Shown in pieces: positions 1 through 38,656 of a stretch of 38,656 nt of DNA. The stretch's first letter is position 1, and each line of letters starts with the position of its first letter. The stretch is from assembly GCA_944322815.1 (NCBI GenBank), contig CALUQB010000028.1:1-38656 (forward strand), in the 5' to 3' direction. The notes below the pieces were generated by a model, which did no database searches, was not told the origin of the DNA, and saw only the letters and a list, made by a program, of their open reading frames with translations. Position numbers and translations under genes: made by a program. The stretch comes from an uncultured Bacteroidales bacterium (lineage in GTDB: Bacteria; Bacteroidota; Bacteroidia; Bacteroidales; UBA932).

Positions 1-104
1 TTCGTTCCACGAATCCTCTAAAAGAGGTAGTTCTCTGAAATTCACTGCGTTCTTTTCATCGAACTCACGTTATTATAGTATCCTGATAGGATCCGGGTAT
101 GTGG

Positions 105-144
105 AAAAAATGAAGAGCCGGTCAGATTTTATTCCGGCCGGCTC
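105..144 (-). terminator. Intrinsic terminator after sdhC
   Basis: A 9-bp stem (115-123 pairing with 136-144, one G-T wobble) lies about 25 bases past the sdhC stop codon. On the minus strand it is followed after four bases by six T (105-110). It suggests that sdhC transcription ends or is attenuated here. In most Bacteroidota sdhC is followed directly by sdhA and sdhB, so those genes, if present beyond the window edge, may be expressed by partial read-through or from another promoter. Confidence 0.65.
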
Positions 145-169
145 CTTAAAGTTCCTGTCTGATATTTCC

Positions 170-850
170 TTATGCCATGATGTAGGCGTTTATCGCTGTG
201 GCGGTGAATCCGAGGAAAATCAGGGTTGCAAATATGTATGCAATGACTTTAAGTCTCTTCAGCCAGATCTTGTTGTTCCATCCGATGGTCTGGAATGCGC
301 TCCAGAAACCGTGGGTAAGGTGGAACCAGAGAGCTCCGAACCAGATGATGTAAAGCACCAGCACCCACCAGTGTCCGAAAGTGGTGGTCAGCAGGAGATA
401 CGGATCCACGGCTTCTTCACCCATGAATTCCTTCAGCTGCATGTCAGCCCAGAAATGAGTGAGGTGGAAAGCCAGGAAACCGAGAACGATGATGCCGAGT
501 ACTATCATGTTCTGGGAAGCCCATGAATCTGCCTTGGCCTTGCTGGCTACCTTGTAGCGGAAATATCCTCCGCGGGTATTCAGGTTGTGCAGAGTCAGGA
601 TGATGGCGTAGATGATATGGATTATGAAGCCGAATGCAAGAACCGGCACCATAATGGTCACGATAGGAAGAGACATGAACTCGCATCCCATGGCGAAAAG
701 GCCGTCCGGTGCCCCGAAGTTACCTGTACATGAATCGATGATTGAGAATGAGTTGATGGTAAGATGGAGCAAGAGGAAGATAATGAGAAACAGTCCGCTG
801 ATACTCATTATGAGTTTCTTGCCGATGGAAGATGTAAAAATGTTTGCCAT
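170..850 (-). CDS. sdhC: Succinate dehydrogenase/fumarate reductase cytochrome b subunit (b558 family)
   Basis: Predicted membrane anchor of the respiratory succinate:quinone oxidoreductase (complex II). It would carry haem b and the quinone site and dock the flavoprotein and iron-sulfur subunits at the inner membrane. The 226-residue protein has about five hydrophobic segments, with histidines in or near them (for example LLLHLTINSF near residue 27 and FHLTHFW near 125) that suit haem ligation. Length and N-terminus (MANIFTSSIGKKLIMS) match the single-polypeptide b558 type of Bacteroidota. sdhA and sdhB usually follow; they would lie left of the window, past a terminator-like hairpin. It is transcribed divergently from pyrH, with a TAnnTTTG box at 890-897. 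The family call is confident; the choice between succinate dehydrogenase and fumarate reductase as main direction cannot be made from this subunit. Confidence 0.93.
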   Translation of the reverse strand: MANIFTSSIGKKLIMSISGLFLIIFLLLHLTINSFSIIDSCTGNFGAPDGLFAMGCEFMSLPIVTIMVPVLAFGFIIHIIYAIILTLHNLNTRGGYFRYKVASKAKADSWASQNMIVLGIIVLGFLAFHLTHFWADMQLKEFMGEEAVDPYLLLTTTFGHWWVLVLYIIWFGALWFHLTHGFWSAFQTIGWNNKIWLKRLKVIAYIFATLIFLGFTATAINAYIMA

Positions 851-889
851 ATCAGTATCCTAAAAATTGCGTTTAAGACTTCAGTTGTG

Positions 890-897
890 CAAAGATA
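890..897 (-). promoter_or_regulatory. -7 box of the sdhC promoter
   Basis: On the minus strand this reads TATCTTTG, a full match to the Bacteroidota -7 consensus TAnnTTTG, 40 bases before the sdhC ATG. No good TTTG -33 element is visible. The expected -33 region overlaps that of the divergent pyrH promoter, so the two promoters are back to back. Confidence 0.6.
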
Positions 898-906
898 TAT
901 TCTTTC

Positions 907-937
907 TTGCAAGTTTCATAATAAAATGATATTTTTG
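907..937 (+). promoter_or_regulatory. pyrH-frr promoter
   Basis: The -7 box TATTTTTG (930-937) matches TAnnTTTG. A TTG at 907-909 lies 20 bases upstream as a partial -33 element. A start site near 944 would leave a leader of under 20 bases before the pyrH ATG at 961. Confidence 0.55.
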
Positions 938-960
938 TTTGCGTAAAATTGCATTATATT

Positions 961-1665
961 ATGTACAGACGTGTATTGCTGAAACTCAGCGGTGAAAGTC
1001 TCGGAGGTCCGTCGGGGAAGGGGATAAGCGAAGACATGCTGGCGGCTTATGCCAGGGAGATCGCCACTGCTGTCAGGGCCGGACTTCAGGTTTCCATAGT
1101 CATAGGCGGAGGAAATATTTTCAGAGGACTGTCCGGGGCCGGCAAGGGTTTCGACAGGGTGAACGGGGACAAGATGGGCATGCTGGCGACAGTCATCAAT
1201 TCCCTGGGTCTGGCCATGGCCATCCGTTCCGCAGGTGTGGAGGCAGAGGTGTTTACGGCGACTCCGATGATGCCGGTAGCCAGATATTATATGAGGGATG
1301 ATGCGGTAGCCTTCATGGAAAAGGGCGGAGTGTCGCTCATTGCCGGAGGTACCGGAAATCCGTTTTTCACCACGGATTCCGGAGCGGCTCTCAGAGCTTT
1401 GGAGATAGGGGCCGACGCCCTGCTTAAAGGAACCAGGGTGGACGGCGTCTATACTGCCGATCCGGAAAAGAATCCGGCAGCCGTCAAATATGATGAACTG
1501 ACGTTTGACAAGGCTCTGGAAGACCATCTGAAAGTAATGGACCAGACCGCATTCGCCCTGTGCAGGGAAGGCAACATGCCTGTAATAGTGTTCGACATGA
1601 ATGCGGAGGGGAATCTGACAAGACTTATCAAGGGCGAAAAGGTCGGGACTCTCGTGCACGTATAA
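961..1665 (+). CDS. pyrH: UMP kinase
   Basis: Phosphorylates UMP to UDP with ATP in pyrimidine nucleotide synthesis; bacterial PyrH is a cytosolic hexamer of the amino-acid kinase fold, unlike the eukaryotic enzyme. The 234-residue protein begins MYRRVLLKLSGESL, the conserved phosphate-binding start. It continues with the glycine-rich GGGNIFRG (about residue 50), the TDSGAALRA segment (about 140) and KGTRVDGVYTADP (about 160), all typical. I chose the ATG at 961; a TTG at 949 is in frame but adds residues outside the family. frr follows 33 bases downstream, and pyrH-frr is a common bacterial pairing, so they are probably one transcript from the promoter at 907-937. Confidence 0.97.
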   Translation: MYRRVLLKLSGESLGGPSGKGISEDMLAAYAREIATAVRAGLQVSIVIGGGNIFRGLSGAGKGFDRVNGDKMGMLATVINSLGLAMAIRSAGVEAEVFTATPMMPVARYYMRDDAVAFMEKGGVSLIAGGTGNPFFTTDSGAALRALEIGADALLKGTRVDGVYTADPEKNPAAVKYDELTFDKALEDHLKVMDQTAFALCREGNMPVIVFDMNAEGNLTRLIKGEKVGTLVHV

Positions 1666-1698
1666 AGGAAAAGGAATCGGAAAACAAATATTGACATT

Positions 1699-2262
1699 AT
1701 GATAGACAAAGCAAAAGAACTCGTATCGGCAGCGAAGACGAAAATGTCCGATGCCGTGAAATTTCTCGAGGAAGATCTCAAGACCTACAGGGTAGGTAAG
1801 GCGAATCCTCTTATATTCAACAACGTAGTCGTTGACTACTACGGCACTCCCACTCCGGTGCCTCAGGTGGCTTCCGTGACGACTCCGGATGCCAAGACGA
1901 TCCTTATCCAGCCATGGGAGAAGAAGATGATACCTCTCATCGAGAAAGCCATAATGGATGCCAATATCGGGCTTACTCCGCAGAACAACGGCGAAAGCAT
2001 CAGGTGCAATGTGCCGCCTCTCACCGAGGACAGGAGAAAGGAACTGATCAAGAAGGTGAAGGCTGCCGGCGAGAATGCGAAAGTCGTGATCAGGAATGCC
2101 CGCAGGGATGCTATCGACGCCTTGAAGAAAGCTCAGAAGGAAGGGCTTCCTGAGGATGCCGAGAAGGATTTCGAGCAGAATGTCCAGAAGGATACCGATG
2201 CATTCGTGAAGAAGGTGGACGAACTTGTTTCTTCGAAGGAGAAGGAGATTCTCACTGTCTGA
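1699..2262 (+). CDS. frr: Ribosome recycling factor
   Basis: With EF-G it splits the post-termination ribosome so that its subunits can be reused. The 187-residue length is normal for the family (about 185). The whole protein matches: a long helical bundle with the signature TYRVGKANPLIFNNVVVDYYG (in part, about residues 29-49), followed by the compact second domain (TTPDAKTILIQPWEKKMI) and the C-terminal helices ending in VDELVSSKEKEIL. It sits 33 bases behind pyrH and is probably co-transcribed with it. No terminator is obvious directly after the stop; the next promoter begins within 30 bases. Confidence 0.98.
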   Translation: MIDKAKELVSAAKTKMSDAVKFLEEDLKTYRVGKANPLIFNNVVVDYYGTPTPVPQVASVTTPDAKTILIQPWEKKMIPLIEKAIMDANIGLTPQNNGESIRCNVPPLTEDRRKELIKKVKAAGENAKVVIRNARRDAIDALKKAQKEGLPEDAEKDFEQNVQKDTDAFVKKVDELVSSKEKEILTV

Positions 2263-2290
2263 AAAACGTTCACGAAGATTTATTGGAAAA

Positions 2291-2324
2291 TTGGCAGGCA
2301 AACCGAAAATAATTCTTATATTTG
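2291..2324 (+). promoter_or_regulatory. Promoter of the aromatic amino acid operon
   Basis: The -7 box TATATTTG (2317-2324) is a full match to TAnnTTTG, with TTGG at 2291-2294 in the -33 position (22-base spacing). A start near 2331 would place the leader-peptide ATG (2343) about 12 bases into the transcript. Confidence 0.65.
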
Positions 2325-2342
2325 TCAACGGTTTTGAAGAAT

Positions 2343-2399
2343 ATGAACAGGCGATTTAGCGCATACGGTTATTTTTATTTCTATTTCCAGAAAAGGTGA
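2343..2399 (+). CDS. Phe/Tyr-rich leader peptide of the pheA operon
   Basis: An 18-codon ORF reading MNRRFSAYGYFYFYFQKR. Eight of its residues are Phe (4) or Tyr (4), and six of those are consecutive alternating codons (2370-2387). This is the hallmark of a transcription-attenuation leader peptide: stalling at Phe or Tyr codons reports low charged tRNA. It lies directly after a strong promoter and before an intrinsic terminator (2448-2480), ahead of genes for Phe and Tyr synthesis. In the well-known enterobacterial pheA and pheST leaders the peptide is Phe-rich. Here both amino acids are represented, fitting an operon with both the prephenate dehydratase and dehydrogenase branches. The product should have no function beyond being translated. 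Seen directly in the sequence; not tested. Confidence 0.88.
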   Translation: MNRRFSAYGYFYFYFQKR

Positions 2400-2402
2400 T
2401 AG

Positions 2403-2480
2403 CCGGGCGTTGCGTGTTGACAATATAAAATCATATGGGTTTATGTTGGAGCTGTCCGGATTCGGGCGGCTCCTTTTTTT
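2403..2480 (+). terminator. Attenuator: terminator with competing antiterminator upstream of pheA
   Basis: The terminator is an 11-bp stem (2448-2458 with 2463-2473, loop GATT, two G-T wobbles) followed at once by seven T (2474-2480). The T-run touches the first possible pheA start codon. A competing pairing of 7 bp joins 2403-2409 (CCGGGCG, just past the leader stop) to 2453-2459 (TGTCCGG) and would destroy the terminator. A ribosome stalled on the Phe/Tyr codons would leave 2403-2409 free, so the antiterminator forms and the operon is read. A ribosome that reaches the stop at 2397 would cover it, and transcription would end. The terminator is clear; the antiterminator is my manual pairing. 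Confidence 0.82.
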
Positions 2481-2489
2481 ATGACGAGA

Positions 2490-3335
2490 ATGGAAAATAC
2501 AAGCAAGAAAAGAGTAGCCATACAGGGGTATTCAGGCTGCTTCCACGAGCAGGCAGCGAGGATTTTTTACGGGAAATATGACGGGAGTACACCGGAGTCG
2601 GTAGAGTGCGCCACTTTCGATGATCTGTACAGGTCGTTGGATACGGGTCGGGCGGATGCTGCCATCATGGCGATAGAGAATACCGTTTCAGGCGGTCTCC
2701 TTCCCAATTTCGAACTGCTCAGGAAATACAATGTCAAGATCAAGGGCGAAGTCTTCCTGCGTATCCAGCAGAACCTGATGGCTCTTCCAGGGCAGAAGAT
2801 AGAGGATATCAGGGAGGTGAGGACGCATTATATGGCCATCAACCAGACACGTCCGTTTTTCCAGGCTTACCCGTGGATAAGGCTGGTGGAGTCTGAAGAT
2901 ACAGCGAAAAGCGCGGCGGATGTCGCGGAACAGAAGTTGGCCGGCGTAGGAGCTGTGGCCTCTCTTCTGGCTGCGGATCTGTTCGGGCTGGAGGTACTCA
3001 AGGAAAGCATCGAGACTTACAAGCAGAATTTCACCAGATTCCTCATCCTGGATGACGGGATCATAGTTCCGAAAGAGAGAGTGAACAAGGTGTCGCTTTG
3101 TTTCACCCTGCCTCACAAGGCAGGTTCCCTGGCCCAGATCCTTACTATCCTGTCTTTCTATGACATGAATCTGACGAGGATACAGTCACTGCCTATTCCC
3201 GGAAGATCCTGGCAGTATTTCTTCTATGCCGACATCAAGTTTGACAACTATCTGCGTTACAGCCAGGCGATCGCAGCGGTACGTCCGCTGATGGAGGATC
3301 TGAATATTCTCGGTGAATACGAAGCGGCTTTGTAG
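2490..3335 (+). CDS. pheA: Prephenate dehydratase
   Basis: Converts prephenate to phenylpyruvate, the Phe-specific branch. An N-terminal periplasmic-binding-like catalytic domain (about residues 6-190) contains VAIQGYSGCFHEQAA, the AIENTVSGG segment and the catalytic-threonine motif NFTRFLIL. A C-terminal ACT domain (about 195-275) should bind Phe for feedback inhibition. The usual GALV and ESRP motifs of that domain read GSLA and QSLP here; I believe QSLP is common in this phylum. It is a stand-alone dehydratase, since chorismate mutase is fused to DAHP synthase three genes later. I took ATG 2490 (281 residues) because ATG 2481 abuts the terminator T-run; both are possible. First gene of the operon. 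Confidence 0.95.
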   Translation: MENTSKKRVAIQGYSGCFHEQAARIFYGKYDGSTPESVECATFDDLYRSLDTGRADAAIMAIENTVSGGLLPNFELLRKYNVKIKGEVFLRIQQNLMALPGQKIEDIREVRTHYMAINQTRPFFQAYPWIRLVESEDTAKSAADVAEQKLAGVGAVASLLAADLFGLEVLKESIETYKQNFTRFLILDDGIIVPKERVNKVSLCFTLPHKAGSLAQILTILSFYDMNLTRIQSLPIPGRSWQYFFYADIKFDNYLRYSQAIAAVRPLMEDLNILGEYEAAL

Positions 3336-3417
3336 CCCTCGGGACCCGAAATCGGGAAAAGATGTCCGCAGAACTACGCAAGGTCAGGACAAACAATGAG
3401 ACAAAAACAGAAAAGCC

Positions 3418-4623
3418 ATGATTATAAAACCTGCAAGAAGGACAGAATCAGTCCAGGAATATTATTTCTCCAGAAAACTGAAGGAGATAGACAGAATGAA
3501 CGCGGAACGCGATGCTGCCGGGGAAGAGCGAATCATAAATCTCGGCATAGGCGCACCGGACGGGATGCCGCCGGCAGCTGCGATAGACGCTCTCAAAGAG
3601 TCTGCATCACAGCCCGGAAACCATGCATACCAGAGCTATATCGGCATTCCTCAGCTTCGCAAGGCGTTTGCTGACTGGTATGCGCGGTATTATGGAGTTT
3701 CCCTAGACCCGGGGAAGGAAATCCAGCCGCTGGTGGGTTCGAAGGAAGGTATACTTCTGATTTCACTTGCTTTTCTGAATCCGGGCGACAAGGTTCTGGT
3801 GCCTGATCCGGGCTATCCTACATATTCGTCGGCTACAGCCCTCACCGAAGCCGGACTGGTTCCGTATGACCTGAAGGCCGGCAACGGATGGCAGCCGGAT
3901 TTCGATGCGCTGGAGAAGATGGATCTGTCCGGAGTGAAGATCATGTGGACGAATTATCCGAACATGCCTACAGGAGCTCCTGCTACCATGGAGCTGTATG
4001 GGAAACTGGCGGATTTCGGCCGCAGGCACGGTATCCTGATCTGCAATGACAATCCTTACAGTTTCATCCTGAATGACCGGCCTCTTTCCATCCTGGCGGT
4101 ACCCGGAGCGAAAGAGTGCTGTCTGGAACTGAATTCTCTCAGCAAGGCCCACAATATGTCCGGATGGCGTATCGGCATGGTGGCAGCCGATGCTGAGATC
4201 ATATCGCAGATATTGAAAGTGAAGAGCCAGATGGATTCGGGTATGTTCAAGCCGCTCCAGATGGCTGCCGTGGCCGCATTGTCCCAAGGACCGGAATGGT
4301 TCAGGTCTCTGAATGAGGAGTATAGGAGACGCAGGGTCCTCGCAGGCAGGATTTTCGACATCATAGGTGCGGAATATGATCATGACAGCAGCGGAATGTT
4401 CCTCTGGGGCAGGATTTCCTCAGGGAACAGGTTCCTGAACGCATCTTCCGGGCCGGAAGTATCACTTGGAGAGCAGGTGTCCGACAGGATTCTTTACGAT
4501 GCTGGAGTCTTCATTACTCCGGGTTTCATTTTCGGCAGAAACGGGCGGGACTATATCCGTATCTCGCTTTGCGCCAAACCTGAAGTCCTCGAACGCTCCG
4601 CCGAAAAAATTTCGGACCTGTGA
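3418..4623 (+). CDS. Class I/II pyridoxal-phosphate aminotransferase, probably aromatic
   Basis: A fold-type I aminotransferase of 401 residues. It has the NPG-like substrate loop, the TNYPNMPTG segment (about residue 180), the PLP-contacting Asp in NDNPY (about 204) and the PLP-binding lysine in SLSKAHNMSGWRIG (about 240). The C-terminal arginine that binds the substrate carboxylate is in DYIRISLC. It lies between prephenate dehydratase and prephenate dehydrogenase, so it most likely transaminates phenylpyruvate and 4-hydroxyphenylpyruvate. Prephenate, aspartate or LL-diaminopimelate-type specificity cannot be excluded from sequence alone. The gap after pheA is 82 bases and holds only a small CCCGA/TCGGG hairpin. 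It reads on toward tyrA with a 43-base gap. Confidence 0.85.
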   Translation: MIIKPARRTESVQEYYFSRKLKEIDRMNAERDAAGEERIINLGIGAPDGMPPAAAIDALKESASQPGNHAYQSYIGIPQLRKAFADWYARYYGVSLDPGKEIQPLVGSKEGILLISLAFLNPGDKVLVPDPGYPTYSSATALTEAGLVPYDLKAGNGWQPDFDALEKMDLSGVKIMWTNYPNMPTGAPATMELYGKLADFGRRHGILICNDNPYSFILNDRPLSILAVPGAKECCLELNSLSKAHNMSGWRIGMVAADAEIISQILKVKSQMDSGMFKPLQMAAVAALSQGPEWFRSLNEEYRRRRVLAGRIFDIIGAEYDHDSSGMFLWGRISSGNRFLNASSGPEVSLGEQVSDRILYDAGVFITPGFIFGRNGRDYIRISLCAKPEVLERSAEKISDL

Positions 4624-4666
4624 AGTCGAACGCAGCTTTCACGTAAAGAAAACAAAAAAGAATAAT

Positions 4667-5533
4667 ATGAAAGTAGGAATAATAGGCCTGGGCCTGATCG
4701 GCGGCTCCATGGCCATCGACCTGAAACGGCGAGGCTTTGCGGATGAAATCACAGGGGTGGAGGCAGACAGTGTGAATGCTGCCGCCGCAGAAAAGATCGG
4801 CCTTGTCGACAGGGTGCTGACGTTGGAAGAATGTGTAAAGGAAAGTGACCTGATAGTATTGGCAGTGCCGGTAGGAGCTGCCGTAAAGATGTTGCCGGAA
4901 ATCCTGGACATGTTCAGAGCGGAGGAAACGGCCTCCGGATCGTGCAGGAAAACAGTCATCGATGTCTGCTCGACGAAGGAACAGCTCTCGAAAACGGCGC
5001 ATTATCATCCCATGAGGACGCATTACGTGGCGACACATCCGATGGCCGGGACGGAATATTCAGGCCCGTGGGCAGCCATGCCGGGGCTTTTCGACGGACG
5101 CGCATGCATCATCTGCAATCAGGAGGAATCATCTCCTGCAGCCGTACATCTGGTGGAGAAACTGTATGACTGTCTGAACATGAGGCCGATATACATGAAT
5201 GCATCCAGCCACGATGTCCATACTGCCTATGTGTCGCACATCTCGCACATCACTTCTTTCGCCCTTGCCCTGACTGTGCTGGACAAGGAAAAGAACGAGA
5301 AGCATATTTTCGACCTCGCATCCGGAGGTTTTTCATCTACCGTGCGTCTGGCGAAGAGCAATGCGGACATGTGGGTCCCTATTTTCTCGCAGAACAGGGA
5401 AAATCTGATAAAAGTCATCGACACGTATATCGAAAAGGTCCGGGCATTCAGGCAGGCCATCGACGGGTTCGATGAAGACGGAATCCGCGCACTCATCGAG
5501 GACGCCAACCGTATAAAGCGGATTATCCGCTGA
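4667..5533 (+). CDS. tyrA: Prephenate dehydrogenase
   Basis: Oxidatively decarboxylates prephenate to 4-hydroxyphenylpyruvate with NAD(P), the Tyr-specific branch. The 288-residue protein starts with a Rossmann motif (VGIIGLGLIGGSMA) and has the VDRVLTLEE and DLIVLAVPV segments. The conserved active-site region follows: THPMAGTEYSGP (about residue 125) and SHDVHTAYVSHISH (about 190), with the catalytic and substrate-binding histidines. There is no ACT domain, so any feedback control is not through that module. I chose ATG 4667 because it puts the Rossmann strand at residue 2; an in-frame ATG at 4466 would overlap the aminotransferase gene by 158 bases and adds unrelated residues. Confidence 0.94.
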   Translation: MKVGIIGLGLIGGSMAIDLKRRGFADEITGVEADSVNAAAAEKIGLVDRVLTLEECVKESDLIVLAVPVGAAVKMLPEILDMFRAEETASGSCRKTVIDVCSTKEQLSKTAHYHPMRTHYVATHPMAGTEYSGPWAAMPGLFDGRACIICNQEESSPAAVHLVEKLYDCLNMRPIYMNASSHDVHTAYVSHISHITSFALALTVLDKEKNEKHIFDLASGGFSSTVRLAKSNADMWVPIFSQNRENLIKVIDTYIEKVRAFRQAIDGFDEDGIRALIEDANRIKRIIR

Positions 5534-5568
5534 TCCCATAGACTGACCGTCCGGCTGATACCGGCATT

Positions 5569-5582
5569 GCACCGGAAGGTGC
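5569..5582 (+). other. Small intercistronic hairpin between tyrA and the DAHP synthase gene
   Basis: GCACC-GGAA-GGTGC forms a 5-bp stem with a GNRA-type tetraloop in the 79-base gap. No T-run follows, so it is not a terminator; it may influence mRNA processing. Weak evidence. Confidence 0.3.
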
Positions 5583-5612
5583 CCTATATGGAAACAATTA
5601 AAATCGATAATT

Positions 5613-6734
5613 ATGGAAAAGAAACTTGACATCATCCCTTTGAAGGAGTGGAATCTGTTCAACCTGTTCAATGACAAGAGGCCGTTTCTGATAGCCGGCC
5701 CGTGCAGTGCCGAGTCTGAAATCCAGATCATGGAAACGGCCCGCGGTCTGAAAGCTTTGGGCATCAGCGTTTTCCGGGCAGGCATCTGGAAGCCGCGTAC
5801 CCATCCAAACACTTTCGAAGGCGTGGGAACTCCGGGCCTGAAATGGATGCAGAGGGTGAAAAACGAACTCGGGATGAAAATATGCACCGAGGTGGCCAGC
5901 GAGAAACACATCTTCGACTGTATGAAGTTCGGAGTGGATATGGTATGGATAGGTGCGAGGACTACCGCGAACCCTTTCCTGGTTCAGGAAATAGCGGATG
6001 CCCTGAAAGATACCGACATACCTGTGCTGGTGAAGAATCCTGTGAATCCTGATATCGACCTGTGGATAGGCGCGCTGGAGCGTCTGAATCAGGCAGGGGT
6101 GAAGAAGCTGGGAGTCATTCACAGAGGTTTCTCGACTTCGGAGAAGATTCCTTACAGAAACAGGCCGGACTGGCAGATAGCCATCGAACTGAGGACTCGC
6201 TATCCGGAACTGCCGTTCTTCTGCGATCCGAGTCACATGGGCGGAGCCAAGCAGTATCTGCAGGAAATTTCACAGACATCGCTGGATCTCGGCCTTGACG
6301 GTCTGATGATAGAGACGCATTGCGATCCTACCTGTGCGCTCAGCGATGCCAAGCAGCAGCTTACCCCTAAGGAACTCGAAGACCTTCTGTCGAAGCTGGT
6401 GGTCAGGGAAAGCGATTCGGACAGTCCTGAATACAAGGAGAATATCCATCAGCTCAGGGCCAAGATAGACGTACTGGACGACAGCCTGCTCTATCTGCTC
6501 GGTTCCAGAATGGGGATCAGCCGCCAGATCGGAGAATACAAGAAGACTAACAATATCGCCATTCTCCAGACAGGCAGGTGGGACGAATTGCTGGCCAAGG
6601 CCATCGAAAAAGGCGAGTCTCTCGGACTTCCGGCCAAGTTCGTTTCAGCTGTTTTCAATGCTATCCACGAGGCTTCCGTGCAGGTGCAGAACGATATTCT
6701 TACAGGAGATTCTCCAGAGTCTGCCGGAAAATAG
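5613..6734 (+). CDS. aroF: Bifunctional DAHP synthase / chorismate mutase
   Basis: The N-terminal domain (about residues 1-260) is a type I-beta 3-deoxy-D-arabino-heptulosonate 7-phosphate synthase, the first step of the shikimate pathway. It shows AGPCSAES (29-35), KPRTHPNTFEG, metal ligands in CDPSHMGG and ETHCDP. The C-terminal ~90 residues are an AroQ chorismate mutase helix bundle: LRAKIDVLDDSLLYLLGSR then GEYKK, with its Arg and Lys. Total 373 residues, as in the DAH7PS-CM fusions studied in Porphyromonas and Prevotella, where prephenate binding at the mutase domain inhibits the synthase. Last gene of the attenuated operon, so one switch controls entry to the pathway, the branch point and both branches. 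Its 3' end overlaps lpxK on the opposite strand by 35 bases. Confidence 0.95.
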   Translation: MEKKLDIIPLKEWNLFNLFNDKRPFLIAGPCSAESEIQIMETARGLKALGISVFRAGIWKPRTHPNTFEGVGTPGLKWMQRVKNELGMKICTEVASEKHIFDCMKFGVDMVWIGARTTANPFLVQEIADALKDTDIPVLVKNPVNPDIDLWIGALERLNQAGVKKLGVIHRGFSTSEKIPYRNRPDWQIAIELRTRYPELPFFCDPSHMGGAKQYLQEISQTSLDLGLDGLMIETHCDPTCALSDAKQQLTPKELEDLLSKLVVRESDSDSPEYKENIHQLRAKIDVLDDSLLYLLGSRMGISRQIGEYKKTNNIAILQTGRWDELLAKAIEKGESLGLPAKFVSAVFNAIHEASVQVQNDILTGDSPESAGK

Positions 6735-7827
6735 CCGTTTCGTGTTCCGTCAGGAATGCAGCTTCTATAGGTACCTGGAACATCCTTTTTCTGAGGATTT
6801 CGGGTACCTCTTTCATTTCACGCAGTCTCTGGGCGTCCTTTTCAGTGGTGACCATTACGGCAGTCGGTTCGCCTGAGGCTGCTGACCTTAGCATGCGTAT
6901 GTCGGCTTTCGTGAATTTGTGATGGTCTCCGAATGTAATGTGCCCTGCTATCCTGTATTTGCCGGCAAGGTATGATCTCAGTGGGGTGTCGTTTGCAATT
7001 CCGGAGAACAGTATGGCTCTTTTCGAATAGATGTAGTGCGCATCCCCTTCTGGGAAGATCCGTACCGCCTCACAGTACTGTATGGTGGAGAACAGAATGG
7101 TCTGTTTCCTGCCGGAACGGTTTGTCCCCTGCAGCGTTTCAGGGTCGAAATTCCTGATTCCCAGTGAGTTCATCCATCCGTATTTCTCCTGCTCTTCCAT
7201 GAATGACGGACATTTCGTGATGATGATCACATCGGCTGCCTTCGTCCGTTCGCGAAGGTCTCTGAGCCGTCCTATCGGAAGCAGGTGGTCTGTCATGACG
7301 GGCCTGTTGTAGTCTATCAGCAGGACTGTCAGGTCCGGTTTCAGGGACCTGTGCTGAAATGCGTCATCCAGGACGATGAGGTCCGCCGGAAGGAATTCCC
7401 TGTTCACGCATTTCCGTCCTTTCTTCGAAGTCTTGAGTTTGCCGGGATGGCAGAGAAAATCGCAGCCTTCGGCCCTGTCCGCATCCACAGCCACCGTCAC
7501 TTCCGGGAATTTGGTCTTTATCTGCAGAGGCTCGTCTCCTGAGAATGATGCCGTGCTGTCCGTCATGACTTGCTGGAAGCCCTTGCTGCGACGTTTGTAT
7601 CCTCTGGACAGGACTGCAAAATGCTTTCCTCCGGCTTCTGCCATGGAAAGCAATGTCCTGAGCGTCAATTCTGTATGAGGCGTCTTGCCTGTCCCTCCCA
7701 CCGTTATGTTCCCGATGCAGACGGTAGGGACGGCTGCCTTTACCGATTTCCTGATGCCATGGTCATACAGGAAGTGCCTGAGTTTCAGCGACAGATAATA
7801 TGGCGCAAGTAGTATGTGGTCTATCAT
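6700..7827 (-). CDS. lpxK: Tetraacyldisaccharide 4'-kinase
   Basis: Adds the 4'-phosphate to the tetraacyldisaccharide-1-phosphate intermediate of lipid A synthesis at the inner membrane. The protein has 375 residues, within the family's range. Its N-terminal segment MIDHILLAPYYLSLKLRHFLYD is membrane-interacting. The Walker A loop VGGTGKTP (43-50) follows IGNIT, and VLDDAFQHRSL (about residue 150) is the characteristic LpxK motif with catalytic Asp and His. It follows dusB by 49 bases on the same strand and may be the last gene of a metK-dusB-lpxK transcript. Its end overlaps the DAHP synthase gene (6700-6734), so no terminator fits between the convergent genes. Confidence 0.95.
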   Translation of the reverse strand: MIDHILLAPYYLSLKLRHFLYDHGIRKSVKAAVPTVCIGNITVGGTGKTPHTELTLRTLLSMAEAGGKHFAVLSRGYKRRSKGFQQVMTDSTASFSGDEPLQIKTKFPEVTVAVDADRAEGCDFLCHPGKLKTSKKGRKCVNREFLPADLIVLDDAFQHRSLKPDLTVLLIDYNRPVMTDHLLPIGRLRDLRERTKAADVIIITKCPSFMEEQEKYGWMNSLGIRNFDPETLQGTNRSGRKQTILFSTIQYCEAVRIFPEGDAHYIYSKRAILFSGIANDTPLRSYLAGKYRIAGHITFGDHHKFTKADIRMLRSAASGEPTAVMVTTEKDAQRLREMKEVPEILRKRMFQVPIEAAFLTEHETAIFRQTLENLL

Positions 7828-7876
7828 GTCAGTTTGTTGTTTAGTCGGTCCGGATTTCTTTTTACCTGATTCCGGG

Positions 7877-8890
7877 TTACATTCCTGTCCGATGTTCTCC
7901 CCATCGTTCCCCTACGTAGTCAAGTGTCCTGTAAAGTTCCTCCGGTTCATACAGGGTCACCAGTTTCAGTCTTGTTTCCTTGAAATCAGGCAGCCCCTTG
8001 AAATATGCCGACAGATGTCTTCTCATTTCGAGCACCCCGACCTTTTCCCCTTTCACTTCAATGGATTTCGCCAGATGCCTTTTCGCCAGGGCCACTCTTT
8101 CGTCTACGCTCATCGGAGGCATAAGTTCTCCGGTGTCCATATAGTGTCTGATCTCCCTGAACAGCCATGGATGACCGTAGGTCGCCCGTCCTATCATGAT
8201 GGCATCCACGCCGTACCTGTCGAAATATTCCTTCGCTTTCTGCGGAGAGTCTATGTCCCCGTTTCCGATGATAGGGATATGCATTCTCGGATTCTCCTTC
8301 ACCTTTCCGATCAGGGTCCAGTCCGCTTCCCCCTTGTACATCTGGCAGCGTGTCCGGCCATGTATGGTCAATGCCTGTATCCCGACATCCTGCAGCCTTT
8401 CGGCCAATTCCACTATGATCTTCGAGTCTTCGTCCCATCCGAGCCTGGTTTTCACCGTCACCGGCAGTTTCACCGCGTCCACCACCATTTTCGTGATCTG
8501 TACCATCTTGTCAGGCTCCTTCATCATTCCGGAGCCCGCCCCGCGGCGGGCAATTTTGTTGACCGGGCATCCGAAGTTGATGTCTATCAGGTCTGCTCCA
8601 TGGCCGCCGACGAGTTGTACGGCATTTTCCGCCATTTTCGCCGCGTCCACCATGGCTTCCGGAATATTTCCGTAGATCTGGATGCCGATAGGGGCTTCAT
8701 AGTCGTGAGTGACCATTTTTGCCAGAGCCTTTTTCGCATCCCTGATGAGCCCGTCGGACGAAACGAATTCAGTGTACATCATGTCCGCGCCGAATTCCTT
8801 GCACACGAAACGGAAGGATGCGTCGGTCACATCCTCCATCGGTGCCAGGAATAGCGGTCTGTCCCTGAATTCAATATTTCCGATATTCAT
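7877..8890 (-). CDS. dusB: tRNA-dihydrouridine synthase (DusB type)
   Basis: Reduces specific uridines in tRNA to dihydrouridine with FMN and NADPH. The 337-residue protein has the TIM-barrel opening LAPMEDVTDASFR (about 15-27) and IGIQIYG. The catalytic cysteine C108 is in INFGCPVNK, and RRGAGSG follows. VTVKTRLGWD and TIHGRT (flavin binding), then GNGDI and IGRATYG, complete the family pattern. The C-terminal helical domain for tRNA binding is present (about 250-337). It lies 57 bases after metK and 49 before lpxK on the same strand; no promoter stands out in either gap. Confidence 0.95.
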   Translation of the reverse strand: MNIGNIEFRDRPLFLAPMEDVTDASFRFVCKEFGADMMYTEFVSSDGLIRDAKKALAKMVTHDYEAPIGIQIYGNIPEAMVDAAKMAENAVQLVGGHGADLIDINFGCPVNKIARRGAGSGMMKEPDKMVQITKMVVDAVKLPVTVKTRLGWDEDSKIIVELAERLQDVGIQALTIHGRTRCQMYKGEADWTLIGKVKENPRMHIPIIGNGDIDSPQKAKEYFDRYGVDAIMIGRATYGHPWLFREIRHYMDTGELMPPMSVDERVALAKRHLAKSIEVKGEKVGVLEMRRHLSAYFKGLPDFKETRLKLVTLYEPEELYRTLDYVGERWGEHRTGM

Positions 8891-8947
8891 TATTTTCAGT
8901 CATCTGGCCGGTGCGGCTATAGCGTCGTGTCTGCGCCCGGATGGTCC

Positions 8948-10282
8948 CTACAGGTTGAATTCCTTTTTTATGGTGTCGACCGAGTCGAGGAGTTCCCAGC
9001 CGAAGAACTGCACTATTTCCTGTGTCTTCACTCCGCCGCGGTACACTTCGACGAATTCCTGATACGGTTTCCTGCCGACATGGCCGTATGCTGCGGTCGG
9101 TTCGTATATAGGCTTTTTGAGCTGGAATTTCTCGATGATTTTGGCAGGCCTCAGGTCAAAGAGACTGGAGATTCTTTCTGCTATGTATGAATCGGAGTAC
9201 TGTTCCCCGTCAGGAGCCTTCGCAGCTGTCCCGTATGTGTTCACATAGATGCTCACAGGCTCTGCCACGCCTATGGCGTATGCCAGCTGGACGAGCATTT
9301 CATGGGCGAGACCGGCCGCTACCATGTTTTTGGCAATGTATCTGGCTGCGTATGCCGCAGAACGGTCCACTTTCGAAGGGTCTTTCCCTGAAAAGGCTCC
9401 GCCGCCGTGTGCGCCCTTGCCCCCGTATGTGTCCACTATGATCTTTCTTCCTGTCAGTCCGGTATCACCGTGAGGTCCGCCTATCACGAATTTCCCGGTA
9501 GGGTTCACATGAAGGATATACCCGTCTTTGAACAGGGCCGCCGTCTCTTCAGGAAGTTCCGCTATCAGTTCCGGAATCAGTATTTCCTGCACGTCCTTGC
9601 GGATTTTAGCCTGCATGGCGGCATCCACACGCTTCTGTCCGTACTGGTCGCAGGCTTCCTTGTAACTCATATTGCCGAGCTCTGCCGGCACGAATTCGTC
9701 ATGCTGTGTGGAGATGACGATGGTGTGGACCTTTATCGGGCGGTGTGTGTTGTCGTCATATTCGATGGTGAACTGGGATTTGGAGTCCGGTCTCAGGTAT
9801 GGCATCAGTTCAGGATTCTCTTTTCTGATTCTGGCGAGAATCATCAGAGCCTTGTGGGCGAGCGCCAGCGGCAGTGGCATATATTCGGCCGTGTCATCGC
9901 ATGCGTAGCCGAACATCATTCCCTGGTCGCCTGCTCCCTGTTCGTCGGCATTTTCGGTCACTACTCCGCGGTTTATGTCCTGGGACTGTTCGTGTATGGC
10001 CGAGATCACGCCGCAGGAGTTCCCGTCGAACATGTATTCGGCCTTGTTGTAGCCTATCCTGTTTATCACTTTTCTGGCCACGCTCTGGATGTCCACGTAT
10101 GCATCGTTTGTGCTTACTTCACCTCCTACTACCACCAGTCCGGTGCTGCAGAATGTTTCGCATGCCACCTTGGCTTCCGGGTCCTGACGGAGAAATTCAT
10201 CGAGTATGGCGTCTGATATCTGGTCCGAAACCTTGTCCGGGTGTCCTTCCGACACTGATTCTGAAGTAAATAAATATGCCAT
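8948..10282 (-). CDS. metK: S-adenosylmethionine synthetase
   Basis: Makes SAM from methionine and ATP. The 444-residue protein begins [24 protein letters not shown], with the ATP-binding histidine of SEGHPDK. It contains [12 protein letters not shown] (about residue 110) and the loop [21 protein letters not shown] (in part, about 270-290), which carries the phosphate-binding residues. At 444 residues it is longer than the ~384 of E. coli; Bacteroidota MetK are generally about 430. I chose ATG 10282: an in-frame start at 10378 would place coding sequence inside the leader terminator and adds 32 unrelated residues. The leader carries a SAM-II-type aptamer and a terminator, so the enzyme is probably repressed by its own product. 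Confidence 0.97.
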
Positions 10283-10348
10283 TGTTCTGTTGTGTGTTTG
10301 TATGGTTCCTGTTTTTGTCTGCGGATATCGTTTCCTGCAGCCGGGCAT

Positions 10349-10376
10349 AAAAAATGCCCCTTCAGAAATGAGGAGC
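10349..10376 (-). terminator. Terminator of the metK leader (riboswitch expression platform)
   Basis: On the minus strand GCTCCT (10376-10371) pairs with AGGGGC (10361-10356); a few inner pairs with one bulged A extend the stem. An A and then six T (10354-10349) follow. It stands 67 bases before the metK start and about 45 bases after the aptamer. The last two stem bases plus A and T-run (10357-10349) are exactly complementary, 9 bp, to 10438-10430 inside the aptamer. This provides an antiterminator when SAM is absent. Confidence 0.7.
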
Positions 10377-10422
10377 ACAAACCATATCTAAAAATTGGAT
10401 GCACGCACCGTGCGTGCAATGT

Positions 10423-10470
10423 CATTTTAGCATTTTTTTGTGTGGTTGCAAGCAGCCAAATCTCTCCACA
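10423..10470 (-). promoter_or_regulatory. SAM-II-type riboswitch aptamer upstream of metK
   Basis: On the minus strand, stem P1 is TGTGG (10470-10466) with CCACA (10445-10441). The loop holds GATTTGGC and GCTTGCA, and the 3' tail is A-rich, ending in GCTAAAA. TTTGGC (10460-10455) can pair with GCTAAA (10431-10426), giving the 6-bp H-type pseudoknot expected of SAM-II. The conserved blocks GATTT, TTGCA and GCTAAA are in the order and spacing I remember for the SAM-II (metA/SAM_alpha) class, known from alphaproteobacteria and Bacteroidota. The downstream gene makes SAM, which supports the call. A further hairpin (10418-10400, TGCACGCA with TGCGTGCA) separates aptamer and terminator. Confidence 0.8.
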
Positions 10471-10486
10471 TTTCCGTTTTCGGCTG

Positions 10487-10516
10487 CAAATATAGACATT
10501 TTTATGTTTTTGCAAA
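10487..10516 (-). promoter_or_regulatory. metK promoter
   Basis: On the minus strand TTTG (10516-10513) and TATATTTG (10494-10487) are separated by 18 bases, a full match to the Bacteroidota consensus. The start site near 10480 gives a leader of about 200 bases that holds the SAM-II aptamer and terminator. Confidence 0.75.
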
Positions 10517-10613
10517 AAAATATGCAGAATTTTCATAGAGAGGACGACCCAAAAGGAATTACTCCTCTTTGAGAATTGAATATTTAAAACCGGACTCCAT
10601 CATGAGTACGAAT

Positions 10614-10648
10614 AAAAAGAGGGCGAGTCTGACTTTTGACCCGCCCTC
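10614..10648 (-). terminator. Intrinsic terminator of the Oar-like receptor gene
   Basis: A 7-bp GC-rich stem (GAGGGCG at 10648-10642 with CGCCCTC at 10625-10619, read on the minus strand), with three more inner pairs, is followed by five T (10618-10614). It lies 26 bases past the receptor stop. Confidence 0.8.
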
Positions 10649-10673
10649 TCTACTATAGAGTATGGATAAAATC

Positions 10674-13600
10674 CTAGAAGAAGTAGCGTACGCTCAGGAG
10701 CATGTTCCAAGTGTTGTAAGTACCGGCGTATTTGCTCCAGGTCTGCTCGTTGTAAGTGTATGTCTGAGACTCCTTGTCGAAAGAGAGGATATTGTCTGCG
10801 CTGATTCTGTCTGTCAGACCCCAGTTCCTGTTCAGGAGGTTGGCTACGTTGTTGATGTCGAGACCCACCTGAATGGTATGGATCTGGTCGGCAACGGCGA
10901 AGTTGAAGTCCTGGGTGAACTTGAAGTTGAAACGGCTCTGCCATGGAGCGGCGATGGCTCCTCTCTTCATGTATTCGCCTCTGTGCTTGCTGAGATACTT
11001 GTCACCGGCTACGAAGTCTGCGAATGCCTGCTTGTTGGCGGCATCGGCGAATGGCATCTTTGCCAGATCATTTTCGGTAGGGATGTAGATCATCTGCAGG
11101 GCACCGTAGTCGTTTGAAAGGGCATAACTGCCGTCATCAATGACGTATGAGAGACGGGAGTAAGAGTAGCCTCCTATATAGCAGTGGTTGTATCCCTCAT
11201 AGAAGAGGCTGAATGTAGAGCGGCCCCATCTACCCTCTTTCACGCTGTAGCTGATGTTTGCGATGAGTCTGTGAGGCGGAACGAATCCTGAGTGTCCGAG
11301 TTCGGCTACGTTGGAACCGTCCTTGCCATAGTTCATGGCGCTGTATGCGGAAGTTACCTGGTCACCCCAGCCTTCTCCGAGTGACTGTGACGCACTGTAA
11401 GTGTAGGCTGCCATGGCTGAAAGACCGAAGTCGAAGTCTTTCTGGAGCTGTGCTGTTACGGATGCGTAGTATCCGTTCAGGTTGCTGTTTGTCATGTAGT
11501 ACGGAGTAACTGTTCCGTTTACGCTGTTCTTTATGTTCTCGCTGGTCCAGTAAGCTCTGGTTTCAGGTTCGCCAGGGAGCTGCATGTCTTCGCCTCTCAC
11601 CTGTCCGAGACGCTGGATCTTTACGGAAGTCAGGTCCTTGCTGTAGATACCTTCGAGGGTAGCCTTGATACCGCCAGGGAGTGCGGCATCGAGAGCGAGG
11701 GATGATTTCCATGAAGAAGGCATCTTCAGGTTCTTGTCCATGATAGTGGCTGAAGTCGGAGCATAGAGATCCTGTGGCTCGAAAGAACCGTGGTACAGAT
11801 CGTTGAGAATGTCATTTGTGTTGGTGTGGAATGACGGTCTCGTCATATTCGGATCATTTGCATTGGCGATGTACTGAGCCTGGATGCAGTTGCTGTTGCC
11901 GATGGCTGATACTATCCATACGAACGGTATACGGCCGGTGAAGATACCTGAGCCTCCGCGGAGGACGAGTTTCCTGTTGCTGAGGATATCCCAGTTGAAA
12001 CCGATACGAGGCGAGAAGTTCACTCTTGCCTTAGGCATGTCATCTGTTGCAAGTCCCTGGAATGACTGTGACTTGGCTGCCAGGTCTGCAAATTCCTTGT
12101 TATAGTTGTTCTGGAGAGCAGGATATACAGGGATCTCGAAACGAAGACCGGCTGTGAGCTTGAAGTTGTCGGCTATGTTCAGTTCATCCTGAAGATAGAG
12201 GGATGTCTGGGTGTAGCTGAAGCTTGGATATTCCTGCTCGAGCGTGGCATTGTTCGGATGTGTGATGGCGAACGCTCTTGGTGTCCTGTCATTTACGAAG
12301 TCATCCCAGGAGTTGTAAACGTAATATCCGTTTCCGCCCTGCATATAGCCGTTCTTTGTGAGGTCGTACTCGAACTGTACGCCGGCAGTGATGTTGTTGA
12401 TGCCTTTCACGATGTTCACCTCGTCAGTGAGGGTCACGGTGTGTACGTCACGAAGGTTGCCGTAAGTGAACGGATCCAGACCAAATGATGTTATCACAGC
12501 AGGAGTATCGGCTACACCGTCGTCGTCTGTATCAATGTCTTCAAGTATGTCCACGGTAGGGAAGAGGTCTCCGTCCCATGAACGAGGCTCGTACTGGTGA
12601 GACCAGGTGGCGCGGAACATATTGTTCACGGCACCGTCGAGGAATGACGAATTCAGCTCGGCTGCCAGGGAGATGAAGTTCTGTTCCTGGTAGTAGTTCG
12701 AGTTCTTGAATGTCATCGCGTATTCTGATGAACGGCTGTAATAAGTTCTGTTGTAAGGATTCGACAGAGGGTTCGTAGATGTGGAAGGAGATGATGCATA
12801 TTTGTTCATCGTCTGGCTGTAACGGATGTTCAGCTTGTGGTTGTCGTTTATGTTCCAGTCTACGCGGGCCATCAGTTTCCAGTCCGGAGTGCTGAGGTTG
12901 TAGCCCTGGTATGGGCCTGTCTCATATCCGTAATTGTCCTTGAGGTATTTTGAAACATCGTTCAGGAAACTTTCGGTAGGTCTGTGATACTGTGTACCGC
13001 CGCCGAATTCCATCTGGTCGTTAGGTCTTGCAAGGGCGCTTGTACCAGGGTCCTGGTCGAGCTGATACTCGAAGTTCACGAAGAAGAAGAGTTTGTCCTT
13101 GATGATAGGCCCGCCGACTGTGGCTCCGATGGTATTGTCGAGAGTCTGGTCCAGTACCAGGTCGGTTTCCCCGACTCTTGTTCCTGTCACGGCATCGCTT
13201 GTATAGTAGTTATATACTGATGCATGCCACTCGTTGGTACCTCTCTTTGTCACTGCATTCACGGCACCGCCGGTGAAGCCTGACTGACGTACATCGAACG
13301 GAGTGATGTTGATTGACATCTGCTCGAGAGCGTCCAGAGAGATAGGTGCACCGCCTGCAGGCAGGTTCTGACCGATACCGAAGGCATTGTTGAATGCCGC
13401 ACCGTCGACAGTCACGAATGATGAACGGTAGTTACCGCCGCCGATAGCCAGACCGTTGGATGTCGTAGATGACTGAGGGGTGAGCTTCAGAATGTCGTTC
13501 ATGGAACGTGAAGTCGTAGGAAGAGTGCTCATGGTCTTCTGGCTGACTGCAGTTCCTGCACCGGCGCCCATTGCGCTCAGGTTTTCATCCACATTCGCAG

Positions 13601-13964
13601 TGAAGACGGCTGCCTCGAGACCGAGTGCCTCCACTTCCAGTGTGTTGTTGAGGGAAATAGTTTCGCCCAGTGGTGCATAGACCTCGGTATTCTCTACTGT
13701 CCTGTATCCGAGAACTTCTACTTTCACTGTGTAAGGGCCACCAGGGGTGATGTTGTTGATACGGTAGGTACCGTTCTTGTCGGTAACGGCCGTGTACTGT
13801 GAGCCTGAAGGTGTGTGGACGGCTATGATAGCAGCGCCCTGCACAGGACCTTCGCTGTCAACAATCTTGCCGCTGATGGCGGAAGTTGTTACCTGTGCGT
13901 TGACGGTGATGGCGGCAAAAAGCCCCAAAATCGCCATTGCGAATAGCTTAATTGTTTGGTTCAT
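10674..13964 (-). CDS. Oar-like TonB-dependent outer-membrane receptor
   Basis: A 1096-residue outer-membrane protein. A signal peptide (about 1-23, ending VNAQ) is followed by a carboxypeptidase-regulatory-like beta-sandwich (about 28-110, ISGKIVDSEGPVQGAAI). Then come a plug domain (about 130-245, with SRSMNDILKLTP and the typical SGFTGGAVNAVTKRGTNEWH) and a 22-strand-type barrel ending in an aromatic residue (SVRYFF). This architecture matches the Oar/adhesion-type TonB receptors rather than SusC: it lacks the SusC plug motifs and no SusD partner follows. The substrate is unknown; family members take up or secrete bulky substrates. It forms a single-gene unit with its own promoter and terminator, between the sus-like locus and metK. 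Confidence 0.88.
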   Translation of the reverse strand: MNQTIKLFAMAILGLFAAITVNAQVTTSAISGKIVDSEGPVQGAAIIAVHTPSGSQYTAVTDKNGTYRINNITPGGPYTVKVEVLGYRTVENTEVYAPLGETISLNNTLEVEALGLEAAVFTANVDENLSAMGAGAGTAVSQKTMSTLPTTSRSMNDILKLTPQSSTTSNGLAIGGGNYRSSFVTVDGAAFNNAFGIGQNLPAGGAPISLDALEQMSINITPFDVRQSGFTGGAVNAVTKRGTNEWHASVYNYYTSDAVTGTRVGETDLVLDQTLDNTIGATVGGPIIKDKLFFFVNFEYQLDQDPGTSALARPNDQMEFGGGTQYHRPTESFLNDVSKYLKDNYGYETGPYQGYNLSTPDWKLMARVDWNINDNHKLNIRYSQTMNKYASSPSTSTNPLSNPYNRTYYSRSSEYAMTFKNSNYYQEQNFISLAAELNSSFLDGAVNNMFRATWSHQYEPRSWDGDLFPTVDILEDIDTDDDGVADTPAVITSFGLDPFTYGNLRDVHTVTLTDEVNIVKGINNITAGVQFEYDLTKNGYMQGGNGYYVYNSWDDFVNDRTPRAFAITHPNNATLEQEYPSFSYTQTSLYLQDELNIADNFKLTAGLRFEIPVYPALQNNYNKEFADLAAKSQSFQGLATDDMPKARVNFSPRIGFNWDILSNRKLVLRGGSGIFTGRIPFVWIVSAIGNSNCIQAQYIANANDPNMTRPSFHTNTNDILNDLYHGSFEPQDLYAPTSATIMDKNLKMPSSWKSSLALDAALPGGIKATLEGIYSKDLTSVKIQRLGQVRGEDMQLPGEPETRAYWTSENIKNSVNGTVTPYYMTNSNLNGYYASVTAQLQKDFDFGLSAMAAYTYSASQSLGEGWGDQVTSAYSAMNYGKDGSNVAELGHSGFVPPHRLIANISYSVKEGRWGRSTFSLFYEGYNHCYIGGYSYSRLSYVIDDGSYALSNDYGALQMIYIPTENDLAKMPFADAANKQAFADFVAGDKYLSKHRGEYMKRGAIAAPWQSRFNFKFTQDFNFAVADQIHTIQVGLDINNVANLLNRNWGLTDRISADNILSFDKESQTYTYNEQTWSKYAGTYNTWNMLLSVRYFF

Positions 13965-14001
13965 AATAAAATAACTATAAAATAGGTTTATTTTAATGCT
14001 G

Positions 14002-14030
14002 CAAAGTTAGCATATTTTATAAAATTCAAA
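14002..14030 (-). promoter_or_regulatory. Promoter of the Oar-like receptor gene
   Basis: On the minus strand TTTG (14030-14027), a 17-base spacer and TAACTTTG (14009-14002) match the Bacteroidota consensus. The gene start is 37 bases downstream of the -7 box. Confidence 0.65.
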
Positions 14031-14132
14031 AGTTGGGAGTGCCATTTGTAATAATTAATTAGCGGTTCTTTCCCTCTTTTCATCAGTCTTTCAATGCTTT
14101 CATGCTTCTGTCCTTCAGTGTCTTTCGTTTTT

Positions 14133-14294
14133 CCGTGTTTTTGCGCTTCTGTTCTTCAGTGTCTTTCGTCTTTCCGTACATCTGAGCATTCGTGCCTTCT
14201 GTGTTTCCGTGTTTTTGCGCTTCTGTTCTTCAGTGTCTTTCGTCTTTCCGTACATCTGAGCATTCGTGTCTTCTGTGTTTCCGTGTTTTTGCGC
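14133..14294. repeat. 74-bp tandem repeat, about 2.2 copies
   Basis: Units start at 14133, 14207 and 14281 with CCGTGTTTTTGCGC, exactly 74 bases apart. The two full units are nearly identical; the third stops after about 14 bases. Degenerate copies of the same pyrimidine-rich words (CTTCAGTGTC, TTTCGT, TTTCCGT) extend left to about 14085. The repeat is noncoding as far as I can tell: an ORF crosses it on the plus strand, but its translation is low-complexity Phe/Cys/Ser with no recognisable feature. Confidence 0.9.
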
Positions 14295-14330
14295 TTTTCA
14301 GGGCAGAATCAATCTCGGAGAATTTTATCT

Positions 14331-14784
14331 GGACTAACTACGTTTTTGCCCTGAAACGTTGTTAGTCCGGATGTTTTTGTGTGGACTAACCGCATTTTCG
14401 GCCCGTATCGTAGTTAGTCCGGATGTTTTTGTCTGGACTAACCGCATTTTCGGCCTGTAGCGTTGTTAGTCCGGAAGTTTTTTTCTAGACTAACCGCATT
14501 TTCGCCCTGTAACGTTGTTAGTCCGGATGTTTTTGTCTGGACTAACCGCATTATCGTCCAGAAACGTAGTTAGTCCGAAGTTTTTTTGCTGGACTAACCG
14601 CATTTTCGCCCTGTATCGTAGTTAGTCCGGATGTTTTTGTCTGGACTAACCGCATTTTCAGCCTGAAACGTTGTTAGTCCGGATGTTTTTGTGTGGACTA
14701 ACCGCATTTTCAGCCTGTATCGTTGTTAGTCCGGATGTTTTTGTCTGGACTAACCGCATTTTCAGCCTGTATCGTAGTTAGTCG
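14331..14784. repeat. 52-bp tandem hairpin array, nine units
   Basis: GGACTAA (or one-base variants) starts at 14331, 14383, 14435, 14487, 14539, 14591, 14643, 14695 and 14747. TTAGTCC starts at 14362, 14414, 14466, 14518, 14570, 14622, 14674, 14726 and (as TTAGTCG) 14778. Every interval is exactly 52 bases, with no indel. TTAGTCC and the following GGACTAA are 14 bases apart and form a stem of up to 10 bp around a T-rich loop (8 hairpins). Between hairpins lies CGCATTTTC plus a more variable 13-14 bases. 52 is not a multiple of 3, so it is not coding. Spacers are far too short and alike for CRISPR. It fills the gap between the fimbrillin-like gene and the Oar-like receptor promoter. Confidence 0.95.
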
Positions 14785-14842
14785 TGAGGGAAGAGTGGGT
14801 GGTATGGAGAAGGGATAGAGGATGTGAGTGGGGAAAATGAGT

Positions 14843-14871
14843 AAAAAAATCCGGTGAGCACAGCCCACCGG
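14843..14871 (-). terminator. Intrinsic terminator at the end of the sus-like locus
   Basis: On the minus strand CCGGTG (14871-14866) pairs with CACCGG (14856-14851), followed by an A and seven T (14849-14843). It lies about 36 bases past the fimbrillin-like stop codon and closes the locus. Confidence 0.82.
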
Positions 14872-14907
14872 AACATTCGGAATATATTTGTTTAAGGTCA
14901 GAATATG

Positions 14908-16392
14908 TTATTCGCCGTCAACGGCTGCTTCGGTCTTGGCGATCATTCCCTCTATTTCGGTTACATTATTGAAGAAGCCTATCCAGTAAACCTTATACTG
15001 AGGCGCGGCGACAGTTTCTCCTTTTGGAACATTTGAAACTTTCAGATCCGCTATTTTGAACTGGAATTTGACACCTTTGTCAAATACATGATAGTCAAGA
15101 GTATTTACCCATCCGCTGTTGGTAAAGTCTCCGAGCATATCCCAGTACCACACACGGACATTCTTGATGTCTGTTTCTAATTCTGCAGTCCTTTGGTTGT
15201 TGCTTTTGTTATGCCACTGGCCGAGGCTTCCGACATCGAATTTTATGTTACCCTTTGATATGGATGCCCCCTCAGGAACAGCAATATTGCCTTCCTGAAC
15301 TACATACTTGTAGTCTGTCATCATGGCTACATAACGATAGGTGCCGAAATTCTGGGTGAAACCTTTGTCGTAGATAAGGTCCGCCCTGAAATTGTAATTT
15401 GTCTCGTCTCCGTTGTTGCCCATAGTCACAACGGCATATTCAGCATTTGTTGTTCCGTCAATGCTTCCTCCCTTTTCTATAGTATTGAGAGTCCATCCGC
15501 AGTCACCTCCATGAGCAGCCCCGAACTCCCAGATATTGTTCCCTCCGAGAAGTTCTTCTTCATTCAGTTCGATGGCTGGCATATCTATGAATGCCCCTGA
15601 TTTGAGTTCTACAGAGGTAATCTTTCTTTTATAATAACTGTAGGATGTTGTACCCAACGCGCTTTCCGGTTTTGCAGTTTTGGCTTCAAGAGTCAGAGAT
15701 TTTGTCTGTTCTGCAGAAACTACGAAATATACATCAAACGGTTCATCGCTCAGCTGGACGGGACTGGAACCATATTGAGATGAATAGGTTATGGTATATT
15801 GAGGATTGTTGTTTATCAGAGAAGCATCGTTTGTTGTGTGCAATCTTACTTCTGTAAGAAGAATGTCTCCTGTTAATCTGTAGTGAATTACAGCAGATCC
15901 GGCCTCAGCTGCAGAGAATGTGATATTATCACCGTCGATATTTGTGCTTTGAAGAAGCACCGGGATTTTACCGGCGTATTGTCTTCCAGGGACTTTTAAT
16001 TCATATTCCTGAGGTTCTATAGGATTCCCCTCGTCATCGGTTTTCAATGTGTACGCCTCATATGGATAGTATGCAGCAGACAGGGTGAATGTTTCCGGAA
16101 CATCGGTCGCAATGATGGTATTTCCACCGTCTTCGGGAACTGAAACTGTTCCCTTGTAGACATTTGTCCCATCAGTGATAGCGATTTCATCGCCGTTCTG
16201 GAAAGAGACAGGTATTTTGCCGTCGGCAGGATCCCCGAAAGCGACCCTGGTAGAAACCCCGTCTTCGATGACGGCATTGAACTCACGGTATACGAGATTA
16301 TCCCGAGACTCGTCAGGTGCTGATATTTCTTCCTTGTTGCAGGCAGTCAGAGCTGTGGCTGCCATCGCAGCGAATATAAAAATCTTTTTCAT
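14908..16392 (-). CDS. Fimbrillin-like surface lipoprotein with C-terminal beta domain
   Basis: A 494-residue lipoprotein: the signal peptide ends in the lipobox LTAC (C18), followed by acidic residues (NKEE) typical of surface-exported Bacteroidota lipoproteins. The N-terminal half (about 35-280) resembles the fimbrillin/Mfa-like family: FNAVIEDGVSTRVAFG, then a FQNGDEIAI strand and AAYYPYEAY. The C-terminal half (about 285-480) is a separate beta-rich domain rich in aromatic residues (RVWYWDMLGDF, YKVYWIGFFN), perhaps of the glycan-binding DUF4979 kind. It is preceded by a 47-codon ORF only 22 bases upstream. Whether it is a pilus subunit or tip, or a glycan-binding lipoprotein of the sus-like locus, cannot be decided from sequence; the position favours the latter. 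Confidence 0.7.
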   Translation of the reverse strand: MKKIFIFAAMAATALTACNKEEISAPDESRDNLVYREFNAVIEDGVSTRVAFGDPADGKIPVSFQNGDEIAITDGTNVYKGTVSVPEDGGNTIIATDVPETFTLSAAYYPYEAYTLKTDDEGNPIEPQEYELKVPGRQYAGKIPVLLQSTNIDGDNITFSAAEAGSAVIHYRLTGDILLTEVRLHTTNDASLINNNPQYTITYSSQYGSSPVQLSDEPFDVYFVVSAEQTKSLTLEAKTAKPESALGTTSYSYYKRKITSVELKSGAFIDMPAIELNEEELLGGNNIWEFGAAHGGDCGWTLNTIEKGGSIDGTTNAEYAVVTMGNNGDETNYNFRADLIYDKGFTQNFGTYRYVAMMTDYKYVVQEGNIAVPEGASISKGNIKFDVGSLGQWHNKSNNQRTAELETDIKNVRVWYWDMLGDFTNSGWVNTLDYHVFDKGVKFQFKIADLKVSNVPKGETVAAPQYKVYWIGFFNNVTEIEGMIAKTEAAVDGE

Positions 16393-16414
16393 GTCCGTAT
16401 CGTCTGTTTAAGCA

Positions 16415-16558
16415 TTAGTCCCAGTTCTCGATCTGCCCGTAATCCATATCTTCTATGGTACTGCCCGAAGTGGCGAAGCCCATCTCGGTATGAACGGAGA
16501 TGAGCCTGATTTCAGGAGCTGTGTATGTCTCCTGCTGTTTCAATTCTTTTGTATTCAT
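16415..16558 (-). CDS. Small hypothetical protein, 47 residues
   Basis: An ORF of 47 codons starting MNTKELKQQETYTAPEI and ending DYGQIENWD. It has no signal peptide, no membrane segment and no cysteine, is acidic toward its end, and carries GFATSG near residue 27. It sits 182 bases after the lyase gene and 22 bases before the fimbrillin-like gene on the same strand, so it is probably translated with the latter. The APEI...E.GFA.SG...W(D) pattern recalls short ORFs that I have the impression occur next to Bacteroidales surface-lipoprotein genes, but I cannot verify this. I assign no function. Coding status rests on the sensible start, the tight spacing and the ordinary composition. Confidence 0.6.
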   Translation of the reverse strand: MNTKELKQQETYTAPEIRLISVHTEMGFATSGSTIEDMDYGQIENWD

Positions 16559-16664
16559 AATATTTTCTGTAAATAATTCGTTAGATCATTGCGCGCAGTG
16601 TAGCGTTTTTGTCGTGTGCGAGCGTTTTTTTGCCGTAGCACACTGTTTTCTCAGGAATTTGTTT

Positions 16665-16724
16665 GTATTGACTGTCAGTCGAAGGGCACCATTTTCTTGT
16701 GTGCCCGTGACTGACAGTCAATAC
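16665..16724. repeat. Long perfect inverted repeat downstream of the lyase gene
   Basis: GTATTGACTGTCAGTC (16665-16680) and its exact complement (16709-16724) form a 16-bp stem. Inside it, GGGCAC (16684-16689) and GTGCCC (16701-16706) give a second 6-bp stem with an 11-base loop. No T-run follows on either strand. It lies 17 bases past the lyase stop and may cap or process the upstream mRNA, or act as a terminator without a T-tract. Confidence 0.75.
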
Positions 16725-16740
16725 TGTCATCCATAACTAC

Positions 16741-18099
16741 CTAATCCTGATAAAACAGAAGCGTCCCCCATCCGATCTGGTCAAACGCACTGCTGTTGGA
16801 GCCATAACGGGAATCACCTGCACCGCCGTCGCCTGTCAGCTTCCCGTCTGTATATCTGAGCTGCTCTGCGAACTGCTTGCTGTAATAAAGCTGGTTGTCG
16901 CTCAGCCCTTCAGCCTTGTAGTGATTGTAAATCAGATCCCAGCAAGGTCTTTCAGTTCCCCTGCCGTCAGCGGAGACAGCCAGATGCGTAGCCCCGTGGT
17001 TTCCTGAGCATCCGCAGTCCTCCGGACAATACTCGTACTCTGTAAACGGCATCTCTATAGAAGGATAAGGCAGGCTGTTGTACATGGCCGTGTATTCGAA
17101 CATGGAGAGCACCAGATTCTCTTCCATACCCCAGAAATCGATGCCTATGTTCCATGCCATCTGGCAGAGTTCCGCACACATGGATGACACGAGGGTGGCG
17201 TGTCCCTGGTCACGGCCGGACTCCATGCACTGTGCTATAGGCGTGGATGTCTTGCCTGAAGGATCAGCTACAGGAGCGTACGGAATCATGTTGTGCAGTG
17301 CACCGCTGCCTTCGCCCTCGCGGAACTGGCGGTAGACATAAGTCACCATCTCCGGATTCTCCGTATAAATGCCGATAGCCAGTATGGAAGCCATGTTGGC
17401 CAGCTCCCAGTTCGACCAGTAGTGCAGGTTGCATACGCCGTCTCCGCCGTGCGTATCCATGAACCATTTGTTCTTTTCATACCATACGGTCAGCAGCCAG
17501 TTCTTGAAGTCGTTCTGGTCAGTTTCAGACCAACCTTCATAGTCGCGGAGAAGCTCTGCAGCATTGGCGAACTGATAGCCCTGAAATCCTGCAGCAAGAT
17601 ACTGATTGTTGTCATTGGCTGTAATCTGCTTGCAGACATCGGCCCAGTCATTGAGAATCTTGACTGCAGCTGCGGCGCAGTCCGTATCCCCTGCTATCCG
17701 ATACCGCAGACCCAGCTGGAATGCAGCTGCTGCATCCCGGCATGCATTGATGTAGTTTTCACCAGAGACTCCGGTATTCGTGGCATCTCCGCGAACGAGA
17801 GTCTCGACCGGCGAGGCTACATAGGTTTTCTGCGCATACTGGTTTCCGCATAACTGTTGCCATGAAACATATACCGGATCATTCGCGTCTGCAGCCTCGA
17901 CAGCCGCTTTCACACGGTCGATCTCAGTCTGCGAGACGAATGCGCACGGATGGTTGAACTCGTAAGTCGTCGGATAGACGAACTCTTCCTCTTCCTTCGG
18001 AGTCAGGTCCACCTCGCCTTCATAGAGGAAGTCGGTGCAGGCTCCGGCACAAATAAGTGCCGGAACTGCAGCCAATATTGTTATCAAAGTCTTTTTCAT
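16741..18099 (-). CDS. Alginate-lyase-fold polysaccharide lyase lipoprotein
   Basis: A 452-residue lipoprotein: lipobox CAGAC with C21, then acidic residues. The body is an all-helical (alpha/alpha) toroid of the alginate-lyase type (PF05426-like). It shows NHPCAFVSQTEIDRV (about 49), AFQLGLRYRIAGDTDCA (about 126) and GFQGYQFANAAELLRD (about 171). The conserved polar residues N224, H226, N230 and W231 (NLHYWSNW) and the ESGRDQGH motif (about 293-300) are likely catalytic or substrate-binding. Such enzymes cleave uronic-acid polymers (alginate, glucuronan) by beta-elimination; families PL5 and PL38 share this fold, and I lean to a PL38-like enzyme without being able to confirm it. It is the only evident carbohydrate-active enzyme of the locus. 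A hairpin (18124-18147) separates it from the gene upstream. Confidence 0.75.
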   Translation of the reverse strand: MKKTLITILAAVPALICAGACTDFLYEGEVDLTPKEEEEFVYPTTYEFNHPCAFVSQTEIDRVKAAVEAADANDPVYVSWQQLCGNQYAQKTYVASPVETLVRGDATNTGVSGENYINACRDAAAAFQLGLRYRIAGDTDCAAAAVKILNDWADVCKQITANDNNQYLAAGFQGYQFANAAELLRDYEGWSETDQNDFKNWLLTVWYEKNKWFMDTHGGDGVCNLHYWSNWELANMASILAIGIYTENPEMVTYVYRQFREGEGSGALHNMIPYAPVADPSGKTSTPIAQCMESGRDQGHATLVSSMCAELCQMAWNIGIDFWGMEENLVLSMFEYTAMYNSLPYPSIEMPFTEYEYCPEDCGCSGNHGATHLAVSADGRGTERPCWDLIYNHYKAEGLSDNQLYYSKQFAEQLRYTDGKLTGDGGAGDSRYGSNSSAFDQIGWGTLLFYQD

Positions 18100-18123
18100 T
18101 TTTTGCTTTTTTATGTTCGTTAT

Positions 18124-18147
18124 GTTCCGGCAGAATTCTGCCGGAAC
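18124..18147. repeat. 24-bp perfect palindrome between the Ig-like lipoprotein and lyase genes
   Basis: GTTCCGGCAGAA (18124-18135) is followed directly by its exact complement (18136-18147). In RNA it gives a 10-bp stem with an AATT loop, in the 78-base gap. There is no T-run, so it is more likely an mRNA-stability or processing element, or a protein-binding site, than a terminator. Confidence 0.75.
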
Positions 18148-18177
18148 TGAAAACGGAAGTTTGTCTGACAGGAAAAC

Positions 18178-19764
18178 TTATTCAGCCTTGTTGTATGTGA
18201 TTCCCGTTTCGGCAGACCATTCCGTCAGGAAGGCATTCAGATCGGCCTCGCTTGCGAAAGTCTTAAACCAGAAGAACCTGTACATGAGAGAACTTGCGTC
18301 AGGAGCAGTCTCGATATCTGCATATTTTATCTGGAATGTCGAGAATGTTCCGACAGTCCCGTCAGGGAATGCTCCACCGGTAGCGAAGGTCTGGGTATCC
18401 AGGTCGTAAATGAAGATGGCAGAACCGTCGCTGCAGAGATACTTGGTCTTCCATTTGTTGTTGCTGCCGCCGAAGTTGCCGGAGAATTTGGTCCCGTCCT
18501 CAGAGTTTCCGCTGGTATCCAGGTTTATGTTTCTCTTTGAGATTCCGGCTATACCCATATCGACGAAGTCATCGAATCTGAAGCACAGAATAGGGAAATC
18601 CTTTGAGATGTAAGTAGTCTGGGTACGTTTGAAGTCACCTCTGGCCTTGGTGGCATTCTGCTGGTAAGGTACTATTTCCACATAATTCTCCATCCCGCCT
18701 TCTTTCCAGGTGACGGTCTGTCCGTTGTTGGCTCTGTCCCACAGCAGATTGCTGCCGTTCTTGAATACATCGTTGTAGTATCCGGCAGGGATATTCAACG
18801 TGAATTCGACAGATTTGGCGAAGCCTTCGCCAGGTTCGTCACCTTCAGGGCAGGTAGCAGTGATGGTAACGCTTCCGTATTTCTTGAATGTCACGACTCC
18901 GCCTGAAACAGTGGCTACGTTTTCATCGCTTGATGTCCAGGTGATGAGCGACTGTGTGCACTCTGCAGGTACAGTCTCGAATTCGGCAGAGAATGTCAGG
19001 TCGCTGAGAGAGAAGATATCCTCGCTTGTAGGAGCGTTGTTGATCTTTATGCCCAGTGGGGTGATGATTTCATCCACATAGATGTCGAATGTGGCGGTCG
19101 CAGGGTTTTCAGCATCCAGGGCAGTGGCGGTGATGGTGGTCTTGCCCACCGATACGCCGGTCACCACGCCTGACACTTTATCTACTGTAGCTATGGATTC
19201 ATTTCCGGATGTCCAAAGCACGCTCTTGTAGGTAGCCTCTGCCGGAGTGATGGCGGCTGTCAGAGTCATGGTCTCGCCGATGTAGCATGCAGGAAGATTG
19301 TCCACTGTCATGACTGCATCGCTGCTTATGGAGATGCTTGTGGCAGGTACGGCAGTTTCCACGACACTTACGGTTATGGAAGCTGAGGCTATAAGGTTCA
19401 TGGTTTCCGAAGTGATAGTGATGACAGCATTGCCGGCAGCGTTCGCAGTCAGGACGCCTTCGGCATTTACAGATACGGCATCTTCATTGGAAGAAGACCA
19501 GACCATGTTCGGGAAAGTAACTTCCGAAAGGTCCTCGGGCACTGTGCTGAAGTCCAGAGTGATGTTTTCTCCGATTATCATAGGAAGAGTCTGAGCTCCG
19601 GTCTGGGCGTCATTATAGAGCTTCGCCCTCGTCTCGTCATCCATCACTATGCTTACTGATTCCAGCACTGTGGCGGAGTCCATGATTTCCATCTTTTCCT
19701 CTGTGCAGGAAACGACCGGAACCATGAGAGCCGCTATGGATAAGTATTTCAATATCTTGTTCAT
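18178..19764 (-). CDS. Surface lipoprotein with BIG2-type Ig-like domains (SGBP-like)
   Basis: A 528-residue lipoprotein with lipobox VVSC (C20) and acidic residues after it. It has about three bacterial Ig-like (BIG2) repeats between residues 35 and 330, each with the W-S-S-x-N/D-E-x-x-x-x-V signature (VWSSSNEDAVSV, LWTSGNESIATV, TWTSSDENVATV). The C-terminal domain (about 335-528) is beta-rich and aromatic, possibly of the glycan-binding type found in SusE/SusF-position proteins (DUF4979-like). It is the gene after susD, the usual place for a surface glycan-binding protein that holds the polysaccharide at the cell surface, with the Ig-like domains as spacers. No catalytic motif is seen. Confidence 0.8.
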   Translation of the reverse strand: MNKILKYLSIAALMVPVVSCTEEKMEIMDSATVLESVSIVMDDETRAKLYNDAQTGAQTLPMIIGENITLDFSTVPEDLSEVTFPNMVWSSSNEDAVSVNAEGVLTANAAGNAVITITSETMNLIASASITVSVVETAVPATSISISSDAVMTVDNLPACYIGETMTLTAAITPAEATYKSVLWTSGNESIATVDKVSGVVTGVSVGKTTITATALDAENPATATFDIYVDEIITPLGIKINNAPTSEDIFSLSDLTFSAEFETVPAECTQSLITWTSSDENVATVSGGVVTFKKYGSVTITATCPEGDEPGEGFAKSVEFTLNIPAGYYNDVFKNGSNLLWDRANNGQTVTWKEGGMENYVEIVPYQQNATKARGDFKRTQTTYISKDFPILCFRFDDFVDMGIAGISKRNINLDTSGNSEDGTKFSGNFGGSNNKWKTKYLCSDGSAIFIYDLDTQTFATGGAFPDGTVGTFSTFQIKYADIETAPDASSLMYRFFWFKTFASEADLNAFLTEWSAETGITYNKAE

Positions 19765-19817
19765 ATTTCTTAATTCATTATTTTTCTATTGCTTTTGAGT
19801 GTTGGTGCCCTTCCTGA

Positions 19818-21557
19818 CTACTCCCATCCCGGATTCTGCTTCAGTTCCGGATTCAGCTGCAGCTCGTCGCTCGGCAGCGGCAGAAGATAGTTCCTTTCGT
19901 TCCACTCCCTGCCGGTATAGAGGATGATGTAGCCGTCGGAGTTGGTCTGGTTCGGCATGTTTGTCCATGCGCTTTCGTATCCTGTCCCGTCATATTTGAT
20001 CCCGAGCAGGTCGCCTGGCATCTCGTCTTCGGCTGTTTTCCATCTTTTGAGGTCATCGATGCGGAAACCTTCCATGAAAAGTTCCACGGTGCGTTCAGCC
20101 CTGATTTCCTCACGCATGTCCAGCCCGTATCCGCTTACGAGTCCGTTTGACAACAGGGTCATGGTAGGGTTCGAACGGCGGCGTACCAGGTTCAGAGACT
20201 CGTTCAGCTGCTCGTCTGTGATGCTTCCGTTCAGTTCATAGACGGCTTCGGCGTAGTTCAGGAGCACTTCCGCATAGCGGATGACAGGGTAGTCGTAGCC
20301 TTCGGATTCATCTGCCACGTGACGTTCTGTGCACCATTTGTAGAGGGCGTATCCTGAGTTCACGAAACGGTTTGCAATCATGCATCTTCCTTCCGCCTCA
20401 TCTTCCTCGTTCCAGGAGATGCGCCATTCTCCGTCATTGTTCCAGTTCTTCTGTCCGTTCATCATCAGGGTGCCGTTCATGCGGAGATCCCTGTTCGTGA
20501 AATCCGAGTTCACCGCGTCCTCTCCGGCATACTGGGTATTGCCTTCGGCATCAATAGGGAGCCCGTTCTGGCAGCGGTACATGCTGGCCAGCTTGTATGT
20601 AGGCCTGTAAGCATTGTTCAGGCAGCCGTGAGTGATGTTGACTCCGATAGGCTTCAGTGTCTCGTCATGTCTGCGGGAGAAGATATATTCTCTGTTGGCC
20701 GATTTGGTGAGACCTGCAGGGTTGCACTGTTCGTTTTCGAGTACGAACATGTAGCGGTAGCTGTCACGTCCGCCGAGGGCGTCGCTGTAGAAAAGTTCAT
20801 ACTGCCCTGAATTCATCACTTCCTGAGCCGCATTCACTGCATCTGTCAGGAATTCTGCTGATGCCTGTGAATCTCCGCCATGGAATTTCTGCCATGTGCC
20901 TTCATAGAGGGCTACACGGGAAAGGAATGCCCAGGCTGTATAACTGCATACGCGGCCATCGGCGGAAGGTGTTTCAGGAAGCAGCTGTGCAGCGGCTTTC
21001 AGGTCTGCGATACAGTTCCTGATCACTGTCACCCTGTTAGTGCGCGGACCGTAGAGAATTTCGCTGTCCACATCCACGGGAGCATCCGTATAGATGCAGT
21101 CTCCGAACATCTGGACCAGTTCGAAGTAGAGATATGCTCTGAAGAAGTAGGCCTCTCCCATAGGTTCGGCTATGTCTGTCTGAGGCTCGAATTCCGCTGC
21201 TTTCTGGAGCAGAAGGTTTACATAGTAGAGCCTCTTGTAGAGCTGTTTGTAGTTTTCGTCAGTGGTAGGGATGGCGTTGTTTCCCGCACTGAAGTTGTTC
21301 ACGCTGGCTTCGCAGAGCAGGTCTGAACGGGTGTCTGCGTGAGGTCCGTCCCATACTCCGTTCATGTATGTCGCGCTTGTGGAACCCCTGAAATCACGTG
21401 TCCACTCGTAGAATTCGTCAGCGAACAGGGTAAAGTTGTCCGCGCGGTCCCAAACCTGGGCATCGGAGAGCTGTTTCTCCGGACTGAAATCCAGGCATGA
21501 TACGGCCATCAGCGCGCAACCGGCAACACTTGCCAATTTCAATATAATGTGTTTCAT
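19818..21557 (-). CDS. susD: SusD/RagB-family nutrient-binding lipoprotein
   Basis: A 579-residue outer-membrane lipoprotein that forms the lid on the SusC channel and binds the glycan. The signal peptide ends in AVSC (C21), followed by LDFSPE; the CxxxxP start is typical. Helical TPR-like segments include YFFRAYLYFELVQMFGD (about residue 130, a SusD hallmark) and EVLLNYAEAVYELNG (about 430). The C-terminal region RAERTVELFMEGFRIDDLKRW (in part) and the final NPGW are family signatures. It starts 14 bases after the susC stop, as usual for the pair. The name is used in the family sense; the substrate is not starch as far as can be told. Confidence 0.96.
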   Translation of the reverse strand: MKHIILKLASVAGCALMAVSCLDFSPEKQLSDAQVWDRADNFTLFADEFYEWTRDFRGSTSATYMNGVWDGPHADTRSDLLCEASVNNFSAGNNAIPTTDENYKQLYKRLYYVNLLLQKAAEFEPQTDIAEPMGEAYFFRAYLYFELVQMFGDCIYTDAPVDVDSEILYGPRTNRVTVIRNCIADLKAAAQLLPETPSADGRVCSYTAWAFLSRVALYEGTWQKFHGGDSQASAEFLTDAVNAAQEVMNSGQYELFYSDALGGRDSYRYMFVLENEQCNPAGLTKSANREYIFSRRHDETLKPIGVNITHGCLNNAYRPTYKLASMYRCQNGLPIDAEGNTQYAGEDAVNSDFTNRDLRMNGTLMMNGQKNWNNDGEWRISWNEEDEAEGRCMIANRFVNSGYALYKWCTERHVADESEGYDYPVIRYAEVLLNYAEAVYELNGSITDEQLNESLNLVRRRSNPTMTLLSNGLVSGYGLDMREEIRAERTVELFMEGFRIDDLKRWKTAEDEMPGDLLGIKYDGTGYESAWTNMPNQTNSDGYIILYTGREWNERNYLLPLPSDELQLNPELKQNPGWE

Positions 21558-21571
21558 ATCTGTCTCCGTTT

Positions 21572-24500
21572 TTAGAATGTTAAGTTGACACCGAATGAGA
21601 AGCCTCTCAGAAACGGATAACGGGCTGTAGATGAAGCGCTGCTCTTGGCTTCAGGATCCCATCCGTCCAGAATCTGCGAGTATTCCCAGAGGTCCGTACC
21701 TGTGAAATAGAGGCGGCATCCGGATACCACGTTCTGCTTTTCGAACAATTTGGCAGGGAAAGTATATCCGAGGGTCAGGTTCTTTAGCCTGATGTATGCA
21801 CCGTCTGATGCGGACCATGAAGATGCCTGGTAGTTGTAGCTGTTGATGGCTCCGTCATCCGTGTACGGACAGTAGTGCCTGTCAGGATGCTCAGGACTCC
21901 AGACATTGTTTACCGACTGGTTCGTGGTATTCGTGTAGAATGCACGCATAGGCACTGTCCAGTTGTTGATGCCGTTCCACATGGTCCTGTTTGCAGCTCC
22001 CTGGAACACGATGGAGAAGTCTATGCCTTTCCACTGGATTCCGGCATTGATGGAATACTGGATTTCAGGATCGTCAGGTCCGAGGTAGACATAGTCGTTG
22101 TAGTCGAGCTTGCCGTCACCGTTCACATCGGCGAACATGTTGTCTCCGACGCGGAGATTGTTCGGCATGCCGATACCGTTGTTCTCATAGTATTTGTCGA
22201 TGTATGCCTGGCGCATTTCCTCGTTTTCGATCTTGCCTGCATAGCGGAGACCGAAGAGTGAACGGATAGGATAGTCTTCGCGGTCGCTGACATATCCGTT
22301 CTTGATGGTGGCGGCTCCGCCGTAGTCCACCAGCTGGTTTCTGGCGAATGTGAATGTACCTCCTATGGAATAAGAGAAGTCCTTGCCTATGCGGTCTCTC
22401 CATGTGATCTGGCCTTCATATCCCCATGACTTGAATTTTCCTTCGTTCACTGAAGGCGGGTTGTCTCCGACGATGCTCGGATAGTCGATGCCGACGAGCA
22501 TGTTGTTGTTCCTCTTCGTGAAGACTTCCACTGTACCTACGAGTCTGTCCTTGAAGAATCCGAAGTCGAGACCGAGGTTGTAGTTCTGCACCTTCTCCCA
22601 TGTTCTGGTGAGGGACACGAGGTTTCCGGATGTCGTGATGGTGGATGCCAGTCCGCCTCCGATCAGGGCGCCGTTTCCGTTGTTCATGTTGTAGAGAAGG
22701 TAGCCGTCGTAGTTCGAGATACCGTTCTGGTTACCTACCTGACCGTAAGACAGCCTGAGTTTGAGTTCGCTCAGCCATTCAGAATCTTTCAACGCCCCTT
22801 CCTGAGAGATGCGCCATCCGAGAGAACCGCCCCAGAAGAACGCCCATCTGTTTTCAGGCAGGAACTTCGAAGAACCGTCGTATCGCATGTTGAACTCCAC
22901 GAGGTATTTTTCCTTGTAGTCATAGTTTATACGGCCGAAGAGAGAGGCAATGGCGAACTTGTATTTGTCGGTATTGTCGGCGATGGTCGTCGTACCTGAG
23001 CCGTTCACTATGGTGATACCTTCCTGGATGTTCTGTGCGCGAACGCCGAACCTCATGAAGGTCTTGAGTTCGTACTGGGCACCGAGGGTCGCATTGAGAT
23101 TGTGGTTCTCTGCGAAAGTATGATGCCCGTTCAGGTAAGCGGATGCAGAGTAGAAGTCTGTCCTGGAGCCTGTCTGCTGGTAGTATGAGTCAGCGGCTGT
23201 AGGAGTGGTGAGCACTTCCTTGGTCCCTGCATAGTTGTAGTAAGCCACGGAATTGGATACCTGGTCGCGGAACGCCGTATTCGTACTGTAGCCGAGGTTC
23301 ACGTTCAGGTCCAGCCATTTGGTGAGCGTGGCAGTGAATGCCTCGCTGATATTAAGTGCCGAAACCGAAAGTTTGTTGTCACCGCCGTATTCGGCTATGG
23401 CCACAGGAGATCCCCATGTACCCCAGGCGTATGGCTTGCCGTCCATGGTGGTCAGAGGAAGACCAGGCATAGGCATGTTCACCGTCAGCATTGACCCGAT
23501 ATTGGTCGGGGCTACCTGTTCCTGACGGTTGTAGCCGATGGACGAGTCGAGCTTGAGCCAGTCGGTGATCTGGAAAGTGTTGTTCACGCGGAGATTGTAT
23601 CTCTGGTTGTTGTTGTTTCCGTACTGGAGCGGAGATCCGTCATAGAGATAGCCGAGAGAAACGCGGTATGAGATCTTGTCGGAACCTCCGGACACGCTCA
23701 GGTCGTGGGTGGTGGAGTTTGCATTTCCGAACAGTGAGTTCAGCCAGTTCACGGAGTCATCGAACACATAGTCAGACACATCGGTGAAGGCTGTAGTACC
23801 GAACGGATTCGCAGTCTGCTCCAGATCGATGTAGTGGCCTTTGTACTGTTTGGCGAGCTGTGCGTATCTGTACCAGGTGTGGCCTGTATCGTCGGCCAGT
23901 GTAGTCATGACGGCATCGGCCCACTCGTCCAGAGTCATAAGCTCAGGCATGCGGCCGACAGTCTTCAGGGTATAGGAACCTGAATATTCTACTTTCGCAC
24001 GGCCTTCCTGACCTTTCTTGGTCGTGATGAGGACTACACCTCCTGCCGCACGGGAACCGTAGATGGCAGCCGCACCGTCCTTCAGGAATGACATGGACTG
24101 AATGTCGGATGGGTTCAGCAGCCTCATGTCGTTTATGCTCTCGTAAGCCACGCCGTCGATGATGACCAGCGGTTCGGATGAGTTCGTGGACACTGCACCG
24201 CGCAGGCTCATGCCCCAGCTCTCGTCACCAGGTGCGGAAGATGACCTTGTGATGATGACACCCGGTATCTGTCCCTGCATGGCCTGCAGCGGGCTGGAAA
24301 GTGCTCCCTTTTCCTGGAGCATTTCGTCCTTGACGACGGAAATGGCACCGGTGAGGGTCTCTTTTTTCTGGACACCGTAAGCCACGACCACCACATCGTC
24401 CAGGAGGGTAGACTCTACCTGCATGGTGATTTTCATGCCCGGAACGAAAGTCGTCTTCACATCGGTATAGCCGATGCAAGTCACAGTGATGGCTGTTCCT

Positions 24501-24712
24501 TCAGCCATGTCGAGGGTGAATTCTCCGTCGATACCTGTGGTTGTACCGGTCGAAGTCCCGTCGATGATGACAGCTGCGCCGATGACAGGGTAGCCTTCAT
24601 TATCGATGACCCATCCGGATATCCCGTCCTGGGCCGAGGCCGATCCTGTTTTCAGCAGGACTGCCGTTACCAGCAGCGCTGCCTGCAAAAAACGTTTTAA
24701 AGAATTGCTCAT
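21572..24712 (-). CDS. susC: SusC/RagA-family TonB-dependent transporter
   Basis: A 1046-residue outer-membrane transporter that imports the oligosaccharide captured by SusD. After a signal peptide (about 1-27, ASAQ) comes a carboxypeptidase-regulatory-like domain (about 30-105, ISGWVIDNEGYPVIGAAVII), then the TonB-box region LDDVVVVAYGVQKKETLTGA. The plug follows (about 125-235, with PLQAMQGQIPGV, LVIIDGV and the FLKDGAAAIYGSRAAGGVVLITTKKG signature, in part). The barrel ends FGVNLTF. It has no N-terminal STN (signalling) domain, so it is not built to pass a signal to an anti-sigma factor. A repeat/hairpin region (24749-24808) separates it from the sigma factor gene. Confidence 0.97.
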   Translation of the reverse strand: MSNSLKRFLQAALLVTAVLLKTGSASAQDGISGWVIDNEGYPVIGAAVIIDGTSTGTTTGIDGEFTLDMAEGTAITVTCIGYTDVKTTFVPGMKITMQVESTLLDDVVVVAYGVQKKETLTGAISVVKDEMLQEKGALSSPLQAMQGQIPGVIITRSSSAPGDESWGMSLRGAVSTNSSEPLVIIDGVAYESINDMRLLNPSDIQSMSFLKDGAAAIYGSRAAGGVVLITTKKGQEGRAKVEYSGSYTLKTVGRMPELMTLDEWADAVMTTLADDTGHTWYRYAQLAKQYKGHYIDLEQTANPFGTTAFTDVSDYVFDDSVNWLNSLFGNANSTTHDLSVSGGSDKISYRVSLGYLYDGSPLQYGNNNNQRYNLRVNNTFQITDWLKLDSSIGYNRQEQVAPTNIGSMLTVNMPMPGLPLTTMDGKPYAWGTWGSPVAIAEYGGDNKLSVSALNISEAFTATLTKWLDLNVNLGYSTNTAFRDQVSNSVAYYNYAGTKEVLTTPTAADSYYQQTGSRTDFYSASAYLNGHHTFAENHNLNATLGAQYELKTFMRFGVRAQNIQEGITIVNGSGTTTIADNTDKYKFAIASLFGRINYDYKEKYLVEFNMRYDGSSKFLPENRWAFFWGGSLGWRISQEGALKDSEWLSELKLRLSYGQVGNQNGISNYDGYLLYNMNNGNGALIGGGLASTITTSGNLVSLTRTWEKVQNYNLGLDFGFFKDRLVGTVEVFTKRNNNMLVGIDYPSIVGDNPPSVNEGKFKSWGYEGQITWRDRIGKDFSYSIGGTFTFARNQLVDYGGAATIKNGYVSDREDYPIRSLFGLRYAGKIENEEMRQAYIDKYYENNGIGMPNNLRVGDNMFADVNGDGKLDYNDYVYLGPDDPEIQYSINAGIQWKGIDFSIVFQGAANRTMWNGINNWTVPMRAFYTNTTNQSVNNVWSPEHPDRHYCPYTDDGAINSYNYQASSWSASDGAYIRLKNLTLGYTFPAKLFEKQNVVSGCRLYFTGTDLWEYSQILDGWDPEAKSSASSTARYPFLRGFSFGVNLTF

Positions 24713-24748
24713 ATCAAGTTGGTTAAATAAGTGTTTCCCGTTTTGTAT

Positions 24749-24808
24749 GCCTTACGGCAATGTCTCTACGCCTTGCGGCAATGAGAGTGTACCGTTTCCG
24801 GTACAATG
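24749..24808 (-). promoter_or_regulatory. Three CATTG-led repeats with GNRA-loop hairpins upstream of susC
   Basis: On the minus strand CATTG occurs at 24808, 24783 and 24762. Each leads into a small inverted repeat: GTACCG-GAAA-CGGTAC (24804-24789), GCC-GCAA-GGC (24779-24770) and GCC-GTAA-GGC (24758-24749). All three loops fit GNRA. The last two copies are near-identical over 17 bases and 21 bases apart, two helical turns. They may be operator half-sites in DNA, or RNA hairpins in the sigma-susC leader. No TAnnTTTG promoter is visible between them and susC. Confidence 0.6.
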
Positions 24809-24809
24809 C

Positions 24810-25343
24810 CTATCCGGCGGCCTCCTTGAGTCCCTCGCGGACTATCTTCCGCGCCGCGAAAATGTGGTTCTCCACTGTCCTTCTGCTCAGATTCAGCATG
24901 TCGGATATTTCGCCGCTCGTTTTTCCCTTATGTATATAAAGGAGGTATATTTCTCCTTTCCTTCTTCCCATTTTCCGGATGCATTTCTGCTCGATTTCCA
25001 GAATCTCGTTCATGCGGACAGCCTCGTATGTCTGACAGGAATCTTCATGTCGGCGGCATGAAAAATATTCTATGGCCTTTTCTGCGCAGGCATGTTTCCG
25101 GTACCAGTCGATGGTGAGGTTTCTCGCTATCCGGTAGATGAAATTCGATGCTGTCGATTCCGTGATGACTTCCCTGTACTCCAGCAGTCTGGCGAAAGTT
25201 TCCTGTACCAGGTCTTCCGCGTCAGAACTGTCTCCGATCCGCCTGAGGATATAGGAGAATACGGAATTTCTCATCTCGGAATATTTCCCTGAGATGAGTT
25301 CGTTCTGTCTGGATGTCAGATTTGATGGAATGCAGCTGGTCAT
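24810..25343 (-). CDS. ECF-type RNA polymerase sigma factor
   Basis: A 177-residue sigma-70-family regulator. Region 2 (about 20-90) shows GDSSDAEDLVQETFARLLEY and FIYRIARNLTIDWYRK. Region 4 (about 115-170) is a helix-turn-helix with KTSGEISDMLNLSRRTVENHIFAARK (in part). It resembles the Bacteroidota ECF sigma factors placed before susC/susD. Unlike the classical arrangement there is no FecR-type anti-sigma gene beside it, and the following SusC lacks an STN domain, so what controls this sigma factor is open. I chose ATG 25343: a further in-frame start at 25415 lies upstream of the likely promoter (-7 box 25370-25377). It probably leads the transcript into susC, 97 bases on. Confidence 0.88.
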   Translation of the reverse strand: MTSCIPSNLTSRQNELISGKYSEMRNSVFSYILRRIGDSSDAEDLVQETFARLLEYREVITESTASNFIYRIARNLTIDWYRKHACAEKAIEYFSCRRHEDSCQTYEAVRMNEILEIEQKCIRKMGRRKGEIYLLYIHKGKTSGEISDMLNLSRRTVENHIFAARKIVREGLKEAAG

Positions 25344-25369
25344 AGTGTTGTCATGTGGTTTCGACAATG

Positions 25370-25377
25370 CAAATATG
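25370..25377 (-). promoter_or_regulatory. Likely -7 box of the sigma factor gene
   Basis: On the minus strand CATATTTG, one base off TAnnTTTG, 27 bases before the chosen start codon. A start site near 25362 fits a short leader. It is weaker than the other promoters here. Confidence 0.4.
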
Positions 25378-25511
25378 GCCCAATCCTGTCTTTTCGTACG
25401 GCTGTCATGTAACAACTTTCTGACGCTTTGTCACAATTTGCTTTCTTTTGCAGATTTTACGGGACAAAATGTAACATCCTGCTGTTACATTTCATCTTTT
25501 GCGTGTATACA

Positions 25512-25542
25512 TTGGCCGGCAGGCCGGAATTTTGTATATTTG
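25512..25542 (+). promoter_or_regulatory. Promoter of the RND efflux operon
   Basis: TTGG (25512-25515), a 19-base spacer and TATATTTG (25535-25542) give a near-perfect Bacteroidota promoter 39 bases before the adaptor gene. The spacer holds the direct repeat GGCCGG-CA-GGCCGG (25515-25528), which could be an operator. No local repressor gene is adjacent. Confidence 0.68.
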
Positions 25543-25580
25543 AAAAGGCTACGGAAATGTGAAAATTAAAATCGGACGAT

Positions 25581-26603
25581 ATGAAAGAGCTGATGTTGAT
25601 GATAGCCGTGGCGGCGGTACTCGTGTCATGTTCTGGCGGCGCTGCTGCGGAAAAGGACGGGGATCACGGGATTCCCGTGAAAGTAATGACGGTCTCGCAG
25701 TCTGACAATTCCCTTTCGAGGGGGTATGTGGGTACGGCAGAGGCAGGAAAGTCCGCTTTTGTATCCTGCAGGTATCCCGGCCGGCTGGTCAGACTGAATG
25801 TTTCCGCCGGCGACCAGGTGCAGGCAGGGGATGTGCTGGCGGAGGTGGAGTCACAGAGTGTGATTTCGTCTTATGAAATAGCCCATTCCATGCTGAGACA
25901 GGCAGAGGATGGCTACGAGAGGGCCAGGCAGGTCTATGAAAGCGGAGGCATGGCTGATGTGAAGATGGTGGAGGTCGAAGCCAAGCTCGCACAGGCGAGG
26001 GCTTCTGCGGCTGCTGCCGATGCCGCGCTTGAAGACTGCCGTGTGAAGGCGCCTTTCAGCGGTGTCATCGGTGATGTCCTGGTGGATGAAGGTGTGGAAC
26101 TGGATGCGCTGGACCAGATAGTCAGGATTCTGGATATTTCATCAGTGGAGATCAGGTTTCCTGTACCTGAAAATGAACTGGGAAAGATTTCGAAGGGTGC
26201 CGGGGCATCTGTTTCCATACCGGCCCTGGATGTGGAGAATGCAGAGGCGGTCATCACTTCGAAAGGCATCGTGGCATCCCCGCTTTCCCATACTTACGAA
26301 TGTGTCCTGAAACCGGTGGCGAAGATTCCGGGACTCATGCCTGGCATGGTGGCCAAGGTCCATATCGGGAGCAGTACAGGTTCCGGCGTAGTGATCCCCG
26401 CATCTGTCATCAGAACCGATGTCGACGGACGTTATGTATGGACCGTTTCCGATGACCATACGGTGAACAAGACCTATGTCGTTCCGGGAGGCTTTTCCGG
26501 GCAGGGTATCCTCATCACGGAAGGTCTGTCCGACGGTGACAGAATCATCACTGAAGGAGTGCAGAAAGTCTGCACCGGTTTGAAAGTCAGAATAGTCGAG
26601 TGA
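25581..26603 (+). CDS. RND efflux periplasmic adaptor (HlyD/MFP family) lipoprotein
   Basis: A 340-residue membrane-fusion protein that links the inner-membrane pump to the outer-membrane channel. Lipobox LVSC (C17) anchors it by lipid. It shows the lipoyl/barrel-sandwich halves (GRLVRLNVSAGDQVQAGDVLAEVES about 70-95, and VKAPFSGVIGDVLVDEGVEL about 155-175). Between them lies an alpha-hairpin (about 100-145, Ala/Glu-rich), followed by a beta-barrel and a membrane-proximal domain (VIPASVIRTDVDGRYVWTV). The stop TGA overlaps the permease ATG by one base, so translation is coupled. Substrate unknown. Confidence 0.93.
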   Translation: MKELMLMIAVAAVLVSCSGGAAAEKDGDHGIPVKVMTVSQSDNSLSRGYVGTAEAGKSAFVSCRYPGRLVRLNVSAGDQVQAGDVLAEVESQSVISSYEIAHSMLRQAEDGYERARQVYESGGMADVKMVEVEAKLAQARASAAAADAALEDCRVKAPFSGVIGDVLVDEGVELDALDQIVRILDISSVEIRFPVPENELGKISKGAGASVSIPALDVENAEAVITSKGIVASPLSHTYECVLKPVAKIPGLMPGMVAKVHIGSSTGSGVVIPASVIRTDVDGRYVWTVSDDHTVNKTYVVPGGFSGQGILITEGLSDGDRIITEGVQKVCTGLKVRIVE

Positions 26604-29600
26604 TGAAAAGGGATTCAGCCAATATCATTAAAAGCTTTATAGCGCACAAGAAGCTGATATACATAGTGGTAGCCAGCTTCATAGCTATAGGCATAGTCGG
26701 ACTCTTCTTTATAAACAAGGATGAGTTCCCGTCTTTCGAGATCAAGCAGGGGCTGGTGGCCGGCATATATCCGGGTGCATCTGCGGCCCAGGTCGAGACC
26801 CAGCTTACCAAACCGCTTGAAGAAGTGCTGTTCTCGTTTTCCGAAGTGGACAGGGAGAATACCTATTCATATTCCAGAGACGGGGTATGTTATATTTTCG
26901 TGGATCTGACTGTCCCTGCGAAGAAAAAGGATGAGGCATGGTCGAAGATCAAGCTGAGGCTGGAGTCTGCACAGATGACGCTTCCTGCCGGAGTGCTGGC
27001 AGTCACCGTTCTGGATGATTTCAGTGCCGTATCTTCCATGCTTGTCGCCCTGGAGTCTTCCGACAAGGGATATTCGGAGCTGCTCGAGTATGCCGAGAAT
27101 CTCAGGAGCAGGCTGCTTGAGATTCCTGAGATGTCGAATGTTTCCATCCTCGGTTCGCAGACGGAGGAGATAGCCGTGAAGGTGGATATGGCAAAACTTT
27201 CTTCGTACGGTATCAGTCCGACGTCTCTTCTGATGGACTACCAGACGGCGGGACTGCAGGTCCCCGGAGGGACATTCAAGACTGATTACGTAAATTCTCC
27301 GATGCATGTTTCCAGTCCGGTTTCATCGGAGCAGGAAGTCGCTGAGAAGATCATTTATTGCGACCCTCTCGGAAATGTCGTGAGGCTGAAAGACGTGGCG
27401 GAAATTACGAGACAGTACAAGGACCCTTCTTCCATAGTGAACTACAACGGCCACTCGGCAGTGATTCTTTCAGTGGAAAAGAGACTGGACAATGATATCG
27501 TCGCTTTCGGCGCGAAAGTGGACAAGGTCCTGGACAGTTTCACCGGAACCTTGCCGGAAAGTGTCACTGTCAGCAAGATCACTGACCAGCCGAAGGTCGT
27601 GGGGAATTCCGTGATTTCGTTCTTGCGGGATCTTGTGATATCGATGCTGGTGGTCATCCTCGTGATGCTGATGCTTTTCCCTATCAAGTCGGCATTGATC
27701 GCCAGTTCCGGCGTGCCGGTATGTACGGCATTGGCATTGGCCGTGATGTTCATCACGGGCATAGACCTGAATACGGTGTCGCTGGCTGCGCTGATCGTGG
27801 TCCTGGGTATGATCGTGGACGATTCCATCATCACGATGGACGGCTATATGGGTTATCTCGGAAAGGGAATGTCCCAGGTGGATGCTGCTGCTGCAAGTGC
27901 GAAGGAGCTGTTCATGCCTATGTTCATGGCGACATTTGCGATATGTGCCATGTTTTTCCCGATAAAAGGTATCATTACCGGTTATCTTGGTGATTTCGTG
28001 ACGACTTTCCCATGGGTGGTGGCCATAGCATTGAGTATTTCCCTGATGTATGCGATGCTGGTCGTACCTTCTCTGGAGGTGCGGTATATCAAGACGGCGA
28101 GGTCATCAGGCGAGGGCTGGTTTGCCAGAATCCAGGGGAAATTCTTCGATGCCATGCAGAACGGCTACGAGAAGCTGCAGGCGGTATGTTTCCGTCATCC
28201 GCGGCTGACTCTGCTGATGGGGGCAGGGGCCGTATGTCTGGGTATTCTGATGTTTACACAGCTGAATATACAGATGATGCCTATGGCGGCCAGGGACTGC
28301 TTCGCGGTGGAGATTTATCTGGACGGAAACGCAGGTCTCGACCAGACCAGGGCGGTGAGCGATTCGCTCCAGAACATACTTCTGGCAGACAGAAGGGTGA
28401 AGTCGGTGACGGCTTTCGTCGGTACGTCCTCACCTCGTTTCCATGCCACCTATGCCCCGCAACTTCCCGGACGGAACTATGCCCAGTTCATAGTGAACAC
28501 CACTTCGGTGATGGCTACCGAGTCCATACTGAAGGAGTACGAGTCCAGGTACGAGCATTATTTCCCTCGTGCTCTGGTCAGATTCAAGCAGATGGACTAC
28601 CAGGCGGTGTCGGCTCCTGTGGAGGTGATAGTCAAGGGTCCTGACCAGGATGCCCTGGCTCCGGTGGCTGAGAAGATCAAGGGGTACATGTATTCTCTGG
28701 ATGATATACTGAAATGGATACACAGCGACATGGATGACTATGTGTCTCATGTGGATATCGCCCTGGATCCGGATGAGGCTGCCAGGCTCGGCGTGAACAA
28801 GACCATGCTTTCCATGTCTCTTGCAGGAGCCTTCAGCGGACAGACCATAGCCACGCTTTGGGAAGGCGACAAGAAACTGCCCGTGAATCTCTACAGTATG
28901 GCGGTCGGTCCCGGGATGGGATATGATGCGATAGCGGACCATATAGTTCCGACGAACATGCCTGGGGTTTCCGTACCGCTGCGCCAGGTGGCCGACATTC
29001 ATCCGGACTGGTCTCCCGAGACCTACGCGCGGAAGGCCGGGGAGGAGTCCGTCACGATCGGGGCCGACATGAAGTACGGTTGCAGCCAGCCTGTGGCCAT
29101 GAAAAAGATCAAGGCTTTCGTCAAGTCGGAGATAGAGCCGGAGCTGCCTGAAGGAGTCTCTGTTTCGTATGGAGGACTCTCTTCCATGAACAAGGACGTG
29201 GTTCCTGAGATCCTGCTGAGTTTCATATGTGCCGTGGCGGTGCTGTTTTTCTTCATGCTGGTTCATTTCAAGAAAGCATCTCTGGCATTCCTGACACTCA
29301 TCATGAGTACGCTCTGCTTCTTCGGAGCTTTCTTCGGGATGTGGATTTTCCGTCTGGATTTCGGCCTGACATCGGTACTCGGCCTTATCAGTCTGGTCGG
29401 AATCATAGTGAGGAACGGTATTATCCTGTTCGAGTATGCCGAGGAACTCAGGTTCCAGAAAGGCATGGATGTGAAGACTGCCGCGGAAGAGGCCGGAAAA
29501 CGCAGGATGAGACCGATATTCCTGACTTCATGTACTACTGCTCTCGGTGTGCTGCCGATGATCATCAGCGGCGATGCTCTCTGGATGCCGATGGGGGTGG

Positions 29601-29734
29601 TCATCTGCTTCGGTACCATGCTTTCCATAGTGCTGATAGTGCTGATGATGCCTGTTTCCTACTGGCAGATTTTCAAGAATTCAAAGACTCCGGTGCCGGC
29701 CGTGACGGAGCCGGAAAAGATTTCAGAAAAATAG
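26603..29734 (+). CDS. RND efflux transporter permease (AcrB-like)
   Basis: A 1043-residue inner-membrane proton antiporter with twelve expected transmembrane segments and two large periplasmic loops. The paired aspartates of the proton relay are in GMIVDDSIITMDG (about residues 404-405, TM4). The position of the AcrB TM10 lysine reads Arg in GIIVRNGIILFEYAEE (about 937), a possible functional substitution. The first periplasmic loop starts FPSFEIKQGLVAGIYPGAS, where AcrB-type pumps have a P-x-V-x-V-x-x-x-Y-P-G-A pattern. The second half of the gene repeats the fold. Start ATG 26603, from overlap with the adaptor stop; a GTG at 26600 also lies in frame. Central gene of the pump operon. Confidence 0.94.
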   Translation: MKRDSANIIKSFIAHKKLIYIVVASFIAIGIVGLFFINKDEFPSFEIKQGLVAGIYPGASAAQVETQLTKPLEEVLFSFSEVDRENTYSYSRDGVCYIFVDLTVPAKKKDEAWSKIKLRLESAQMTLPAGVLAVTVLDDFSAVSSMLVALESSDKGYSELLEYAENLRSRLLEIPEMSNVSILGSQTEEIAVKVDMAKLSSYGISPTSLLMDYQTAGLQVPGGTFKTDYVNSPMHVSSPVSSEQEVAEKIIYCDPLGNVVRLKDVAEITRQYKDPSSIVNYNGHSAVILSVEKRLDNDIVAFGAKVDKVLDSFTGTLPESVTVSKITDQPKVVGNSVISFLRDLVISMLVVILVMLMLFPIKSALIASSGVPVCTALALAVMFITGIDLNTVSLAALIVVLGMIVDDSIITMDGYMGYLGKGMSQVDAAAASAKELFMPMFMATFAICAMFFPIKGIITGYLGDFVTTFPWVVAIALSISLMYAMLVVPSLEVRYIKTARSSGEGWFARIQGKFFDAMQNGYEKLQAVCFRHPRLTLLMGAGAVCLGILMFTQLNIQMMPMAARDCFAVEIYLDGNAGLDQTRAVSDSLQNILLADRRVKSVTAFVGTSSPRFHATYAPQLPGRNYAQFIVNTTSVMATESILKEYESRYEHYFPRALVRFKQMDYQAVSAPVEVIVKGPDQDALAPVAEKIKGYMYSLDDILKWIHSDMDDYVSHVDIALDPDEAARLGVNKTMLSMSLAGAFSGQTIATLWEGDKKLPVNLYSMAVGPGMGYDAIADHIVPTNMPGVSVPLRQVADIHPDWSPETYARKAGEESVTIGADMKYGCSQPVAMKKIKAFVKSEIEPELPEGVSVSYGGLSSMNKDVVPEILLSFICAVAVLFFFMLVHFKKASLAFLTLIMSTLCFFGAFFGMWIFRLDFGLTSVLGLISLVGIIVRNGIILFEYAEELRFQKGMDVKTAAEEAGKRRMRPIFLTSCTTALGVLPMIISGDALWMPMGVVICFGTMLSIVLIVLMMPVSYWQIFKNSKTPVPAVTEPEKISEK

Positions 29735-29740
29735 ATTCCG

Positions 29741-31189
29741 ATGAAAAGGACAGGTTATATATTTGTGATTTCCATGATTCTGGCTGCCGCTCCTGCGGCA
29801 ATAGCCCAGTCATCGGGTGTATTTGAGAAGACTCCCGTGTCTCCTTCAATGGCATCGTCCGATGTCCGGACGGTAAATCTGACATTGGAGCAGTGTCGGG
29901 AACTGGCGTTGCAGAACAATACCGCCGTGCTGAATGCCGGTCTGGACGTCGCTGCGGCGAGGGCTCGGAAGCAGGAAGCTGTCGCAGAATATTTCCCGAA
30001 AGTATCGGTGACTGCCATGGCTTTCTATGCTTTTGATCCCATGCTTGAACTTGAACTGACCGATATCATAGGAGATTCCCCGTTCGCGGTCGGTTTGAGC
30101 AATACCCTGAACCAGTACGCTCAGCAGTATGGTTTTTCGTCCATGTATTCCACATTGAAGAAAGGAGTAGTGGCTCATGTGTCCGTGATGCAGCCTGTGT
30201 TTGCCGGAGGCCGTATCATCACTGGAAACAAGCTGGCCGGACTGGGTGTTGAGGCCGCGTCGCTGCAGCAGGAGATACAGCTCAGGACTACGGCGGAAGA
30301 GGTGGAGAGCGGATACTGGCAGATAGTCTCTCTGGAGGACAAGCTTGCGAGCCTGGAACAGGTCCGTATCATGCTTGATACCCTGTACCGCGATGTGCTG
30401 TCAGCTTCCGATGCCGGGCTGGCGCTGGAAACAGATCTGTTGCAGGTGCGTCTGAAGATGAATCAGATCAGGGCAGGGGAGACTCAGCTGAGAAACGGCA
30501 TCAAGCTGGCGAAGATGAATTTCTTCAATTCCATCGGCCTGGAATATAATCCGTACAGCACTTTCAGCCGGGATTCTCTTCCTCGTCTGGAGGATATCCG
30601 TCTGACGGATGAGATATCGGAACTCCTGCCGCCGGAAAACTACTATCGGACAGCGGAGGAAGTAGCCGCCGGGCAAGAGGAGATGAAACTGCTGGATCTG
30701 TCCGTGGAGTCGAAGCGGCTGGAGAAAAGGATGGCCTTGGGAGAGGCCCTGCCTCAGATAGGTGTGGGTGTCACTTACGGATACAACAACGTGATAGACA
30801 AGGGTTCCATGAACGGAATGGTGTTCGGTATGGTGCAGATTCCCATTTCGGACTGGGGAAAGACCGCACGCAAGGTCCAGCGGTTGGACGCACAGATGCA
30901 GAAAGCCTCCAACGACAGGCTGTACCTTCAGCGTCAGCTCGTGCTCCAGATACATAAACTCTGGCTGGACCTGACTGCGTCATGGGAGCAGCTGCAGGTT
31001 TCCAGGGAAAATGCCGATATGGCCGAGACCCTGATGGTCCGGATGCAGGACCAGTACTCTGCCGGAATGGTGGCAGTGTCTGACCTGCTTCAGGCACAGA
31101 CGCAGTTCACGCAGGCTGAATCCGAGTTGCTGGACTGCCAGATAGCATACCGGACAGCACTCAGGTCTTATCTCGACAAGACAGAATAA
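29741..31189 (+). CDS. TolC-family outer-membrane efflux channel
   Basis: A 482-residue outer-membrane factor completing the tripartite pump. A signal peptide (about 1-22, ending AIAQ) is followed by two copies of the long-helix/beta repeat typical of TolC. Recognisable parts are NLTLEQCRELALQNNTAVLNAGLD (in part, about 47), GLDVAAARARKQEA, then in the second half QIPISDWGKTARKV (about 365) and the last helices with SAGMVAVSDLLQAQTQFTQAES (in part). The gene starts six bases after the permease stop. Sequence gives no hint of a specific substrate. Confidence 0.93.
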   Translation: MKRTGYIFVISMILAAAPAAIAQSSGVFEKTPVSPSMASSDVRTVNLTLEQCRELALQNNTAVLNAGLDVAAARARKQEAVAEYFPKVSVTAMAFYAFDPMLELELTDIIGDSPFAVGLSNTLNQYAQQYGFSSMYSTLKKGVVAHVSVMQPVFAGGRIITGNKLAGLGVEAASLQQEIQLRTTAEEVESGYWQIVSLEDKLASLEQVRIMLDTLYRDVLSASDAGLALETDLLQVRLKMNQIRAGETQLRNGIKLAKMNFFNSIGLEYNPYSTFSRDSLPRLEDIRLTDEISELLPPENYYRTAEEVAAGQEEMKLLDLSVESKRLEKRMALGEALPQIGVGVTYGYNNVIDKGSMNGMVFGMVQIPISDWGKTARKVQRLDAQMQKASNDRLYLQRQLVLQIHKLWLDLTASWEQLQVSRENADMAETLMVRMQDQYSAGMVAVSDLLQAQTQFTQAESELLDCQIAYRTALRSYLDKTE

Positions 31190-31212
31190 TGTAGCGTATT
31201 AATTTTAATATT

Positions 31213-31914
31213 ATGGAAAACAAGAAATTTTTTGCCATCTGCATGCTTATAGGTCTGGTCTTCGTGGGAGTCATGCTTCCGACTGCCGTTTCGAAATTCC
31301 GGGCATACGACAGGACAGTGACTGTCAAAGGTCTGAGTGAACGCGAGGTCGCAGCTGACAAGGTCATCTGGCCACTCTCGTTCAATGTCGTCGGCAACGA
31401 TCTGAATACCGTCTATGCCGAAATCGAACGCAATACCGATGCTATCAGGAAATTCCTTCTCGACGGAGGCATTTCCGAATCGGAAATTTCCGTTTCTCTG
31501 CCGACTCTTTCCGATAAATATGCCCAGGAATATGGAAGCAATGACAGGGCTTACCGTTATTTCAGCAAGAATGTGGTGACAGTCTGCACAGACAAGGTGG
31601 ATACTGTCCTGGCCCTGATGCCGCGTCAGTCGGAACTTCTCAAAAAGGGTATAGTCGGTTCTGGCAATTCATGGGACAATCAGGTCCAGTTCCAGTTCGA
31701 GGGGCTCAACGGAATCAAGCCGGAGATGATAGAGGACGCTACCATGAATGCCCGTGAGGCTGCGGAGAAGTTCGCCAAGGATTCCGGAAGCCGTCTCGGA
31801 AAGATCAAGACTGCCAGCCAGGGTACATTCACTATCAGTGACCGGGACAGCAACACTCCTTATATCAAGAAGGTGCGTGTCGTTTCGTCAGTTACCTACT
31901 ATCTGAAAAACTAA
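31213..31914 (+). CDS. SIMPL-domain (DUF541) membrane-anchored protein
   Basis: A 233-residue protein with one N-terminal transmembrane or uncleaved signal segment (about 7-25) and a periplasmic SIMPL domain (about 33-233). The latter is recognisable by the opening RTVTVKGLSEREVAADKVIWPLSF, the segment GISESEISVSLPTLSDKY, and the helix DATMNAREAAEKFAKDSGSRLGKI (in part). Related proteins such as BP26 form channel-like or cage-like oligomers in the periplasm; the role is poorly understood. It follows the TolC gene by 23 bases and is probably in the same transcript, which raises the chance of a link to envelope stress or the pump. Confidence 0.88.
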   Translation: MENKKFFAICMLIGLVFVGVMLPTAVSKFRAYDRTVTVKGLSEREVAADKVIWPLSFNVVGNDLNTVYAEIERNTDAIRKFLLDGGISESEISVSLPTLSDKYAQEYGSNDRAYRYFSKNVVTVCTDKVDTVLALMPRQSELLKKGIVGSGNSWDNQVQFQFEGLNGIKPEMIEDATMNAREAAEKFAKDSGSRLGKIKTASQGTFTISDRDSNTPYIKKVRVVSSVTYYLKN

Positions 31915-31954
31915 GTCCGCAGCCGGTATGTCGATGTTGCCAAACGTTAAGTAT

Positions 31955-32740
31955 ATGAAGAAGTTCTTGAATGCGTTTTTCATGACGATTGCGGCCATGA
32001 CGTTTGCCGCATGTGCGAATCAGGATGACTACGATGTTTATCTGCTTATAGGACAGTCAAATATGGCGGGACGGGGAACTATGCTTGCCGAAGATACGCT
32101 GAACGTAATCGAAGGCGTCTGGTTGCTCGATCCGGACGGAATCCCTGAGCCTGCAAAAGCTCCGTTGAACAAATACTCCACTATCCGTAAGAATCTGGGT
32201 ATGCAGCAGATAGGCCCGGGAAACTCTTTCGCAGAAGAAATCCACAAGGCTACAGGCAGAAAAATCCTGCTCGTAGTCAATGCCAGAGGCGGATCTGCAC
32301 TTGAGGAGTGGATGCCCGGGAACACTGCCAGCGGCTATTTCGATGCAGCGGTGAAACGTACCCGTCAGGCCATGCAGTTTGGTGATCTGAAAGCCATCAT
32401 CTGGCATCAGGGTGAGAGCAACAGCGGACGGTCAGAGACATATCCGGATTCCCTTTCTGTTTTCGTAAGTGCACTCCGTCAGGAATTCGGAGACGATGAC
32501 ATTCCGTTTGTAGCCGGAGAGGTCGGACACTGGACAGACCATGCCGAAGAATTCAACAGTATGATTTCGCACATATCAGAGCGCATCCCTTGTTCGGACT
32601 ATGTTTCATCCGAAGGCTGCTCCATGCTCAAGGACGAGTCAGACCCGCATTTCAGCCGCGACGGACAGATCCTGCTGGGAAAAAGATATGCACACAAGGT
32701 ACTGGAGATGATATCCGCCGCACCTTCTGTCCGGGATTAG
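31955..32740 (+). CDS. SGNH-type esterase lipoprotein (sialate O-acetylesterase-like, SASA family)
   Basis: A 261-residue lipoprotein: MKKF start, lipobox FAAC (C20), then NQDD. It carries the SASA/DUF303 catalytic features. The nucleophile serine is in LLIGQSNMAGRG (about residue 35). ARGGS with following WMPG, WHQGESN (about 150), and the C-terminal DPHFSRDG with the catalytic Asp-x-x-His complete the set. Family members remove acetyl groups from sialic acids or plant and host polysaccharides. ATG 31955 gives a clean lipoprotein leader; an in-frame ATG at 31928 would add nine residues ahead of it. The gene is 40 bases after the SIMPL gene and its stop codon interlocks with that of the convergent ogt gene. 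Confidence 0.85.
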   Translation: MKKFLNAFFMTIAAMTFAACANQDDYDVYLLIGQSNMAGRGTMLAEDTLNVIEGVWLLDPDGIPEPAKAPLNKYSTIRKNLGMQQIGPGNSFAEEIHKATGRKILLVVNARGGSALEEWMPGNTASGYFDAAVKRTRQAMQFGDLKAIIWHQGESNSGRSETYPDSLSVFVSALRQEFGDDDIPFVAGEVGHWTDHAEEFNSMISHISERIPCSDYVSSEGCSMLKDESDPHFSRDGQILLGKRYAHKVLEMISAAPSVRD

Positions 32741-33294
32741 CATCCGGTTATAAGTTTCCTTTTGATTTCCTTGCCGTAGCGGTATTCCCCGAAATCGAGG
32801 GTAGGGTCGAGAATGAGGCCGTCGGTGCCGAAAAGAGAATGTTCCGCCTGCCTGGCGACCTCTCTGATCCTGTCCATTGTCTCTTTGGGCACAATGAGGT
32901 GGCATGGAATGATGACGGCTACCGGATTCTGACCGATGGCATGGGCTACGGCCCTGACTCCCGGTCTCTTCCCGCAACGCTCGGCGAAATCGCTGTAGCT
33001 CAGAAGACGTGGCCGTTTTTCGAAAGTGCCGTCGTGGTGAGTCAGGCTGAACAACTGGCGCCATACCATTTTCTGGAAGTCGGTACCGAAAAGTCTCATG
33101 TCGTCCCAGTCCGTGGCTGCGGCCAGCCCGAGTACTTCTCCGGTCGACATTTTAGAACACCGGATTTCACTGACAGACTCTGCCGGCATTCTGGCGATCT
33201 TTTTCATGATATCGGAGAAAATGGTATAATCCAGCGATATTGAAACGATCTTGCTGTCGATAGTGGACACTATCCATTCTTGTTCGGCTTCCAT
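32737..33294 (-). CDS. ogt: Methylated-DNA-protein-cysteine methyltransferase
   Basis: A 185-residue suicide enzyme that takes the alkyl group from O6-alkylguanine onto a cysteine. The N-terminal half is degenerate. The C-terminal DNA-binding half has FQKMVWRQLFSL (about 73), SYSDFAERCGKRPGVRAVAHAIGQNP (the helix-turn-helix with its arginine finger; in part) and the active-site PCHLIV (C131 by my count). The usual PCHR(V/I) has Leu in place of Arg here, which may affect the active site. It ends 4 bases inside the esterase gene and begins 63 bases after the DUF3298 lipoprotein, so it may be the last gene of a pepT-lipoprotein-ogt unit. Confidence 0.9.
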   Translation of the reverse strand: MEAEQEWIVSTIDSKIVSISLDYTIFSDIMKKIARMPAESVSEIRCSKMSTGEVLGLAAATDWDDMRLFGTDFQKMVWRQLFSLTHHDGTFEKRPRLLSYSDFAERCGKRPGVRAVAHAIGQNPVAVIIPCHLIVPKETMDRIREVARQAEHSLFGTDGLILDPTLDFGEYRYGKEIKRKLITGC

Positions 33295-33357
33295 GGTCTT
33301 GGTTTTTTATGTGGTTCATCAGCATCTGCCCTGCCGCGGGGCCTGTCGGAAACTTCG

Positions 33358-34140
33358 TCAGTCGTAGAAGTTCATTCCGGACCGAAGGTAAGGCTTGATT
33401 TCATCCGCAGGAATGAGAATGTCTATCACACCGAAAGCATAAGCCGCTATTTCATACTGGTTATATGTGAAAGTCACTCCTTCCTGGCTGATGATGAAGT
33501 TGCCGTTCGGCTCGATATCATCAGTCAGAAGACTTATTGCGGATTCTGCATCACGGCCGTCATTCAGATGTTCTGCCAGCAGTTTGCTTACCTGTTTTTC
33601 AAAACCTTCAGCGAAGACATCTTCCTGTTCCAGAAGTTTGCCGGAATCGCTGTCGAAGTTCATGTTGGCTTCCCATGTGCTGCCGTGGGCACCTCCGGTA
33701 TACGTGTACGTTACGGCCTTGTAATTGATGATATTCCTGAATGTACCTGTCACCTTTCCCTGTTTGTCCGTAGACCAGCTCATTCCCATGAACGGGCCAT
33801 GGTCTCCGTCTTTTTCCAGCATGTCCAGAAGTTCCAGATTGCTTTCCCTGTAATCGGATGCCAGGCTGTCCGCCCACGCTTTTGCCGCTTCGGAAGGTTT
33901 CATGCCGGCATATCCGCTCCCGAACAACGTTCCTGATATGGCATCTGCTATCTTCATGGCAGATTCATTGTCCAGAGGATCCGGATATTCTATATCCATT
34001 TTTACGGTCAGCGAGTCCCTGGCCCCCGTCTCGAGGGCGAAAGCATTGTCATAAATGACGGATTTGAATGAGACGGAAGTATTGTCGCATGCCGCCAGCA
34101 TTATGGTGGCGGCAGCGGCTATTGACAGAAATTTTTTCAT
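33358..34140 (-). CDS. DUF3298-type lipoprotein
   Basis: A 260-residue lipoprotein with lipobox LAAC (C18) and an acidic D next to it. The middle shows the family's YTYTGGAHGSTWEANMNFDSDSGKLL (in part, about 148-170), then EDVFAEGFEKQVSKLLAEHL. The last third has NFIISQEGVTFTYNQYEIAAYAFGVIDILIPADEI (in part), typical of the C-terminal DUF3298 domain shared with RsiV-like proteins. Members are extracytoplasmic; some bind lysozyme, but that is not shown for this one. Its ATG overlaps the pepT stop (ATGA), so translation is coupled to pepT. Confidence 0.85.
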   Translation of the reverse strand: MKKFLSIAAAATIMLAACDNTSVSFKSVIYDNAFALETGARDSLTVKMDIEYPDPLDNESAMKIADAISGTLFGSGYAGMKPSEAAKAWADSLASDYRESNLELLDMLEKDGDHGPFMGMSWSTDKQGKVTGTFRNIINYKAVTYTYTGGAHGSTWEANMNFDSDSGKLLEQEDVFAEGFEKQVSKLLAEHLNDGRDAESAISLLTDDIEPNGNFIISQEGVTFTYNQYEIAAYAFGVIDILIPADEIKPYLRSGMNFYD

Positions 34141-35360
34141 TGTCCGGCGAATTGAGATATTATGTTAAGTATTACTTTCGAGGCTTTTTCCATGCTTTCG
34201 ACAGGTACGAATTCCAGTTTTCCATGGAAATTATGGCCTCCGGCAAAGATGTTCGGACACGGCAGTCCCATGAACGAGAGATTCGCCCCGTCGGTACCTC
34301 CCCTGATAGGCTTGATTACAGGGGTGATTCCTTCCATTTCCATGGCCTTGACAGCCTTTTCGATGATATGGTAATGCGGCTCGACCTCTTTTCTCATATT
34401 ATAATATTGGTGCCGGATTTCCACTGTCGCCACTCCTTCTCCATATCTGGCGTTTATGAAATCCGCGCATTTTCCCATCATTTCTTTCCGCTTTTCGTAA
34501 AGGTCCATGTCATGGTCTCTGATGATATATGAGAACTCAGCTTCTTCGACCGTACCTTTGAAGTCGGTGATGTGGAAGAATCCTTCGTATCCGTCCGTGT
34601 ATTCCGGCCGTTGTTCTGCAGGAAGCAGGGAATTGAACTCCATGCCTATCAGTATGGCATTCAGCATTTTCCCTTTGGCGTAGCCTGGGTGGATGTTCCG
34701 TCCCTGGATGTGTACTGTCGCGGATGCTGCGTTGAAGTTCTCGTATTCCAGTTCTCCGATCTTCCCGCCGTCCATGGTGTAGGCATACTTCGCCCCGAAT
34801 TTCCCTACATCGAACTTCACTACTCCGCGGCCTATTTCCTCGTCAGGAGTAAATCCTATCTTTATCTCACCATGCCTGAACTCCGGGTGTTCCATGATGT
34901 ATTCTGCCATGCTCATGATCTCGGCGACGCCGGCCTTGTCATCCGCACCGAGGAGGGTAGTGCCGTCGGTCGTGATGATGGTCTGGCCCTTGTATTCTGC
35001 AAGTTCAGGGAATTCCGATATCCTGAGTGCGAGTCCGGGTACGCCTTTCAGAGGGATGTCTCCGCCGTCATAGCCGCGTATTATCTGTGGTTTGATATCT
35101 TTCCCTGAAGCATCAGGGGACGTATCCACATGTGCGATGAAACCTATTGCAGGGACATCCTTCCCGCAGTTGGACGGGATAGTGCCCATGACATAGCCAT
35201 ATTCGTCAAGTTCTGCCTTGATGCCCATGGCATTCAGTTCGTCATTCAGCATTTCCAGGAGCACGAACTGTTTCTTGCTGCTCGGCTGGCTTTCAGACTC
35301 AGGGTCTGACTGAGTGTCTACAGAGACGTATCTCAGGAATTTTTCCGTAATATTTTCCAT
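34137..35360 (-). CDS. pepT: Peptidase T (tripeptide aminopeptidase)
   Basis: A cytosolic zinc peptidase of the M20 family that removes the N-terminal residue of tripeptides. The 407-residue protein starts MENITEKFLRYVSVDTQSDPES, aligned with the family start. Metal-binding motifs are GFIAHVDTSPD (about residue 75, His and Asp), LLGADDKAGVAEI (about 137), FTPDEEIGRG (about 173, the catalytic Glu pair), and RGGTDGANLSFMGLPCPN near the end. An in-frame ATG at 35372 would add four residues. A possible pseudoknot (35380-35456) lies just upstream in the leader. The stop overlaps the next gene's start. Confidence 0.95.
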   Translation of the reverse strand: MENITEKFLRYVSVDTQSDPESESQPSSKKQFVLLEMLNDELNAMGIKAELDEYGYVMGTIPSNCGKDVPAIGFIAHVDTSPDASGKDIKPQIIRGYDGGDIPLKGVPGLALRISEFPELAEYKGQTIITTDGTTLLGADDKAGVAEIMSMAEYIMEHPEFRHGEIKIGFTPDEEIGRGVVKFDVGKFGAKYAYTMDGGKIGELEYENFNAASATVHIQGRNIHPGYAKGKMLNAILIGMEFNSLLPAEQRPEYTDGYEGFFHITDFKGTVEEAEFSYIIRDHDMDLYEKRKEMMGKCADFINARYGEGVATVEIRHQYYNMRKEVEPHYHIIEKAVKAMEMEGITPVIKPIRGGTDGANLSFMGLPCPNIFAGGHNFHGKLEFVPVESMEKASKVILNIISQFAGQ

Positions 35361-35379
35361 AATATTTTTCATATTATAG

Positions 35380-35456
35380 CGTCAGTCCGATGAATTATTT
35401 TACTTGGTATCAGAGATTCCGTCGGACTGACGTTGTTATATTTCCCCGGAATCTCT
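35380..35456 (-). promoter_or_regulatory. Interleaved inverted repeats: possible H-type pseudoknot upstream of pepT
   Basis: Two perfect inverted repeats interlock. CGTCAGTCCGA (35380-35390) is complementary to 35422-35432 (11 bp). AGAGATTCCG (35412-35421) is complementary to 35447-35456 (10 bp). In the minus-strand RNA the order is arm 1, arm 2, arm 1', arm 2', so both stems can form together only as an H-type pseudoknot, with loops of about 14, 0 and 21 bases. The alternative is two mutually exclusive hairpins. The element ends 7 bases before the first possible pepT start. No T-run follows, so it is not a plain terminator of the zinc transporter gene. Confidence 0.65.
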
Positions 35457-35491
35457 TCATATCTGTGTGTCATCCTCAAAATCACACGCAA

Positions 35492-36334
35492 TCACAAGAG
35501 GAGCAGACTAATGCCCATTATCGCCATGCCTGCCACAACTCCTGCCACGGCTATGTGGTGCTTGCCGTATTTCTCCGCTGTCGGCAGCAGTTCGTCAAGC
35601 GAAATATAGATCATGATTCCTGACACGGCCGCCAGAATCAGCGGGAATGCTGTCCCTCCGCTTTCTATCGTTATTCCGGCCAAAGCGGACAGTCCGTAGC
35701 ATATCGCCGCCCCTACGGGCTCGGTCAGCCCGGATATTGTCGCATACAGCAGAGCCTTGCCCTTGCTTTGTGTCGCATAATATATTGGGATGGCTACCGC
35801 AATGCCTTCCGGTATGTTGTGGACAGCTATCGCGAAAGTGATGCCTGCCCCCATCTGCGGGTCGTTGAGCGCACCGATGAATGTGGCCATTCCTTCCGGG
35901 AAATTATGGACGGCAATGGCTATTGCAGACATTATCCCGAGCTTGTGCAGCGCTTCCCTGCCTTCATGTCCGGCGTGAGATATCATCCTTGTGGCCGCAT
36001 TTCTGGTATCGAGCGTTAGCCCGGAAGCCTCGTGCGGATTCTCGTATTCCGGTATGAGAAAGTCTATCAGGGTGATAAGTCCCATTCCGAAGAAGAAGGC
36101 GATGAGGACAAATGCCGCTCCGGAGCGTCCGTCCCAGATCTGCCTCATTGCAGCCTGGGCTTCAGGATAAAGCTCGGCAAGGGATATGAATATCATTACC
36201 CCGGCAGACAGCCCGAGCGCTCCTGCCAAGAAATTGCTGCTGAGCTTCTTCCTGAACAGGATCAGTGCGCCGCCGACCCCTGTCGCGGCACCTGCCGCCA
36301 GAGTGAGCAGCAATGCTGTCAATACCGGATTCAT
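35492..36334 (-). CDS. zupT: ZIP-family metal ion transporter
   Basis: A 280-residue inner-membrane importer of zinc and perhaps iron or manganese, with about eight hydrophobic segments. The paired metal-binding motifs are present: HNFPEGMATF (about residue 145) and HNIPEGIAVAIP (about 171), with a histidine-bearing loop between TM3 and TM4 (SHAGHEGREALH). The length is close to that of E. coli ZupT (257). Its ATG overlaps the stop of the OPT transporter (ATGA), so the two are translationally coupled. No Zur-like operator was recognised. Confidence 0.93.
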   Translation of the reverse strand: MNPVLTALLLTLAAGAATGVGGALILFRKKLSSNFLAGALGLSAGVMIFISLAELYPEAQAAMRQIWDGRSGAAFVLIAFFFGMGLITLIDFLIPEYENPHEASGLTLDTRNAATRMISHAGHEGREALHKLGIMSAIAIAVHNFPEGMATFIGALNDPQMGAGITFAIAVHNIPEGIAVAIPIYYATQSKGKALLYATISGLTEPVGAAICYGLSALAGITIESGGTAFPLILAAVSGIMIYISLDELLPTAEKYGKHHIAVAGVVAGMAIMGISLLLL

Positions 36335-38337
36335 CGTCCTCCATTGTCCTTTGCCCTGTCAGCCTTTCCGGCCCGGAGGGAGGATATTATTATATATGCC
36401 ACTATCAGGATGTACGGGATGATGGCTACCGGTTCGGTCCATACGGACGGAGCCATGTACCAGTCTACGTCAGCGAATTTCAGTATGGCGCTGATCACTC
36501 CCATCAGGGCGCCTCCGGCAATGAATCCGGATGCTATGAGAGTGCCCTTCTCGTTTCTGGCGTTGTTGACTTCAGGGTCCTTGCTGCGTGTGCTGACGAA
36601 CCATGATATGGCTCCGCCAACGAGCATAGGCATGTTGAGATCCAGCGGAATGAACATGCCGAGAGCGAATGCCAGTGCCGGAACCTTGAAAAGGGTGAGT
36701 ATGATGGCGATGACTGCTCCTATGCCGTACATCAGCCACGGGGCGCTGCCTCCGTTCATCATCGGTTCGATGACAGCTGCCATGGCATTGGCCTGAGGGG
36801 CCACCAGTGCATTTTCTCCTGTAAAGCCGTATGTCTGGTTCAGCACAAGCATCACACCGCCTACGGTAGCTGCCGCTACCAGGGTGCCGAGAAATTTCCA
36901 GCTTTCCTGTTTTTTCGGCGTAGAGCCGATCCAGTATCCGATTTTCAGATCGGTTACGAAAGCTCCTGCTACCGACAGGGCCGTACATACTACACCGCCT
37001 ATGATGAGGGCCGCTGTCATGCCTGCTGTTCCTTTGAGTCCTGCAGCGACCATAACCAGCGATGCCAGTATCAGTGTCATAAGCGTCATTCCGCTCACGG
37101 GATTTGATCCTACGATAGCGATCGCGTTTGCAGCGACTGTCGTGAACAGGAAAGCAATGATGCCGACTACCAGGACGCCGATGACAGCATGCCAGATATT
37201 GTCGACCACTCCGAAAGCAAAGAAAAGGAATACCGCTATCAGGGTGATCGCGATACCGAAGATGACTATCTTCATGGAGATGTCTCTCTGTGTCCTTTCT
37301 TCTTCAGTGATCCCGGCGGCTTTCTTCTTGCTGAATTCACCGGCAGCCAGTCCTACTGCAGACTTGATCACGCCGAATGATTTGATGATACCTATGATGC
37401 CGGCCGTGGCTATGCCTCCGATACCGATATGTCTTGCATATTCCGTAAATATCTGCTCTGCAGACAGCTGGGATACAGTGCTCTTTATGCCGGTATTCAT
37501 CAGGTCTATGACTTCAGGACCCCAGATGAGATTCATGAGAGGTATGATCACCAGCCATACCAGAAAACTGCCGCAGCAGATCACGAAAGCGTACTTCAGT
37601 CCGACGATGTAGCCGAGGCCCAGCACTGCCGCTCCCGTGTTGAGCTTGAATACCACTTTGGCTTTCTCTGCTATGGCCTCTCCGAACGGGAGAATCCTGG
37701 TCGTAATAGTGTCGCTCCACAGTCCGAAAGTGGATACGATGAAGTCGTACAGTCCTCCGGCCAGCCCGCTGATCAGAAGGGTCTTGGCTCCCTTTCCTCC
37801 GCTTTCTCCGCTTACCAGGACCTGAGTGGTGGCCGTAGCTTCAGGAAACGGATATTTCCCGTGCATTTCCTTGACAAAATATTTCCTGAAAGGAATCAGA
37901 AAAAGTATTCCGAGGACACCTCCAAGCAGCGAAGAAAAGAAGACTTTCGTGAAATCCACAGTGAGTTCAGGATATTTCGCCTGTAATATATATAGTGCCG
38001 GAAGGGTGAAGATAGCTCCGGCCACGATCGCTCCCGAACATGACCCGATAGACTGGATCATGACGTTTTCTCCCAGTGAGTTTTTCCGTCCCAATGCACT
38101 TGAAAGGCCTACGGCAATGATGGCGATAGGTATCGCTGCCTCGAAGACCTGACCGACTTTCAGTCCAAGATATGCTGCGGCTGCAGAGAATATTATGGTC
38201 ATGAGGATGCCGATGCTTACTGACCATGGCGTTACTTCCGGATAGCTTTTGCGGGGTGACAGCAGCGGCTGGTAAGACTCGCCGGGCTTCAGTTCCCGAT
38301 GTGCGTTTTCAGGCAATGTCATTTTCGTGTTTCCCAT
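36331..38337 (-). CDS. OPT-family oligopeptide transporter
   Basis: A 668-residue inner-membrane transporter with about 15 hydrophobic segments. Family landmarks are VTPWSVSIGILMTIIFSAAAAYLGLK (in part, about 36), ENVMIQSIGSCSGAIVAGAIF (in part, about 90), KYPFPEATATTQVLVSGE (about 165) and FVSTRSKDPEVNNARNEKGTLIASGFIAGGAL (in part, about 590). Bacterial OPT proteins carry peptides or metal chelates; coupling to a ZIP metal transporter and a nearby pepT tripeptidase hints at either peptide or metal-ligand uptake. First gene of the OPT-zupT pair, with a -7 box at 38397-38404. Confidence 0.93.
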   Translation of the reverse strand: MGNTKMTLPENAHRELKPGESYQPLLSPRKSYPEVTPWSVSIGILMTIIFSAAAAYLGLKVGQVFEAAIPIAIIAVGLSSALGRKNSLGENVMIQSIGSCSGAIVAGAIFTLPALYILQAKYPELTVDFTKVFFSSLLGGVLGILFLIPFRKYFVKEMHGKYPFPEATATTQVLVSGESGGKGAKTLLISGLAGGLYDFIVSTFGLWSDTITTRILPFGEAIAEKAKVVFKLNTGAAVLGLGYIVGLKYAFVICCGSFLVWLVIIPLMNLIWGPEVIDLMNTGIKSTVSQLSAEQIFTEYARHIGIGGIATAGIIGIIKSFGVIKSAVGLAAGEFSKKKAAGITEEERTQRDISMKIVIFGIAITLIAVFLFFAFGVVDNIWHAVIGVLVVGIIAFLFTTVAANAIAIVGSNPVSGMTLMTLILASLVMVAAGLKGTAGMTAALIIGGVVCTALSVAGAFVTDLKIGYWIGSTPKKQESWKFLGTLVAAATVGGVMLVLNQTYGFTGENALVAPQANAMAAVIEPMMNGGSAPWLMYGIGAVIAIILTLFKVPALAFALGMFIPLDLNMPMLVGGAISWFVSTRSKDPEVNNARNEKGTLIASGFIAGGALMGVISAILKFADVDWYMAPSVWTEPVAIIPYILIVAYIIISSLRAGKADRAKDNGGR

Positions 38338-38396
38338 TTCAAATGCGATGTTTTCTGAAGTTCAGTCTGTGGGTTATTCCTTATAATTATATTCTA

Positions 38397-38404
38397 CAAA
38401 GATA
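38397..38404 (-). promoter_or_regulatory. -7 box of the OPT-zupT promoter
   Basis: On the minus strand TATCTTTG, a full TAnnTTTG match, 59 bases before the OPT start codon. No clear TTTG lies at -33. Confidence 0.5.
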
Positions 38405-38524
38405 TGAAAAATATGATTTTTACGGACTCTTGTGGCTTAAAAAGCGTAATATCGTGATTTATAACAAGTTTTAAAAAACGATAAAATTAATTGTGGAAAA
38501 ATATGTTAAAAAATACTAAAAAAA

Positions 38525-38555
38525 TTTGCAGGTAATTAAAAAGTGTGTATCTTTG
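38525..38555 (+). promoter_or_regulatory. Strong promoter, probably of an rRNA operon
   Basis: TTTG (38525-38528), a 19-base spacer and TATCTTTG (38548-38555) form a complete consensus promoter. About 60 bases of A/T-rich sequence precede it, an UP-element-like arrangement. It points out of the window on the plus strand. Confidence 0.75.
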
Positions 38556-38561
38556 CAGCCC

Positions 38562-38656
38562 GTTTGAGAAATAACGGTCGTTCATTGACAATATTGGAAA
38601 CAGATAACGAGGTAAAAAGAAGAGGTCTGAAAGAAACAATTTCAAGACGAGACAAA
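38562..38656 (+). other. Probable rRNA operon leader with boxA-like element
   Basis: About 95 transcribed bases without an ORF. GTTCATTGACAATATTGG (38580-38597) resembles the boxA antitermination site of rRNA leaders (TGCTCTTTAACA in E. coli, GTTCTTTGACATATTG-like in Bacteroides). It is followed by A/G-rich sequence as before Bacteroidota 16S genes. The 16S gene itself is not reached. A tRNA or another stable RNA is the alternative. Confidence 0.6.

Follow-up and report, generated by a model that had tools for sequence, protein, structure and literature searches.

A putative Phe/Tyr-sensing transcription attenuator before the pheA operon of an uncultured Bacteroidales bacterium, and related leaders across Bacteroidia

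The pheA operon of an uncultured Bacteroidales bacterium is very probably preceded by a ribosome-mediated transcription attenuator of the trp/phe type, which would sense phenylalanine and tyrosine together. Judged from the leader and its relatives, we infer that the leader ORF is translated, that ribosomes stall on it and that starvation leads to read-through into the operon. The window analysed here is a stretch of 38,656 nucleotides (contig CALUQB010000028.1) within a 2.68-Mb assembly (GCA_944322815.1), and a protein similarity search with PheA returned uncultured Bacteroidales and Candidatus Cryptobacteroides as the nearest named relatives. The parts of the leader and the genes around it are as follows, in positions of the window.

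1699-2262, + strand: frr, ribosome recycling factor, the neighbour 5' of the leader (Pfam PF01765)
2317-2324, + strand: TAnnTTTG -7 promoter element TATATTTG, a Bacteroidota-type box (read from the sequence)
2343-2399, + strand: leader ORF MNRRFSAYGYFYFYFQKR, 18 codons, with ATG at 2343 and TGA at 2397-2399 (sequence and alignment)
2352-2357, + strand: CGA-TTT (Arg-Phe) codon pair (invariant columns of the 70-leader alignment, codon statistics)
2366-2372, + strand: segment 1 (CGGUUAU), codons 8-10, partner 2399-2405 (fold, clade consensus folds, sister-clade covariation)
2399-2409, + strand: segment 2, with 2399-2405 for segment 1 and 2403-2409 (CCGGGCG) for segment 3 (folds, pair counts)
2448-2480, + strand: intrinsic terminator, stem 2448-2473 with 11 pairs and a loop of 4, seven T at 2474-2480 (terminator scan)
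2453-2459, + strand: segment 3 (UGUCCGG), inside the 5' arm of the terminator, putative antiterminator partner of segment 2 (fold, pair counts)
2481-3335, + strand: pheA, prephenate dehydratase (PDT), first gene of the operon (Pfam PF00800, E 4.7e-47)
3418-4623, + strand: aminotransferase class I/II, second gene of the putatively controlled operon (Pfam PF00155)
4667-5533, + strand: tyrA, prephenate dehydrogenase, start codon assigned by eye (Pfam PF02153, PF20463)
5613-6734, + strand: DAHP synthase-chorismate mutase fusion, at the end of the operon (Pfam PF00793 and PF01817)

The leader ORF contains four Phe and four Tyr codons, and codons 10-15 (2370-2387) read YFYFYF. The -7 consensus was taken from the part of PMC7366714 available to us, and places the presumed transcription start near 2328. 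A direct reading confirmed base for base what the first-pass annotation had described here, namely the promoter, the 18-codon ORF with its eight aromatic codons and the segment 2403-2409; the terminator scan and the sequence bear out its 11-bp terminator with seven T ending at the first possible pheA start, and the Pfam matches agree with an operon that holds both branch enzymes and the DAHP synthase-mutase fusion. That annotation had called the attenuator complete. The parts it listed are present, while the protecting segment 1 (2366-2372, pairing with 2399-2405) was missing from its list.

Elsewhere in the window, at 10417-10475 on the minus strand, a SAM-II riboswitch (RF01726, 62.3 bits) lies 5' of a minus-strand ORF (8948-10378) which, we presume, resembles S-adenosylmethionine synthetase. 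It is the sole Rfam match at the gathering threshold across the whole window, in which neither a T-box nor any Rfam leader family reached that threshold.

We refer to the protecting helix as 1:2, to the antiterminator as 2:3 and to the terminator as 3:4. The minimum free energy fold of the leader RNA is unusually stable (z -3.94, with none of 200 shuffles as stable); in it, 2366-2373 pairs with 2398-2405 and the terminator forms. When the 3' half of the terminator is left out, 2403-2409 pairs with 2453-2459, a fold that is not unusual for the window alone (z -1.17). Five sequence features of trp/phe/his-type attenuators were found in the leader: an ORF rich in codons for the operon's products, a terminator, an antiterminator, a 1:2 stem and the appropriate spacing.

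With regard to spacing, the front of a ribosome reaches about 12-13 nt beyond the first base of its A-site codon. The last Phe codon begins at 2385, the stop codon at 2397 and the antiterminator part of segment 2 spans 2403-2409. Calculated with this footprint, the ribosome front would be at or before about 2398 for codons 8-15 and at about 2409-2410 at the stop codon. Among the units whose segment 2 is complementary to their own terminator arm at p<=0.05, its 5' end, measured from the first base of the last aromatic codon, lies a median of 18 nt (family of the window's pheA) or 14 nt (class) downstream, and 9 nt or more downstream in 46 of 46 family and 65 of 69 class units, a spacing that is partly imposed since the search for segment 2 was confined to the stretch round the stop codon.

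These distances suggest how the leader might work. RNA polymerase would start near 2328 and a ribosome would begin on the leader ORF. If Phe- or Tyr-tRNA is scarce, the ribosome would stall among codons 8-15 and mask segment 1 (2366-2372); reaching no further than about 2398, it would leave segment 2 free, so that 2403-2409 could pair with 2453-2459. This 2:3 pairing would block the terminator, and pheA, the aminotransferase gene, tyrA and the DAHP synthase/mutase gene would be transcribed. If both Phe and Tyr are ample, the ribosome would arrive at the stop codon (2397-2399) with its front at about 2409-2410 and cover segment 2; the terminator would then form and transcription would end before pheA. 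Where there is no translation, segment 1 would pair with segment 2 and termination would again be favoured. The interleaving of Tyr and Phe codons would mean that a shortage of either amino acid stalls the ribosome in the same place, which amounts to an OR gate. Alternation of the two residues is expected under such a scheme, because stalling for either one would have to occur at the same place. Across the order and class units it exceeds what composition gives, with 382 F-Y steps against a mean of 292 and a maximum of 333 in 500 shuffles.

The first-pass annotation had labelled the element a translational attenuator; we consider it rather a transcription attenuator controlled by translation. 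The first possible ATG of pheA is at 2481 and the T run abuts it at 2480, so that the hairpin borders on the start region. This arrangement would suit purely translational control, in which the hairpin hides the pheA start and no transcription ends, but in relatives the hairpin lies up to 146 nt before the matched pheA start (L065), too far to hide it. Moreover, the T-rich tail persists in relatives, and a stem followed by U has the form of an intrinsic terminator, so that we regard the hiding of the start as extremely improbable. The conserved start of pheA is probably the ATG at 2490, because several relatives align only from residue 4.

Conservation of the transcription attenuator was assessed in the best 80 of 355 pheA loci by protein similarity. 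Under a strict rule (ATG start, at least five Phe/Tyr residues, at least 30% Phe/Tyr, at most 400 nt upstream of pheA), which background stretches of 400 nt satisfied in 4 of 1441 cases, a leader precedes pheA in 68 relatives, and inspection added one more (L076); counted with the window, this is 69 of 81 loci by rule and 70 of 81 with L076 added by hand. Behind each of the 70 family leaders, a hairpin with a T-rich tail stands 21-52 nt after the stop codon. Conservation in relatives had been proposed as a check by the first-pass annotation, and each of its items was found: the promoter in 67 of 69, the Phe/Tyr peptide in 69 of 80, and compensatory changes in the helices. For the promoter, this refers to a TAnnTTTG box at most 60 nt upstream in those family leaders that have upstream sequence, where 200 shuffles gave a mean of 4.2 and a maximum of 10.

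In 32 family leaders (e.g. L019, L024) the promoter box ends exactly 8 nt before the leader ATG. The message would therefore have a 5' end of a few bases, and in these leaders it probably starts almost at its own start codon. In Bacteroides thetaiotaomicron, according to the part of PMC7366714 available to us, 5' UTRs of less than 10 nt make up only about 3.7% of the total.

Searches of the upstream regions showed that the leader ORF is absent in 11 of the 80 relatives. These 11 are scattered over about eight places of the PheA tree, some forks of which are weak, with losses counted by eye. A terminator still lies 5' of pheA in at least six of them, five by script (L017, L031, L049, L055, L080) and one by eye (L041), and inspection of a further one (L075) revealed a bulged hairpin followed by a T run. 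The retained terminators are of the CTGTCCGG type in L017, L031, L041, L049 and L055 and not in L080. Such terminators perhaps represent the end of frr. We read the absences as secondary losses, which occurred about eight times, because they are scattered over the tree and because the hairpin can also end frr. The first-pass annotation had named as refuting evidence the absence of the Phe/Tyr-rich ORF from close relatives that keep the terminator; at least six of the 11 leaderless relatives do fit this description, whereas 69 of the 80 relatives keep the ORF.

The same loci bear on the idea that the hairpin is the terminator of frr and nothing else, with the Phe/Tyr ORF and its pairing as by-products. 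In addition to the leaderless relatives that keep a terminator, the scan favours this idea, as it finds 2448-2480 as the only terminator between frr and pheA and none between frr and the leader. A mere frr terminator would nevertheless not account for the promoter box that 67 of 69 family loci have just 5' of the leader, for an ORF and segments 1 and 2 that are conserved and covary, or for a terminator standing 21-52 nt after every one of the 70 leaders. Furthermore, elsewhere in the order and the class pheA follows Phe/Tyr leaders whose terminators have a different sequence. We thus give this idea very little probability. The hairpin likely doubles as the end of frr, which is compatible with an attenuator.

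The alternative pairing leaves its own trace in the alignment of the 70 family leaders. In the 47-sequence sister clade, 95.3% of the cells of the 1:2 and 3:4 helices are paired, compared to 33-44% when the partner is slid by 1-3 columns. In the same helices and clade, 10 pairs changed on both sides, amounting to 47 cells against a shuffled mean of 17.5, a value reached by none of 500 shuffles. Two of the 1:2 pairs exchange G-C and A-U widely there (22 vs 16 and 13 vs 23 sequences). The 1:2 helix is nearly unvarying in the window's own clade of 14 sequences, so the evidence for its covariation comes from the sister clade. The consensus folds of a third clade, with nine sequences, build the 1:2 helix from a different, upstream stretch. 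RNAalifold over all 70 leaders recovered only an inner hairpin and the terminator; it misses the 1:2 helix because this helix is built differently in the three clades.

The pairing of 2403-2409 with the 5' arm of the terminator, already noticed in the first-pass annotation, was located to the partner 2453-2459 and holds throughout the alignment. Over all 70 leaders, 93.5% of the cells of the 2:3 helix are paired, against 16-52% in slid versions. Its outer pair is A-U in 27 leaders, U-A in 10, G-U in six, C-G in one and U-G in one, and its core CCGG/CCGG is almost invariant. Three of five measures of covariation beat all 500 shuffles, among them the number of cells changed on both sides (14 vs 4.2 in shuffles, 0 of 500 reaching it); the weaker ones were the number of pairs with a double change, a value attained by 236 of 500, and further pair types, attained by 11 of 500, and all shuffle controls for the helices ignore shared ancestry. 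Taken unit by unit, complementarity between segment 2 and the terminator arm of the same unit attains p<=0.05 in 46 of the 70 family leaders and in 69 of the 90 class units, and falls short of this value in 24 and 21, respectively. On these comparative data, the window leader reads as a full 1:2 / 2:3 / 3:4 switch of the trp/phe type, with covariation in all three helices.

The peptide itself is also conserved. The sister clade keeps an Arg in 47 of 47 sequences, a Phe in 46 of 47 and a Gly in 47 of 47, and all 70 aligned leaders use CGA for this Arg, a pattern that might point to an arrest peptide or a functional small protein, with RNA pairing as a secondary matter. The codon of the Gly, however, is part of segment 1 and pairs with segment 2, and the Gly is missing after RFS in eight of nine sequences of the clade whose 1:2 helix was rewired upstream. 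In the order and the class as a whole, what the peptides have in common is chiefly the F/Y run, and leaders rich in His, Trp or Ile/Leu/Val precede hisG, trpE and ilvD. For these reasons a function of the peptide as such seems highly unlikely to us as the explanation.

The CGA codon, which stands before Phe and opens the aromatic run, is a feature of its own. It makes up 1.9% of the Arg codons in the same pheA genes. In the class leaders, CGA is used for 12 of 18 Arg before Phe, always as CGA-TTT, compared to 5 of 87 other Arg (Fisher p 4e-8, with rows that are not independent). According to the consensus folds, its pairing partner differs from clade to clade. Among the order leaders for other amino acids, CGA was found in none of four Arg before the first His (24 units) and none of seven before the first Trp (20 units), and on these counts we rejected CGA as a general leader feature. 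In the His leaders of the window's own genome and of a congener (L302, L303), however, CGA encodes an Arg ahead of the His run, so that the codon is not strictly confined to Phe/Tyr leaders.

We found pheA in 258 of 296 genomes of the phylum and in 84 of 197 genomes of the order. Upstream DNA was read for 51 order loci (of 83 besides the own genome), for all 66 genomes of the same class outside the order and for 27 genomes outside the class, using a more permissive rule (ATG, GTG or TTG as start codon, at least five Phe/Tyr, 25% Phe/Tyr, at most 450 nt upstream). By this rule, a Phe/Tyr leader precedes pheA at all 51 Bacteroidales loci read. A PheA of the window type (E 2.8e-56 or better) is encoded in 58 of the 66 class genomes, and 54 of these 58 have the leader, 29 of 31 in a first set and 25 of 27 in a second. 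The four exceptions (L130, L141, L333, L336) all belong to one family (f10). In three of them another gene appears, by eye, to run up to pheA, and L336 was counted as lacking the leader as its rule-meeting ORF runs into pheA and has no terminator. None of the remaining eight class genomes, which have a distant PheA (E 1.5e-28 to 5.2e-19; L305-L312, families f5 and f12), has a Phe/Tyr leader, and we have therefore rejected the statement that the leader is class-wide without exception.

Outside the class, a leader precedes pheA in all four fetched genomes whose PheA is of the class type (L118, L129, L137, L138), whose pheA operon may have moved together with its attenuator. Leader and terminator together were found in none of the other 23 genomes, with the rule firing once without a terminator (L173). 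The leader tracks the type of pheA operon, not the taxon as such.

In the first order and class sets, leader and terminator occur together at 80 of 85 loci and form 90 units, 88 of which have at least two Phe and at least two Tyr codons; L167 has Phe only. The other five loci comprise two with a terminator by eye whose loop is longer than the scan allows (L112, L117), one hairpin lacking a T run (L107) and two with neither leader nor terminator (L130, L141). One locus of the same genus (L083), with a contig as long as that of L004 (128650), is omitted from the counts of alternation, segment 2, codons and promoters. A covariance model built from the 70 leaders matches the own unit and that of the same genus strongly. 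Of the 65 matches listed, which come from 53 of 295 order genomes, at least 10 lie directly 5' of pheA (G000, G303, G393, G482, G392, G460, G467, G398, G418, G487), the others being mostly weak. One match away from pheA (G482, contig C5) was rejected, as it has a terminator-like hairpin and no convincing leader. The class-wide claim is accordingly carried by the peptide scan and not by the RNA covariance model.

At 12 loci from eight families, two leaders stand in series before pheA (L084, L085, L095, L100, L102, L116, L125, L152, L153, L154, L101, L110). Ten of them have two leader-terminator units found by the scan, and in L153 and L154 the terminator of the second leader was assigned by eye, its loop exceeding the limit of the scan. 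The inclusion of L101 and L110 depends on accepting short first leaders of 13 and 11 codons; L148 and L166, which have two Phe/Tyr leaders, one of them lacking a convincing terminator, were not counted. The TAnnTTTG box precedes 56 of 80 first units (shuffled mean 4.9) and none of the 10 second units tested (shuffled mean 0.5). Both units of a tandem are probably part of one transcript, because the second units have no promoter box of their own and the first units do. Among the order matches from other genera than that of the window, the PheA of family f148 (L084, L085) is the closest; this family has two units, the second of which (YFRFS...) resembles the single unit of the window.

Leaders of this kind are not restricted to pheA. 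We searched 60 order genomes per gene for hisG, trpE and ilvD, leaving weak TrpE matches (L269-L271) out of the trp scan, and found a leader with matching codons and a terminator at 22 of 30 hisG, 18 of 27 trpE and 15 of 30 ilvD loci. Ten rounds with mononucleotide-shuffled upstream DNA gave no His, Trp or Ile/Leu/Val leaders. The window's own genome carries a His leader MTLRLSYGFHHHHFTRI before hisG (G000, contig C33, L302) and an Ile/Leu/Val leader MTFNGSIIISLLVVVIVVISIIVP before ilvD (contig C17, L300), each with a terminator; no TrpE match was found in this genome. Tandem units were also seen before trp (L252, L260), his (L227, L229) and ilv (L301) genes.

Overall, we lean towards the view that amino-acid operons throughout Bacteroidia are by default under leader-peptide attenuation. 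The Phe/Tyr OR gate would have been inherited with one type of pheA operon and, in no fewer than eight families, duplicated in tandem behind a single promoter, giving a two-step, multiplicative switch, with counterparts for His, Trp and Ile/Leu/Val. A single leader would thereby become part of a widespread regulon, from which a clear prediction follows for those genomes of Bacteroidia in which this pheA operon is retained. If this view is true, Bacteroidia couple the first ribosome to RNA polymerase tightly enough for the reading of single codons. In the part of PMC13323073 available to us, a 2026 list of phyla with runaway transcription does not include Bacteroidota. Leaders of this kind, if they work, would directly support coupling in this phylum, where the question has been little tested, and may serve as its reporters. 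Moreover, interleaved Phe/Tyr codons and serial units are natural designs for two-input and for steep switches.

A known counterpart of the window leader is that of enterobacterial pheA, with a Phe-rich peptide and an antiterminator controlled by the ribosome. Bacteroidota start translation without Shine-Dalgarno pairing, unlike the hosts of that leader. Both the enterobacterial leader (Rfam Phe_leader, RF01859) and the one described here have a terminator before pheA and Phe codons in the leader peptide, whereas here Phe and Tyr codons alternate and the operon spans both branches. Scores for RF01859 stay below its gathering threshold of 55 bits, at 15.9 bits for the window and 36.9 bits for the best of 14 related loci (L084). 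As for motifs of the same phylum, the Bacteroid-trp motif (RF01692) is described as cis-regulatory and is listed for Bacteroidetes in the portion of PMC2864571 available, and its name points to trp; it is below the gathering threshold in the window, and a search of 14 loci, including five trp loci, found no match to it at E 0.1.

In 2010, leader-peptide systems had to the knowledge of the authors of PMC2965389 been shown only in Proteobacteria and Actinobacteria, as stated in the part we could consult. The first-pass annotation had remarked that ribosome-mediated attenuation is rarely discussed in Bacteroidota. It is indeed rare in that literature, yet it has been raised for Flavobacteriaceae. 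The accessible text of PMC9723704 reports structured 5' elements before pheA and hisG of Flavobacterium psychrophilum, the pheA element also in other genera of the family, and its authors find strong hints of leader-peptide attenuation upstream of amino-acid operons. These elements belong to the same phylum and, in part, precede the same gene as the window leader; the main text of that paper, as far as accessible, contains no reading of Phe/Tyr codons, no survey beyond the family and no tandem units. Short ORFs of B. thetaiotaomicron have been called reminiscent of leader peptides (PMC7366714, in part). Among the titles and abstract openings of a largely open-access literature, we found no Phe/Tyr or tandem amino-acid attenuators in Bacteroidota.

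A precedent for the dual reading of Phe and Tyr comes from a survey of five genomes, where two candidate uORFs with notable Phe and Tyr lie near genes of shikimate metabolism (available part of PMC6429828). Tandem attenuators are known from the mgtCBR operon of Salmonella, in which, according to the section of PMC3641672 at hand, two short ORFs share one leader and control one operon; that operon serves magnesium transport and virulence, whereas both units of the pheA tandems would read the same two amino acids. The classical mechanism and the proposal of leader-peptide attenuation in Flavobacterium (PMC9723704) are thus already known; new are the breadth, the Phe/Tyr alternation, the tandem units and the invariant CGA codon.
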